A program made the translations under genes and the position numbers. Shown here piece by piece: positions 1 to 64,000 of a DNA stretch of 64,000 bases; the stretch's first letter is position 1; every line of letters starts with the position of its first letter. The notes beneath the pieces are model-generated. The model had not been told where the DNA came from. It did not search any database and saw only the letters and a program-made list of their open reading frames with translations. The stretch is from an uncultured Clostridia bacterium (GTDB lineage Bacteria > Bacillota > Clostridia > Oscillospirales > Acutalibacteraceae): NCBI GenBank assembly GCA_904399395.1, contig CAJFPJ010000046.1:1-64000 (forward strand), in the 5' to 3' direction.

Positions 1-1
1 A

Positions 2-355
2 TTCATAAATCCTTTGACGACCAAATATTCAGATCTTGTAAAAAAATATCAAAGCACTCATGAGAAATTAACCGCATCTAAATTGCCTGATTATCGTTCT
101 GGTTACGGAGATTGGGAAGAATGTGTCAACGAACATCTTGTCAAAGCAATGGTGATCCATTTGCTTCAAAAATGTAAACTATACGAAGCAGCAAATCAAT
201 TATTACAAAATGATTTGCACTATGGATATCGCTATATCCCGCTTATTCTTGAAAAGTATAATTTTTATGATAATCATCGTTATCTATATAAAGATTTAGA
301 GAGCTATTACCCGGAATTGTTAGAGGTTTTTGCATGCGATTTCGCAATAGAATAA
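2..355 (+). CDS. C-terminal part of a hypothetical protein (possibly DUF4932-like), truncated by the window edge
   Basis: Frame is open from the window start to a TAA at 353-355; ends ...YYPELLEVFACDFAIE. Family resemblance is from memory only. Confidence 0.5.
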   Translation, partial: FINPLTTKYSDLVKKYQSTHEKLTASKLPDYRSGYGDWEECVNEHLVKAMVIHLLQKCKLYEAANQLLQNDLHYGYRYIPLILEKYNFYDNHRYLYKDLESYYPELLEVFACDFAIE

Positions 356-465
356 GTTTTTAAATTCTCCTGTTTGGGATTATCGATGACATTTAAAGTG
401 TCTACCCCTGACAATGTTAAAAGAAGTCTATTTCTGTAAAGAGATAGACTTCTCAGCCTGTCGAA

Positions 466-493
466 AAAGTGTCGCATTAGCGGCACTTTTTTG
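466..493 (+). terminator. Hairpin and T-run inside the IS left end
   Basis: aaaagtgtcgc-atta-gcggcactttttt: near-perfect stem (one wobble) followed by T-run, upstream of the transposase start. Confidence 0.55.
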
Positions 494-532
494 TTACACT
501 AGAGGTATCACAAAAACCGGAGGGAAAATGAT

Positions 533-1978
533 ATGCTGGCCAAAAATCCAAGTCAAAGAAAGCAAACCGAATTTGTTACGTTAGATGTCCTGGTGCCTCA
601 AGAGCATCTGCTTCGTAAAATCGATGCCGCCATTGATTTTTCTAAAATTTATGAGTTTGTGGATGAGCTTTACTGTGAGGACAATGGCCGTCCCAGCATT
701 GATCCGGTTGTCCTTTTTAAAATTGTTTTAATCCAGCACATCTATGGAATTCCTTCCCTGCGTAGGACCTTGGAAGAGGTCAACCTCAATTTGGCCTACC
801 GCTGGTTTATCGGGTACTCTCTGAATCGGGAAGTGCCCCATTTCTCCACGGTTAGTTATAATTTCAAACACCGCTTTACCAACGCTACGGTGGAGTATGT
901 GTTCCGTTGGATTTTAAAAGCAGCGGCGGAAGAAGGATATTTGGATACGGAAGCCATCTTTGTAGACGGAACCCATATCAAAGCCAGTGCCAACTTGAAA
1001 AAGAAGAGCAAAAAGGCGGTTCCCCAGCAGGCTAAACGGTACGCTAGGGAACTGTTTGCAGAAGTCAACCAAGACCGGGAAGAACACGGAAAAAAGCCCT
1101 TTGATGACAACGATCCCAAACCGCCCCAGGAGAAAGAATTTACCGTATCCACTACAGACCCAGACAGCGGGGTATTTCACAAAGGGGAACACAAAAAATG
1201 TTTCGCTTATGAAGCCCATACCGCCTGCGATAAACATAACTTTGTGTTAGAAGTAGAAGTAACCGCCGGAAATATCCATGACAGCGTAGCCTTTGACCCA
1301 CTTTATGACCGGCTTTGCCAACAGTACCCAGAACACAAAACCGTGGTGGCAGACAGCGCCTACAAAACACCCTGGATCTGCAAACGAATCTTCGACAGTG
1401 GAAGAATTCTTTCCACCGCTTACAAACGTCCTATGACCAAAAAAGACGGATTGCCTTGGCGGGACTATGTGTATGACGAGTATTACGACTGCGTGATTTG
1501 TCCGGAATACAAGCTGCTGCATTATGCAACCACCACCCGGGAAGGGTATCGGCAATATAAAAGCAAGGAGTATCAATGCCAAGTTTGTCCGTCTTTGCAT
1601 CAGTGTACCGAGAACAAGAAGTGTGAAAAGACGGTTAGCCGACATATCTGGCAGGAGTATATTGAGAAAGCGGAAGACATCCGCCATACCCCAAAATATG
1701 CAGAGTTATACCGAATGCGAAAAGAGAAAATAGAGCGTGTATTTGCGGATGCGAAAGAAAAGCATGGGATGCGGTACACGCAGTACCGAGGCCTCACTCA
1801 AGTCAGTCGATGGGTGAAGCTGAAGTTTGCTGCCATGAATTTGAAAAAGCTGGCCACCTGGAAGTGGAAACGAAACCATCCGGTGGATGGAGGAGGTAAC
1901 CACCCCCTTTTTGCGTTCATTATCTGGTTTTTATCCTTTGGATATAAAAGAAACCCAAGTCCTTGCCTTTTGGCTTGA
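533..1978 (+). CDS. IS1182-family DDE transposase
   Basis: 481 aa; N-terminal DxxVPxxHLLRKID... region, central VDGTHIKASAN, C-terminal RxExIERVFADAKEKHGMRYTQYRGL typical of IS1182/IS5-like transposases. Confidence 0.9.
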   Translation: MLAKNPSQRKQTEFVTLDVLVPQEHLLRKIDAAIDFSKIYEFVDELYCEDNGRPSIDPVVLFKIVLIQHIYGIPSLRRTLEEVNLNLAYRWFIGYSLNREVPHFSTVSYNFKHRFTNATVEYVFRWILKAAAEEGYLDTEAIFVDGTHIKASANLKKKSKKAVPQQAKRYARELFAEVNQDREEHGKKPFDDNDPKPPQEKEFTVSTTDPDSGVFHKGEHKKCFAYEAHTACDKHNFVLEVEVTAGNIHDSVAFDPLYDRLCQQYPEHKTVVADSAYKTPWICKRIFDSGRILSTAYKRPMTKKDGLPWRDYVYDEYYDCVICPEYKLLHYATTTREGYRQYKSKEYQCQVCPSLHQCTENKKCEKTVSRHIWQEYIEKAEDIRHTPKYAELYRMRKEKIERVFADAKEKHGMRYTQYRGLTQVSRWVKLKFAAMNLKKLATWKWKRNHPVDGGGNHPLFAFIIWFLSFGYKRNPSPCLLA

Positions 1979-2012
1979 CTTGGGTTTCTCGACAGGCTGA
2001 ATCCGGCCATAT

Positions 2013-3098
2013 TTATATGGCCGGATTCCTTTTTTCTATTTTATTTCCTTCTTCTTGCAAAACTGGCAGTGAAACGGTAAAGGCCGTTTGCCTACCCTCG
2101 CTTTCTGCTGAAACTTTTCCTCCATGCAGCTCCACAATACGCTTTACAATAGCCAGGCCAATACCGGCGCCTTCTGCAGCGTGGGAGGTATCCGCCTGAT
2201 AAAATTTCTGAAAAACTCGATTCTTTTCCTCTTCACTAATGGGCTCTCCCGTATTTTGAATAGTCACTTTCAGGCAGTCTGTGTCCCTGGAGATACGGAT
2301 ATGAATTTCCTCCTTTTCTGCAGAAAACTTAATGGCATTATCCAGAAGATTGATCCAAACCTGCTTTAGAAATTCTTCATTTCCCATCCATTCGTATTCA
2401 CCAAATTCCGCCTGAATGCCCAACTCTTTTTCCTCCCATTTTTTCTCCAGAAGGAGGATACAGCTGCGAATCTGCTCAGAAAGATTAAAGCAGGTAATAT
2501 CTGTGAGAATACTTTGATTTTCCACCTTTGTTAAATCGAGAATATTCGTAGCCATTGTAGAAAGCCGTGACGCCTCTTCCACAATAATTTCCAGATATTC
2601 TTCACGGGTCTCCTTGGGAAGCTCTCCCTTTTGCAACAGCTTTGCAAAGCCCCGGATAGAAACAATGGGTGTCTTAAATTCATGTGAAAAATTATTAACA
2701 AAGTCCGACCGCAGCATTTCAGTATTTTTTAGCTCCGCCGCAAGAGTATTGAAACTCTGGGAAATCTCCCTGCCAACTCTCCCCTCTCCCAAATCCAGCC
2801 TGGCTTCATAATCCCCTTTTGCAAGCCGGTCCATACCACTTATCAATTTGTTTATGGGCTTCAAAGGGATCTTACTAATAAAGGCGGCTACCAATGTTCC
2901 GATGACCACGCTTGCCGCAATCGTAATAGTTACAGGTATTCCCAATCCGTAGCGGTTGACATTTTGAAACACGCCCAGTCTAGTGAGCAAAAAGGCAATA
3001 AACCCCACAACCGCTGCCGTTATCATAAAAATGCAAAATACAATCAGAATAAACAAAAACGTCAGTATTCCTCGTGAAGGTCTTTTCACCTTTTTCAT
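2013..3098 (-). CDS. Sensor histidine kinase (TM, HAMP, HisKA, HATPase)
   Basis: FSHEFKTPIVSIRGFAKLLQKG H-box; N-box NLLDNAIKFS; GAGIGLAIVKRIVELHGG G-box. Confidence 0.95.
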   Translation of the reverse strand: MKKVKRPSRGILTFLFILIVFCIFMITAAVVGFIAFLLTRLGVFQNVNRYGLGIPVTITIAASVVIGTLVAAFISKIPLKPINKLISGMDRLAKGDYEARLDLGEGRVGREISQSFNTLAAELKNTEMLRSDFVNNFSHEFKTPIVSIRGFAKLLQKGELPKETREEYLEIIVEEASRLSTMATNILDLTKVENQSILTDITCFNLSEQIRSCILLLEKKWEEKELGIQAEFGEYEWMGNEEFLKQVWINLLDNAIKFSAEKEEIHIRISRDTDCLKVTIQNTGEPISEEEKNRVFQKFYQADTSHAAEGAGIGLAIVKRIVELHGGKVSAESEGRQTAFTVSLPVLQEEGNKIEKRNPAI

Positions 3099-3769
3099 AC
3101 CTTTTTCACCGCCTTATAGCCTAACCCCCTCACAGACTGGATCTCGAACTCCGGCCATCCTTCAAAGCGTTTTCGCAGCCGGCCAATATGAACCGTTACC
3201 GTCTCCCATCCAGTATCACTCTCTGCTCCCCAGATTTCATCCATCAGCTGAATCCGGGTAAATATCTTCCCGGGGTAAGAAAGCAACTTATACAATAAGA
3301 GAAATTCTTTCTGAGGCAGCTCCTGAGTCTCTCCCTTTTTCGTTACCGTGAAAGAATCATAATCAAGGGTCACGTCCCCTATGATAATCCTATGTTCACT
3401 GGCAATCCTGGCACGGCGGAGAAGGGCCTTGATCCGGAGCAACATTTCTTCCTCATCCACCGGTTTGGTCATGAAATCATCCGTCCCCGCCAAAAATCCC
3501 TTCTTTTTATCAGAAGGGAGCTGCTTGGCCGATACCATCAGAATAGGAAGCTCATTCTGAACGCTCCGCAGCGTCTTTGTAAATTCATAGCCGTCCATCT
3601 TAGGCATCATAACATCCAGAACTACCAGATCAATATGTTCACGTTCCATCGCCTTCAGAGCGTCCTCACCATTTTCAGCCGTTGTAACTGCATAGTTTTC
3701 TGCTTCTAAAACAGCCCGCATCAGCCGGCGGGTATTCTTATCATCATCCACCACAAGAATATGGAACAT
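3095..3769 (-). CDS. OmpR/PhoB-family response regulator
   Basis: MFHILVVDDDKNTRRLM... receiver with D53-like VLDVMMPKMDG, C-terminal winged helix (VTVHIGRLRKRFE...SVRGLGYKAV). ORF extends to 3847, but the internal Met gives a canonical receiver start; overlaps the kinase gene by 4 nt. Confidence 0.93.
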   Translation of the reverse strand: MFHILVVDDDKNTRRLMRAVLEAENYAVTTAENGEDALKAMEREHIDLVVLDVMMPKMDGYEFTKTLRSVQNELPILMVSAKQLPSDKKKGFLAGTDDFMTKPVDEEEMLLRIKALLRRARIASEHRIIIGDVTLDYDSFTVTKKGETQELPQKEFLLLYKLLSYPGKIFTRIQLMDEIWGAESDTGWETVTVHIGRLRKRFEGWPEFEIQSVRGLGYKAVKKV

Positions 3770-4199
3770 TTCTTCATCATCTCCTTTATATTCTGCAAAA
3801 ATTGCCGGTCTCAACAGTTTCCTCATATGTAAACGGCATTCCAACAAAACCTCTTACGGTATGGCATCATACTATTTTGATATAAGTATATCACATCTAT
3901 AAACTTCCTTGCTAAAAACTTTATAGTGTCCCTCTTTGCCATCACAGAAAAGGATGCGAAATCTTTCCTTACATCACACAGAAAAATATATGCTTATTTG
4001 GGTGTGTATTGCAGAATTCACTGATTCCAAGCAAAAATGTGCCCGAATATTTTAGAAACACCCTATAAAAATGGTTCCAATCATGATTGAGAGGAGTTTC
4101 TCAATTGTCGTCTTCCTCACTCTCTTTTCAATTTACATTTGAACAATATTGATATATAATGTAAATAATTCATTAATTAATGTAGAAAGAGGGACGCTC

Positions 4200-4415
4200 A
4201 TGGCACAAGAAAAAAAGCAGGTTGAGGTACAGCTGTTCCCAGACGGAAATATTCGTGTGGAAACACACAATATCAAGGGAAAGCAGTGCTTGAAATACAT
4301 AGAACTATTTGAATCCCTGCTACAGGCTCAGGTAATTGACTCCGCCTTTACGGACGATTATTATCAATCCGAAACCGTTCTGCAGACTTCGGAAGAAACG
4401 GAGGTCCTCGTATGA
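4200..4415 (+). CDS. DUF2997-like small protein
   Basis: MAQEKKQVEVQLFPDGNIRVETHNIKGKQCLKYIELFESLLQ...; starts after agagggacgctc at ATG 4200 (longer ORF from 4149). First gene of a same-strand operon with Ycf46- and Ycf35-like genes. Confidence 0.6.
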   Translation: MAQEKKQVEVQLFPDGNIRVETHNIKGKQCLKYIELFESLLQAQVIDSAFTDDYYQSETVLQTSEETEVLV

Positions 4416-5305
4416 TAGAAGTAAAAATACGGGATAAAGTTATTTGCTGGCTGGCAATCATCATCTTTACCTTTTTTGCCCTTATAAGCCTTCTGGCCAT
4501 ATCCCCTTCTGAGAGCTCATTTTTTTCGTTTTATCTTGTGGGATTTATCCCCCTGGTTATGTGGCTTGTGCTGGGGGCTCTGGCGCGTAATAAAAGAATA
4601 TGGGCTTTCTTTTTTGGCGCCCTCTCTCTATATATGCTTCTTACTGTTGTGACCAATAACAGAGACTTTTATAAAACCAATTCTTTTCTGACCACGATAA
4701 TCTATATATGTATACAAGCTTATATGGTTTTCCCCTGCGTTTACTGCATCGTTCGGTTCCGCAAACTGGCAGCCGCCTTGGCTTACGCATTTTCACCCCA
4801 GGCCAAGCAGATAAAGAAACAGAAAAAACTGGATCTCTGGGAAGAAGAAATGAAAAAAACCGGCACCGCCGCTATGGCAACTCAGAGTACCAAAGCACAA
4901 CCGGCAGATATAAAGGAAGCTGTTTCCCAGATCCTGCAAAAGCAGGATACTGCGGCGGAAGCCTCGAATCAATCCAACGATTCAGAAATTTCTGCTGCCG
5001 CATCGTCCACAGCCGAAAGTTTTTCGCAAACCCCATCGGCTCCCCTCTCGGAAGAAAACAAGCCGGCCGGGAAATTGAATGTTAATAGCTGCAGCGCCGA
5101 CGATCTGCTTTCGCTGCCGGGCATGTCCATTTCTTCAGCACAGGCTGCCGTGGCTTCCAGAGCAGAACAGGGGCCATACCGTTCACCGGATGATTTTATC
5201 CAGCGAAATCAAATCAAGCCCCATTTTGCCGTGCAAATTCTCCAGCAGATCGAAACCCCGGAGCAGCCGAAAATGCCCACCAAGCGCAGGAGCCTGGATC
5301 TTTGA
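4412..5305 (+). CDS. Membrane protein with C-terminal ComEA-like helix-hairpin-helix domain
   Basis: Several hydrophobic N-terminal segments, Ser/Ala-rich linker, then KLNVNSCSADDLLSLPGMSISSAQAAVASRAEQGPYRSPDDF. ATGA overlap with the upstream gene. Confidence 0.75.
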   Translation: MIEVKIRDKVICWLAIIIFTFFALISLLAISPSESSFFSFYLVGFIPLVMWLVLGALARNKRIWAFFFGALSLYMLLTVVTNNRDFYKTNSFLTTIIYICIQAYMVFPCVYCIVRFRKLAAALAYAFSPQAKQIKKQKKLDLWEEEMKKTGTAAMATQSTKAQPADIKEAVSQILQKQDTAAEASNQSNDSEISAAASSTAESFSQTPSAPLSEENKPAGKLNVNSCSADDLLSLPGMSISSAQAAVASRAEQGPYRSPDDFIQRNQIKPHFAVQILQQIETPEQPKMPTKRRSLDL

Positions 5306-5937
5306 TGCCGGCTGTTTCATCGGATGTATTGCGCATCCACCATATAGCGGCAGATACCACTGCGGAAGGCTTTGGCCGCAGAATGTGTCTCTGGGTGCAG
5401 GGCTGCAGCATACGTTGCCCGGGCTGCATGGCGAAGGATACTTGGGACCACAATGGCGGCACAGAGTTTTCCCTGAAGAAGCTTATCTCTATTCTGGAAA
5501 AATCCGCAGGACGGATAGAAGGAATCACACTCCTAGGAGGCGAACCTTTCGACCAGGCTTACCCGTTGTTCCGTTTTGCCTCCGCCGCTAAGAGCAGAGG
5601 CCTCTCTGTTATCGTGTTCAGCGGATACACTCTTTCCCAGCTCTGTGAAGATCCCCGCCCCGGGGTGCAAGATCTGTTAGCGCAGGCCGACCTGTTGATA
5701 GACGGTCCTTATATGGAGGAACAGCGCTCCTTCTCACGCCCTTGGGTGGGTTCTGACAATCAACAGTACCATTTCCTCTCGGGACGATATACATGGGAAG
5801 ATCTGAATAGAGAGCGCAACCGGGTGGAGGTTCGGCTCCAGCCCAACGGTGCTCTCCGTATAAACGGTATGGCGGATTTTCCCGGCCTTCTAGAGGCTCT
5901 TTTGAGCCAAACCGGGGAGAAGGATAGAACCCCATAA
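5302..5937 (+). CDS. Radical-SAM 4Fe-4S activating-enzyme-like protein (NrdG/PflA-like)
   Basis: Cx3Cx2C motif in WVQGCSIRCPGC, followed by LLGGEPFDQ (GGE motif). Confidence 0.85.
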   Translation: MMPAVSSDVLRIHHIAADTTAEGFGRRMCLWVQGCSIRCPGCMAKDTWDHNGGTEFSLKKLISILEKSAGRIEGITLLGGEPFDQAYPLFRFASAAKSRGLSVIVFSGYTLSQLCEDPRPGVQDLLAQADLLIDGPYMEEQRSFSRPWVGSDNQQYHFLSGRYTWEDLNRERNRVEVRLQPNGALRINGMADFPGLLEALLSQTGEKDRTP

Positions 5938-5963
5938 CAACTTAAGAAAAGGGATAAAATGCC

Positions 5964-7604
5964 ATGACAGAATGTAACAAAAAGCTCAAAAGAGAATTAT
6001 CAAATCTTCTGCGCGCCCGTTTTCCTTATATCTACATCCCCACCTGGGAAGAGGAGCGGGCTGTTAGTATGATCCAGCAGATTGCAGCGGATGAAAATTA
6101 TATCCGCACCGTACGCAAGGTGTATCAATGGAGCCAAGCAAGCGGATTCACGGAAGACAGTGGAAAAAGAATTTCCTCCACCTCCACACCCAGGCAGGCT
6201 GTTGAGTTCATCTGCAAATGCCAGGAAAATGCTCTTTTTATAATGAAGGATTTTCACGTCTATTTCGGCGTAGGCCACCGGCCGGCAGACTATGAGGTTA
6301 TCCGCCTTCTGCGCGATGCTCTGCCGGAGCTGAAATTTGCTGAATCCATGAAAAACGTTATATTTATTTCCCCCAGCTTGAACATACCGGATGACATGCA
6401 GAAGGAAATCTCTATTTTTGATTTCCCTCTTCCCTCCGAAACAGAAATACGGGAAAAGCTGGAGGAAATTATACTGGAAAATCCCAGTCTGCATGTGCTG
6501 CTCGGTGAAGAAGAACGTTCCCAACTGGCCAGAGCTGCAGTAGGCCTCACTCTTCAAGAGGCGGAAAATGCTTTTTCCAGGGCGATTGTCTCCAGCGGAT
6601 GTTTGGATGCTTCCAGCCTGAAAACCATTTTTGAAGAGAAAAATCAGGTTATAAAAAAGACCGGAATTTTGGAATTTGTCCGTTCCGATCTGCAGGCTGA
6701 TGATATCGGCGGTTTGGAAAATCTGAAAAAATGGCTCTCCAAAAGGAATCGTTCCTGGACTGAATCTGCACAAAAATACAATATACCAGCACCCAAGGGT
6801 GTTTTGATCACCGGTGTGCCTGGTTGCGGAAAGAGTCTGACAGCAAAAGCCATGAGCGCCATGTGGACTCTCCCTCTCCTTAAGCTGGATTTTGGAAAGA
6901 TATTCTCCGGTTTGGTGGGAAGTTCAGAGGAAAACATGCGCCGGGCTCTTGCAACTGCCGAAGCAGTGGCACCCTCTATACTTTGGGTAGATGAAATTGA
7001 AAAAGGCTTAGGAGGAGTTGGCGGAAGCAATGGGGATTCAGGAACCTCCACTCGTGTCTTCGGAACCTTCCTGACCTGGATGCAGGAAAAGCAGACGCCT
7101 GTATTTGTGGTAGCTACTGCAAACAATATCCGCAATCTTCCGCCCGAGCTTCTTCGCAAAGGCAGGTTCGACGAAATCTTTTTTGTTGATCTCCCCACCA
7201 AACGGGAACGAAAGGAAATATTTGAGCTTCATCTGCGGAAACGCCTCAATAACGAATATATCGCTTCCCGGCTGACGGTAAATGATGCTCTCTTGGAACG
7301 TCTCGCCCTGCGAACGGAAGGATTCGTAGGAGCTGAGATCGAGCAGGCTGTCATTTCCGCCCTCTATGAAGCCTTTTTCAATGAACGCCCCTTACTGGAG
7401 GAGGATCTCATATATGCGATTCAAAGCACTGTGCCCCTCTCGGTAACACAGGCCGAATCCATTCGATCCCTTCGCCAGTGGGCAAATGTGCGTGCTGTGG
7501 CCGCCACAGCGCGTGAAGATCTGGAAGATTATAACAGAAGCACTCCAGAAGAGCTGGATGGGGATGTTCGAAAGAGCAGAGGCGGCAGATCCCTTGATTT
7601 TTAA
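5964..7604 (+). CDS. Ycf46-type AAA+ ATPase
   Basis: [22 protein letters not shown]-terminus; [17 protein letters not shown]; Walker [14 protein letters not shown]; Walker [34 protein letters not shown]. Confidence 0.9.
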
Positions 7605-7636
7605 GCTGTAAAAACTGCAGAAGCGGAGGAAAAACC

Positions 7637-8122
7637 ATGTCTATTGTATTGACCATGACCAGCATAGCCATCGCACTGAGCGTTTCGGCCGTGGGTGGAG
7701 TTATGGCTGCCAAGGAGGCCTTGGCCTCCAGGTGCCAGAATGAAGAAACGCAAGGAACAACCATAGAGCCGGTGCAGACCCGTTTTTCGGATAAAAAGCT
7801 GCTCATTCAGACTCTTGAGGAGCACGGCTTTCCGGTCCATCAGGAGGAGGGTGGTACTCTTTCTGTGGAAACAAGCGCCGGCAGCCTGCGCTATTACCAG
7901 CCTGAGAAGGGCGCGGCTTTCTGGGTGCAGCCCTATGATCTGAAAAGTGAAGAAGAATTGGAGGCTCATCAGGAAGAGCTAGCAGAAGAATATATGGTTA
8001 ACGTCCAAAAAAGCACATATCTTCTTTTGAAACAGCAGCTGAAAGATCGCCAAGATATGGAACTGGAATCGGAAGCTGTTTTGGAGGATCAATCTATTCT
8101 GCTGACAATCAACGTTTCCTGA
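7637..8122 (+). CDS. Ycf35/DUF1257-like protein
   Basis: QTRFSDKKLLIQTLEEHGFPV...GSLRYYQPEKGAAFWVQPYDLKSEEELEAHQEELAEEYMVNVQKS...; operon position next to ycf46-like gene supports the assignment. Confidence 0.6.
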   Translation: MSIVLTMTSIAIALSVSAVGGVMAAKEALASRCQNEETQGTTIEPVQTRFSDKKLLIQTLEEHGFPVHQEEGGTLSVETSAGSLRYYQPEKGAAFWVQPYDLKSEEELEAHQEELAEEYMVNVQKSTYLLLKQQLKDRQDMELESEAVLEDQSILLTINVS

Positions 8123-8225
8123 CTGGTTGCAAACATCTCCCCTTTTAAAGGGCCAAGATACTATAAATAGGAAAACATGCGCACTGCCCCACTGTCGGTA
8201 AAGCTGTGGGGGCAAGCGCCAGAAA

Positions 8226-8273
8226 AACGGAACCGGCCGCTCCCAGGGAGTCGGCCGGTTCCGTATTCTTTTG
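8226..8273. terminator. Strong hairpin terminator between convergent operons
   Basis: cggaaccggccg-ctcccagggagt-cggccggttccg followed by tattctttt. Confidence 0.75.
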
Positions 8274-8350
8274 GTAACAGCGCGCTTTTCCTTTTGCATC
8301 GGTTCACAAATTCTCTCGCCTTCTGCCGGCAGAGAAAAGCACACTCACAT

Positions 8351-10267
8351 TCAATCCAGTTCCAAAGCGCCCGTATACAGTTGATAATATGTGCCCTTCA
8401 GCGCCAAGAGATCCTCATGGGTACCGCGCTCAATGATCCGGCCATGGTCCAGAACCATGATAGCATCGGAATTCTGCACAGTGCTAAGCCGGTGAGCGAT
8501 TACAAATACCGTTCGGCCCGTCATCAGGGCATCCATACCCCGCTGAACGATAGCCTCCGTTCGCGTATCGATAGAGCTGGTAGCTTCATCAAGAATCATA
8601 ACAGGCGGATCGGCCACTGCGGCTCTGGCGATAGAGAGCAGCTGCCGCTGCCCCTGGGAAAGGCTGGCTCCATTCCCGGAAAGAGGCGTATCATACCCCT
8701 GAGGCAAACGGGTGATGAAATCGTGGGCGCCTGCCAGCTTTGCGGCAGCAATACACTCTTCGTCGCTGGCATCCAACCTGCCGTAGCGGATATTTTCCAT
8801 GACGGTTCCGGTAAAGAGATTGGTATCCTGCAGAACCATACCCAAGCTGCGCCGCAAATCGGCCTTTTTAATCTTATTGATATTAATGCCGTCATACCGA
8901 ATCTTTCCATCTGCAATATCGTAAAAACGGTTGATCAGATTGGTGATCGTAGTCTTACCCGCGCCGGTGGAACCCACAAAGGCCACTTTCTGGCCGGGCT
9001 TGGCATACAGCGTTACATCATGCAACACCGTTTTTCCCGGTTCATAACCGAAATCCACATTAGTCAGGCGAACATCACCTGCAAGACGCGTATAGGTCAC
9101 ACTGCCGTCGTTATGGGGATGCTTCCAAGCCCACACATTCGTGCGTTCTTCACATTCTTCCAAAGAGCCATCTGCTTTTTCTTTCGCGTTCACCAGTGTT
9201 ACATATCCTTCGTCGGTCTCGGGTTTTTCATCCAATAGGTCAAAGATACGCTTTGTGCCCGCAAGGCCCATGATAACGGAATTCAATTGGTTGGAAACCT
9301 GGCTGATATTGCCGGAAAATTGCTTCGTCATATTCAGGAAGGGAACCACAATACTGATGCCAAAAGCAAGGCCCGAAATGCTCAGATTCGGTGCATGATT
9401 CAGTAAAAGAATGCCGCCGATCAACGCTACCAATACATAGAGTACATTGCCAATATTGTTCAGGATCGGCATAAGCATGTTGGCATACCGGTTGGCTTTT
9501 TCAGAATCAGCAAAAAGAGCGTCGTTTATGGCGTCAAAATCCTTTTTCGCTTCGTCCTCGTGGCAGAAGACCTTCACGACCTTCTGGCCGTTCATCATTT
9601 CCTCCACAAAGCCTTCTGTGCGGCCAATGGCCTGCTGCTGCCGGATGAAATACCGGGAGGAATTCCCACCTACTTTTTTCACCACAAGCGTCATGAAGAA
9701 AACGCCAAGGAGCACCACCAGAGTCAGCCACACGCTGTAATACAGCATGATGAAAAGCACCGTAATAACCGTAACAGTCGAAATAATCAACTGGGGAATG
9801 CTCTGGGAAATCATCTGGCGCAGAGTGTCGATATCATTGGTATAATAGCTCATGACATCGCCATGATTGTGAGTGTCGAAATATTTGATGGGCAGATCCT
9901 GCATGCCGTTGAACATTTTTTCACGCATTTTTGCCAGAGAGCCCTGGGTGATAACAGCCATCAACTGCGTATACGCAAAGCCGGCCAGAAGACTCAGCAC
10001 ATAAAATACGGCCAAAACAGCCACATATCCCAAAATCTGCCCGGATACGCTTCCCCAGTCACCAGTTTGCCAGCTTTTTTCTACAGCGGCTATGACGTTC
10101 TGCATAAATACAGAGGGGATGGAGCTAATCACTGCGTTGAACAGAATGCAGATCAACGTAATGGGAAGGAGCACGGGATAAAAGCTGAACAACATGCGGA
10201 TAAGCCGGAACAGCACAGCCTTTCTTCCGGTGTCTTTTTTTGTCTTCTTATTGGGCATCCGAATCAC
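8351..10267 (-). CDS. ABC transporter, fused permease/ATP-binding (heterodimeric exporter subunit)
   Basis: Six-TM exporter domain; Walker A GSTGAGKTTITNL; LSQGQRQLLSIARA signature; MILDEATSSID. Confidence 0.95.
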   Translation of the reverse strand: MIRMPNKKTKKDTGRKAVLFRLIRMLFSFYPVLLPITLICILFNAVISSIPSVFMQNVIAAVEKSWQTGDWGSVSGQILGYVAVLAVFYVLSLLAGFAYTQLMAVITQGSLAKMREKMFNGMQDLPIKYFDTHNHGDVMSYYTNDIDTLRQMISQSIPQLIISTVTVITVLFIMLYYSVWLTLVVLLGVFFMTLVVKKVGGNSSRYFIRQQQAIGRTEGFVEEMMNGQKVVKVFCHEDEAKKDFDAINDALFADSEKANRYANMLMPILNNIGNVLYVLVALIGGILLLNHAPNLSISGLAFGISIVVPFLNMTKQFSGNISQVSNQLNSVIMGLAGTKRIFDLLDEKPETDEGYVTLVNAKEKADGSLEECEERTNVWAWKHPHNDGSVTYTRLAGDVRLTNVDFGYEPGKTVLHDVTLYAKPGQKVAFVGSTGAGKTTITNLINRFYDIADGKIRYDGININKIKKADLRRSLGMVLQDTNLFTGTVMENIRYGRLDASDEECIAAAKLAGAHDFITRLPQGYDTPLSGNGASLSQGQRQLLSIARAAVADPPVMILDEATSSIDTRTEAIVQRGMDALMTGRTVFVIAHRLSTVQNSDAIMVLDHGRIIERGTHEDLLALKGTYYQLYTGALELD

Positions 10268-11993
10268 CTGCCTTATTCTGAGAAGTATAAACCTCGCGAT
10301 AGATCTCGCTGGTTTTCAGAAGCTCCTCATGGGTTCCCACAGCGCTGATGCTGCCGCCATCCATAACGATGATACGATCCGCATCCTGCACAGAGGCGAT
10401 TCGCTGGGCAATGATAATCTTTGTCGTTTCAGGGATAAACTGCCGGAAAGCCTGGCGAATCAGCGCATCCGTGCGGGTATCCACAGCGCTTGTGGAGTCA
10501 TCCAGAATGAGGATCTTGGGCTTTTTCAACAGAGCGCGGGCGATACAGAGCCTCTGCTTCTGGCCACCGGAAACATTGCTGCCCCCCTGTTCGATATAGG
10601 TGTCGTATTTCCGGGGGAACTGCTGGATGAATTCATCCGCCTGGGCCAGCCTGCAGGCCTCTTCCAACTGCTCATCCGTTGCATCCTTATTGCCCCAACG
10701 AAGGTTATCCTTGATAGTGCCGGCAAAAAGCTCGTTTTTCTGCAGCACAACCGCCACCTGGTTGCGCAGAGCCGTCAGGTCGTATTCCCGCACATCGGCC
10801 CCACCCACCTTTATGCTACCTTCTGTAGCATCGTAAAGCCGAGGGATCAGCTGGATAAGGCTGGTTTTTGAGGAGCCGGTTCCGCCAATGACACCGATGA
10901 TCTCACCGGAACGGATGTGCAGGTCAATATCCGAAAGTGCCATCCGGGCGGCGGACTTGGAATATTTAAAGCTCACATGATTAAAATCGATGGAGCCATC
11001 CTTCACTTCCGTTAAGGCATTTTCAGGACTCTGCAGTGTGCTTTCTTCGCTGAGAACCTCCACAATACGCTCGGCAGATTCCGCCGCCATAGTGATCATA
11101 ACGAATACCATAGAAAGCATCATCAGGCTCATAAGGATCTGAAAGCTATATGTAAGAAGAGAAGACATCTGGCCCACATCCAGATCCAGTCCACGGGAGG
11201 TTATAACGGTGTAAGAACCAAAGGAGAGCACAAACACCATCACCCCATAAACGCAGAACTGCATCAGAGGGTTGTTCACGGCCAAAATTCGCTCGGCTTT
11301 TGTGAAATCGGCCTTTACGTTCTCAGCAGCCGCATTAAACTTTTTCTTTTCATAATCCTCTCGAACATAGGCTTTGACCACCCTCATGCCGCGGATATTC
11401 TCTTGAATAGAGCTGTTGAGCGCATCATACTTCTTAAAGACCCGGCGGAACAGGGGCATCGTTTTGCGGGTTACTATAATCAGGCCGATTCCCAGAATCG
11501 GGATGGTAAGAAGAAAGACCAGCGCCATTTTCCCGCCCATGACAAAGCCCATGATAAACGAAAAAATCAGCATCAGAGGGCAGCGAATCGCTGTGCGCAC
11601 GATCATCATATATGCCATCTGCACATTGGTGATATCTGTGGTCAGTCTCGTAACAAGGCTGGAAACAGAAAATTTATCGATGTTCTCAAAAGAGTACCCC
11701 TGTATTTTATAAAACATATCCTTCCGTAGGTTGCGCGCAAAGCCGCAGCTTGCCGTAGCACAGGCCGAGCCCGCCAAAGCACCGAAAGCCAGCGAAAGCC
11801 CTGCCATCACCACAAGGATTGCCCCATACCGCAGGAGCACTTCTATGGAACACCCATTTTTAATTTCGTTCACAAGATTGGCAGTAATAAACGGGATAAT
11901 ACATTCCAGCACCACTTCACCGGAAACGAAGACCGGAGCAAGGATAGAGGGCTTTTTGTATTCCCGGATGCTCTTAGCCAAGGTTTTGATCAT
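10248..11993 (-). CDS. ABC transporter, fused permease/ATP-binding (partner subunit)
   Basis: Walker A variant GGTGSSKTSLIQL; VSGGQKQRLCIARALL; LILDDSTSAVD (D in place of catalytic E, typical of the degenerate site in a heterodimer). Overlaps the downstream ABC gene. Confidence 0.95.
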   Translation of the reverse strand: MIKTLAKSIREYKKPSILAPVFVSGEVVLECIIPFITANLVNEIKNGCSIEVLLRYGAILVVMAGLSLAFGALAGSACATASCGFARNLRKDMFYKIQGYSFENIDKFSVSSLVTRLTTDITNVQMAYMMIVRTAIRCPLMLIFSFIMGFVMGGKMALVFLLTIPILGIGLIIVTRKTMPLFRRVFKKYDALNSSIQENIRGMRVVKAYVREDYEKKKFNAAAENVKADFTKAERILAVNNPLMQFCVYGVMVFVLSFGSYTVITSRGLDLDVGQMSSLLTYSFQILMSLMMLSMVFVMITMAAESAERIVEVLSEESTLQSPENALTEVKDGSIDFNHVSFKYSKSAARMALSDIDLHIRSGEIIGVIGGTGSSKTSLIQLIPRLYDATEGSIKVGGADVREYDLTALRNQVAVVLQKNELFAGTIKDNLRWGNKDATDEQLEEACRLAQADEFIQQFPRKYDTYIEQGGSNVSGGQKQRLCIARALLKKPKILILDDSTSAVDTRTDALIRQAFRQFIPETTKIIIAQRIASVQDADRIIVMDGGSISAVGTHEELLKTSEIYREVYTSQNKAGDSDAQ

Positions 11994-12300
11994 AAGGTTC
12001 CTTCCTTTCTTTTAAGAGTTATGAATGTAATTATACGATATTATTAATCGGTTATCAATAAGGATTATGGAAACATAAAGAAAAAAATGATGGGAACAGA
12101 GAAATATTTTCTCCAAAAGACGCTATATCTTTATGAAAAATACCAAATATATTTGCGGCGCAGATTCCAGGCAAGTCTCAAATCTAAGACATTTATTCTA
12201 AAAGTGCGGAGAAAACAGAAAGCTCCCTGCACGATACGCAGATTTTGATGTTCCACTGGATCCGGCATGATATGTAACAGGGATAAAAACAAAAAACTAA

Positions 12301-12346
12301 GGAAACGGCGGTATGCTCCTGAAAAGGAGGCATACCGCCGTTTTGC
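12301..12346. terminator. Hairpin terminator
   Basis: aaacggcggtatgcctcc-type stem: aaacggcggtatgctcctgaaaaggaggcataccgccgtttt. Confidence 0.7.
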
Positions 12347-12476
12347 AGCCGTTTCTTTCCCAACCGCAGTAACTAACTTTCTTACATCTGCCATAGCAAA
12401 AAACAGGCAAACCGTTATGCATATATGCATGCGTTTCTTTGCTTTAAAGATCCTTCTACAATCTTCGAAAACGAAT

Positions 12477-13820
12477 TTACTCCAGATCCGGCCGGCTGAG
12501 TTCTTTGCGCAATTTCAGAAGAATTATTCCCGACAAAATCGCTGCAAGAATAGAGGTGCCGGCAAAATTCAACCATATTCCAGTGAGTCCCCAGGGCCAC
12601 AGCAGAAGAATTAACAGCACCGGAAAAACAAGCGCGGTAGCAAGCGAAATAGCGGAGGCTGGCAAGGGCTTTTCAATAGCCAGCATATAGCTCTGCGTGG
12701 CAAAAGAGAACCATCTGGTCACATATGTAATACTAAAGAGTTGCAGTGCTCCCACGGACATCTGCACAAATTCGCTGCTGGAATCAGCCATAAACAACTG
12801 TGTAATTTCTCCAGGGAAAAGGGCAATTACAAATACCGACAAAATGGAAACAACTCCGCTGGCGACAAAGCAACACTTTTCGATAGCCCGGACTCTGGAA
12901 AGCTTTCCCGCTCCCCAATTATAGCCCACAGCAGGCTGAAGAGAATCACACATACCATACAGTAGGGGCTGGATGAAACCATCCACATACATCAGTATTC
13001 CGTATACAGAAACAGCCGCTTCACCACCTACCCGAACCAAAATCGCATTCATGATAATGGATGTTATACGGCCGGCGATATTATTCAGAAAATTAGGGCT
13101 GCCGCAGGCTACTATCTGCCGAATCATAGAGGCACTAAAACGGGGCCTACAGAAACGCAACTGAGCACGGCCGGTGATAAAAGGAATCAAAGCCAACAAC
13201 GCACTGATAAACATACCGGTACAGGTGGCTAAAGCCGCCGCCCAAATTCCCCAACGGAACACGCCCAAGAACAAGAATTCCAACACGGCACTCAGAACCG
13301 ACATCAAAATATTTAAAAACATGCTGCTGCGTATCATGCCGCTGATACGCAGAAAATTGTCGGTAGCAAAAACGATAGTGGTTACAGGGGAACTCAATGC
13401 GTATACACGGAGATACTGCACGGCCTGATCGGCGAATTCCCCTTCGGCCCCCATCAGCTTAATCAGAGCGGGCGCCGCAGCAAACAGGATTCCTCCCACC
13501 AGGACGCCTGCTCCTACAATCATAATACAGGCACAGGTAAAAATATTATTGGCCTCTTGCTCCTGCTTTCTGCCTAAAGCAATGGAAATAGGCACCGCAG
13601 ATCCCACACCGATCAGATCGGCAAGAGCAAAATTAATAATCACGAAGGGCATGGCCAGGTTCAAAGCAGCAAACGCAGTGGAACCAAGATACTGCCCTAC
13701 GAAGATACCGTCAAAAAGCTGATATAAAGCCGAAGCCAACATTCCCACAGCGCCGGGAAGAGACGCAAGGAAAAAAAGTTTCAGCGGTGGTGTTTTGGCA
13801 AACAAGGTCTCAGAGTTCAT
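12477..13820 (-). CDS. MATE-family efflux transporter
   Basis: 447 aa, about 12 TM; FFLASLPGAVGMLASALYQLFDGIFVGQYLG N-terminal MatE pattern. Confidence 0.93.
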   Translation of the reverse strand: MNSETLFAKTPPLKLFFLASLPGAVGMLASALYQLFDGIFVGQYLGSTAFAALNLAMPFVIINFALADLIGVGSAVPISIALGRKQEQEANNIFTCACIMIVGAGVLVGGILFAAAPALIKLMGAEGEFADQAVQYLRVYALSSPVTTIVFATDNFLRISGMIRSSMFLNILMSVLSAVLEFLFLGVFRWGIWAAALATCTGMFISALLALIPFITGRAQLRFCRPRFSASMIRQIVACGSPNFLNNIAGRITSIIMNAILVRVGGEAAVSVYGILMYVDGFIQPLLYGMCDSLQPAVGYNWGAGKLSRVRAIEKCCFVASGVVSILSVFVIALFPGEITQLFMADSSSEFVQMSVGALQLFSITYVTRWFSFATQSYMLAIEKPLPASAISLATALVFPVLLILLLWPWGLTGIWLNFAGTSILAAILSGIILLKLRKELSRPDLE

Positions 13821-13824
13821 ACAT

Positions 13825-14304
13825 TCAATTCCTTTCCTCCATCATGATCATTACTTGCTTTTCAAACTCCTCACATAGGCATTTGGAAAAATACTCAAAA
13901 GCATTGATGAATGCAGCAGGAAAGTCCTGTAAAGTCCGATTTAAGGCTTCCTGTTCCGCAGCATACACCTTTTTTAGAAGCTCTTCTGTATACGATTTGC
14001 CCGAATCTGTAAGTAGAATTTTCTTCTCTCGTGTATTGTCTTCCAAAAGAAGCGTAATATAGCCGGCTTCCTGCAGTTCTTTCACCACAGTGTTCACAGT
14101 TGTTTTGGGAATCAGCCAATCTTCACATATCTGTTTCTGTGAATGAGGTTTTCCGTCATCCAATGCATATAAAAGAGCCAATGTATTTTCTTTGACCCCG
14201 AGCTTTCTGGCAAAAAAATAGTAGCTGCCATCAATTTTATTGATAGCCAGCATTAGACGACGTATATTCTCATATGAATCTTCCATATCTTCCCTCTGTC
14301 CCAT
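13825..14304 (-). CDS. MarR-family transcriptional regulator
   Basis: wHTH: ENTLALLYALDDGKPHSQKQICEDWLIPKTTVNTVVKELQEAGYITLLLEDNTREKKILLTDSGKSY; starts at MGQREDMEDS or MEDSYEN; directly upstream of the MATE gene. Confidence 0.85.
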   Translation of the reverse strand: MGQREDMEDSYENIRRLMLAINKIDGSYYFFARKLGVKENTLALLYALDDGKPHSQKQICEDWLIPKTTVNTVVKELQEAGYITLLLEDNTREKKILLTDSGKSYTEELLKKVYAAEQEALNRTLQDFPAAFINAFEYFSKCLCEEFEKQVMIMMEERN

Positions 14305-14584
14305 GTACTTAATACGAATTCGTATCGCATTGTAGTATGAATTCGTACTTTTGTCAAGCCCTCCGAATGTCAAAAATTTGTAAGAGCTATTTCTTACTCT
14401 TTCTGCAAATTCTCTCCATCTATCCTCATATTAGCAGGAAATTTGTGGATTCTGTAAAATCATAAAAATCTATTGACTTATTCAAAAGCGTTATATATAC
14501 TAGTTCCTGCTGGAATAAGTGGTGGAGTCTGTCATAGAGAGCAATAGCGTCTCTATTTATTCACAGTGTTTACCTTTTAACATC

Positions 14585-14662
14585 GAAAAAGGGGATTCTT
14601 CCCCTTTATATCGGAATAAAAAGGGGCAGATCTTCTCAGAGGGAAGTTCTGCCCCTTTTTTG
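14585..14662 (+). promoter_or_regulatory. Tandem hairpins with terminator, attenuator-like leader
   Basis: gaaaaagggg-attctt-cccctttat followed by aaaaaggggcagatcttctcagagggaagttctgccccttttttt; the central ccccttt can pair with either flanking aaagggg. Confidence 0.55.
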
Positions 14663-14759
14663 CAAACCAAATTGAAAAGAAAGGAAATCCTTTAGCAGCT
14701 CTTATGCAGCGCCAGCCACCGCCGACCGCATATCAAACACGAGGGAGTACTGCACATAT

Positions 14760-15863
14760 ATGGGAACAGCTATTCTCAGAGTTATCAAAAAGAATCTTTT
14801 TGGCATTATCACCGCAATTCTTTCGGCGGGAATCCTGCTGGCCTTTCTTTTTTCTTCCGACGGCATCAGCTCGCTGGGCCGGGTTTCCCAATCCATTCGA
14901 TATGAATGGCTTCTATTGGCTGTAGCTGCAGCAGTTGCAGCGTGGATCCTGGAAGGAGTGGTCCTCAACCTATTTTGCCGGGCCGTTTACCGCGAATGGA
15001 AATTCCGGTATTCCTTCTGCATCGGTATGGAGGGCGTCCTTTACAGTGCCCTGACACCTTTTTCCACCGGTGGGCAGCCTATGCAGATCTACTCTATGCA
15101 TAAGTTGGGGATGGATACGGGGGCGGCGGGCTCCATTATCGCTGTAAAAACGCTGGTTTACCAAATTATCCTCGTTCTATATTCCCTGGTCATGGTGGTT
15201 TGGATGCTTCCTTTTTTTCAAACCAATATAAGCAATTTTTCCTTTGTGACGATCTTGGGCCTGATCTGCAACAGCACCTTCATCCTATTGGTCCTTCTCT
15301 TCTGCATCAGTAAGCGGGCTACTGATATGCTTCTCCGCAAGGGAATCGGGCTGCTTCACAAACTTCATCTATGCCGGCATCCCGAGGAACGGTATGAAAA
15401 AATTCACCGGGAACTGGCCGTATTTCATGAAAGTTCTTTTCTCCTGGGGAAATCCTGGAAACTGTATGCAGGTGCCGGTCTTCTCACTGTAGTGCAGATT
15501 GCTTCTACCTGTTCCATCCCGTATTTTATCTATCGGGGTTTCGGCTTTTCGCAGCAGCCGGTAAGTGTAATTATGGCGGCGCAGGCGTATGTATCCATGG
15601 TGAGCGCATTTGTACCGCTGCCGGGCGCCTCCGGAGGAGCAGAAGGAAGCTTCGTCTTGTTCTTCAGAAGCTTTTTTCTGGACGGAACCATTATTCCCGC
15701 CACAGTCGTGTGGCGTACAATCTCCTACTACCTGAATTTTCCCGTTGGCTGTATTTGCACCTATCTGGTGGGCAGAATGCCAAAGCTCACACTTTCAGGT
15801 GCCAAAAAAGCAGACGGGGAAAAGGCAAAAGAACTGAATGAACAGAACCAGGTTGAGGCATAA
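14760..15863 (+). CDS. UPF0104/YbhN-like (lysylphosphatidylglycerol-synthase TM region) membrane protein
   Basis: Multi-TM; LTPFSTGGQPMQIY and PLPGASGGAEGSFVLFF motifs. Confidence 0.85.
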   Translation: MGTAILRVIKKNLFGIITAILSAGILLAFLFSSDGISSLGRVSQSIRYEWLLLAVAAAVAAWILEGVVLNLFCRAVYREWKFRYSFCIGMEGVLYSALTPFSTGGQPMQIYSMHKLGMDTGAAGSIIAVKTLVYQIILVLYSLVMVVWMLPFFQTNISNFSFVTILGLICNSTFILLVLLFCISKRATDMLLRKGIGLLHKLHLCRHPEERYEKIHRELAVFHESSFLLGKSWKLYAGAGLLTVVQIASTCSIPYFIYRGFGFSQQPVSVIMAAQAYVSMVSAFVPLPGASGGAEGSFVLFFRSFFLDGTIIPATVVWRTISYYLNFPVGCICTYLVGRMPKLTLSGAKKADGEKAKELNEQNQVEA

Positions 15864-15931
15864 AGGAAGCCAATGCTTCCTATGCAATATATTCAAGGCA
15901 GAGAAAGGATTGAGAAACTGCCGGCAGATGC

Positions 15932-17272
15932 GTGCCGTTTCTGAATTGGAGCATGCCGGCATATCGCGTGAGACATTTTATTTTTTCCATTAAAAAGCAG
16001 CCTCCGGGAAGGCTTATTGTAATGGGCTTTGCGCTGGTCATCCTGCTTGGAACAGCCCTGCTTTTACTGCCCGTATCCATAAAGGATGGAGCGACAGTCA
16101 CCTTCATTGACGCACTGTTTACCTCTACCAGCGCCGTCTGTGTAACTGGGCTCATCGCCATCGACACAGCGGATCATTTTACTGTTTTTGGGCAGACAGT
16201 GGTGGCAGCCCTGATCCAAATCGGCGGACTGGGCGTTACTTCTATAGGAGCGGGACTGATCATTGCCGCCAGAAAGCGCATCGGTATTAAGGGGCGCGTT
16301 CTGGTTAAGGAATCTTTTAATGTGGATTCCTTTAAGGGAATGGTTCGTCTGGTTAAAGCCGTCCTTTTGATGACCTTGTGCTTTGAATCAGCCGGTCTCA
16401 TTCTCAGTTTTATTGTATTTGTGCAGGATTACCCACCTTTACAGGCCTTGGGAATCAGTGCTTTCCACTCCATCGCAGCCTTTAATAACTCCGGTTTCGA
16501 TATTTTAGGAGGCATGCGAAACCTGATTCCTTACCAATCCAACGTCCTGCTGAATCTTACAACCTGTGGGCTGATCATCTTTGGAGGGTTGGGTTTCCTT
16601 GTTATTCTGGACATTTTGAAAAAACGTTCCTTCCGAAAACTGAGCCTGCATTCTAAGGTAGTGATTACCACAAGTGTAATCCTCCTTATAGCAGGCACTC
16701 TGCTCTTGAAGGCTACAGAGGATATTTCCTGGCTGGGGGCTTTCTTCCACAGCGTTTCGGCAAGAACGGCAGGTTTTTCTACATACCCTATCGGAGAATT
16801 TTCAAATGCCGGACTCTTTACGCTGATCCTTCTGATGTTTATAGGCGCTTCACCGGGTTCCACCGGCGGCGGTATCAAGACCAGCACCTTTTTTGTACTC
16901 ATGCAAGAGGTACGGAGTCTATTCACTAAAAAGCACATCGGGGCTTTCCACCGAAGCATCCCTGCGGAATGCCTCTCAAGAGCTTCCATCATATCGCTGC
17001 TTTCTCTGCTGCTTGTTTGTGTGGGAACGTTCCTTCTCTGCATTTTAGAGCCAGACTGCAGCTTTATCCAGCTTTTCTTTGAAGAAGTTTCTGCATTTGG
17101 AACCGTGGGGCTTTCCACCGGGATTACCCCCACCTTATGCGACGGAAGCAAGCTGGTTCTCATCTTTACCATGTTTGCAGGCCGGGTCGGCATGTTCACC
17201 CTGCTTTCTATCTGGATAGACCGCCCTGCCCCGAATGCACACTATACGGAAGAATCTATAACCATTGGATAA
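15932..17272 (+). CDS. TrkH/KtrB-family potassium transporter
   Basis: TSTSAVCVTGL, AFNNSGFDI, GASPGSTGGGIKT, FGTVGLSTGIT selectivity-filter repeats. Confidence 0.95.
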   Translation: MPFLNWSMPAYRVRHFIFSIKKQPPGRLIVMGFALVILLGTALLLLPVSIKDGATVTFIDALFTSTSAVCVTGLIAIDTADHFTVFGQTVVAALIQIGGLGVTSIGAGLIIAARKRIGIKGRVLVKESFNVDSFKGMVRLVKAVLLMTLCFESAGLILSFIVFVQDYPPLQALGISAFHSIAAFNNSGFDILGGMRNLIPYQSNVLLNLTTCGLIIFGGLGFLVILDILKKRSFRKLSLHSKVVITTSVILLIAGTLLLKATEDISWLGAFFHSVSARTAGFSTYPIGEFSNAGLFTLILLMFIGASPGSTGGGIKTSTFFVLMQEVRSLFTKKHIGAFHRSIPAECLSRASIISLLSLLLVCVGTFLLCILEPDCSFIQLFFEEVSAFGTVGLSTGITPTLCDGSKLVLIFTMFAGRVGMFTLLSIWIDRPAPNAHYTEESITIG

Positions 17273-17288
17273 TAAACGGGAGGATACT

Positions 17289-17957
17289 ATGAAAAAGAAA
17301 GAAACCTCTGCTACCTTTGGAGTGATCGGGCTGGGCCGCTTTGGCTCGGCTTTGGTGGAATGTCTTTCTAAGGCTGAAAAAGAGGTAATTGCTGTAGACA
17401 GAGATGAATCCAGAGTGAGAGAAGCCCGCCGGTTCACCGATTTTGCAATGGTGGTGAGTTCCTTGGACCAGGAATCCCTGGAAGAGATCGGCATACAAAA
17501 CTGCGACACTGTTGTGGTGTGTATCGGTGAACAGATGGATATCAGCATCCTTACTACAATGACCGTTCTGAACTTGAAAGTTCCCCATGTGATTGCAAAA
17601 GCGAACAGCCTTATGCACGGAGAAGTGCTCAAGCGTCTGGGAGCCAAGGTGGTATTTCCAGAGCGGGATATGGCCGTTCGTTTGGGCAAAGGCCTTATTT
17701 ACAACAGTTTCCTAGATTCTGTAACGTTGGAGGGCAATACCGAGGTCAGAAGAATACAGGTAACAGATCCTCTGATTGGCGTCAGCATCCGTGAAGCAGA
17801 TACCCGTCGAAAATATGGCCTGAATATTATCGCCATAGAGCATAATCAGCATACGGATGTAGATTTCCCCTCTGATTACTGTTTCCGGGAAGGGGACATA
17901 GTCTGCGTCATAGGTCAGACAAAAAATGTTGAACGGTTTGAAAACGATATCCAATAA
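17289..17957 (+). CDS. TrkA/KtrA-family potassium channel regulator
   Basis: RCK/TrkA-N: FGVIGLGRFGSALVECLSKAEKEVIAVDRDE; TrkA-C at the C-terminus; ATG 17289 preceded by gggagg. Confidence 0.95.
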   Translation: MKKKETSATFGVIGLGRFGSALVECLSKAEKEVIAVDRDESRVREARRFTDFAMVVSSLDQESLEEIGIQNCDTVVVCIGEQMDISILTTMTVLNLKVPHVIAKANSLMHGEVLKRLGAKVVFPERDMAVRLGKGLIYNSFLDSVTLEGNTEVRRIQVTDPLIGVSIREADTRRKYGLNIIAIEHNQHTDVDFPSDYCFREGDIVCVIGQTKNVERFENDIQ

Positions 17958-18045
17958 TTTAGAGCCGCTTTTAGGCGCTAAAAAGCTCTAAAAAAGAGGA
18001 AAAAGGAAGAACCTTTTCCTGCTTTTGAGAGTATATAGCAGTAAA

Positions 18046-18095
18046 AAATCCCCTGTATTCTGGTCTTTTTGCTGGAATACAGGGGATTTTTCTAT
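18046..18095. terminator. Hairpin terminator
   Basis: aaaatcccctgtattc-tggtctttttgctg-gaatacaggggattttt. Confidence 0.8.
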
Positions 18096-18453
18096 GCTAT
18101 CGCCTTTCTTCTGCAGTAATAAGGAGCCCAAGAGCGCCGGACCACTCTGGCGCAAACCTCACCGAGGCCGTGGAATGTATGGACAGATACTAAGGCACAG
18201 ATAATTTTAGTGATTTTAATTAAAACGCTATTGAAAAATCAAGCTAAGAGGTATATCATAAATATGACAAAATTAGACATAAAATTTATCTATATAAAAA
18301 ATTTAATAGACATATTCACATAAAATTTTGTGCGTAGATTGAGAGTGCACTAACAAAATCAATTCAATTTATATAAGAGAAGAGGACTGCAGCCCTTTTT
18401 TAAGCGCCGCAATCCCCTTCCGCTGGGAAACTACATCGTATATGGAGGAGAAT

Positions 18454-20862
18454 ATGGAAAACCAACTGATTGCGCACGTCATTTTCTCTGAAAACGGAAA
18501 CCGGCGAATCCAGACACTGGTAGAGCACTGCCGCAATGTCGCCCGGCTGTGCGCTGAAGCCTGCAGGCCCATTGGGCTGGAAAATCTGGGATACCTCACC
18601 GGTCTGCTGCACGACATGGGAAAGGCCGCAACCCCCGTGCAGGAACATTTATGGCAGCAAACAAAGCAGAAACTCAATCACTCAGCGGCCGGAATGCGCT
18701 GGCTGTGGGAAGTATGCCGCACCGGGGGAACAGCTCGGCGCTTAACCGCTCAGATAGCGGCCATTGCTATCGGCTGCCACCACAGCGGGCGCTGCGACTG
18801 CATTGCGCCGGATGGATCGGAGCCCTGGCTGGAACGGATGTATTCTTCCCAGGCACAACCTATGTATGAAGAAAGTGTGGAGGCCTTTTTCTCCAGCTGC
18901 TGCACAAAAGAAGAGGTGCTGACCCTGGTAGGTAAGGCCGTAAAGGAAATTTCCACTATATATAAGCGACTGTCGAGTGTTCTCCCAGCCAAGCCCGGCC
19001 TGCAGGGGAATACCCTTAACGATGCTCTTCGGTTTGCGCTGGGGTTTATGCAACGTTTTTTGTTCAGTGCCCTGGTGGATGCAGATTGGACAGATACATC
19101 CTGTTTCATGGACAATAAACCTTTGCCCCAGCAGGCAGAAGGAGCGCAGCGCCAGTCTATCTGGAACAAGTTGTCGGAGAATACAGAAGACTACCTGAAC
19201 GGCCTGCCGGCCGTATATTCCATCGACAGCCTTCGCCGGGAAATCTCCAACCAATGCCTTGCCGCCGCCAGAGAGAGGTCCCCAGGAATATATCGACTTT
19301 ATATTCCCACTGGCGGCGGCAAGACTTATTCCGGCCTGCGGTTCTGCATCGAAATGGCGCGGCGGCAAAACGCCCAGCACATCTTTTATTTTTCACCCTA
19401 TAAGTCGATTACCCGCCAGAATGCCGACTGTATCCGGAACGCTCTGGGTGAGGAATTTGTGCTGGAGCACCATTCAGATCTGACCTTTGAAGAAAGCGAA
19501 GAAGAAGCCCGAGAGCAATGGCTGGCTCAGAGCCAGCGGTGGCAGGGAACACCAGTAATATGCACCACGATGGTGCAATTTCTGAACAGTCTCTTTGCCG
19601 CACCTCGGCAGAATGTGCGGAGGCTTTCCGCTCTGGCAGGTTCCGTTCTGCTATTTGATGAGATCCAATCCCTTCCCCTGCAGCACGTGTGCCTGTTTAA
19701 TCTGGCCGTCAATACGCTGGCACATCTTCTGGGCTGTACCGCCGTTTTGTGCACAGCCACTCAGCCGGAGCTGGCACAGGCGGAATACCCCGTTGTTTTT
19801 TCTCCGGATATGGATATTGTAACAGATTATGAGGAACGATTCCGTCAGTTCCGGCGCACCCGGATTATCCCCCGGCTGGTGCCCGGCGGAGAACGGGCTC
19901 CTGCTATCGCCGATTTTATAATGGAACTCTTGAAAGAAAACCGCAGCATTCTGGTAATCCTGAACACAAAAAGTGCGGTGAACAAGTTGTATGAAGCATT
20001 AGAGCCGCAGATGCCTGAGGATACACCTCTCTTCTGCCTGACCACGTATCTTTGCTCTAAGCACCGGGAGGATGTTATCCGGCAGATAACCCGCAGGCTT
20101 TCCGATAAGCAGCCGGTGGTCTGCATCAGCACGCAGCTGATCGAGGCAGGCGTCGACCTCAGCTTTGACTGCGTAGTACGCAGCATGGCCGGCCTCCCCA
20201 GCATTGCTCAGGCAGCCGGCCGATGCAACCGACACGGAGAGGACGGCTGGCGCCCGGTGTATCTGATCGACTGCGCGGATGAAAATCTCACCCGGCTGAA
20301 GGAAATAGACAACGCCCGGCAGGCAACCCGCCGCCTACTGGAAAGCCTGCCGGAAGGAAGCGATCTTCTTTCTCCCCAGATTATCCAAGCTTACTATGGC
20401 ATATATTACGGCGAACCGCAGCAAAGGTTGGGGATGCGGTATCCTGTGCCGGAGGTCAGCAGCCAGGCCACGCTGGTGGATCTGCTCTCCTCCAACAGGG
20501 ACGCCGTTCAGGCTTATACAGGTGAAGGGCATCCGGAACCTGATACGGGAAAACTCCGCCAGGCTTTTGGCACTGCGGAAGCTTTGTTTGACGCAATTCC
20601 CGATGAAACTGTACCTGTCCTGGTGCCGTATAAAGAAGGGGCTGAAAAGCTTCTGGAGCTTCAATCCGGCCGCAGCAATCTGCAGTTGTCTTCTCTGCAG
20701 CCCTATACGGTCTCTATCAGCAGAGGCGAACTAAACCGGTTGGGCGACGCCGTCCACCCCATACTGAACGGGGCGGTACTTGCTCTGCAGGAAGGCTTTT
20801 ACGATGAGGCACACAAGGGGCTTCTCTTTTCCCCCTCTCCCTTGCCCGAGCTTATGTACTAA
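18454..20862 (+). CDS. cas3: CRISPR-associated nuclease/helicase Cas3 (type I-C)
   Basis: N-terminal HD ([21 protein letters not shown]), Walker A TGGGKTY, DEIQ box, [22 protein letters not shown]. Start 18454 has ggaggag upstream; an alternative ATG lies at 18442. Confidence 0.95.
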
Positions 20863-20912
20863 GAATCGCCGCATTTAAATGGAAAGAATCCACTGGAAAA
20901 GGAGGAATTGCT

Positions 20913-21644
20913 TTGGAATACAGCAACACCATTACTCTACGGGTATGGGGACGATACGCCTTATTCAGCGACCCCATAACCCGGGTTGGCGGGGAAAAGT
21001 TCAGTTATCCGGTTCCCACCTACCAAGCTGTTAAGGGAATTCTGGAAAGTGTATATTGGAAACCAACCTTTTTATGGGTGCCGGACGCCATCCGCATTCT
21101 TAATCCCATCGAAACGGAATCCAAAGGGATCCGGCCGGTGCGTTATAACGACGGCAAAAACGATCTTTCCATCTATACCTATTTAAAGAATGTTGCCTAT
21201 CAGGTAAAGGCCCATTTTGAATGGAATCTGAGCCGACCGGATCTGGCAGAAGACCGCATTGAGCACAAACATTACCAGATTGCTAAACGCATGCTGGAAC
21301 GGGGCGGGCGGCGCGACATCTTTTTGGGAGCCAGAGAATGCCAGGGATATGTGGAACCCTGCGGCTTCAGGGAAGGCCCCGGCGCTTATGACAAAAGCCC
21401 GCCCATGCCTCTTGGCCTGATGGTGCACGGCATCACCTATGGGGATGAAGACGGCAGCGGCCAGATGAGCGAAAGACTGTGGCGGCCCGTTATGCGGGAA
21501 GGCGTGATCGAATTCTTACGTCCGGAGGAATGCCCCATCATCCGCCCCATCCGCAGGCAGAAGATCAAGACCTTCCTGCCGGGAGAAAATTTTCAGGGCT
21601 GCGATACGCTCTATGAGGAGGCGGCAACAAATGGGATGGCTTGA
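20913..21644 (+). CDS. cas5c: Type I-C Cas5 (Cas5c/Cas5d)
   Basis: TTG start after aaggagg; [48 protein letters not shown]-terminal GMA. Confidence 0.95.
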
Positions 21645-23568
21645 ACAATGCTACCAGATCTATGAAAAGAATCGTTCCGAAGTGGGAAAGCTCTCCTTTA
21701 ACCATCGAGGATGGGAAGCCCCCATGCTGCTTCCTGTGTCTCACACTACCCAGAAGGCCAATGTAGAAGTAAATCTTTCTGGCGATGGAGAATTCCTTTC
21801 CGCACGGGTGCTGCGCCCGGATGAAATGACAACGGTGATCCCATGTACCGAAAAATCCTCAGCACGCACCTCGGGGCCCGTCCCCCATCCTCTGGCAGAT
21901 AAGCTTCAGTATATTGCAGGAGATTACCCACAATACGGCGGCCCTAAAGAATCCTGCTGGGCGGAGTATCTTGCTCAACTCCGCGCCTGGTGTGATTCCC
22001 CCTTCGGCCTGGAATCCCTCCATGCCGTATTCACATATCTGGAAAAGGGCTGCCTTATAGCAGACCTTCTGGAACAACGAATCCTATATACCGGCGAGGA
22101 CGGACGTCTGCTGCAAAAATGGATCGGCCCAAAAGAAGAAACCCCCGATATATTCCAATCGGTGAAGGATCCCTTTGAAACCTTCGTCCGCTTCCGCGTC
22201 AATGGAAAATCCCTTTCTTCCGATCCCTCCGTATGGGAGAGTTACACGAGCTATTACCTTTCCACGCTGCAGGAAACCGGCGTCTGTTATGTGCAAGGGA
22301 GGGAAATGCCCATTTCGTTTCTGAGCCCTTATAAAATCCGCAACGCAGGGGATCGGGCCAAACTGATTTCCAGCAACGATAACATCAATTTTACATACCG
22401 GGGCCGCTTTGAAAATGTGGAGGAAGCTCTTTCCATAGGCTATGAAACTACCCAGAAGGCCCACAGCGCTCTGCGCTGGCTCATCGGCCGCCAGGGGATA
22501 CAGAACGGGGATCAGACCATTCTGGTGTGGGGCTCAGAAAATGAGCCCATTCCGCCGGTCACGGGAGACTCCTGCGATCTGGCCTGCAGCATCTCTGACG
22601 AAGAAGAACTGGGAGACATCTTCGCGCCGGAAACGCCGGTGGCAAACACCCGCGAAGCTTTTGCCAGGCAATTCAATAAAGCCATACAGGGATACCGCCA
22701 TAAGCTCTCAGAATACAGCCAAATACTGGTGATGATTCTGGATTCCGCTACGCCCGGCCGGTTATCCATCCGCTATTATCGGGAGCTGAGCGGCTCCCAC
22801 CTGATGGACTGCATCGAAAGCTGGCACCGCAATTTTGCCTGGGAGATGCGCTACCGCAGCCTGCAGCAGGAAAAAAACGGAAAAAAGACCAAGGTTCAGG
22901 TTGTGTTCACCGGCGCCCCGTCACCGGCGGATATTGCCGAAGCCGCTTACGGCACCAAGATAGATGCCAGGCTGAAGCAGCAAACGATCGAGCGGCTTCT
23001 ACCCTGCATTACCGAAGCCCGGTCTTTCCCCAGGGATCTCATGCTGTCAGCCGTTCGCCGCGCCAGCAATGGCATCGCACTGCAGCCTTGGGAAGCGAAC
23101 AAAGTCAGAAACATAGCCTGCGCCTTGGTGCGCGGCTGTTACCATCAATATAAAAAGGAGGATTTCACCATGGCAATTGACGAAAGCTGCCGCGACCGGA
23201 ATTACCTCTTTGGCCGCATTCTGGCCTGTGCCGATCAGGTCGAACAATATGCAAGCTATACGGCAAACGAAAGCACCCGCCGCCCTACCAACGCACTCCG
23301 CTATGAAACTGCTTTTACCCAGCGACCGGCAAAAACCACGGAGCTGCTGCGCAAACAACTGCTGCCATATCTGGAGCGCCTTATCAAATCCAATAAGAGC
23401 ACCTATGCCGGGGAACTTATGCTCAGCCTGATAGACCGCATTCCCCCAGAGGACTTTACCAATGCTCCGCTCAATGAACTGTATCTGCTGGGGTACGCCA
23501 GCCAGCGGGCGGAATTTTATAAGAAAGCAGAAACCACTGCGGCAGAAAGCTCTGTAGTTACCGAATAA
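21631..23568 (+). CDS. cas8c: Type I-C Cas8c (Csd1)
   Basis: [19 protein letters not shown]...; lies between cas5c and cas7; large subunit-sized product with LLGRQ/[17 protein letters not shown] Csd1 region. Confidence 0.95.
23170..23568 (+). CDS. cas11c: Predicted Cas11c small subunit translated from an internal start in cas8c
   Basis: In-frame ATG at 23170 preceded by aaaaaggaggatttcacc, a near-consensus Shine-Dalgarno inside the cas8c ORF; yields 132-aa [28 protein letters not shown]... Confidence 0.8.
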   Translation: MAIDESCRDRNYLFGRILACADQVEQYASYTANESTRRPTNALRYETAFTQRPAKTTELLRKQLLPYLERLIKSNKSTYAGELMLSLIDRIPPEDFTNAPLNELYLLGYASQRAEFYKKAETTAAESSVVTE

Positions 23569-23583
23569 AAGGAGGAAGTATCC

Positions 23584-24429
23584 ATGGAAACCCTGCAGAA
23601 TAAAATTGATTTTGCTCTTGTGATCGCTGTCCGCCATGCCAACCCCAACGGTGATCCCTTAAACGGGAACCGGCCCCGTGAAACATACGAGGGATATGGA
23701 GAAATTTCAGACGTGTGTCTGAAGCGCAAAATCCGCAACCGCATGATGGATCTGGGCGCTAAGGTGTTCGTTCAATCGGATGACCGCTGCAACGACGGCT
23801 ACAAAAGCCTGAAAGACCGTGTTGATGGCTGCCGGGAACTGAAAGCAGCTTCCAAAGACAGAGAAAAATTCGCGCAGATCGCCTGCGAGGAATGGCTGGA
23901 CGTGCGCAGCTTTGGTCAGGTATTTGCTTTCAGCGGAAAGGATGAAGGTGTTTCTGTTAGTGTCCGGGGGCCTGTTTCCATTCATCCTGCTTTCAGTGTG
24001 GATCCTATTACCATAGAAAGCCTGCAGATTACCAAAAGCGTCAACAGCGTCACCAAGGATAAAAAATCCAGCGATACTATGGGAACCAAGCACAGAGTGG
24101 ACTTTGCCCTCTACACCACCTTTGGCAGCATCAACTGCCAGCTGGCAGAAAAGACGGGCTTCACCGATGCGGATGCCGGCATAGTGCGGGAAGCACTGCG
24201 CACCCTGTTTGAAAACGACACCTCTTCTGCACGTCCGGATGGCAGCATGGAAGTCCTGCGCCTATATTGGTGGAAGCACAACTGCAAAAGCGGCCAATAT
24301 TCTTCCGCCAAGGTTCACCGTCTGCTGAAGGTTGAAAAGAAGGTGGAGAATCCCCAGACAATCGATGGCTACTCCATCACATGCGGCGAACTCCCTGGTC
24401 TTTCGGTGGAAGTCTATGACGAATCCTGA
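23584..24429 (+). CDS. cas7c: Type I-C Cas7 (Csd2)
   Basis: METLQNKIDFALVIAVRHANPNGDPLNGNRPRETYEGYGEISDVCLKRKIRNR; RGPVSIHPAFSVDPITIESLQITKS. Confidence 0.96.
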   Translation: METLQNKIDFALVIAVRHANPNGDPLNGNRPRETYEGYGEISDVCLKRKIRNRMMDLGAKVFVQSDDRCNDGYKSLKDRVDGCRELKAASKDREKFAQIACEEWLDVRSFGQVFAFSGKDEGVSVSVRGPVSIHPAFSVDPITIESLQITKSVNSVTKDKKSSDTMGTKHRVDFALYTTFGSINCQLAEKTGFTDADAGIVREALRTLFENDTSSARPDGSMEVLRLYWWKHNCKSGQYSSAKVHRLLKVEKKVENPQTIDGYSITCGELPGLSVEVYDES

Positions 24430-25099
24430 AGAATACCTGCAAATGTCCGGTATCCAGCACTTTTCCTTCTGCCGGAGGCAGTGGGCGCTGGCTTACCTGG
24501 AACAGCAATGGGCTGAAAACCTGCTCACGGCAGAGGGGAGGCTGGAGCACACTCGGTGCCATGAAGAGGGGAGCGAAAAGCGCGGCGAGCTGCTGACTGT
24601 CCGGGGAATGCGGGTCATCTCACATCGCCTTCGTCTAAGCGGCGCATGCGATGTGGTGGAATTCCGTGCATCGAAGGAAGGCGTTCCCCTACAGGGGCGG
24701 GAAGGACTCTGGCAGCCCATGCCGGTGGAATATAAGCACGGCCATTCCAAGGAAACCGACGCAGACCGCCTGCAGCTCTGCGCCCAGGCCATGGCACTGG
24801 AGGAAATGCTTCTCTGCCATATTCCCCAGGCTGCCCTGTTTTATATGGAAACACACCGGAGGGAAACCGTGGAACTGACAGAAGAACTGCGCAAAGCCAC
24901 CCAAAAGGCAGCAGATGAAATGAATCTTTATTTTGAAAGGGGCTATACTCCAAAGGTCAAGCCAGGAAAGCACTGCAACGCCTGCTCGCTCAAAGACCTT
25001 TGCCTGCCCCGTCTGTGCAGAAAGGCGGATCCCAGAGCATATATCCAGGAGCATATTCTGGAAAACAATCCGTTCGCTTCACAGGAGGATACAGTATGA
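24416..25099 (+). CDS. cas4: Cas4 exonuclease
   Basis: MTNPEEYLQMSGIQHFSFCRRQWAL; PVEYKHG; C-terminal Cys cluster CNACSLKDLCLPRLC. Start overlaps the cas7 end. Confidence 0.95.
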   Translation: MTNPEEYLQMSGIQHFSFCRRQWALAYLEQQWAENLLTAEGRLEHTRCHEEGSEKRGELLTVRGMRVISHRLRLSGACDVVEFRASKEGVPLQGREGLWQPMPVEYKHGHSKETDADRLQLCAQAMALEEMLLCHIPQAALFYMETHRRETVELTEELRKATQKAADEMNLYFERGYTPKVKPGKHCNACSLKDLCLPRLCRKADPRAYIQEHILENNPFASQEDTV

Positions 25100-26127
25100 G
25101 ACACTTGCTCAACACGCTTTTCGTGCTCACAGCAGACAGTTATCTTTCTCTTGACGGCGAAACCGTTGTGATAAGCCGAGGCAGAACAGAGACCGCCCGC
25201 TTCGCTCTGCACACTCTGGAGGGCATTCTGTGCTTTACGTATGCAGGCGCCAGCCCGGCTCTAATGGGAGCATGCGCACAGCGGGGCGTGGATTTGTGCT
25301 TCTTTTCCCCACAGGGCCGTTTCCTGGCACGAACAACCGGTGAAGAGCGGGGCAACGTGCTCCTGCGGCAGGCCCAGTACCGCTGTTCTGACAACATGGA
25401 AGAAAGCTGCCGTTTTGCCCGGTGTTTTATATTGGGCAAGGTATACAACTCCCGTTGGGTGCTGGAGCGCGCTACCCGTGACCATCCGCAGCGAGTCCCC
25501 GTGGAAAAGCTCAAGGCTCTATCTTCACAGCTCGCGTCCGCCCTTCCCGTCATTCGCACCTGCCAGGAAGCCGGCCGCCTTCTTGGGCTGGAAGGAGAGG
25601 CCGCCCAGGCATATTTTGACGGCTTCGGCAGCCTGATCCTGCGACAGGAAAAGGATTTTGCCTTCAGAGGCCGCAGCCGGCGGCCACCTCTGGATTCTAT
25701 AAACGCCCTGCTTTCTTTTGCCTATACTCTGTTGGCCCGGGACTGCGCCGCAGCACTTGAGGGGGTTGGGCTGGATCCCTATGTGGGATTTCTGCACCGG
25801 CCCCGCCCGGGGCGTACCAGCCTGGCTCTGGATCTGATGGAAGAGCTTCGTCCCTCTTATGCGGATAGATTCGTGCTGTCCCTTGTAAATCAGAGTATCC
25901 TCAGGCCCTCTCATCTGGAAAAGCAGGAAAACGGCGCTGTCCTTCTGACAGATGAGGGACGCAGAATCTTTCTGGGAGCATGGCAGAAAAAGAAGCAAGA
26001 GCAACTCACCCATCCTTTTTTGGGGGAAAAAATACCTTGGGGGCTTGTTCCCTATGTACAGGCTCTTCTTTTAGCCCGCACTCTCCGGGGAGATCTGGAG
26101 GAATACCCACCCTTTTTCTGGAAATAA
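25096..26127 (+). CDS. cas1: Cas1 integrase (type I-C)
   Basis: MRHLLNTLFVLTADSYLSLDGETVVI; LLSFAYTLLARDCAAALEGVGLDPYVGFLHRPRPGRTSLALDLMEELRP; ATGA overlap with cas4. Confidence 0.97.
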   Translation: MRHLLNTLFVLTADSYLSLDGETVVISRGRTETARFALHTLEGILCFTYAGASPALMGACAQRGVDLCFFSPQGRFLARTTGEERGNVLLRQAQYRCSDNMEESCRFARCFILGKVYNSRWVLERATRDHPQRVPVEKLKALSSQLASALPVIRTCQEAGRLLGLEGEAAQAYFDGFGSLILRQEKDFAFRGRSRRPPLDSINALLSFAYTLLARDCAAALEGVGLDPYVGFLHRPRPGRTSLALDLMEELRPSYADRFVLSLVNQSILRPSHLEKQENGAVLLTDEGRRIFLGAWQKKKQEQLTHPFLGEKIPWGLVPYVQALLLARTLRGDLEEYPPFFWK

Positions 26128-26140
26128 GGGAGGAATTCTT

Positions 26141-26431
26141 ATGCTTGTACTGGTAACTTATGATGTGAACACAGAAACGGCTGCTGGGCGCAAACGGCTG
26201 CGAAAAGTGGCTAAGGTTTGCACAGACCACGGCCAAAGGGTGCAAAATTCCGTTTTCGAGTGCCTTTTGGACGCGGCTCAGTATGTAGTCTTCCGAGCAA
26301 AACTGACAGAACTGATCGACCCGGAGACAGACAGCCTTCGGTTTTATCAGCTGGGAAACCGGTATACAAATAAGGTGGAACATGTGGGAAAGCATCCCGC
26401 TTTTCCCCAAGATGGCCTTCTGATCCTTTAG
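26141..26431 (+). CDS. cas2: Cas2 (type I-C)
   Basis: MLVLVTYDVNTETAAGRKRLRKVAKVCTDHGQRVQNSVFECLLD. Confidence 0.97.
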   Translation: MLVLVTYDVNTETAAGRKRLRKVAKVCTDHGQRVQNSVFECLLDAAQYVVFRAKLTELIDPETDSLRFYQLGNRYTNKVEHVGKHPAFPQDGLLIL

Positions 26432-26607
26432 CCCGCCTGTGCGAACCCGTATCCGTCATAGAAATACCGGAAGCTTCGCACCCTGCTTTTGCTATAAAGC
26501 AAGCAGAAAAGAAAAATTTATTGTATATAAGAAATATGCATATGCCTTTCATTCTCGAATTAGGGCATACCAAACAAAAGGTTACATATTTTTTGTAGCC
26601 TTTTGCT
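26432..26607 (+). promoter_or_regulatory. CRISPR leader
   Basis: AT-rich stretch between cas2 and the first perfect repeat; degenerate repeats at the opposite array end fix the orientation. Confidence 0.75.
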
Positions 26608-28196
26608 GTCGCTCTCCGTATGGAGAGCGTGGATAGAAATACAAAATAACAGCTGGAGCTTACTATGCAATCGTAAGTCGCTCTCCGTATGGAGAGCGTG
26701 GATAGAAATATCAGGCTTCACTACGACAGGGCGCACGAGACCAGTCGCTCTCCGTATGGAGAGCGTGGATAGAAATACCTGTACGGATGAAAGGGCAATG
26801 ATATGGAACGGTCGCTCTCCGTATGGAGAGCGTGGATAGAAATGGGCAATCGGAGAGCTGGGCATGGCGGCATACTGTCGCTCTCCGTATGGAGAGCGTG
26901 GATAGAAATACAAAATAACAGCTGGAGCTTACTATGCAATCGTAGTCGCTCTCCGTATGGAGAGCGTGGATAGAAATGAAATATACCATTCCAACAAGCG
27001 CCAGAGTATTCCTGTCGCTCTCCGTATGGAGAGCGTGGATAGAAATATTTATGGCCTTCCGGAGCCGGAAAGCCTCAGTTGTCGCTCTCCGTATGGAGAG
27101 CGTGGATAGAAATGCGTATCCTTGTAAGCGTCCTGCAGCTCAGAATCGTCGCTCTCCGTATGGAGAGCGTGGATAGAAATCCGTTACGCTTACCCTGCAG
27201 GCATGCGCGGTTCCGGGTCGCTCTCCGTATGGAGAGCGTGGATAGAAATAATACACGCCGTCAATATATGTGACGCATAGTGGTCGCTCTCCGTATGGAG
27301 AGCGTGGATAGAAATGGTGCTGTCCTTGTTCCAATACACATCGGCTCCTGTCGCTCTCCGTATGGAGAGCGTGGATAGAAATAGGAGGAAAATAAAAAAT
27401 GAAAAAATTAACTCGAACGGTCGCTCTCCGTATGGAGAGCGTGGATAGAAATAAGCGCTGGATCACTTCGGAGGTCATCCCCTCCAGTCGCTCTCCGTAT
27501 GGAGAGCGTGGATAGAAATGCATATAGTTATGAAGGAGCAAGAAAAAAGATACCGTCGCTCTCCGTATGGAGAGCGTGGATAGAAATGTCCTCATCGCTC
27601 AACGCTATAAGCGCTCCGCCTGTCGCTCTCCGTATGGAGAGCGTGGATAGAAATAGAAGCATAGAAAGATGTACTGAGGTAGTCAAAAAGTCGCTCTCCG
27701 TATGGAGAGCGTGGATAGAAATATGGAAGATACCCATTCTAAGGAAGGAGGCGCAACGTCGCTCTCCGTATGGAGAGCGTGGATAGAAATAAAAGCTAGC
27801 CGACTACTTTGGCGTTACTACTGAGTCGCTCTCCGTATGGAGAGCGTGGATAGAAATCCCATAGGTTGTGCATAGGATTTCCTGCCTCTGCGTCGCTCTC
27901 CGTATGGAGAGCGTGGATAGAAATATTCAGGACAACACGGTATTCAAGGGAAAAGAGAGGTCGCTCTCCGTATGGAGAGCGTGGATAGAAATATGGAGGT
28001 ATTCGGGAGGAATTACCTTTGAATGGATGTCGCTCTCCGTATGGAGAGCGTGGATAGAAATATTATATTCAATAAAATTAACTGAGTCTGGGTTAGTCGC
28101 TCTCCGCAAGGAGAGCGTGGATAGAAATGCAGGAGAGCCAACGCAAAATGTGGGCAAGAGCTTGTCGCTCTCCACATGGAGAGCGAGGGTAGAAGA
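26608..28196 (+). CRISPR. Type I-C CRISPR array: 24 repeats (22 identical, 2 degenerate at the 3' end), 23 spacers of about 33-37 nt
   Basis: 33-nt repeat gtcgctctccgtatggagagcgtggatagaaat counted by eye from 26608 to 28061; variant repeats at 28096 and 28164. Confidence 0.98.
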
Positions 28197-28211
28197 TATG
28201 TCTCGGTAGCA

Positions 28212-28275
28212 AAGGTGTTTTGTGCTAATAACACAAAAACGTCCTGCATCTTCCCTTTAGAAAATGCAGGACATT
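28212..28275. terminator. Hairpins after the CRISPR array
   Basis: gtgttttgtgctaataacacaaaaac then gtcctgcat-cttccctttagaaa-atgcaggac. Confidence 0.45.
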
Positions 28276-28300
28276 AGAAATCTGTTTGGCATGTAGGGTT

Positions 28301-29200
28301 CTAACGAGTAAACACATTCCCAGGCTTTAACGGCAAATCGCTTCCGCTATTGCTCTTTACCCGTAGGGTTTGTGCATCCACCCGGTCAAATCGGATCTCA
28401 TCCGAAAGGAAATTCCCAAATCGGTCATAACATCGCAGCACAATCGATACACTGCCGTCATATTCCGGGAAACAATTTCCGAAAAAGGGTTCGCTCATCC
28501 TCCATATGTATTCTGTTCCGTCTATAACAATGGGAGCATCCGTTTCCAAAGGCGGATCCTCACTCTTAGAGCGGGGGATATAATAATGGATCCATATATC
28601 CGTATGCAGATCTTCTTGAATCTGAATCTCAAATACCGCCAGCACCACATCGGAACCAAAACAGAAAGCTTCTTCACTCCAATCCACATCCAGAGTATGA
28701 TACTTCCACGATTTCCCGCCCTGAACCGGGTATTTTTCCTGAATCAGGCTTGCCTCCGTCTTTCCCGGAGGTTCCTCATTGGGATTGCGGATAGAATCTT
28801 TATCCGTTTCCTGCTCACTGGAAGGTATGGAATCAGAGACTTCCTCTTCTGGTTTCTTTTCTTGTTTTTGTTCCAAAGTTTCCCCGGGAGGGGCTTCTTT
28901 TTTTGAAGTTGCAGCCTCCCGTTCCTTTAGCTTTTCTTCCCATTCTTCTTGTGATTTTTCTACCATGGAAGCTATACTGTCAATTCCTTGAAGAATAGCG
29001 GTTTCTGTTTCTTTTGAATAAGAAATCTTATTCAAGTTCGTATTTTGTTTCTTCTCTTCGTAACTATCTTCCCGAGAAGGCGCTTCCGAAGCAACCTTCT
29101 CTGCAGAAGTAATCTCCGTTTCGTCTTGCCCGCAGGAGATTCCAAGAAATGCCAATATCAAACATCCAAATATCGCCGCTATCTTTGTAATGCACTTCAT
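28301..29200 (-). CDS. Hypothetical lipoprotein
   Basis: MKCITKIAAIFGCLILAFLGISCGQDE lipobox-like signal; Glu/Lys-rich linker; no family recognised. ORF extends to 29236, start moved to an internal Met. Confidence 0.6.
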   Translation of the reverse strand: MKCITKIAAIFGCLILAFLGISCGQDETEITSAEKVASEAPSREDSYEEKKQNTNLNKISYSKETETAILQGIDSIASMVEKSQEEWEEKLKEREAATSKKEAPPGETLEQKQEKKPEEEVSDSIPSSEQETDKDSIRNPNEEPPGKTEASLIQEKYPVQGGKSWKYHTLDVDWSEEAFCFGSDVVLAVFEIQIQEDLHTDIWIHYYIPRSKSEDPPLETDAPIVIDGTEYIWRMSEPFFGNCFPEYDGSVSIVLRCYDRFGNFLSDEIRFDRVDAQTLRVKSNSGSDLPLKPGNVFTR

Positions 29201-29316
29201 ACAAAATCCTCTTTCTCTCCTTTGATGAAATGGCATCCTTACGAATCCGATTTTTCATTCATCAAAAAAACGCTACCCGGCGCCTGATTTTCTTCATATT
29301 GTCAGATGTTTCTCTG

Positions 29317-29952
29317 CTACATGAGATTTGGGTCATAAGCTGCTCTTTCTCCGCCAGTGAAGGGCGGTCTCGTCCTGGCACAAATGAGACCCGCCTCCCC
29401 TATTCGGGAAAGAGAAAGGCGGACAGGCACAGCCACCCTTTGCAGATGCATTCCAATCATAGTTCCGCCAATATCCATCCCTGCGGAAGCTTCCACTTCC
29501 TCCACTAGAACCGGGTGAGAAAAACCTCTGTAGGCTGCTGAAGCAAAGGAACCCCCTGCTTTAGGCCGGGGCACAGCATTAACCTGTTTTAGCCTGTAAA
29601 GCTTTTGTGCTTTTTTTTCTATAACCAAGGCCCGATTCAGGTGTTCACAACACTGAGCTGCCAAAAATAGCTCCTTTTCCCGGCAGGCTCTCCAGATACC
29701 GGTAAACACAGCCCCTGCGATTTTCGGGCTTGAATCCGTCCCGATTCTGTGCCCTCCTACCTCACTGGAGGAACAGCCCACTACAAAAATATCTTCTGGT
29801 TCAGTGTATGCAACGGTAAGAAGCTCTTTCGCCGCCGCATATGCTTCACATTCCAAATTGTTTAAAAATGCTTCTTCATTTCTATTTGTATATTCTTCTT
29901 TTTCCGTTTCATTCAGCCGTTCCATTGCGGTGCGCTTCCTTTCGAAATCCAT
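29317..29952 (-). CDS. UPF0340/YwlG-like (TIGR01440) protein
   Basis: FVVGCSSSEVGGHRIGTDSSPKIAGAVFTGI and MDIGGTMIGMHLQRVAVPVRL. Confidence 0.85.
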   Translation of the reverse strand: MDFERKRTAMERLNETEKEEYTNRNEEAFLNNLECEAYAAAKELLTVAYTEPEDIFVVGCSSSEVGGHRIGTDSSPKIAGAVFTGIWRACREKELFLAAQCCEHLNRALVIEKKAQKLYRLKQVNAVPRPKAGGSFASAAYRGFSHPVLVEEVEASAGMDIGGTMIGMHLQRVAVPVRLSLSRIGEAGLICARTRPPFTGGERAAYDPNLM

Positions 29953-30028
29953 ACTTCAATCCGTTCTGTATCTGAAACCTTTGAATATCTTTCCGATCCA
30001 TGCTTTTACTGTAAAAAGGTCTCTTTCC

Positions 30029-30751
30029 TTAGGCATTCGACTCTTCCGTTTTGACCTTTTCCCCATAGGCTCTGTCTGCAGCTTCCCTGGCCAAATCCAA
30101 AACTATGCGTTCCTGGCGGAATTTCTCCTCCCCTGGGAATACAGGAATTTGCGTATATACCTCCGCCACCATAGAGCGCATCCAAAGGCCGGGTGTAATG
30201 CGAAGAGAATAACCACATCCGCTTTCCGTCATCCAATCGTAAAAACTGGCTCGGGGCAGGCCATATGCAGAAAGAATCGTCATAATTACACCTCCATGGG
30301 TTATCAGGACAGACTCCGTGATTCTCTGCCGCATGAGGCGCTCCACAAAAGCTTCAAAAGCCGCGCAAACTCTATGCATAAAAGCCGCTCCGCTTTCTCC
30401 GTTTGGAGGGGCTGCCTGGGAACCGTTTTCCATCCATTTTGCAAAGGAGGGATCCTCTGCCGTGATCTCTTCTGCCGTTTTATTTTCCCAGTTTCCAAAA
30501 TTGCATTCTCTGAATTCCGGGAGCAGCTCCACCTCTGCCCCCGGATAGAGAATCTCGGCCGTTTCCCGGCAGCGGCGCAGAGGGCTGGCAAAGAAAGCCT
30601 TGGCCCCAGGGTATGTTCCCTTTTCCTTAAGCTCCTGCAGCTGATGCCTTCCCTCACCGGATAAGGGGGAATCTGTAATCCCCACATATCGGCCTTCAAG
30701 GCTTCCCTCCGAAACTCCGTGCCGAATCAAATGAATCACATAGGACTGCAT
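30029..30751 (-). CDS. Histidine phosphatase (phosphoglycerate-mutase-like) family protein
   Basis: IHLIRHGVSEGSLEGRYVGITDSPLSGEG...ASPLRRCRETAEIL...LITHGGVI. Confidence 0.92.
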   Translation of the reverse strand: MQSYVIHLIRHGVSEGSLEGRYVGITDSPLSGEGRHQLQELKEKGTYPGAKAFFASPLRRCRETAEILYPGAEVELLPEFRECNFGNWENKTAEEITAEDPSFAKWMENGSQAAPPNGESGAAFMHRVCAAFEAFVERLMRQRITESVLITHGGVIMTILSAYGLPRASFYDWMTESGCGYSLRITPGLWMRSMVAEVYTQIPVFPGEEKFRQERIVLDLAREAADRAYGEKVKTEESNA

Positions 30752-31042
30752 ATACGCAATCTCCTTTCCTCATCAACGGGGATCGCCGCACTGAAGGCGA
30801 TCCGTATTCATTCGTGATAATACGATAACCGTCCGCTCCTGATTTTCCAAAGGAACCCATATGCGCCCGTAAAAAGCCAGAAATTGCGCTTTTTCCATCT
30901 TTTACACACAGGATATAGCGGCTTTACAAATCGTTATAACTATATTATACTTTACACTGTGTTGTTTTAAAATTCGCCAAATACCGGCAATGTACTATAA
31001 AAATCGAAAGAATCCGCAGAGGAATTCTTTTAGCTGGAGGGT

Positions 31043-31750
31043 ATGGTATTGAACAGTTATTTTCCAAGAATCATAACGCTTCTTCGAAAAGAAAGGGGCC
31101 TCAGCCAAAAGGCCGCGGCAGAGGATTTGGGAATTTCCCAAGCGCTGCTTTCTCACTATGAAAAGGGAATTCGGGAATGCGGCCTAGAATTCGTCGTTAA
31201 GGTTGCGGATTATTACGACGTTTCCTGCGATTATCTCTTAGGCCGTTCTCCTAACAGAACGGGAGAAACCATCACTGTGGAAGCCATCCCGGAGCCGGAT
31301 GCGGCCGGCAAGGAAAACGCCTTCCGGGGAAGCCTTTTGCCCACCCTGAATAAAAAGCTGATTGCCAACTCTCTCAATATTATCTACGATATTCTGCAAA
31401 AATGCAAGTGCAAAGCCCTTACAACGGAAATTTCCACCCTTCTGAACTGCGCTGTGTATAAATCCTTCCGGATCCTGTATTCCGCCAACAGCAAAAACCC
31501 ACAGGGGCTTTTTGCTGTGCCGCAGAAACTCAGCGGGGGCCTTTCCTCCGCTGCTCAAGACACAGCAGAGGCCTGCGCCCTCTCCCTGAGCCAGGGGGAA
31601 GGGGTGGAAGACATGGAGCCGCTGGAAAAAACCGCCGCTCCCGCGCTTTCTCCCGAACAAATTTCCGAGGAATATCCCCTCTTCGCTTCCTCTCTTTTCA
31701 ATTTGATCCAAGGCGCGGAACAGAAGATGGGAAAACGAAAAAGCAAATAA
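31043..31750 (+). CDS. XRE-family helix-turn-helix regulator
   Basis: IITLLRKERGLSQKAAAEDLGISQALLSHYEKGIRECGLEFVVKVADYYDVSCDYLLGR. Confidence 0.9.
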   Translation: MVLNSYFPRIITLLRKERGLSQKAAAEDLGISQALLSHYEKGIRECGLEFVVKVADYYDVSCDYLLGRSPNRTGETITVEAIPEPDAAGKENAFRGSLLPTLNKKLIANSLNIIYDILQKCKCKALTTEISTLLNCAVYKSFRILYSANSKNPQGLFAVPQKLSGGLSSAAQDTAEACALSLSQGEGVEDMEPLEKTAAPALSPEQISEEYPLFASSLFNLIQGAEQKMGKRKSK

Positions 31751-31852
31751 CAAATCGAATATTGTCTTCTTTGTATACAAATAGTATATTTTTATCTTCG
31801 CAACTGCATTCAAAAAGCCGTTCTTTCTTACTATGAGGATGAAATGATATAA

Positions 31853-31894
31853 AAGATAGGAAACACGAAAAAAACGTGTCCTCCTATCTTTTGT
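31853..31894. terminator. Hairpin terminator
   Basis: aaagataggaaacacgaaaaaaacgtgtcctcctatctttt. Confidence 0.65.
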
Positions 31895-31922
31895 TATATG
31901 ACTAAAAAAGTGGGTGATCAGG

Positions 31923-32087
31923 ATGCGAAAGGAATACACATTCCACAGCAAGGAAGAAAAACCGGAAATAGTAAAGTGGTATCTATCTGGGGAATCGCCT
32001 GTAAAACTTCATAAGGAAACAGGGATAAGTGATGGAAATATTCGCAACTGGAAACAACAAAAAGAAAATTCATATCGGATTATATAA
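31923..32087 (+). pseudogene. Transposase OrfA-like HTH remnant (54 codons)
   Basis: Read by hand: MRKEYTFHSKEEKPEIVKWYLSGESPVKLHKETGISDGNIRNWKQQKENSYRII*; HTH of IS3-like OrfA with no downstream OrfB. Confidence 0.5.
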
Positions 32088-32627
32088 AAGCGGCAGAAGT
32101 GGCAGCAAAATAGGCATTATTTTGCTGCGCGTTCGTGTCTTGTGTGCAGAAGGCAGAATTCCCGGAATGATTCGTCATGGAAAATAATATATCCAGAAAA
32201 ACCTGCTGACAGGCGTACAAACAGTGCCATACTTCTTACAGTCTTTGACAGAAAAAAGCAACTTGAAAAGACGCCTGTCTGAAGACAGGACAGAACGCCT
32301 TCATGAAGATGTGGTAGAGTTCATATATAAACTTCAACTACCATTGAAAGTAATACGCTTACTTTCAAGGAAACGGTAATGATACTTAACGGTAGATTAG
32401 TGGCTGAAGACTGATGGAAGATCATCTTGAAGCCACGGGGCAGCGCAATGTTTTTATGTATGTGTGTATGATATTGAAAGTAAAGAAATCTATTTGGCAG
32501 AAAACGTTAGTACCAATAAAGATTCTTTGGTCTTGGTAAACAGACCGCAGGATAAAGACATATACTGCACCGTTCCCATGCATATTATAGGAACTTGTAT
32601 CTATCCTGTCCAACTGTATTTGATCGA

Positions 32628-32806
32628 ACCCAAAATACCCCGGACTGCGTCCGCCCATCAACGTGAAATTTACCGGCCGCAAACGTTTTTATGATGCCCT
32701 TGATACTTGTTACCGTGACGGCAATGCCGAAGCAATGGTATATCTGATTGATGAATGTCTGGATAAACGACTGGATGCGTGTTTTAGCGTATTTTATAGC
32801 TATTAA
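32628..32806 (+). pseudogene. C-terminal remnant resembling a Fic-family protein
   Basis: Frame reads NPKYPGLRPPINVKFTGRKRFYDALDTCYRDGNAEAMVYLIDECLDKRLDACFSVFYSY*; no in-frame start or Fic motif upstream. Confidence 0.35.
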
Positions 32807-32951
32807 TGGCCGAATATCGACGAAACGTAATCAAAAATTAGATAAAGAATTTTGAACCCGTCCAAATTAAAAACTGGTGTAAAGTCCGTTTTATGGGACA
32901 TATATTGTGATAATTTTATAATAAAAAATTTTATGTTGGAAGGGTTCAGTT

Positions 32952-34949
32952 ATGGCAAAAAAAGGTATCAATAAAAATAATTTATCACTATTTGATATAG
33001 AAGATATGCAGGAGCATTTTATCAACAAGAATAAGCTTGATGTTGTTAAAATGGATTATATAGGGGCGCAATCTGTCGATTGGCAGGAACTGTTTCAGGG
33101 TTTCGATAAGCTATATGCTATTACATTTTCTTCTGGATTGAATTTTGTTTATAGGCTGCTCGATATGTTTGAATATTCTGAGGTTATATTTGGTTGCGAA
33201 AGTATTATTTCTTATAGCATGAGCGAAATAATCGCATATCAAAATAATCTCATTAAAAGTATGCGCGAAAAAGCAAGCAACTCTAAAATAAATTTGCTTG
33301 ATAAAATTGATAGTGGGAAGGCAAAGTTTTATGTTGTCAGAAAACAGATATCTCACGAGAAAATTTATCTATTAGAAGCAACTGATGGCCGAAAAAGAGT
33401 TGTGATGGGCTCTGCCAATATGTCATATAATGCTTTCGGCGGCAGACAAAGAGAAAACATCTGTTACATGGATGGTAAACAAGCGTACGAATGGTATAAG
33501 AATGTTTATGACTCTCTCAAGGAAAGCAGTACAGACGAAATTACACATAAAGCCCTTGATATTGCTAATATTACTGATAATATAGATGATCTTCCTATTG
33601 CTGAAACCGTAAAACATCAGAAGGTGTTGGTGCTAGAAACAGAGAAAGAAAATTCCGAAGAAATCAACTTCATTCTAGACACTCAAAATTTAGCGAAGAC
33701 ACTAACTCCTATTGTACCGAAAGCAGAAAGAAAAACAGGTAAGATATTGTTAAACCCCGAAACATTCATTAAATTGCGTCGGCATCTAAAACATGAAAGT
33801 GTGAAAGAAAAAGAATTACGCAGTGAATATCCTCAACTGGTAATAGATGCTTTTAAACAAACTGTAACCCTAAATGGCGACACCGTTGATTTAAATCCTA
33901 CCAGTGAAGAAATACATCACGATATAGATTTATTCATAAGTTATATGGAAGGTTATAAAAAATTCCATGGCGACTATGAAGGAATGCAATACCGTTACTT
34001 TGAATTTGCAAACTGGTTTTTCTGTTCTCCTTTTATGGCAACTATGCGCGACATGGCCGCGCGTTTTGATCAAAATAAACTGCCGTATCCTGTTTTCGGA
34101 TTAGTATACGGTCAAAGCAAAGCGGGAAAGACAACCTTCTTAGAGACACTGCTAAAAATGATGATAGGCCAAAAACCAAAAATTTCCGCTCCGGACTTTA
34201 CTCGTTCAAGTATCGAAGCTCTTAAAAGAACAGTGCAAGGGGCTCCGATAATTGTTGATGATTTAACAAACAATCGTTTTAACCAGCATGCTATTGAAAC
34301 AATCAAAAATGATGATTTCGGAGTAAGTGAACATCTAACCAATTATTCTGCTGTTGTTATCAGTGCAAACGAGGATGTAAAAGCGGTCGCGCCTGAGGTA
34401 ATTCGCCGGACCATAATATGTCGTGTTGAAGCAGGGCTTACTAACACAGAAGTTATGAAAAGCAATGTAGTGCGTAACGTCCAGCAGAAAATCGGTACGG
34501 CTTTTTATAGAGAATATTTGAGAAGAATGTTAGAAATTATGCCTGATTTGATAGAACAATTAAGTGTAGAGGAAACAGAAAGCGCACCTGATATTTTGAA
34601 GTTTTCTTCTGAAATAATTGTAGATATAATAAGTCAGTTTGCTGAATTTACGCCAAAATACATAAAAGTGCTCTCTCTCGAAAATTATTTTAGCGAAAAG
34701 GTAACTGGTAAGTACGCTATAAAAACTATTAAAAATGCTTGGAAAACAAGCAGAAAATCATTTATGGTCATTCCAAAAAGCAATGAATTGCGGTATCATG
34801 CTGGACAAACGTATGATGCTGCGAGACTTATTAAGGAATTGCCTGAAACCCTCGAAGCGCATACTTCCCGTGAGTGGGTAGTGATGAATCTGGAAGAAGC
34901 AAAAGATTTCTTTGGAATCAAATTTAAAAAAACCTTTATTAAATTTTGA
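32952..34949 (+). CDS. PLD-superfamily nuclease domain fused to a P-loop (SF3/AAA+-like) ATPase
   Basis: HEKIYLLEATDGRKRVVMGSANMSYNAFGG (HxK...GSxN PLD motif); Walker A VYGQSKAGKTTFLETLL; Walker B APIIVDDLT; sensor-like VVISANEDVKAVAPEVIRRTIICRV. Confidence 0.75.
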   Translation: MAKKGINKNNLSLFDIEDMQEHFINKNKLDVVKMDYIGAQSVDWQELFQGFDKLYAITFSSGLNFVYRLLDMFEYSEVIFGCESIISYSMSEIIAYQNNLIKSMREKASNSKINLLDKIDSGKAKFYVVRKQISHEKIYLLEATDGRKRVVMGSANMSYNAFGGRQRENICYMDGKQAYEWYKNVYDSLKESSTDEITHKALDIANITDNIDDLPIAETVKHQKVLVLETEKENSEEINFILDTQNLAKTLTPIVPKAERKTGKILLNPETFIKLRRHLKHESVKEKELRSEYPQLVIDAFKQTVTLNGDTVDLNPTSEEIHHDIDLFISYMEGYKKFHGDYEGMQYRYFEFANWFFCSPFMATMRDMAARFDQNKLPYPVFGLVYGQSKAGKTTFLETLLKMMIGQKPKISAPDFTRSSIEALKRTVQGAPIIVDDLTNNRFNQHAIETIKNDDFGVSEHLTNYSAVVISANEDVKAVAPEVIRRTIICRVEAGLTNTEVMKSNVVRNVQQKIGTAFYREYLRRMLEIMPDLIEQLSVEETESAPDILKFSSEIIVDIISQFAEFTPKYIKVLSLENYFSEKVTGKYAIKTIKNAWKTSRKSFMVIPKSNELRYHAGQTYDAARLIKELPETLEAHTSREWVVMNLEEAKDFFGIKFKKTFIKF

Positions 34950-35171
34950 TTTCAATTACAATTTTCTCGCATGTGAAGTATCCATATGCTTTGGCTTTAA
35001 TATATAAAATCACAATGATATATAATACTCGGCAACTCTTTCAATTTCTATTACTTCATCCCGATTGTAACGTTTTCTCTTTTCCCTGTTAACGCTCCAT
35101 ATTTCGTTTTCTGCTGCATGCAGAAGCAGAAGGGCAATGATTCACACCGCCCTTTTTCGCTTTTCAAAATC

Positions 35172-36101
35172 TCAAGAAGCACCATTCATTTTTCTTTTTT
35201 CATCCTGGGCCCACTCATTCCTGCTGAGAAGAAGCAGAATGCTTCCCGCAAGAACAAACGCTATGAATACCCCCAACAACACCGTATCCCATATATCCCA
35301 TACCGGATACGAAAGATCCGGAGATGCATAAATTCCTTTTCGATAGAATTCCTTATCTACCGCCCGAAGTTCCCCGAATATCTGCCCCTCTGCGGGAAGA
35401 GAACTGCCCGCAGACCAGGCTGGTTCCTGCCTGCGATACTCCCAGGCCACGGCCTCCAGCTGTTCCAGCCGGATATACGCATAGGGCAGTTTATCCGCCG
35501 CTTCTTCCCCCTCTTCTGAATCCGTCTCTTCCGCCTTCAGAAAGGGGCGCACACATCTCCAGCCCGATTCATAGCCCGGAAAGCTGCAGGCACCGTAGCC
35601 ATATTCCGGTATACACGTTTCCCTATCCAGAAAATAGAGGATCCTTGTCCCTTTAGGGATTTCTGCTGCGATAGCGCTTCCCGTATCCGGCTCCTCATAA
35701 TATGTCAGATCTACAGAAAGCGTCATTTCGGGAAACGGGGGATTCTCCTGCTTCTGAGCCGTTACAATATTTGTCTGAACTCGTTCCAAGGCTTCCGCCA
35801 TACTTTTCACGGGAACCCCCTGCTGATATCCTCCCCCTAAAATGGAACCATACATATCCGAATACTGAAATTCATTGTAAGCGTATTGGCCTTCACTATC
35901 TGCTTTCACTGATAGAGCCTTTCCGATCCGTATGCCGCCCCAAATCAGAGGAATACAGGAAAAAACCAGAAGACAGTCGCCGATTTTCTTTTTCCAGTTA
36001 TGTTGCTTTCTCACACCCCTTGTCCTCCTTTTTATCCAGTTGAAAAAATACACTTTTATATGAAACGATTCCTCCTTTCCCCATAACACTCCATATTTCA
36101 T
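35172..36101 (-). CDS. Membrane protein, tandem paralog 1
   Basis: N- and C-terminal TM; EFQYSDMYGSILGGGYQQGVPVKSMAEALE; YGYGACSFPGYESGWRCVRPFLKAEE; SPDLSYPVWDIWDTVLLGVFIAFVLAGSILLLL. Confidence 0.75.
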   Translation of the reverse strand: MKYGVLWGKEESFHIKVYFFNWIKRRTRGVRKQHNWKKKIGDCLLVFSCIPLIWGGIRIGKALSVKADSEGQYAYNEFQYSDMYGSILGGGYQQGVPVKSMAEALERVQTNIVTAQKQENPPFPEMTLSVDLTYYEEPDTGSAIAAEIPKGTRILYFLDRETCIPEYGYGACSFPGYESGWRCVRPFLKAEETDSEEGEEAADKLPYAYIRLEQLEAVAWEYRRQEPAWSAGSSLPAEGQIFGELRAVDKEFYRKGIYASPDLSYPVWDIWDTVLLGVFIAFVLAGSILLLLSRNEWAQDEKRKMNGAS

Positions 36102-36165
36102 TTCCTACAGCGTGTAGAAGCAGAAGAGCGATGATTCACACCGCCCTTTTTCACTTTTCAAAATC

Positions 36166-37005
36166 TCAAGCAGCACCATTTATCTTTCTTTTTTCATCCT
36201 GGGCCCACTCATTCCTGCTGAGAAGAAGCAAAATGCTTCCTGCAAGAAAAAGCACTATGGATACGCTCAACAACACCGTATCCCATGTATCCCATATTGG
36301 GTAGGAAAGATCCGGGGATACAAAAAGAGAATGTTCATATAATGAAATATCACAATAACGAAGATAGCGAATGAAAAACTCATATTCCCCTTTCTGTTGA
36401 TTTTCCGTATGTAGACTGTCTTCAAGATAATTCCAATATACTGTTTCCAAATCACTTAGAGGAATATAATAATACGGTAACTTTTCTAATTCCTCATATT
36501 CTCCCTCTTTCAAAAAAGGCCTTACACATCGCCAGCCCTGTTTATAATCTGGAAGACCAATACATCCATACCCAATTTCTCCATAACTATTCTGAGGATT
36601 TGGCAAGAATGCTATTGTTTCACCCTGTTTCAATTCAACAGTTATGTGTGAATCTCGAGAGGGTTCAGCATAATACGTCAAATCTATAGGAAGTTCCATC
36701 GTTTTCTGCGTAAATACACCGCCTTCATCAGACAAACCTATAACTCTCCACCTTTTCAAATAGATTTCCAATTCAGCTGCCATTTCTTTAACGGGTCTTC
36801 CTTCTTTATATCCACCCTGCAAAAAAGACGTATACAAATCCGAATAGGAAAATTTGTCTGAAAAATTATGTCCGTTAGCTATCGCTTCGTTTAGCCAAAT
36901 AGCATCTTTTATACGTATACCGGAATAAAGAAGCGGTATTAATGCAACAGAAAGAAGTAAAATGCCAATTTTTTTACTCACATCTTTTACACATTTTCTT
37001 TTCAT
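36166..37005 (-). CDS. Membrane protein, tandem paralog 2
   Basis: KFSYSDLYTSFLQGGYKEGRPVKEMAAELE; GYGCIGLPDYKQGWRCVRPFLKEGE; SPDLSYPIWDTWDTVLLSVSIVLFLAGSILLLLSRNEWAQDEKRKINGAA. Confidence 0.8.
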   Translation of the reverse strand: MKRKCVKDVSKKIGILLLSVALIPLLYSGIRIKDAIWLNEAIANGHNFSDKFSYSDLYTSFLQGGYKEGRPVKEMAAELEIYLKRWRVIGLSDEGGVFTQKTMELPIDLTYYAEPSRDSHITVELKQGETIAFLPNPQNSYGEIGYGCIGLPDYKQGWRCVRPFLKEGEYEELEKLPYYYIPLSDLETVYWNYLEDSLHTENQQKGEYEFFIRYLRYCDISLYEHSLFVSPDLSYPIWDTWDTVLLSVSIVLFLAGSILLLLSRNEWAQDEKRKINGAA

Positions 37006-37027
37006 CTCTTTATACCAATTCTATAGC

Positions 37028-37846
37028 TCAATTTGTATCTGACTCAAATTTCTTTTCCAAAAGAAGCAAAATGCTTCCTGCAAGAAAAAGCACTATGAAT
37101 ACGCCCAACAACACCGTATCCCATGTATCCCATATTGGGTAGGAAAGATCCGGGGATGAAAAAATACCGAGAGAATACAAAACACTGTCGCAATTGCGAA
37201 GATGCTGTGCAACAAACAGATTTTCCTGTTCCGCGCTCCAGGGAGCTATTTCTCTGTTCTCATTGGCCTCATGGACATACTGCCTTAAAATCGTTTCCAA
37301 ATCCTCCATCGGGACATAATAATAGGGTAATTTCTCCGGATCTTCACCGCTCCCGGCTTCCATAAAAGGTCTAACACATCGCCAGCCCCGGGTATAATCC
37401 GGCAGTCCTACGCAGCCATACCCATTTGTCATCCAGCCCCCTTCCGGTTGAGGATTGACCACAATTTCTGTTCCCATTGATATTTTGAACACAGCTTGTG
37501 AGTCTGTATCTGGCGCGGAATAGTACGTAATATCCACAGGCAGCTCCATAGTTTCCAGAGAAAAGGGGCCTGCCCCGCCTATCACCGTATTGCTGTCGAC
37601 ATACTTTGTGAGCTTCCCCGCCATATCCTTAACCGGAATATTTTTGCAATAGCCTCCCTGCAAAAAAGAGGTATACAACTCAGAATATGTAAACTCCCTG
37701 GAAGAATCGTATAAATTTTTCAGAACGGCGTTCAGCTCAGCCGCTTTCCACACCCGGAATCCCGGCCAAAACAGAAAGAAAAAAGAGACGAGCAATAGGA
37801 TGACTCCTGTGGGTTTCTTCCATCTTTTACGCTCCATAGCCAGCAC
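37028..37846 (-). CDS. Membrane protein, tandem paralog 3
   Basis: EFTYSELYTSFLQGGYCKNIPVKDMAGKL; GYGCVGLPDYTRGWRCVRPFMEAG; SPDLSYPIWDTWDTVLLGVFIVLFLAGSILLLLEKK. Confidence 0.8.
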   Translation of the reverse strand: MLAMERKRWKKPTGVILLLVSFFFLFWPGFRVWKAAELNAVLKNLYDSSREFTYSELYTSFLQGGYCKNIPVKDMAGKLTKYVDSNTVIGGAGPFSLETMELPVDITYYSAPDTDSQAVFKISMGTEIVVNPQPEGGWMTNGYGCVGLPDYTRGWRCVRPFMEAGSGEDPEKLPYYYVPMEDLETILRQYVHEANENREIAPWSAEQENLFVAQHLRNCDSVLYSLGIFSSPDLSYPIWDTWDTVLLGVFIVLFLAGSILLLLEKKFESDTN

Positions 37847-37996
37847 CTCCTGTTTTCTGCGCTTACTTGCTTATTAGTTATATATAAACAATATCTATAT
37901 ACTAAGAATAACATATTTATTATAAATATCAATTTAAAGTTCTGTAATCTTTACAATTATCGATAAAAATATATCTCTGTTTTCTTTTGAGATTTA

Positions 37997-38035
37997 AAAA
38001 GGGGACCTGTCCAAAATGGACAGGTCCCCTTCCCC
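37997..38035. terminator. Hairpin terminator
   Basis: aaaaaggggacctgtccaaaatggacaggtccccttcc. Confidence 0.7.
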
Positions 38036-38064
38036 GGCAGGGCGCAGGATATATTTCGATTTAT

Positions 38065-38484
38065 TCATATGCACACAGCCCCTTTTCCCCTGGTTGTCAG
38101 ATATACGTATCCTTTTCGGATGGACGGCACATCAAAAACGCATTCCGGCAGGCTCTGAGCCTCCATCGCCGTCCGGCATAAAAGAGCATATAAGGAACTT
38201 CTGTAATAGATTCGATGGTCGCCGCATACCCACACATTTGAACTGAAATCAACCCGGATATAGCCCTTTTCCTCCAGAGAACGGAGAGCTTCTCCCCGTT
38301 CCTTCACAAGCTCCATGGAATCGTCTTCCTCCACAATCCGGACGTAATCCAAAGCTGTGGAAATGAGCTCTTCTGAACGGCTGCTGTGCAGTTCAAACCG
38401 TGCCACCGGATACCGCCGGCTCTGGCGCACCTCCAGTAGCATCTGTTTCTCCCGTTTTGTAAGCTCTCCTCCTGCTGTATTCAT
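38065..38484 (-). CDS. Hypothetical protein
   Basis: 139-aa ORF in an otherwise ORF-free interval; ends upstream of a terminator-like hairpin; no family recognised. Confidence 0.55.
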   Translation of the reverse strand: MNTAGGELTKREKQMLLEVRQSRRYPVARFELHSSRSEELISTALDYVRIVEEDDSMELVKERGEALRSLEEKGYIRVDFSSNVWVCGDHRIYYRSSLYALLCRTAMEAQSLPECVFDVPSIRKGYVYLTTRGKGAVCI

Positions 38485-38577
38485 AACGTATCCTCCAATA
38501 TATTTAATTTACCAACGCTGGCAGTTTCTTTCATCGCCGCAACTTTTCTTTTTTTCTTACTCCTTGGGCCTAAAGCA

Positions 38578-39859
38578 TCACAGAAGCCCCATGGAGCATT
38601 TCCACTCCAGAATCCGCAGAACCGAAGCATCCAGCTGTTCCTCCGCTATTTCTCCCGCTCCTACCGCCTTCAGCAAGGCGTGGAAGGAATCCCCCGGCTC
38701 TGAGCAAAGAAGCAGGTCGTTCCCAGCCAAAAATGCCTGCGGCGCCGGATTTTCTCCAGCCGTATACTGAGGGATGGCCTCCATTTCCAGATCATCCGTC
38801 ATGATAAGACCTCCAAAACCCAATTCCTCTCGTAAAACCCGGTGAACTTCCGCAGAGAGGGTCGCAGGCCGTTCTGGATCCATGCATTCCACAATATTGT
38901 GATTCACAAGCACTATAGGTGCTCCTGCTTCAAACCCCGCCTGAAAAGGCAGAAAATCCCTAGTCTGAAATTCCGAATAGGGTCTTTTATCCCAGGTAAG
39001 TCCCGTATGGGTATCCCCATTGTTCCCATATCCGGGAAAATGCTTTAGCACACAAGCCATCCCATTTTCTGAATAGGTCTCCACAGAAACGCGAACGAAT
39101 TCCGAAACGCCTGCAGGGTCATCTCCGAAGGAACGATCATAGATAAAATCTTGCTGATTTCCGGAAAGATCCGCCACAGGAGCCAAATTGGTATTAATTC
39201 CCAAGCTTTTTAAAAGTTGAGCCTTTTCGGTTGTATCGGAGCGAATGGCTTCCATGCCGCCGGAAGCATACACCTGCCGGGGCGATTGAAACGGAAGGGA
39301 GCGAAGAGCCGGAAACCGGCTGATACGGGTTACCGTTCCCCCTTCCTCATCGCAGCAGGTAAGCAGAGGGATTTTCGATGCACTTTGATATTCCGCCATC
39401 ATCTGGGCTACTTGGCTTTTAGTTTTGCCTTGAAAATTCCCGGCATTCAGGCAGATCCCTCCCGGTGAATAGGTTTTGATCATTTCCTCGCCGCCCTCAG
39501 TTGGGCAGAGAAAAACAAAAACCTGCCCAACTTTTTCCTGAAGGGTCATACCTGTAAGAATTTCTGCGGCTTTTCCTTTGTATTGGGAAAAGATATCCGC
39601 GGCTTCCTTCTCCGGCTGAGAGGAGGAAACCTCTGAAGAGGTGGAGACAACTGCATTTTCCGGCCTGCTGGATGTTTCCGCCGGTACTCCGCTGCCCGGC
39701 GATTGGGAATATGTCCCCGCCGGCTGCACCGAAACGGAATTTCGATACAGCACGCCCGCTATCAGCAGGCCTCCCAGCAGGATGCACACTGCACCCATAA
39801 GGCCCAAAAGCTTCTCTTTTCTGCTTCCACGGCGATGGCCATCATATGCTCTTCCCATC
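38578..39859 (-). CDS. Glycoside hydrolase family 3 (beta-N-acetylhexosaminidase-like)
   Basis: MTLQEKVGQVFVF..., VLKHFPGYGNNGDTHTGL, GGLIMTDDLEMEAI; N-terminal signal anchor. ORF extends to 39978; start placed at MGRAYDG. Confidence 0.9.
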
Positions 39860-39964
39860 TCGCAACCTCTCTTTTTCTCTTCGCCCCATTTATAGTCTAT
39901 TTTTATTTTACACCGAACAAAGCCGGAATACCAGAGGGGGATGGACAGCATACTTGTAAATATA

Positions 39965-39997
39965 AAAGCGGCGGCCAAAAAAGCCGCCGCTTTAACG
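39965..39997. terminator. Hairpin terminator
   Basis: aaagcggcggccaaaaaagccgccgcttt. Confidence 0.7.
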
Positions 39998-40039
39998 CCG
40001 AAATCTCCGGCAATATGCGCTACTATCTACTAGCAAACC

Positions 40040-41467
40040 TTATTCTTCCTTAATAAGCTCCCGATACATGCGGATATAAGCGTTAGCAGAATGCCCCCAT
40101 GAATTATCGCACTGCATGGCTCGTTTCACCAGAACCTCCCAGCCCTCATGGTTGGCATATCCCTCCAGGGAACGATGAATAGCATACAGCATATCGCCGC
40201 CATTATAGCTCTGGAAAGTGAAACCATTCCCACAGCCGTCGCCGCTATCCTGAATAGAATCCTTCAGGCCGCCTGTTTCCCGCACAACGGGAATGGTACC
40301 ATACCGCAGAGCGATCATTTGAGAAAGGCCACAGGGCTCGCTCTTACTGGGCATCAGGAAAATATCTGCGCCGGCGTAAATCTTGCGGGAAAGCTCGGGC
40401 ACAAACCCAAAGCATGCGCAGAGACGGCCGGGATATTTATCCTGCATCTGACGGAAGAAGGTTTCGTATTCATAATCCCCGGATCCAAGGATGACAAACT
40501 GAATGTCATTTTCCCACATTAGTTGATCCAGTGTTTCCTTCACCAGATCCAATCCCTTATGGGAAACCATTCGCGTGACCATACCAATCAAGGGGATGTC
40601 GGGCTTTTCTTCTAAGTTCAGGCGTTTCTGCAGTTCTGCCTTGTTCACTGCCTTGCCTGAAAGATCCTCCACAGTGAAAGGAGCATAAATATCCTTATCC
40701 GTGGCAGGGTCATAACTGACCACATCAATTCCGTTCAAAATGCCCGAAATCTTCCAGGAACGCTGCCGGAGAATGCCGTCCATCCCATGAGAGAACCAGG
40801 GATCCATAATTTCCTGCGCATAGGTGGGGCTTACGGTAGTAACTCGATTGGCTGTTTCAATAGCGCCCTTCATCATATTGACGCAGCCGTCATACTCCAG
40901 AATAGAGGTCTGATTCTGGGGGATTCCCAGAACATCTTCCAAAAGCTCGGGGCCATATTTGCCCTGATACTGGATATTATGAATCGTAAAAACAGTCTTG
41001 ATTCCCTTATACCAATCGTTGTTCGCATAGAAAGCGTTGTAATAAACAGGCACCATAGCCGTCTGCCAGTCGTTGCAGTTGATCACATCCGGGTGAAAAT
41101 CAATGTAGGGCAACATCTCCAGCACAGCGCGGCTAAAAAATGCAAACCGCTCCGCATCGTCGTAGTGGCCGTAAAGGCCTTTGCGTTTAAAATAATATTG
41201 GTTATCAATGAAATAATAGATCACGCCACCGATGCGGGCCTCAAACACACCGCAATATTGCCTGCGCCAGGCAACCGGCACGGAAAGGCTTGTGATGAAT
41301 TTCATGTTATCTCGCATTTCCTGGGGGATATCCTCATACAGGGGCAGCACAACCCGGCATCCGATCAAGCGGAGACGAAGTGCTTGGGGCAGAGATCCCG
41401 CCACATCCGCCAGCCCACCGGTAGCCACAAAGGGGCGCGCCTCACTGGTGCAATATAAAACTTTCAT
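40040..41467 (-). CDS. glgA: Glycogen synthase
   Basis: MKVLYCTSEARPFVATGGLADVAGSLPQAL; YGTIPVVRETGGLKDSI. Confidence 0.97.
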   Translation of the reverse strand: MKVLYCTSEARPFVATGGLADVAGSLPQALRLRLIGCRVVLPLYEDIPQEMRDNMKFITSLSVPVAWRRQYCGVFEARIGGVIYYFIDNQYYFKRKGLYGHYDDAERFAFFSRAVLEMLPYIDFHPDVINCNDWQTAMVPVYYNAFYANNDWYKGIKTVFTIHNIQYQGKYGPELLEDVLGIPQNQTSILEYDGCVNMMKGAIETANRVTTVSPTYAQEIMDPWFSHGMDGILRQRSWKISGILNGIDVVSYDPATDKDIYAPFTVEDLSGKAVNKAELQKRLNLEEKPDIPLIGMVTRMVSHKGLDLVKETLDQLMWENDIQFVILGSGDYEYETFFRQMQDKYPGRLCACFGFVPELSRKIYAGADIFLMPSKSEPCGLSQMIALRYGTIPVVRETGGLKDSIQDSGDGCGNGFTFQSYNGGDMLYAIHRSLEGYANHEGWEVLVKRAMQCDNSWGHSANAYIRMYRELIKEE

Positions 41468-41623
41468 ACGATCGAACTCCCTTCCTGCCGCTTTATGCGG
41501 TTTCTCTAGTATAAGCCTTCAAATCAGCAAAATCAGCTTCTGATTTTGGGTTTTCAGGCCTTGGAACAAGCCGCCCCTTTTGTGGGGCGGCTCTCATTTA
41601 AATTCTCCATCCAATACAAGGGC

Positions 41624-42739
41624 TTAGACTACGCTTCCCTTGCTGATATAGACAGGGTAGGATTGGAACCCCATCAGAGATCTTTCCTCGCGGATAATCA
41701 CATCCTTATCCACGATCACATGGCTGAGTCTGCAGCCGCTCTCTATGACGCTATCCTGCATAATAACACAGTTTTCAAGGCGGGTTCCCTTGCCCACCTT
41801 CACACCTCTGAAGAGAATGCAGTTTTCCACTGTTCCCTCCACAACACATCCATCTGCAATGATGGAATTGGAGACAGTGGAACCCAGGCCATAGCGGGCA
41901 GGCATATCATCCCGCACCTTTGTGTAGATAGGCCGCTCAGGATTGAAAAGCTCTGAACGGATCTTCGGCAGCATCAGAGACATGTTAGCTTCAAAATAGG
42001 AATTCATAGAGCAGATCGTTTTCACCACTCCTGTGAACTCATATCCGAAGAATTTGTAATTGGCCAAGTTCCTCTGAATCAGATCCCGCTTGAAATTATA
42101 GAGGTTACGGCTCACACAGTCTCCCACCAACTGCATCAAAAGCTCCCTGCGGATCAACAGCATGCTCATACCATAATTGCAGGCCCCATCCATATTGGGA
42201 GAAATCACCATATCCCGAACCCGTCCCTCAGGATCCACCGTATATACAGAAGGATGACTTAACCCCTGGGGGATGCTGCCGTAGCGGTAAATTATCGTTA
42301 CATCCGCTTCCTTATCCAAATGATAGGCCAGCACATCGGTATAGTCGATATTGCAAACTGTGTCACAGTCCGAAAGGACAACAAACTCCTCTTTGGAATT
42401 TTTTAGGAAATTCTCTATAGAAGCAAGGGATTCCACCCGGCTATTCTGCATACTGCTTACATTGCCGAAGGGAGGCAGCAAGAAAAGGCCTTCTCTCTTC
42501 CGGGAAAGATCCCAAGCTTTTCCGGAACCCAAATGATCCATAAGAGACTGGTAATTATATTTGGTAATTACACCCACCTTGTTGATACCCGAATTTACCA
42601 TATTGGAAAGGGGGAAATCAATCATCCTGTAGCGGCCGCCGAAAGGCACGGAGCCCATGGCCCGCTTTTCCGTCAACTCGCGGATCTTATCTTCATGGGT
42701 ATTGGAAAACAGAATTCCCAGCATATTGTTCCCGCGCAT
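41624..42739 (-). CDS. glgD: Glucose-1-phosphate adenylyltransferase, GlgD subunit
   Basis: Nucleotidyltransferase fold with left-handed beta-helix; divergent N-terminus lacking the catalytic GGxGxRL loop (MLGILFSNTHEDKIREL); overlaps the glgC end. Confidence 0.93.
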   Translation of the reverse strand: MRGNNMLGILFSNTHEDKIRELTEKRAMGSVPFGGRYRMIDFPLSNMVNSGINKVGVITKYNYQSLMDHLGSGKAWDLSRKREGLFLLPPFGNVSSMQNSRVESLASIENFLKNSKEEFVVLSDCDTVCNIDYTDVLAYHLDKEADVTIIYRYGSIPQGLSHPSVYTVDPEGRVRDMVISPNMDGACNYGMSMLLIRRELLMQLVGDCVSRNLYNFKRDLIQRNLANYKFFGYEFTGVVKTICSMNSYFEANMSLMLPKIRSELFNPERPIYTKVRDDMPARYGLGSTVSNSIIADGCVVEGTVENCILFRGVKVGKGTRLENCVIMQDSVIESGCRLSHVIVDKDVIIREERSLMGFQSYPVYISKGSVV

Positions 42740-43989
42740 TATTTCGCCGCCTCCTTCTCTTTCTCTTCTGCATCTGTTTTTTCATATACAGTGCCGGCTT
42801 CCACCATCATTTTTGGGGGAACCACTGCTCCTTCACAAACAGTGCAGTCAGCGCCTACAACGGCAACGCCCCATTCATCTTTATTCTCAATAGCCTCAGG
42901 TCTTTCACCTATAACGGCATTTCTGCGTACAACAGTGTTTTCTGCTACAATAGCATATTGCACCACCGCGCCTTCTTCCACCCGGCACCCCGGCATCAGA
43001 ATGGAGTCTTTCACAACGGCTCCTGGGGCCACATACACGCCTTCAAACAGAACAGAAAAATCAATGGCGCCATATACATTGCAGCCCTCAGCCACAAGAG
43101 AATTCTGGACAACAGCGCCTTTGGCAATATATTGGGGCGGCATAACAGGATTTCTGGAATAAATTTTCCAGCTCTCTTCACTCAGATCCAGCGGCACATT
43201 GGGATCCAGGAGATCCATATTGGATTCCCACAGGCTTTCAATGGTACCCACATCCTTCCAGTAGCCCTGGAAGCGATAAGCAAACATCCTCTCGCCGGCG
43301 TTCAGCATGGCAGGAAGAACATCCTTTCCAAAATCATTGGAGGATTTTGGATTTTCTTCATCCTGAATCAGATACTTGCGAAGTTTGCTCCAAGTAAAAA
43401 CATAAATACCCATGGAAGCCTGGTTGCTCTTGGGCACCTTGGGCTTCTCATCAAACTCATAGATGGAACCGTCCTCGTTAGTATTGAGGATGCCAAACCG
43501 GGAGGCCTCCTCAATTGGAACCTCGATCACAGCGATGGTGCAGTCTGCCTGCTTCTCTTTGTGATAGGCGATCATCTTGGAATAATCCATTTTATAGATG
43601 TGGTCACCAGAAAGGATCACCACATACTCAGGATTATAGCGGTCGATAAACTGTATGTTCTGATAAATGGCATTTGCCGTTCCCTTATACCAATCAGACT
43701 TTTTGCTTCTCTGATAGGGAGGAAGCACATGAACGCCAGCATTCATGCTGTCCAGATCCCAAGGCTGACCGTTTCCGATATATTCGTTCAGAACAAGCGG
43801 CTGATACTGTGTCAGCACTCCCACTGTTTCAATACCGGAATTCACGCAGTTGGATAGGGGAAAATCAATGATCCTATACTTACCTCCGTAAGGCACCGCT
43901 GGCTTCGCCAGGTTCTTTGTCAACACGCCCAGTCGGCTGCCCTGGCCGCCGGCCAGCAGCATTGCGACAACATCTTGCTTGGGCATCAT
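42739..43989 (-). CDS. glgC: Glucose-1-phosphate adenylyltransferase
   Basis: [55 protein letters not shown]. Confidence 0.97.
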
Positions 43990-44097
43990 GAGAAATCCCT
44001 CCCTGTATAAAATTATGAAAAGTCTTGCAAAGAGCTATTTAGATTTTGTAAGGCTGGGCGCTCCAGTTCCACGGAACTACAGCGCAAGCTTTATCGG

Positions 44098-46185
44098 TTA
44101 TTCCTCTTTTTTGGTTTTTTTGCTGCGAGTAGATGATTTCGAAGTCCCTCTCCCCGCCGTCTTCTTACCATTTTCGCTGATGGAGGCCGCTTTCTTCGTT
44201 CCCCTGCCGGTTTTTTTAGCAGAAGGCGCCTTTGCCCCGGCTTCTGTAGCCTTTCTCACGGGACGTTTCCGCCTGCAGCGCAGAAAGATAACAGAGAGAG
44301 GAGGCAAATGCAGGGAAATGGATTCGTCGCAGTTATGCATGGGCTCTTTTTCGCTGCGAATGGTATCGCCATTCGTGATGCCGTTTCCTCCGAATTCAAC
44401 GCTATCCGTGTTAAAAATCTCGGTATAGATGCCGGGAACCGGCACACCGATCTTGTAATTTTCCCTTTCCACCGGAACAAAATTGCACACAGCGATGATT
44501 TCCTTCCCATCCTTCCCGATGCGGCGGAAGGCTATGACACTTTGGGAATAATCGTCATTTGAGATCCAATTGAAGCCTTCCCAGGAATAATCCACTTCCC
44601 AAAGAGGAGGCATCTCCAAATAGAAACGGTTCATTTCCTTAAAGAAATGATGCAGCTTCTGGTGGGCGGGATACTGCAAAAGTATCCAATCCAGCTCCTT
44701 TTTGTAATCCCACTCGATGAACTGCCCCAGCTCACTGCCCATAAAGAGAAGCTTTTTCCCGGGGTGTGCCATCATATACCCTATAAAAGCACGGACGCCG
44801 GCAAATTTCTGCTCATATTCCCCAGGCATTTTGTTCATAAGAGAACACTTTCCATGCACTACTTCATCATGAGAAATGGGGAGAAGAAAATTCTCAGAGA
44901 ATGCATAGAAGAACGAGAACGTAATATTATCATGGTTGAACTTCCTGTAAATGGGATCTAGGCTCATATAATGAAGCATGTCATTCATCCAGCCCATATT
45001 CCATTTTAGAGTGAATCCCAAGCCTCCACAGTACCCGGGCTTCGTCACCATGGGCCAGGAGGTGGATTCCTCTGCAATCATCAAAGCCGATGGAAATTCC
45101 GTAAGAACGGATTCATTGAGCTTCTGCAGAAAAGCTACTGCTTCCAGGTTTTCTTTTCCGCCATCTTGATTTGGGGCCCATTCGCCGTCCTTCCGGCTAT
45201 AATCCAGATACAGCATAGAAGCCACTGCATCCACCCGAAGGCCATCGATGTGATATTTATCCAACCAGAACATAGCGCTGGAAATCAAAAAACTGATGAC
45301 TTCATTGCGGCCGTAGTCAAACACCAACGTACCCCAGTCCTTATGCTCCCCTTTTCTGGGATCTGCATATTCATAACAAGGAGTTCCGTCAAATCTGGCA
45401 AGCCCGAATTCATCTCTGGGGAAATGGGCAGGCACCCAATCCATAATAATGCCGATGCCGGCCTGGTGGCACTTGTCCACAAAATACATAAAATCCTTTG
45501 GCTCCCCATAGCGAGAGGTCGGTGCAAAATATCCGGAAACCTGATATCCCCAGGAGCCGTCGAAAGGATATTCCATTAGCGGCATGAATTCCATATGGGT
45601 ATATCCCATTTCTTTTACATAGGGGATCAATTCATCTGCCAACTTCTTATAGGAAAAAGTATTTCCGTCCTGATATGTACGCCAAGAGCCTGCATGCACT
45701 TCATACACGTTCATGGGCTGCGAGAGGATATCCCCACTGTTCCGCCGGCGGAACCATTCGGCATCGCCCCATTCATAGCCGGAAATATCATAATACAGCG
45801 ACGCGTTCTTAGGCCTGGTTTCGTAATGATAGGCATATGGGTCGCTTTTCATGACTTGCCTGCCATCCACTTGCGTGACACAGTATTTATAGGCGGAAAA
45901 CCGCGGGAGCTCTTCTTCCAAAATAATCTCCCACACACCATCGCTGATCTTTTCCATGGGGTCGGCATCGGGATCCCACTGGTTGAAATCCCCCACTAAG
46001 GATACCGCCTCAGCATTGGGAGCCCACACACGAAATGCCATCTTCGGCGTTTCCTGGCCATTCCCCTCTATCCTATGCGCACCCATATATTCATACGCTT
46101 TTGTATTGGTTCCCTGATGGAACAAATACAGGGGGAAATTATTTTCCGATTTTGCTATTCCCATTTGAAACGGCCTCCTCTTCAA
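44098..46185 (-). CDS. glgB: 1,4-alpha-glucan branching enzyme with basic C-terminal extension
   Basis: [58 protein letters not shown]. Tail [57 protein letters not shown]. Confidence 0.96.
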
Positions 46186-46521
46186 ATATTCTTATTTAAG
46201 AATACCACAATTCCATCAAATATCAAGGGTTTTCGTATATTTTCTTAAAAAACACACTATAATATTCTATTTCTATTGGTCACTTTGTTCTAAAAGAACC
46301 TTTCAATTTGTGCCTGTCCACTATTAGAGCTATAAACGGAGAGCCATCTCTCGCTATTAGGGGTGTGAATCGTACCCACCTCTGCTCCCTGCGCTGCCCT
46401 GTTGCACTGGGTTCTGTGCCCAACGTTCATTATAGCATACGTTTTTGTCATATATAGGAAAAAAAAGGCAGCATACTCATAGAAACAAGACAATATCCGT
46501 TTCTATGCAGCTAGCATTAAA

Positions 46522-46586
46522 AAGCCCCACACCTTTACCATATCAACAAAAAAATGTTTCTTCTCTCACAAAAAGGGTGTGGGGCA
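46522..46586. terminator. Long-loop hairpin terminator
   Basis: gccccacaccttt ... aaagggtgtggggc. Confidence 0.5.
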
Positions 46587-46961
46587 ATTATAAAAAATGG
46601 CAACAGAAAAAGGACACGTTTTTAACGCGTCCCTTTTCTTCGAATCCAACTTCATATCATGCAACATACTGATGCTGTGGCACAATCTTCAGGATGTGTG
46701 GTCTCTTTTCCAACAGGTAAAAAACAGCATCAAATCATGCCTCACGGCAAGACAGAAGGATTTTGTTCCTCCCGTCATATGTAAAGCCCCCAGCCGCTCT
46801 GTCCCGCGGAGGTGTTCAGGCACGGTAGAGAGGGGCACATATACGCCAGTCTGTTCTCCGGCACCATCCACTTTCCCGCATAGCACACGTATTTCTCTTT
46901 CTTTCATAGATTCAGATATTCCGGCGGTGGTCCCCCAAAACGCTATACCGCGCATCCTATT

Positions 46962-47219
46962 TTATTTATACACAATTTTCCGGAGCGTTTCCGGTGAAAG
47001 AGCATATTCCTCCGCCAATTCCTCCAGCGTTTTCCCACTGAAATATTTTGCCCGTATCTCTTCATTACGATGGGCGTAAAACGCCTTAGCTCCAGAACCT
47101 TCTCCCCATTTTGCCCTGGCATTCCGGGAAGGTATATACAAGATTTCACCCGACACATACTTTTGAATCTCCTTCAGAAGATGATCCGGCAGTATATCCG
47201 ATGCCTTCCGGTATTTCAT
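46962..47219 (-). CDS. Small HTH protein, CD3324/Mor-activator-like
   Basis: MKYRKASDILPDHLLKEIQKYVSGEILYIPSRNARAKWGEGSGAKAFYAHRNEEIRAKYFSGKTLEELAEEYALSPETLRKIV; start preceded by ggaggga on the minus strand. Confidence 0.7.
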   Translation of the reverse strand: MKYRKASDILPDHLLKEIQKYVSGEILYIPSRNARAKWGEGSGAKAFYAHRNEEIRAKYFSGKTLEELAEEYALSPETLRKIVYK

Positions 47220-47254
47220 GGCTTTCCCTCCTTCAGGTATCTGCCAGGGCCGGT

Positions 47255-48406
47255 TCAGGCTTGTTTCCCGCCTGTGGCCTCCGCTTTCAGAAACTCTTCT
47301 ACAGTATCCCATTCATCCAGGGAAGCCCCATGGCTTCTCAGAATTCCCCGAATCTGGAGCTCCAGTTCTTCCGCCCGGCTGCGGTATTCCGCCAGCGAAT
47401 AGGGAGAATAGACGCCAAGCAAATCCATCGGGGGAAGACAAAATTCCTCCGCTACTACATCCAGTTCATTCTGCAGATACATTCCCCACGCATACGCCCG
47501 GCGGAAATCCGATTCTTCACAAGCTCTGTAGATCCGCAGCCATGTGTAACTCAGCTCATGATACCATCCTGCAAGGCCGCTGAAATCATTCGGCGCCTTG
47601 TTTTGGGCTGCGGGGGCACCCTTTTCAAAAAAAGTTCTGGCGGCAACCAGCATCTCATACGAGAGGCATTTGATCTCCTCTGTATTCTCAGCAGCAAGAA
47701 CAGATCTGCACAGGCTTGTGAAATTTTCCGGCAAGGCATCCATTTTTTCCAATTCCTCAATCATATAGGTCTGCGTGGCTTTCAGATATGTGTGGTTGGC
47801 GAAAGCGATTCCCACGGCGAGAAATTCCATGATATATCCCGCTCCCTTACGCACCTGAGCCAGCGAGGTCTGAAACACCAGCGTCTGAAAGATTTCCATG
47901 GCCATGGCCAGACGCCTCAATGCCTTTTGGCGGCAGAAGGCGTCATCCTGAAGGTTCCGGCGCAGCCGTTCCTGCAGGGCTCGGAACCGCTCTTCATCTT
48001 CCCTGCTGCGGGCGTAAAGAAGGATCCCTTCTCCTAAACAAGTGGTATTGTTATCGTCCTCCAGATCCGCCATTTTCTCCAGCCGCTCCCAGGAACGGGG
48101 ATACAGATCCCGGCCGATGCCTTCCACTATAAAAGTCCGGCCCAATTCATACCCGCGCTCCGTTGCCGGAACAAAATAATCGAAAGCCGGCTCAGCGGCA
48201 TCCTCCGGCAAACGCAGAAAGCTGTTCTCGATAAGCAGGCATATATCTTCCGGGTATTCCCGCTGTATTTTTTCCACTGCCCAATTCCGCAGGACACTGT
48301 TTATTTCTCCCATACGGCCTGGTGCATGCAATGTTTTCAGCCCCAGGTGTATCTTTTCCCGATCCTCCTCATTTTGCGCTGTAATTGGCATATTCTGCCC
48401 GTTCAT
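47255..48406 (-). CDS. Hypothetical protein (383 aa)
   Basis: Long ORF with coding-like composition, 35 nt upstream of the HTH gene; no family recognised. Confidence 0.75.
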   Translation of the reverse strand: MNGQNMPITAQNEEDREKIHLGLKTLHAPGRMGEINSVLRNWAVEKIQREYPEDICLLIENSFLRLPEDAAEPAFDYFVPATERGYELGRTFIVEGIGRDLYPRSWERLEKMADLEDDNNTTCLGEGILLYARSREDEERFRALQERLRRNLQDDAFCRQKALRRLAMAMEIFQTLVFQTSLAQVRKGAGYIMEFLAVGIAFANHTYLKATQTYMIEELEKMDALPENFTSLCRSVLAAENTEEIKCLSYEMLVAARTFFEKGAPAAQNKAPNDFSGLAGWYHELSYTWLRIYRACEESDFRRAYAWGMYLQNELDVVAEEFCLPPMDLLGVYSPYSLAEYRSRAEELELQIRGILRSHGASLDEWDTVEEFLKAEATGGKQA

Positions 48407-48663
48407 ACATCATACCTCCCTAAAAAAGACCACCCAAAGCTTTTATAGAAGCTATAAGTTCTCATATACTTCAGAAACAGCTGTTTTCTTCTGCTTCAGT
48501 ATATCTTTTCGCCGCCCAATATGGCAATACCAAAAATCTTTTATAATGATACTCTACCGCCAAGACCCGTTCTGTATTTCTAACCCGTTTAACAAATTAC
48601 CGGATCCAAACTTCTTACCTTATTCATCGTGTCTACTTACACTTTAGGCAAGAAAGACAAAAA

Positions 48664-48703
48664 CGCCGGTGCAGAATATCCACACCGGCATTTTTATCAT
48701 TTC
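48664..48703. terminator. Hairpin terminator
   Basis: aaaacgccggtgcagaatatccacaccggcatttttat. Confidence 0.65.
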
Positions 48704-48781
48704 TATTCGTATCAAAACAAGAGCTATACCTAGTTCCGCCATTCCGGGCGGCTCTTTATTCAGCAATATGGGCTCACAATC

Positions 48782-49945
48782 TTATTTTGCCAAAAGCTCT
48801 TCTGCAAGCTTTTCCATACCAGGCCTGTCTTCTTCCTTCAGGGCGGACTTGATCGTCACCACTGTATCGCAGATCCGGAGTTCCTTCATTCCTTCCAGGA
48901 TACCCTTCATCGTTTTGGCAGCCATCGGGGCCCAGGTTCCGTTCTCCAGAATTCCCACCCGACGTTTCTGATAGTTTTTCCCCTTCAGATGCAGGAGGAA
49001 ATGCTCCATGCAGGGAAATACGCCCGCATTGTAGGTAGCGGCTGCCAAAAGAAGCTTATCATACCGGAAGGCATCTTCCACAGCTTCGGCCATATCCTCC
49101 CTAGCAAGATCGCAGAGAACCACTTTTTTAGCGCCCTTCTTTTTCAGGATCTCCGCCATCTCTTTTGCAGCGGCAGCTGTGTGGCCGTGAATAGAGGCAT
49201 AAGCCACCAAAACGCCGTCATCTTCAGGGGTATAGCTGCTCCAAATATCGTATTTACCGATATAATGGCCCAGATTTTCTTTCAGGATAGGCCCATGCAG
49301 AGGGCAGATCATGGCAATATCGAGAGCAGCCGCCTTCTTCAGAAGAGCCTGCACCTGGGCGCCGTATTTGCCCACAATATTAAAGTAATACCGGCGCGCC
49401 TCGCAATCCCAGTCCTCATCCGTGTCAAGAGCGCCGAATTTTCCAAACCCATCGGCAGAAAAGAGGATCTTCTCCGATTTTTCATAAGCCACCATCACCT
49501 CAGGCCAGTGAACCATGGGTGCCATTACAAAGGTAAGGGTATGCGTTCCCAAAGAAAGCTCGTCCCCCTCCTTTACTGTCACAGTCCGGTTGGAAAGATC
49601 CATAGTGAAAAACTGGGAAATCATCTGGAACGTCTTTGCATTTCCCACAATTTTCATATTGGGATACTTTGTAGCCAGAGCCTGAATATTGGAAGAATGA
49701 TCCGGCTCCATGTGAGAAACAACCAGATACTCCGGTTCCTTCCCGGCCAAGGCCTCTTCCAGGTTGCAGAGCCATTCTTCACTGGCCCGGGCATCCACAG
49801 TATCCATAACAGCGATCTTATCGTCCAAAATTACATAAGAGTTATAGGAAACACCATTTGGTACCACATACTGGCTTTCAAACAGGTCAATACTTTTGTC
49901 ATCCACACCTACATACACCACGGAATCGGTAATCTTATGCGTCAT
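48782..49945 (-). CDS. FprA-type flavodiiron protein (A-type flavoprotein)
   Basis: VVSHMEPDHSSNIQAL metallo-beta-lactamase-like diiron motif; YASIHGHTAAAAKEMAEIL flavodoxin motif. Confidence 0.93.
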   Translation of the reverse strand: MTHKITDSVVYVGVDDKSIDLFESQYVVPNGVSYNSYVILDDKIAVMDTVDARASEEWLCNLEEALAGKEPEYLVVSHMEPDHSSNIQALATKYPNMKIVGNAKTFQMISQFFTMDLSNRTVTVKEGDELSLGTHTLTFVMAPMVHWPEVMVAYEKSEKILFSADGFGKFGALDTDEDWDCEARRYYFNIVGKYGAQVQALLKKAAALDIAMICPLHGPILKENLGHYIGKYDIWSSYTPEDDGVLVAYASIHGHTAAAAKEMAEILKKKGAKKVVLCDLAREDMAEAVEDAFRYDKLLLAAATYNAGVFPCMEHFLLHLKGKNYQKRRVGILENGTWAPMAAKTMKGILEGMKELRICDTVVTIKSALKEEDRPGMEKLAEELLAK

Positions 49946-50120
49946 AGATTCTGCCTCCTGTCAACGATCTTGCTTTATACAACATTACATAGATTTTCTG
50001 TATAGACTATACCACAGGAAGGCCTCTATTTCAATTATCACCATGCCAAACTTCGGGCCTATTTCCAAAAGATCCTGTCATTTTTTCTGATTTTCCCCGT
50101 TGTTCCGATTTTTCTGCATG

Positions 50121-50157
50121 AAAAACGGCCCCGTTCCTCTGAACGGAGCCGTTCCAT
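50121..50157. terminator. gap terminator hairpin
   Basis: aaaacggccccgttcctctgaacggagccgtt downstream of the minus-strand gap gene. Confidence 0.6.
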
Positions 50158-50175
50158 CTCGGAAGTATCGTGAGA

Positions 50176-51210
<1,035 letters not shown>

Positions 51211-51290
51211 TCAATAATCTGGTTTATAATGCTATTTTATAGCATTCCTTCTCAATTTACAAGTAGCTGATATAAATTTAACGGAGTTTT

Positions 51291-52283
51291 TCAAAAATTT
51301 TCATCATAGGGGCTTTTTTCCTTCTCCCTAAAAACTTCTTTCCCTTTGAGTCCCTCCAAAACGGTCCGGCATTTTTCTTCGTCTTCCCTGCTCCAAGAAA
51401 AGCTGGGGATTTCCCCAGCCGGCTCCGTCCCTTCTGAAGGCTTCTGCTCCATGGGAACGGGCCCCTGCCCGTTTAATACGGGTGATCCGCTCTTTTTCAT
51501 CTCATGCCTGTATACGCAGACAAGGAGGCTCAGAACATACAGGGCTATAACCAAATTCAGAAGGTGAAGGCTTACGGGGAAAGCGCTGCTGAGATCCGCT
51601 CCCATCAGGGTCAGCACAAAAGAGGGCAGACCTGTCAGAAGAGCCAGGAGCACACCGGGGAAGCCATAAATAAAGAGCTTCCGGCATCCTTCCAGCCCCG
51701 CCATATATTTTGAAAATGAAAACAAAAACAGAAGAAGGAAAATCACCGTGCAGGTATCGTAAAAATTCTCCACCGCATTTACAACAGCCGTATAGGTTAT
51801 AAACATCCCCACCAGACATACACAACCCCAAAGCGGCGGAAAAAGCCCTAAAAAGGGACTTTGATCCAAATGGTTCATTCCCGTGGCAAGGTCATATGCC
51901 GTCAGAAGGACCGTACTACCCGCCAGCATGCCCACCACAGAGAGAACAGCGTTAATGGCGGTGTTCTCAATCGCCGGTTGGGCCAACAGGCTGTATATAC
52001 CCTCACCAAGAAACATAAACCCACAAAACATAGCCATAACTGCAGCGCCCCCGCTACGTATAAAAGGGGCCTCTCCTGTGGGGTGATCCTTTGCTCTGGA
52101 GGTCATAAGCAGAATCAGCAGCACCGCTACTGCCAGCACCGCCGTAATTCCGATGGAAGTGACCCCCTTATCCGTGTAAAATCCCGTGCTCCTATCCACC
52201 AAAAAAATCTGCTGGCAAAGCCGCACAGGCAGGAGTAGAACCAGAGAGCCGAGGAAGACTCCCCACACGCGCTTTATTTTCAT
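51291..52283 (-). CDS. Hypothetical polytopic membrane protein
   Basis: 330 aa with about seven hydrophobic stretches and a soluble C-terminus; no family recognised. Confidence 0.7.
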   Translation of the reverse strand: MKIKRVWGVFLGSLVLLLPVRLCQQIFLVDRSTGFYTDKGVTSIGITAVLAVAVLLILLMTSRAKDHPTGEAPFIRSGGAAVMAMFCGFMFLGEGIYSLLAQPAIENTAINAVLSVVGMLAGSTVLLTAYDLATGMNHLDQSPFLGLFPPLWGCVCLVGMFITYTAVVNAVENFYDTCTVIFLLLFLFSFSKYMAGLEGCRKLFIYGFPGVLLALLTGLPSFVLTLMGADLSSAFPVSLHLLNLVIALYVLSLLVCVYRHEMKKSGSPVLNGQGPVPMEQKPSEGTEPAGEIPSFSWSREDEEKCRTVLEGLKGKEVFREKEKSPYDENF

Positions 52284-52464
52284 CTGTATCCCCGCTCTCT
52301 TTGCAGCGACGGAGCCCCACCGTTGCAGTATTCGCCCTGCAGTTTGCTGCCCGTCTCCATTCCGGCAGACAAGCCGGGCAAAGTCGGCAATTCTCCGACT
52401 GTAACTACAGAACTATGTAGTATAGTATAGCCTCTCTAATATGGTTATTACTTCAAAATACGAA

Positions 52465-53835
52465 TTATCTTTCGTCAATGGGAATATACGCCTTTTCCTT
52501 GGATAGAGAGCGGTAGGCGGGCCGCATAATTCTGTGGCCGGTCTCCATCTCTTCAATCCGGTGGGCACACCAGCCTGGCAGGCGGGAAACAGCAAACATA
52601 GGGGTAAACAAATCACTGGGAATCCCAAGCATTTCATAAATCAGGCCCGAGTAGAAATCCACATTGGCAGACACCACCTTGGAAGCCCTTTTGACCCGCG
52701 CAAAGGCCTCGGGTGCCAGTTTTTCCACACGCTGGAAGAGCTCAAATTTTTCCAGCATGCCCTTTTCCTCAGCAAGGCGGTGGGCCTTTTCCTTCAGGAT
52801 CACAGCCCTAGGATCCGAGAGGGTATACACCGCGTGCCCAATACCGTATATAAGGCCGCTGCGGTCTCCCGCTTCTTTGCGCAGGAGCTTTTCCAGATAC
52901 GCCTCCACTTCGTCCTCATCATCCCAATTTTCTACACTGGTCATAAGCTCGTTCATCATGAGCATCACGCTATGATTGGCACCGCCATGCTTAGGCCCCT
53001 TGAGAGAGCCGATGGCCGCTGCCATTGTGGAATAGATATCCGTGCCTGTGGAGGTCAGGGCACGGGCTGTAAAGGTGGAATTATTTCCTCCTCCGTGCTC
53101 AGCGTGGAGAATCATACAAAGATCCAGAAGCTTCGCCTCTTCGTCGGTGAAGGAACGATCCGGCCGGATGGCATTCAAAATCGCCTGCGCGGTGGAATGC
53201 GTGGGATCTGTAGGATGAAAATACATGCTCTCCCGATCAAAATGGCGGCGCTTAACCTGATATGCATAGCTCATAATCAGCGGAAGCCTGGCAATCAGTT
53301 GAATAGACTGGCGCATATTATTTTCCAGAGTGAATTCATCCGGATTATCGTCAAAGGAATAGAGAGCCAGCACGGAACGAGCCAGTTTGTTCATAACATT
53401 CTTGGAAGGGGCCTTGATAATCATATCCTCTGCAAAATAGGGAGGAAGCTCCCGGTATTCATTCAGCACATGATTAAAATGCTCCAGCTGGGTGCGGGTC
53501 GGCTGCTTGCCGAAGAGAAGAAGCCACACCACCTCTTCATACCCAAAACGGTTTTCCCGGGTGCAACCCTCCACGATTTCGCAGACATCGATTCCCCGGT
53601 AGGTGAGCTTCCCTTCATCAGGGATTCTCTCTCCATCCGCGATCAGATAGCCGTGAACGTTGCAGATCAGGGTAAGCCCAGCCATCACACCGGTGCCGTC
53701 CGGGTTACGAAGGCCTCGCTTCACATTGTATGTATCAAATTTATCCGGCGGAATCACATTGTTGGCACGGAATTCATCGCACAGCGCTTCAAATTCATCC
53801 ATCTGCTTTTTCCCCAGTTCTCCCATATTCTCCAT
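52465..53835 (-). CDS. Citrate synthase/citrate-synthase-like
   Basis: YRGIDVCEIVEGC; LILHAEHGGGNNSTFTARALTSTGTDIYSTMAAAIGSLKGPKHGGAN; FTPMFAVSRLPGWCAHRIE. Confidence 0.95.
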   Translation of the reverse strand: MENMGELGKKQMDEFEALCDEFRANNVIPPDKFDTYNVKRGLRNPDGTGVMAGLTLICNVHGYLIADGERIPDEGKLTYRGIDVCEIVEGCTRENRFGYEEVVWLLLFGKQPTRTQLEHFNHVLNEYRELPPYFAEDMIIKAPSKNVMNKLARSVLALYSFDDNPDEFTLENNMRQSIQLIARLPLIMSYAYQVKRRHFDRESMYFHPTDPTHSTAQAILNAIRPDRSFTDEEAKLLDLCMILHAEHGGGNNSTFTARALTSTGTDIYSTMAAAIGSLKGPKHGGANHSVMLMMNELMTSVENWDDEDEVEAYLEKLLRKEAGDRSGLIYGIGHAVYTLSDPRAVILKEKAHRLAEEKGMLEKFELFQRVEKLAPEAFARVKRASKVVSANVDFYSGLIYEMLGIPSDLFTPMFAVSRLPGWCAHRIEEMETGHRIMRPAYRSLSKEKAYIPIDER

Positions 53836-54087
53836 ACCGGTACCACCGTTCCTTCCCATACTGAATAGTTGCTATCATTGTAGCGCAGCAAACAGGAAAA
53901 AGTCAATGACTCTGTGAACCTTATTCGTCAAATTTTGCATTCCATTTCAAATAAAATTTCAAAACTTTGCCAAAAATCTCCTTTTTCGCAGATAAAATGA
54001 AAACTTTATGAATATTTTCACTCTCATTCATGTAAACATGGAACAGCCCAATCGATTTTAGCAGTGTGTAATGGGAGGAATGAAAAT

Positions 54088-55203
54088 ATGAAGGAAAAAG
54101 TAGCACTGGGCCTGGTCTTTCTTCTTTTGATGACTCTTCTTCCGACTCTGGCATTTTGCGGCGCTTCATCCCCTCAGGCACAGGAACCAGCTCCGTCTGC
54201 ATCTTCAGTAGACTCCACTTCCCAGAATGCCGGTTCAGAAGCCTCCGGATCGGACAAGACAAATTCCTCTTCCCCTGTGGGAACAGATACCGGCAAATCC
54301 GAACCGGAAACTTCCTCTAACCTTCCATCGGATACAGCCTCCGGAAGTAGTGATATATTCAAAATTCTAGATACCTCCACCGGTAATATTTTAGAGGTTC
54401 CCCGCATGGATTTTCTAAAGGGCTCCGCAGCAGCCGAAATGCCTCTTTCCTTTGAAATAGATGCCTTGGCCGCTCAGGCCGTAGCCGCCTATACCTATTA
54501 TGGCCGCATACGGGATAAAAACAGAGCCGATCCGGACGAAAACCTGAAAGGGGCCGATTTTTCCGCGGATGTGAGCAAATGGGAAAAATACGCTACCAAG
54601 GAGCAGATGCAAGAGCGTTGGGGAGACAATTTCGACGCCTACTACGAAAAGCTCACCCAGGCAGCGGAAAAGGCAAACGGTTACGTGCTCACCTATGAGG
54701 GAGAGCTCATAGATGCAACCTATTACGCTATTTCCGCAGGAGTCACAGAGAGTTCCAAGGATATTTGGGGCGGAGATCTTCCCTATCTCACTCAAGTGGC
54801 AAGCCCCGGCGATGAGCTGGCAGCTGGATTTCTTACCACAGAGACCTTCTCCTCTGATGATCTGAAAAAAGCGCTCTCTGCCGCATTTCCGGAGCTTTCC
54901 TTTCCCGATTCTCCCCGTGATTGGTTCGGAAAACTCACCCGCAGCAGTTCGGGCTCTGTGACAAAGGCCGTGGTCTGCGGAAAAGAGCTGGAAGGTGGGA
55001 AGCTACGATCCGCTTTGGGGCTCCGTTCCCAAAATTTCACAGTCTCCCAAAAAGATGATACCTTCACTTTCTCTGTAAAAGGCTACGGCCACGGAGTAGG
55101 TATGAGCCAGACCGGCGCTCAATATATGGCAAAACAGGGATCCGATTTCAAAGAGATTTTATCTTGGTATTATCCCGGAGCAAAACTGGCAAAAATCCAA
55201 TAA
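54088..55203 (+). CDS. SpoIID/LytB-domain protein (SpoIID-like)
   Basis: Signal peptide; DALAAQAVAAYTYY; FSVKGYGHGVGMSQTGAQYMAKQGSDFKEILSWYYPGAKL. Confidence 0.92.
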   Translation: MKEKVALGLVFLLLMTLLPTLAFCGASSPQAQEPAPSASSVDSTSQNAGSEASGSDKTNSSSPVGTDTGKSEPETSSNLPSDTASGSSDIFKILDTSTGNILEVPRMDFLKGSAAAEMPLSFEIDALAAQAVAAYTYYGRIRDKNRADPDENLKGADFSADVSKWEKYATKEQMQERWGDNFDAYYEKLTQAAEKANGYVLTYEGELIDATYYAISAGVTESSKDIWGGDLPYLTQVASPGDELAAGFLTTETFSSDDLKKALSAAFPELSFPDSPRDWFGKLTRSSSGSVTKAVVCGKELEGGKLRSALGLRSQNFTVSQKDDTFTFSVKGYGHGVGMSQTGAQYMAKQGSDFKEILSWYYPGAKLAKIQ

Positions 55204-55223
55204 ACGCAATAAACGCACAGAAG

Positions 55224-55270
55224 TGACCCCCCTTTCCGGTAGACAAACATCACCGGAAGGGGGGGTATTG
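55224..55270. terminator. Hairpin terminator downstream of the SpoIID-like gene
   Basis: acccccctttccggt ... accggaagggggggt. Confidence 0.65.
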
Positions 55271-55821
55271 CATCATATAGGAAAAGAATCCATGGAACCG
55301 ATGAGGACAGATGAAATTTACACCTATCCCCGATTCCAAAATCTGCGCAGTTCTGTTTGCTTACATATTCTTCAGAACAGCCTGTCTCAAGCATATTCTT
55401 TCCCATTTCTCGTATACCTAGGAGGGAGCTTTTCACTATATATGCCGCTAGTTCTCCTCCAGAGATAGTTTTTCCGGCAGGAATGTGGTATCCTATGGCC
55501 AAGATAGAAACATTCACACAGGGGATTTGTCTCACCAGCCGTCTTTCTTTATCTTTCAGACATTCCCGGCCATCTCTGCGCACATCTAGAGGGGTTCCCA
55601 TTCCGATTTTCATGTATTCTTAGCGGGTAACTCTTTCATATCTCTGTTTTTCTTGCAAATTTGGTGTATTCCCATACCACGAAATTCAGAGACAAAACGC
55701 CGATATTCTAGCTATATACGAGGCTATCGGCTCTTTCTTTATCTTCAAAATAAAAATTTTTAAAAACATGCGATAAAAAGCCTTTCTCCCGCATGTATAA
55801 GGCAGACAAGGAGGAGAGCAC

Positions 55822-56442
55822 ATGATTTCGATTTGCTTGATGCTAGCGGCTGAACAGCCTGACCGCAGTGAACTTTCCCTGCTGGAAGACCACATTGAAG
55901 CCACAGGGGCTGGTGATCCGGAAGCCTTTGCCACCCTATATGAAAAAACAAAAGCGGCGGTTTACGGATTTTCCCTATCTATTCTCAAACATGCTCAGGA
56001 TGCGGAGGACGTTTTGCAGGATACCTTCCTACACATTTACTCTGCTGCCGGAAAATACGAGAAAAAAGGGAGCCCTATGCCCTGGATTTTCACCATCGCC
56101 CGGAATCTCTGCCTGATGAGACTGCGCGCGAATCATCGGACGGAGGAACTTCCTGAGGATCGGGGAGAAGCTGTGGATCCAGAGGATACCTTCTCTTCCC
56201 TGGAGGACAGGCAGGTGCTTAAAGCCGCCATGACTCTTCTTTCCAGCGAGGAAAGACAGGTCATCATGCTGCATGCTGTGGGTGGCCTCAAGCATCGGGA
56301 AATCGCGGAGCTTTTGCAGATTCCCCTCTCCACCGCCCTGTCAAGATATCACAGAAGCCTGCAAAAAATGCGGCAGGCTCTGAAAGAACGGGCTGCTCCC
56401 CATGGCGGGAACCGGCCCTGTGCAAAGGAGGAACTACTATGA
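55822..56442 (+). CDS. ECF/SigI-like sigma-70 family factor
   Basis: FATLYEKTKAAVYGFSLSILKHAQDAEDVLQDTFLHIY; region 4 EERQVIMLHAVGGLKHREIAELLQIPLSTALSRYHRSLQKMR. Confidence 0.93.
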   Translation: MISICLMLAAEQPDRSELSLLEDHIEATGAGDPEAFATLYEKTKAAVYGFSLSILKHAQDAEDVLQDTFLHIYSAAGKYEKKGSPMPWIFTIARNLCLMRLRANHRTEELPEDRGEAVDPEDTFSSLEDRQVLKAAMTLLSSEERQVIMLHAVGGLKHREIAELLQIPLSTALSRYHRSLQKMRQALKERAAPHGGNRPCAKEELL

Positions 56443-57932
56443 AAAACTCGGAGATCGAACGCCGACTGAAGGAAGACGTGGAAAAATCCGTCCCCGACGT
56501 TTTCGATTCTATTGAAGCAAGAAAAGGAACTGTCATCCCCATGACTCAGCCAAAAAATAAGAAAAAGCGCCGCACAGCGGTATTCGCCTCCATGGCCGCC
56601 GCACTGCTGCTGGTAGCCGGAGGCCTGGGAATAGCATTCGGTTCACAGCGCACCTCCCTGGGCGCAGTGGATTCCATTGTAAGCCTGGATGTGAACCCAA
56701 GCATCGAGCTGAAGATCGACAGCAATGAGAAGGTTGTGGAAACCAGTGCCCGAAACGAAGATGCACGCATTATCCTGGACGATATGGATCTGAAGGGAAC
56801 CGACCTTAACGTAGCGGTCAATGCAGTAGTTGGATCCATGCTGAAACATGGCTATATCACCCAGGATGCCAACTCCATTCTGGTATCCGTTGAAAATGCA
56901 GATTCCCAAAAGGGAGCCGCCCTTCAGAAAGAGCTGACAGATGAAATCAGCGGCATCCTGAAGGCCAGTTCCGTGGAGGCTTCTGTTTTGAGCCAGACCT
57001 TGGAAGAAGATACAGAACTGAAATCCCTGGCAGAAACCTATGGGATCTCCATGGGCAAAGCCAGCATGATCCGTCAAATCATGGAAAAGGATTCCCGGCT
57101 CACAGCCGCCGATCTGGCGGGGCTCACCATCAATGAACTGAACCTTCTCTCTTCCTCCCATCAGATCCAGCTGGATTCCATTTCTTCCACTGGCTCTGCC
57201 AGCAGCGGAAGCTATATTGGTGTAGAGAAGGCCCAGTCTATCGCGCTGGAGCATGCCAAGCTCTCCGCCGCCGATGTTTCCAAACTGAAGACCGAACTGG
57301 ACGCTGAGGATGGAATCATGGTATACGAGGTGGAATTCACCTACAAAAACACTGAATACGAATACGATATCAACGCCAAATCCGGGGCCATCGAAAAGAA
57401 TAAGAAAGAGACCGATGATGATTGGCAGGAAAACCAGAATTCCGGCGGTTCTTCCTCCTCTCAGTCCTCTCAGGGAGCCTCTGGCTATATCGGCCTTGCT
57501 AAAGCCAAGGAAATCGCGTTAAAGCATGCAGGTATCAGCGGAAATGTAACCATTTTGAAGGAAACGCTGGACGGAGACGATTACCCACCCGTTTACGAGA
57601 TCGAATTCTATAAAGACGGCACAGAATATGAATACGAAATTCACGCTCAGACAGGCGCTGTTCTGAAATCCGATCGTGAAAGAGAACAGGTTTCTTCCTC
57701 TGCTTCCTCCAGTTCCGGCCCATCCATTCAGGCCTCTAAAGCCAAGGAAATTGCTCTGAAACACGCAGGTGTTTCCGCCTCTTCTATCAAGGAATACAAA
57801 TGCGAACTGGATGAGGAAAATGACCGCCTGGTTTATGAAATCGAATTCTATTCTAACGGTATGGAATACGACTACGTTATCAGCGCATCGGACGGCAGCA
57901 TTCTGGAGCATTCCCGCGAGCAGGACGACTAA
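56439..57932 (+). CDS. RsgI-like membrane anti-sigma factor with three PepSY-like repeats
   Basis: One TM; VSLDVNPSIELKID...KVVETSARNEDARIIL RsgI-type region; repeats beginning YIGVEKAQSIALEHA, YIGLAKAKEIALKHA, IQASKAKEIALKHA; ATGA overlap with the sigma gene. Confidence 0.88.
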   Translation: MKNSEIERRLKEDVEKSVPDVFDSIEARKGTVIPMTQPKNKKKRRTAVFASMAAALLLVAGGLGIAFGSQRTSLGAVDSIVSLDVNPSIELKIDSNEKVVETSARNEDARIILDDMDLKGTDLNVAVNAVVGSMLKHGYITQDANSILVSVENADSQKGAALQKELTDEISGILKASSVEASVLSQTLEEDTELKSLAETYGISMGKASMIRQIMEKDSRLTAADLAGLTINELNLLSSSHQIQLDSISSTGSASSGSYIGVEKAQSIALEHAKLSAADVSKLKTELDAEDGIMVYEVEFTYKNTEYEYDINAKSGAIEKNKKETDDDWQENQNSGGSSSSQSSQGASGYIGLAKAKEIALKHAGISGNVTILKETLDGDDYPPVYEIEFYKDGTEYEYEIHAQTGAVLKSDREREQVSSSASSSSGPSIQASKAKEIALKHAGVSASSIKEYKCELDEENDRLVYEIEFYSNGMEYDYVISASDGSILEHSREQDD

Positions 57933-57978
57933 CAGAATCCTTCATGTCCTTCCATTTTTCGATATCCACTCATAATAT

Positions 57979-58018
57979 AGACAAGGCGCCCCGTTTGAAC
58001 GGGGCGCCTTGTCTATAT
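57979..58018. terminator. Hairpin terminator
   Basis: acaaggcgccccgtttgaacggggcgccttgt. Confidence 0.8.
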
Positions 58019-58196
58019 ATGGTATAACATATCTCCAGTGCTTAACCTTCACACAGCTTTCACTACAGGATGGCTGATACAAATCTTCCTTGCTATTGTC
58101 TTTTTCCTGAAGTCGTCACAGTGGGCCAAGTATTCATATTCCATTGTTACTTTTTCCGCATAACGTTGTCCACAGCACAGGGAACCGGAATAGAGG

Positions 58197-58508
58197 TTAT
58201 TTTAAGCTCTCAAGTTTTTTGTCCAATTCCGTAATACGGCGGTTAACGCTGCAGCTTTCTATCTCCAATTCCTTCTCCAAACAATGAAGAAAAATAGTGA
58301 GGCCAATAATCACAACAGGCAAAAGAATTACCGCAAGATATCCAATGATCACCACAGAATAAGTTCCGCTAAGATAATGAGTATCGGCAAAGAGATGCAG
58401 TCCCCCTAGACAGGATAGAATAACACTTGCAATAGATAGAAACACAAAAAAGAACTTTAGCCTTCTTAAAGATGAAAACATATGAATTTTCCCCTCTTTC
58501 AAAAACAA
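58197..58508 (-). CDS. Small two-TM hypothetical membrane protein
   Basis: 103 aa, two hydrophobic stretches and a charged C-terminus. Confidence 0.55.
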   Translation of the reverse strand: MFLKEGKIHMFSSLRRLKFFFVFLSIASVILSCLGGLHLFADTHYLSGTYSVVIIGYLAVILLPVVIIGLTIFLHCLEKELEIESCSVNRRITELDKKLESLK

Positions 58509-58559
58509 AGTTGCAGGTGGTATCCAGCACTACGAACTCTACCGTACACCGGTCAATGC

Positions 58560-60206
58560 CTAGTCCAGTTGCTGCACAGCGCGCCGAAGCTCCAACACAG
58601 AATGAGGGGCTACCGTCAGCGATGCAGCACCACAGTCTAAAAAGAATTCCGTCAGAGTTATATCACCGGCAGCCTCTCCGCTGACAGTAAAGCTTATTCC
58701 CGCTTCCCGCGCCGCCTCCCCTACCATAGAGATCAGTTTCAGCACGGCAGGATGGTGAAAATCATATAAATACGCCACCCGGGGATTGTTCCTATCCGCC
58801 GCAGTGACAAACTGAGTCAGGTCGCTGGTGCCAATGCTGAAAAAATCCACTTCTTTGGCCAACGCCCCGGCAGTTAGAGCCGCTGCGGGTGTTTCTATCA
58901 TAATCCCCAAAGGCGTATTTTCGTCAAACGGAATCTTCTCCCGGCGAAGGGATTCTTTAGCCTTGTTCCAAAGTTCCCTGGCCTGTTTTACTTCTTGGAA
59001 GGTGGTGATCATGGGCAGCAGAACCCGCAAATCCCCGTTAGCGGAAGCGCGCAGAAGCGCCCGCATCTGCGTTGTCAAAATCTGCGGCATACTTAGGGAA
59101 AGGCGCATGGCCCGATATCCCATAGCGGGGTTATCCTCTTCCTGAAGATTCATATAGGGAAGCTGCCTGTCCGCTCCCGCATCCAGAGTCCGGATTACCG
59201 CCGGTCTGCCCCCCAGCTTTTCCAAGATAGCCGTATAGTGGCGGGTCTGTTCCTCTTCATCGGGATAATCCTCCCGGTTCATAAAATAATATTCCGTACG
59301 GTAAAGGCCAACCCCGTCCCCATCATTTTCCAAAACCTCTTCAATATCCTCGGGCCTGGTGATACTGGCATAAATCTGCAGGGTGCGGTTGCTTCTAGTC
59401 ACAGCTTTTGTTCCCCGAAGTTCCTGCAGTTCCTCTAAATGGAGAAAATAGCTATCCCGCCGCCGCCTGTAGCGGTGAAGAGTGTTTTCATCCGGATCCA
59501 AAAATATCCAGCCGGTAGAACCATCCAGCACCACTGCCTGATCTTGCTCTAATGCAGAGAAAGAGGGGCCCAACGCCATCACCATGGGGATTCCCAGTAT
59601 CCGAGCCAAAATAGCCGAATGAGAGCTGCGGGAACCCTCACGGGAAACTATAGCTGAAATCTTCTTTTTATCCAGTTGCATCATCATGCTGGGCACAACA
59701 CCCGCTACAGCCATAATACAGGGTTCCTCCCTGTTTTGAAGAAACTCGGAGTATTCACGGGGAAAATGGGGATCTAAAAGCTGCAGCAGCCTTCTGCTGA
59801 TATCCGCTACATCCGCCGCCCGGCCCCGCATATATTCGTCCTCCATAGAGGAAAATACAGCTGCAAACTGCCTCGCTGCCCTCCAGACGGCATATTCGGC
59901 GCTGGCTCCGTGTTTTACAATCCGATCGCGTATAGCCTCATAATAATCCTGATCCTGCAGCATCATGATATGCAGCTGAAAAATCATGGAGCTTTCCTTC
60001 CCCACGCGCCGGACAGCATCCAGATACACCCGGTTCAGATCGCTTTCCGCCTGCTTCCGGGCTTCTTCAAACCGTTTCAGCTCCGCGCAGCTATCCTTCC
60101 CTTCAACACGTTCCACTCTATAGCCCTGTTCCCCGGCAATAACCAGCCTCCCGATAGCGATGCCTCCGGAAGATCCGATCCCCCGTATTTTCTTCAACCG
60201 GTTCAC
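58560..60206 (-). CDS. ptsI: Phosphoenolpyruvate-protein phosphotransferase (EI)
   Basis: GSRSSHSAILARILGIPMV active-site His; DGVGLYRTEYYFMNR; EVDFFSIGTSDLTQFVTAADRNN. Confidence 0.96.
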   Translation of the reverse strand: MNRLKKIRGIGSSGGIAIGRLVIAGEQGYRVERVEGKDSCAELKRFEEARKQAESDLNRVYLDAVRRVGKESSMIFQLHIMMLQDQDYYEAIRDRIVKHGASAEYAVWRAARQFAAVFSSMEDEYMRGRAADVADISRRLLQLLDPHFPREYSEFLQNREEPCIMAVAGVVPSMMMQLDKKKISAIVSREGSRSSHSAILARILGIPMVMALGPSFSALEQDQAVVLDGSTGWIFLDPDENTLHRYRRRRDSYFLHLEELQELRGTKAVTRSNRTLQIYASITRPEDIEEVLENDGDGVGLYRTEYYFMNREDYPDEEEQTRHYTAILEKLGGRPAVIRTLDAGADRQLPYMNLQEEDNPAMGYRAMRLSLSMPQILTTQMRALLRASANGDLRVLLPMITTFQEVKQARELWNKAKESLRREKIPFDENTPLGIMIETPAAALTAGALAKEVDFFSIGTSDLTQFVTAADRNNPRVAYLYDFHHPAVLKLISMVGEAAREAGISFTVSGEAAGDITLTEFFLDCGAASLTVAPHSVLELRRAVQQLD

Positions 60207-60298
60207 CCCTTTTTGCCTGTTTTTACTGCAGCACTACAGCCTTTTCTGTGCAGACTTGCACTTCCGCCCTCGGCCTTGAGGACAGTCTCAGAAAATCT

Positions 60299-60556
60299 TT
60301 ACAGGTATTTCCGGCAGAAATCCCTCAGTTCCCGGCTAAGAGCTTCTTCATCCCCGCCTTCTATGGTGAAGGTGAGCATATCCCCTTGCTGCACACAAAG
60401 TGCCATGAGAGAAAACATCTTTTTTGCATCCGCTGTTTTCGACCCATCCTGAAGGGTAACGCTGCTCTCCGAATCCTGCAGGCGGTTCACCAACTCTGTA
60501 GCCACACGGGCATGCAACCCCAACTCATCCCGAACTTCATATGTAAACTGTTTCAA
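60299..60556 (-). CDS. ptsH: HPr family phosphocarrier protein
   Basis: YEVRDELGLHARVATELVNRLQDSESSV; ADAKKMFSLMALCVQQGD. Confidence 0.93.
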   Translation of the reverse strand: MKQFTYEVRDELGLHARVATELVNRLQDSESSVTLQDGSKTADAKKMFSLMALCVQQGDMLTFTIEGGDEEALSRELRDFCRKYL

Positions 60557-60768
60557 GCATACTCCTCCTTACATCTGTACCCATACCGCAACAAGTGGCT
60601 CAGTATGATTCTACTTTTCTTAGTCCTCATATTTCAGTATACTGAAGAATTTGAAAATGTCAATAAAGGATCAGATGCTTTTTTATATATTTTATATAGA
60701 ATCTACATAGAATTAAAAAAGAAAGCCCTTTTCCCTTCATCATAAATTAGGGAAAGAGCTTTCTGCAT

Positions 60769-62034
60769 TCATTTTGAACTTACGGCCAATTTATTAGATA
60801 TATCCACATCACACAGCTGTTTCATGCTATAAACGGCAGCCGCCTCTGTGATACCGTTTTCCTCAATATAATCATAGACATTCTGCGAATAATACCGCAG
60901 GTCGATCACATGGATCTCAGAATAATGCAGGCACAGGAACGGCACCAGGCTATTTGCATAGGAATCTTTCAGCAGCAGAAGCTTTCTGCCGTTATTCTGA
61001 TTTCGGTTCTTTACCACTTCTACACTGTGATTACCGCCCATGAAGGTGGAATACTTATCCTTTTTGTCCAGATATTCTTCCCAATAAAGGCCTTCATGCT
61101 CTTCGCCGCCCACCATCTGGACGATATCCTGAGGCTCTGCATATTCCGGCAGATACAGATCGTCCGGCGTCTGAAAACTATTAACAGCCTTGGAATACAG
61201 CGTTCCGTAAAACGAATTGCTAGCCAAGCGAAAAGTGAACTGATCCTGCCCATAGGGGGTAAATCCCATTTTCTGCGCCAGAACCTTATACCCCTCATAC
61301 GCACCAAAGGTGTTCCAATGATGGTCGGTCTTGTAATAGAAATCACCGTTCCAGCTGTCCAGGGTATCAAACAAATCCACGATCATAACATTTTCACCGG
61401 TCATTGTTTCCTGAATATAATTCAGTTCTTCTTTCTGATCGTGATTCTGAGCAAACAGAGGCAGATTTTCCCGCTGTTCCTGGCTTCCAGAAGGAACGGG
61501 CACAACCCAGAAAGGAAGTTTTGTCTCCTGGCCGAAGGTCTCAAGCCCCTGGATATTCCGCCGGAAAGTATCTGTGGTATTGGGAAGAAGCACTTCATAC
61601 ACATGATCCTTTTTCCCGAAATAAACCCCTCCCTCTGGGGGAACGGCGCTGTAATTGCTCCCCAAATCCTTCCGGCCTGTCAGCAGCTGAAAGCTTGTAT
61701 TCAGAGAAAGAAACTCCGTGCGCAGTGGGAACTGGTCGTTGACAAAAGCCTCCAAAGAATCGGTAAAGGAACCATCCAAAAGGGCATCCGTCTCCAAAGG
61801 AGGTGCCTGCTCCAGAACCCTATTCTCATTTTCAGAAAAAGACAATTTGGGAGCAAATATCAGATAAAAAGCCCCGGCCACAGCGAAAGCGAACAAAAGA
61901 ATCGTAGCCGCCACTTCTTCCGGCCGGCAGAGAGAGCTTCGCTTATGCATGGGCTTTTTTCTTTTTTCAGACTGCATAGCCATTTCTCCTTTCACTGCCC
62001 GTAACCACCCTAACACAGACATACCCCTTGTCAC
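60769..62034 (-). CDS. DHHW-family/AlgJ-AlgX-like extracytoplasmic protein
   Basis: TM anchor, YKTDHHWNTFGAYEGYK (DHHW motif), LLLLKDSYANSLVPFLCLHYSEIHVIDLRYY. Confidence 0.9.
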   Translation of the reverse strand: MTRGMSVLGWLRAVKGEMAMQSEKRKKPMHKRSSLCRPEEVAATILLFAFAVAGAFYLIFAPKLSFSENENRVLEQAPPLETDALLDGSFTDSLEAFVNDQFPLRTEFLSLNTSFQLLTGRKDLGSNYSAVPPEGGVYFGKKDHVYEVLLPNTTDTFRRNIQGLETFGQETKLPFWVVPVPSGSQEQRENLPLFAQNHDQKEELNYIQETMTGENVMIVDLFDTLDSWNGDFYYKTDHHWNTFGAYEGYKVLAQKMGFTPYGQDQFTFRLASNSFYGTLYSKAVNSFQTPDDLYLPEYAEPQDIVQMVGGEEHEGLYWEEYLDKKDKYSTFMGGNHSVEVVKNRNQNNGRKLLLLKDSYANSLVPFLCLHYSEIHVIDLRYYSQNVYDYIEENGITEAAAVYSMKQLCDVDISNKLAVSSK

Positions 62035-62060
62035 TGCATTTCAGGCACGGGCGATATTGG

Positions 62061-63452
62061 TTAGAAATTCGCTGCGTAGAGGAAGGGGGTATAGGCATTG
62101 CTGAGCATAGCGCCGGCACAGAGGGCCAGCAGGACAGCATACCCGATCACCCAAAAGACTTTGCACACGCCAATACTCTTCAACCGGTTGGCCAGTTCCG
62201 AAATCAGAGGCGAACTGCAGAGAGCCGCCACTACCAGCATGGGGCCGAAAGTAATCAGCAGATACGGGCCGCCGGCCTCTGCTCCAGGAGCTGTAAATCC
62301 CACAAGCGCCGCCAAAACCGTTCCGGCCTTGGAAAGATCAGCATACGCAAAGAACACCCAACCGATAACGGCTGCTAAAAAGGCATACAGCCACTGAAAG
62401 AAGGCGGGAAGTTTATCCAAAAGTTTCTGCAAAAAGAGTTTTTCGCAGATTATGAGAATGCCGCAATAGGCCCCCCATAAAGCAAAATTCCAGCTTGCCC
62501 CGTGCCAAATCCCCGTCAGAATCCACACCACCGCTAGATTGAAAACCAACCGGGGCTTTTTCACCCGATTTCCTCCCAAGGGAATATATACGTAATCCCT
62601 GAACCAGCGGCCCAGCGTCATATGCCAGCGGCGCCAGAACTCTGAAAAGCTTTTGGAAGCATAGGGATAGTGAAAGTTTTCCGGCAGTTCAAAGCCAAAC
62701 ATACCGCCAATACCGATAGCCATATCGGTGTATCCTGAAAAATCAAAATAGATATAAAAGGTAAACGCCAGAACACCCAGCCAAGCGGAAAGAGTGGAGG
62801 GCGCCTCTATATACTGTACACGCTGGGAAAGTTCCAACATGGTGTTGGCTATGAGCATCTTTTTGAAAAGCCCCAAAAGGAACCGGCTTCCACCCACTGT
62901 AAATTTAGCGGCTGTCTCTTTCCTACTCTTTATCTGTTCATACATGAGGGAATATCTGGCTATAGGGCCTGAGCTGATATTGATAAAACAGGAAATATAC
63001 GTCCCGAAATCAATAAAGTTCCGCATAGCGGGAACTTCCTTCCTGTATACATCCACAGCGTAAGAAATGCTCTGGAAGGTGTAAAAGGAAATTCCCAGAG
63101 GGAGCGCAATTTCCGGAACAGCCAGATCCATTCCAAAACCGTTCAGCGATGTGACGATCATGCCTGTATATTTAAAATATCCCAACATGCCCACATTCAC
63201 CACGATATTGAGCGCCGTAAATAGTCTTGCCTTCCCCTTGGAATCCGAAAAATGAGAGATCAGAAGGCCACAGACGTAATCCACCACTATCGTTCCCAGA
63301 AGAATCAACACATGGGCTGGGACTCCCCAGGCGTAAAACACCAGGCTGAAAAGGAACAGACAGAGATTCTTTGCTTTTCTGGGCACCACATAATAGGCCA
63401 GCAGCGCCACAGGAAGGAATATGCACAAAAAGGCTAAGCTGTTAAATGACAT
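62061..63452 (-). CDS. MBOAT-family O-acyltransferase (AlgI-like)
   Basis: SFYTFQSISYAVDVYR; FSEFWRRWHMTLGRWFRDYVYIPLGGNR; LTGIWHGASWNFALWG. Confidence 0.96.
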   Translation of the reverse strand: MSFNSLAFLCIFLPVALLAYYVVPRKAKNLCLFLFSLVFYAWGVPAHVLILLGTIVVDYVCGLLISHFSDSKGKARLFTALNIVVNVGMLGYFKYTGMIVTSLNGFGMDLAVPEIALPLGISFYTFQSISYAVDVYRKEVPAMRNFIDFGTYISCFINISSGPIARYSLMYEQIKSRKETAAKFTVGGSRFLLGLFKKMLIANTMLELSQRVQYIEAPSTLSAWLGVLAFTFYIYFDFSGYTDMAIGIGGMFGFELPENFHYPYASKSFSEFWRRWHMTLGRWFRDYVYIPLGGNRVKKPRLVFNLAVVWILTGIWHGASWNFALWGAYCGILIICEKLFLQKLLDKLPAFFQWLYAFLAAVIGWVFFAYADLSKAGTVLAALVGFTAPGAEAGGPYLLITFGPMLVVAALCSSPLISELANRLKSIGVCKVFWVIGYAVLLALCAGAMLSNAYTPFLYAANF

Positions 63453-63534
63453 GGGTTTCTCCTCGCTTTACTCCCCACCTTCTGGCAGGGAAGGATAGCC
63501 GGGGCAAGCCCCGATATATACGTCATACCCGTGG

Positions 63535-63999
63535 TCAGTGAATCGCCGCGGGAAGCCCGTCGCACAGACAGGAACGCACGCCCGTCTCTGAGACGATAAA
63601 GATCCGGCAGCCGCAGGTATCCGGCTTCTCTCCGTTTACAAAGGGGCATTTGATGGAAAGAGCCGGCTGACCGGAAAGATCATAGCAGACATTCATCCTG
63701 TTGCAGGAACGGCCGCTGGCCCGGTACCAACGACAAGCCTCAGGAAAGGTGCAGTGCCGCATAGAGGAAAGTTCAAGATATTCCCCTGCTATGGCCTCCT
63801 CACCCTCTGCACGGGAAGGGCCGCTGATCAACAAATGCTGGCAAGAGATTTCACCGAACACATGGCTCCAGTGAGAAGGAAGGCCCCTGCCGGGAACCTT
63901 CGCCGCAAAATATCCTTCATAGAGCTTGCTGGAAATTCTGTCCATGGTTTCAGGCGTGGCATCTCCTGTAAGAAGGATATCATCCAGGCTGGCCTCCAT
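63535..63999 (-). CDS. Hypothetical Cys-containing protein at the window edge
   Basis: Open to the window end (ATG at 63999); Cys-rich C-terminus CGCRIFIVSETGVRSCLCDGLPAAIH; 5' extent unknown. Confidence 0.6.
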   Translation of the reverse strand: MEASLDDILLTGDATPETMDRISSKLYEGYFAAKVPGRGLPSHWSHVFGEISCQHLLISGPSRAEGEEAIAGEYLELSSMRHCTFPEACRWYRASGRSCNRMNVCYDLSGQPALSIKCPFVNGEKPDTCGCRIFIVSETGVRSCLCDGLPAAIH

Positions 64000-64000
64000 A

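Follow-up and report, generated by a model that had tools for sequence, protein, structure and literature searches.

The closest described system is APAP, in which a haloarchaeal long-A pAgo is paired with the PLD effector AgaP, reported from Natrinema pellirubrum (Cheng et al. 2024, PMC11442185). AgaP alone was found to be toxic in H. hispanica through the residues H105, K107, G157, S158 and N160, and this toxicity was suppressed by the Argonaute; both together restricted plasmid DNA via the PLD site, and plasmid and virus DNA were cleared without noticeable abortive infection (PMC11442185). Protection was studied only in the presence of the Ago partner, AgaP by itself being toxic and not protective, and the PLD was the only AgaP domain described, the terms ATPase, Walker and P-loop having no occurrence in the text of that paper (PMC11442185). 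No other relevant paper on PLD-ATPase defence fusions was found in the literature covered; subscription papers and most preprints lay outside this scope, where a published name may exist.

Among the other known systems, BfiI, the NgoAVII R protein and NgoFVII share with the protein analysed here the single-HKD PLD fold. BfiI and Nuc are single-HKD enzymes whose full active site takes two subunits. Unlike BfiI, NgoAVII R and NgoFVII, the present protein has no recognised sequence-specific DNA-recognition domain or cognate methyltransferase, and it carries an ATPase of the ring-helicase type. SauUSI, Mokosh II and other PLD-helicase fusions likewise join a PLD nuclease to a nucleic-acid-dependent ATPase; these fusions bear SF1/SF2 helicases, whereas the ATPase found here appears SF3-like, and the PADLOC model 'PLD_Helicase' matched only 2 of 51 members of the family (best E 0.003). 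The SCCmec protein Cch and the SaPI primase-helicases (PriRep1) are among the top fold matches for the C-terminal half, but they are mobile-island replication proteins without a PLD domain. The PADLOC models for Azaca ZacB and MADS mad8 matched the protein only weakly and locally, in its PLD and P-loop stretches (E 5e-5, 1e-4); single domains were covered, and architecture and partners are different. The mad8 match is uninformative, since mad8 also strongly matches random control proteins. No PADLOC model gave a strong full-length match, the best E value being 4.6e-5 over one domain.

The gene described here lies in a window of 64,000 nucleotides (positions 1 to 64,000 of contig CAJFPJ010000046.1, from an uncultured Clostridia bacterium of the Acutalibacteraceae). 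Its product would most plausibly act alone as an immune effector against DNA that enters the cell, be it from plasmids, phages or both, with a ring ATPase licensing PLD cleavage. AgaP itself is already known; what is new is its link to a bacterial family and the conserved ring-helicase-type ATPase that it carries, which was not mentioned by its discoverers. An orphan family of gut Clostridia, Kiritimatiellota, Lentisphaerota, acetic-acid bacteria, Arcobacter, Thermus and haloarchaea is thereby tied to an experimentally studied effector.

The gene and its surroundings

The open reading frame is intact, running from an ATG start to a TGA stop, and its coordinates and length (665 aa) had been given exactly in an earlier note on this DNA. 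That note had also described the gene as AT-rich, as standing alone and as lying about 5 kb past a CRISPR array, all of which agrees with the measurements: the GC content is 0.354, whereas the remainder of the window has 0.483, the nearest convincing ORFs are an XRE HTH gene 1.2 kb upstream and, about 0.2 kb downstream, an opposite-strand gene of unrecognised kind, and the gene starts 4.75 kb from the array. The features at the level of the gene are the following.

32952 to 34949, + strand: gene for a predicted PLD nuclease and SF3-like ATPase fusion, a bacterial, Argonaute-free AgaP homologue
32938 to 32944, + strand: Shine-Dalgarno-like GGAAGGG, 7 nt before the ATG, read from the sequence
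32895 to 32922, + strand: sigma-70-like promoter, GGGACA-16-TATAAT, a 10/12 match of a kind only mildly over-represented here
31800 to 35280, no strand: AT-rich insert with the gene, whose flanks are 169 nt apart in the same-genus genome G031

Since the flanks at 31799 and 35280 lie so close together in that genome, about 3.3 kb is extra in the window. The decayed mobile pieces that had been claimed around the gene were not confirmed: a 54-aa ORF (31923 to 32087) resembles, by eye, the HTH start of an IS3-type transposase OrfA, and a broken ORF lies at 32.3 to 32.8 kb, both without a Pfam match.

The CRISPR array (26605 to 28218) holds 24 repeats (GTCGCTCTCCGTATGGAGAGCGTGGATAGAAAT) and is preceded by cas1 and cas2; the spacer after the repeat at 26605 is duplicated unchanged after the repeat at 26874, and the final two repeats are degenerate. 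At 35172 to 37846, on the minus strand, three tandem paralogues of 272-309 aa were found, with a hydrophobic stretch near each terminus and without a Pfam match; another genome of the same genus (G155, locus L069) has the flanking genes but not the three paralogues between them.

The two halves of the protein and their relation to AgaP

The N-terminal part was matched by RE_NgoFVII (PF09565; E 7e-9, 35.6 bits against a curated cut-off of 23.8) and, also above cut-off, by PLDc_2 (PF13091; E 1e-6), and the best PDB match of the whole-protein model in Foldseek was 4rct, the NgoAVII R protein (E 4.9e-5), followed by weaker matches to phosphatidylserine synthases and SauUSI (5.8e-3). The single PLD motif reported earlier corresponds to one HxK...GSxN...E set (H135, K137, S154, N156 and E168), and with one HxK and one GSxN per protein a complete active site would need two subunits. 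Conservation was assessed in 51 close members and in a deep alignment of 20 members that reaches Acetobacter, Arcobacter, Athalassotoga, Thermus and one haloarchaeon.

33069 to 33566, + strand: predicted PLD nuclease domain of the NgoFVII/BfiI type, about residues 40-205 (Pfam PF09565/PF13091; Foldseek 4rct)
33354 to 33362, + strand: putative catalytic HxK, H135-E-K137, invariant in the 51 close members (H in 19/20, K in 20/20 of the deep set)
33408 to 33419, + strand: putative catalytic GSxN, G153-S-A-N156 (S154 and N156 in 20/20 of the deep set)
33453 to 33455, + strand: E168, BfiI-like acidic residue after GSxN (18/20 in the deep set)

The ATPase half gave no Pfam ATPase model above cut-off. 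The Walker A, Walker B and sensor/arginine-finger stretches previously pointed out are all present, with K393, D436, N473 and R486 in 20/20 of the deep alignment, and stand in SF3 order and spacing, the motif C Asn N473 lying 37 residues past the Walker B Asp.

33903 to 34064, + strand: helical domain before the ATPase core, residues 318-371 (AF2 model, pLDDT 71-95)
34110 to 34136, + strand: Walker A, GQSKAGKTT, residues 387-395 (G392 and K393 in 20/20)
34248 to 34268, + strand: Walker B, IIVDDLT, residues 433-439 (P432 and D436 in 20/20)
34356 to 34370, + strand: SF3 motif C / sensor 1, VISAN, residues 469-473 (N473 in 20/20; in register with the SF3 profile DUF5906)
34401 to 34412, + strand: candidate arginine finger, IRRT, residues 484-487 (R486 in 20/20; in register with the SF3 profile)
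34584 to 34946, + strand: C-terminal helix-strand domain, residues 545-665 (AF2 pLDDT 70-94 for the most part, falling lower near residue 583)

When residues 335-545 were compared with the SF3 profile DUF5906 by hhalign, a probability of 95.5 was obtained (E 1.5e-8, 141 columns) with all motifs in register, and an FtsH-type AAA profile reached 90.0 over 69 columns. The profile matches to DUF927 and VapE were weaker (65.6 and 20.2). In the AF2 model of the whole protein built on 51 close homologues the ATPase core had a pLDDT below 50; residues 318-665 alone were modelled better (pTM 0.68), and the sole PDB match of this model below 1e-3 was the SCCmec helicase Cch (5dgk, E 1.2e-4; motif core pLDDT still 53-67). 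Lesser matches were general AAA+ ATPases, PriRep1, the SaPI5 primase-helicase and the JC virus helicase, and in the viral library DUF927 and D5-like proteins appeared. Profile and fold comparison of both halves, as the earlier note had proposed, thus upholds its SF3-like reading of the ATPase; owing to the pLDDT of 53-67 in the motif core only the label SF3-like is used, the exact subclass being left aside. The domain at residues 545-665 is possibly DNA-binding, like that of other ring helicases. In the close family the ATPase half is more conserved (99 of 203 columns invariant, residues 324-526) than the PLD half (33 of 148, residues 31-178), which suggests that all members probably have one ligand or partner of the ATPase half in common.

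The comparison with AgaP extended over both halves. The profiles of the window family and of AgaP were aligned by hhalign with a probability of 99.2 (E 5.5e-20) over 558 columns, the full length including the C-terminal half, and the family HMM matched NpAgaP (3e-16) and other AgaPs (to 3e-23), although the identity between the window protein and AgaP is only 19%. The domain order is the same, PLD and then SF3-like ATPase, and the HxK/GSxN and Walker motifs correspond. NpAgaP was located on pNATPE02 (L087, 4998-7148), where all nine residue numbers given in PMC11442185 fit the ORF, its G157, S158 and N160 corresponding to the GSxN of the window protein; it shows Walker A (GESNGGKGT), Walker B (VVVDDIT), ISND and RNR at the matching places. 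Nuclease activity of the window protein is likely, judging from the catalytic residues that are kept and from the toxicity of AgaP through equivalent ones. The complete C-terminal Walker A, Walker B, sensor and arginine set is present in the haloarchaeal plasmid AgaPs (L065, L087, L088, L089 and L090).

The earlier suggestion of an undescribed effector accordingly gives way to that of a distant full-length homologue of an experimentally tested protein. By its sequence the window protein is an AgaP homologue, though it does not belong to an APAP system: the APAP operon includes a catalytically active long-A pAgo, whereas the neighbours here are the XRE HTH gene and the opposite-strand gene, and no Piwi domain was found in the window genome, so that the homologue is termed Argonaute-free. 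It also differs from AgaP in being bacterial and in the spacing between HxK and GSxN (18 residues against 52); this spacing does not define the whole family, because the Piwi-linked L065 protein is also short-spaced. Five of the examined archaeal copies follow a Piwi gene directly or one gene further on, and four have no adjacent Piwi gene (L091, L092, L164 and L165); the relative on a Natrarchaeobaculum plasmid overlaps the Piwi gene by 8 bp.

Distribution, selection and transfer

In the genome contig collection 55 relatives were found with 58-88% identity, most of them full-length, in Bacillota, Kiritimatiellota, Lentisphaerota and Fibrobacterota. None of them contains an internal stop codon, and dN/dS was 0.04-0.12 in close pairs with countable synonymous change; the gene family is functional. 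Of 300 genomes of the Acutalibacteraceae, 4 carry a full-length copy, and 12 of 398 genomes of the phylum carry a member of the gene family; the distribution is patchy, at about 1-3% of genomes. In the tree the copies from Kiritimatiellota, Lentisphaerota and Fibrobacterota are intermixed with those from Bacillota, and the gene has spread horizontally between phyla, single placements needing care as many of the genomes are metagenome bins. The nearest relative (L001) belongs to another genus and has 88% protein identity; DNA similarity to it begins at 32951 and ends at 34937, which covers the gene only and indicates that the transferred unit is the single gene.

The PLD and the ATPase also occur as separate, nearby ORFs, in one Bacillota genome and in Thermus (L077, PLD 2456-3382 and ATPase 1480-2475, minus strand; L066, 7926-8744 and 9857-10993), which shows that the two halves are modules. 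The halves of the split version in Thermus oshimai are separated by a transposase-family ORF on the opposite strand and by one further ORF. A search of PDB sequences gave no matches, and NCBIfam and PHROGs gave matches at chance level only.

A helicase-nuclease of the SF3 type serving the replication, maintenance or exclusion of a mobile element or plasmid would also be conceivable, since SCCmec, SaPIs and phages have replicative helicases similar to the ATPase, plasmids carry some of the copies, one of them adjoining ParA/ParB/Rep, and the gene lies within an AT-rich insert. This explanation is nevertheless considered unlikely: no relative was found in 50,697 phage records with the window, A1, Arcobacter, Acetobacter and AgaP queries, nor in viral contigs with the same queries (searched with short exact peptide patterns, which distant relatives could escape), the chromosomal copies have no constant replication partner, the PLD domain belongs to the type seen in restriction enzymes, and the genes nearby serve defence. 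Plasmid-borne copies, one beside ParA/ParB/Rep and several among toxin-antitoxin genes, nonetheless count against the favoured immune reading, as they also fit a role in plasmid competition or maintenance.

Gene neighbourhood and proposed mode of action

The immune role is favoured by the genes that surround the family. Neighbours of 53 relatives (138 proteins) matched 125 PADLOC families at E 1e-10, compared with 9 for 118 control ORFs from arbitrary stretches of related genomes, a contrast large enough to stand even though the control is Bacillota only, the neighbours span several phyla and families rather than proteins are tallied; no restriction-modification family was matched by the 118 control ORFs in PADLOC. 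Among the neighbours are Schlafen-group-3 helicases, NUDIX proteins, Type I R-M subunits, McrBC-type proteins, DUF3427/PLD helicases, NERD and GmrSD, and the PADLOC families matched include Type I methyltransferases, type IV restriction enzymes, PDC-S41, PDC-S07 and PbeA. This enrichment, which the earlier note had named as a check, supports its defence inference together with the patchy horizontal spread and the absence from phage and viral collections, and on genomic context a defence role of the gene is likely.

No partner gene is constant across the family: a close same-strand neighbour is present upstream in 13 of 49 and downstream in 14 of 48 cases, and on neither side in 25 loci. As the relatives sit among anti-phage genes and no Argonaute is found here, the gene is probably a one-gene defence system, and its autonomy is further supported by the missing constant partner, the 25 solitary loci and the transfer of the gene alone. 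It could instead be an effector under the control of a sensor encoded by another gene, in the way that pAgo controls AgaP; a NUDIX protein, a DUF3427/PLD helicase or a Schlafen-g3 helicase could be such a sensor. NUDIX neighbours recur at 8 loci, some of them 21 bp upstream, Schlafen-g3 helicases at 6, and archaeal copies lie directly downstream of Piwi genes. Such a hidden partner seems improbable, however, given that most loci, the window included, have no NUDIX or helicase partner, that some of the archaeal copies are not next to a Piwi gene either, and that the window and its closest relative are alike at the DNA level only within the gene. The NUDIX and helicase association may be a separate defence system favouring the same islands.

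For the one-protein effector that we favour, the following mode of action is proposed, in which nuclease activity, ring formation, invader-DNA sensing and self-inhibition are what we infer. The N-terminal PLD would be a metal-independent nuclease of the BfiI type, two subunits building one active site, and the C-terminal part an SF3-like, probably ring-forming ATPase derived from mobile-element replicative helicases. This ring would engage the DNA of an invader, in the form of replication intermediates, ssDNA or ends; by ATP turnover along that DNA the PLD domains would be brought together and cleavage released, while without invader DNA the ATPase would hold the nuclease silent, the part played by the Argonaute in archaeal APAP. 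The ring ATPase would take on the sensing or licensing for which pAgo is responsible, or to which it contributes, in the haloarchaeal system.

An abortive-infection or toxin-like effector was also considered, in which the PLD attacks the host chromosome or RNA and kills the infected cell once the ATPase senses a phage or a host inhibitor is lost. The toxicity of AgaP alone in H. hispanica via its PLD residues would agree with it (PMC11442185), as would the position of the Acetobacter and Komagataeibacter copies, which lie among toxin-antitoxin genes, and an AraC-like regulator adjoining three relatives. We regard it as rather unlikely, because there is no conserved antitoxin gene, half of the loci have no close partner, and AgaP with pAgo cleared invading DNA without noticeable abortive infection (PMC11442185).

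The one-protein reading can be extended, more tentatively and with slightly less than even confidence, to a widespread and so far unnamed immune system that consists of one gene and is shared by bacteria and archaea. In it an SF3/Cch-like replicative helicase ring of mobile-element origin, joined to a PLD nuclease, would recognise invader DNA unaided, and haloarchaeal AgaP would be a branch under Argonaute control, its ATPase being the ancestral sensor or motor. Two questions are made testable, namely whether nucleases of the AgaP type can provide defence in the absence of Argonaute, and whether it is the ATPase that discriminates extrachromosomal DNA from the chromosome, a point left open by the APAP paper (PMC11442185).

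Several gene orders recur around the relatives. In L019 and L020 a c2-NUDIX-target order was found, the NUDIX accompanying a PLD-DUF3427 helicase, and the small ORF that follows the target in these two loci and in L024 and L015, taken by eye for a nucleotide pyrophosphohydrolase, was discarded as such, the L019 copy having no Pfam match. A Schlafen-g3 helicase-target order is seen in L016, L029, L033, L035 and L036 and may be compared with the PADLOC candidate PDC-S41. An AraC-type HTH protein of 251-253 aa, possibly a regulator and without a remnant in the window, lies directly upstream of the relatives in L001 (7141-7899), L003 (263-1018) and L043 (7217-7969).
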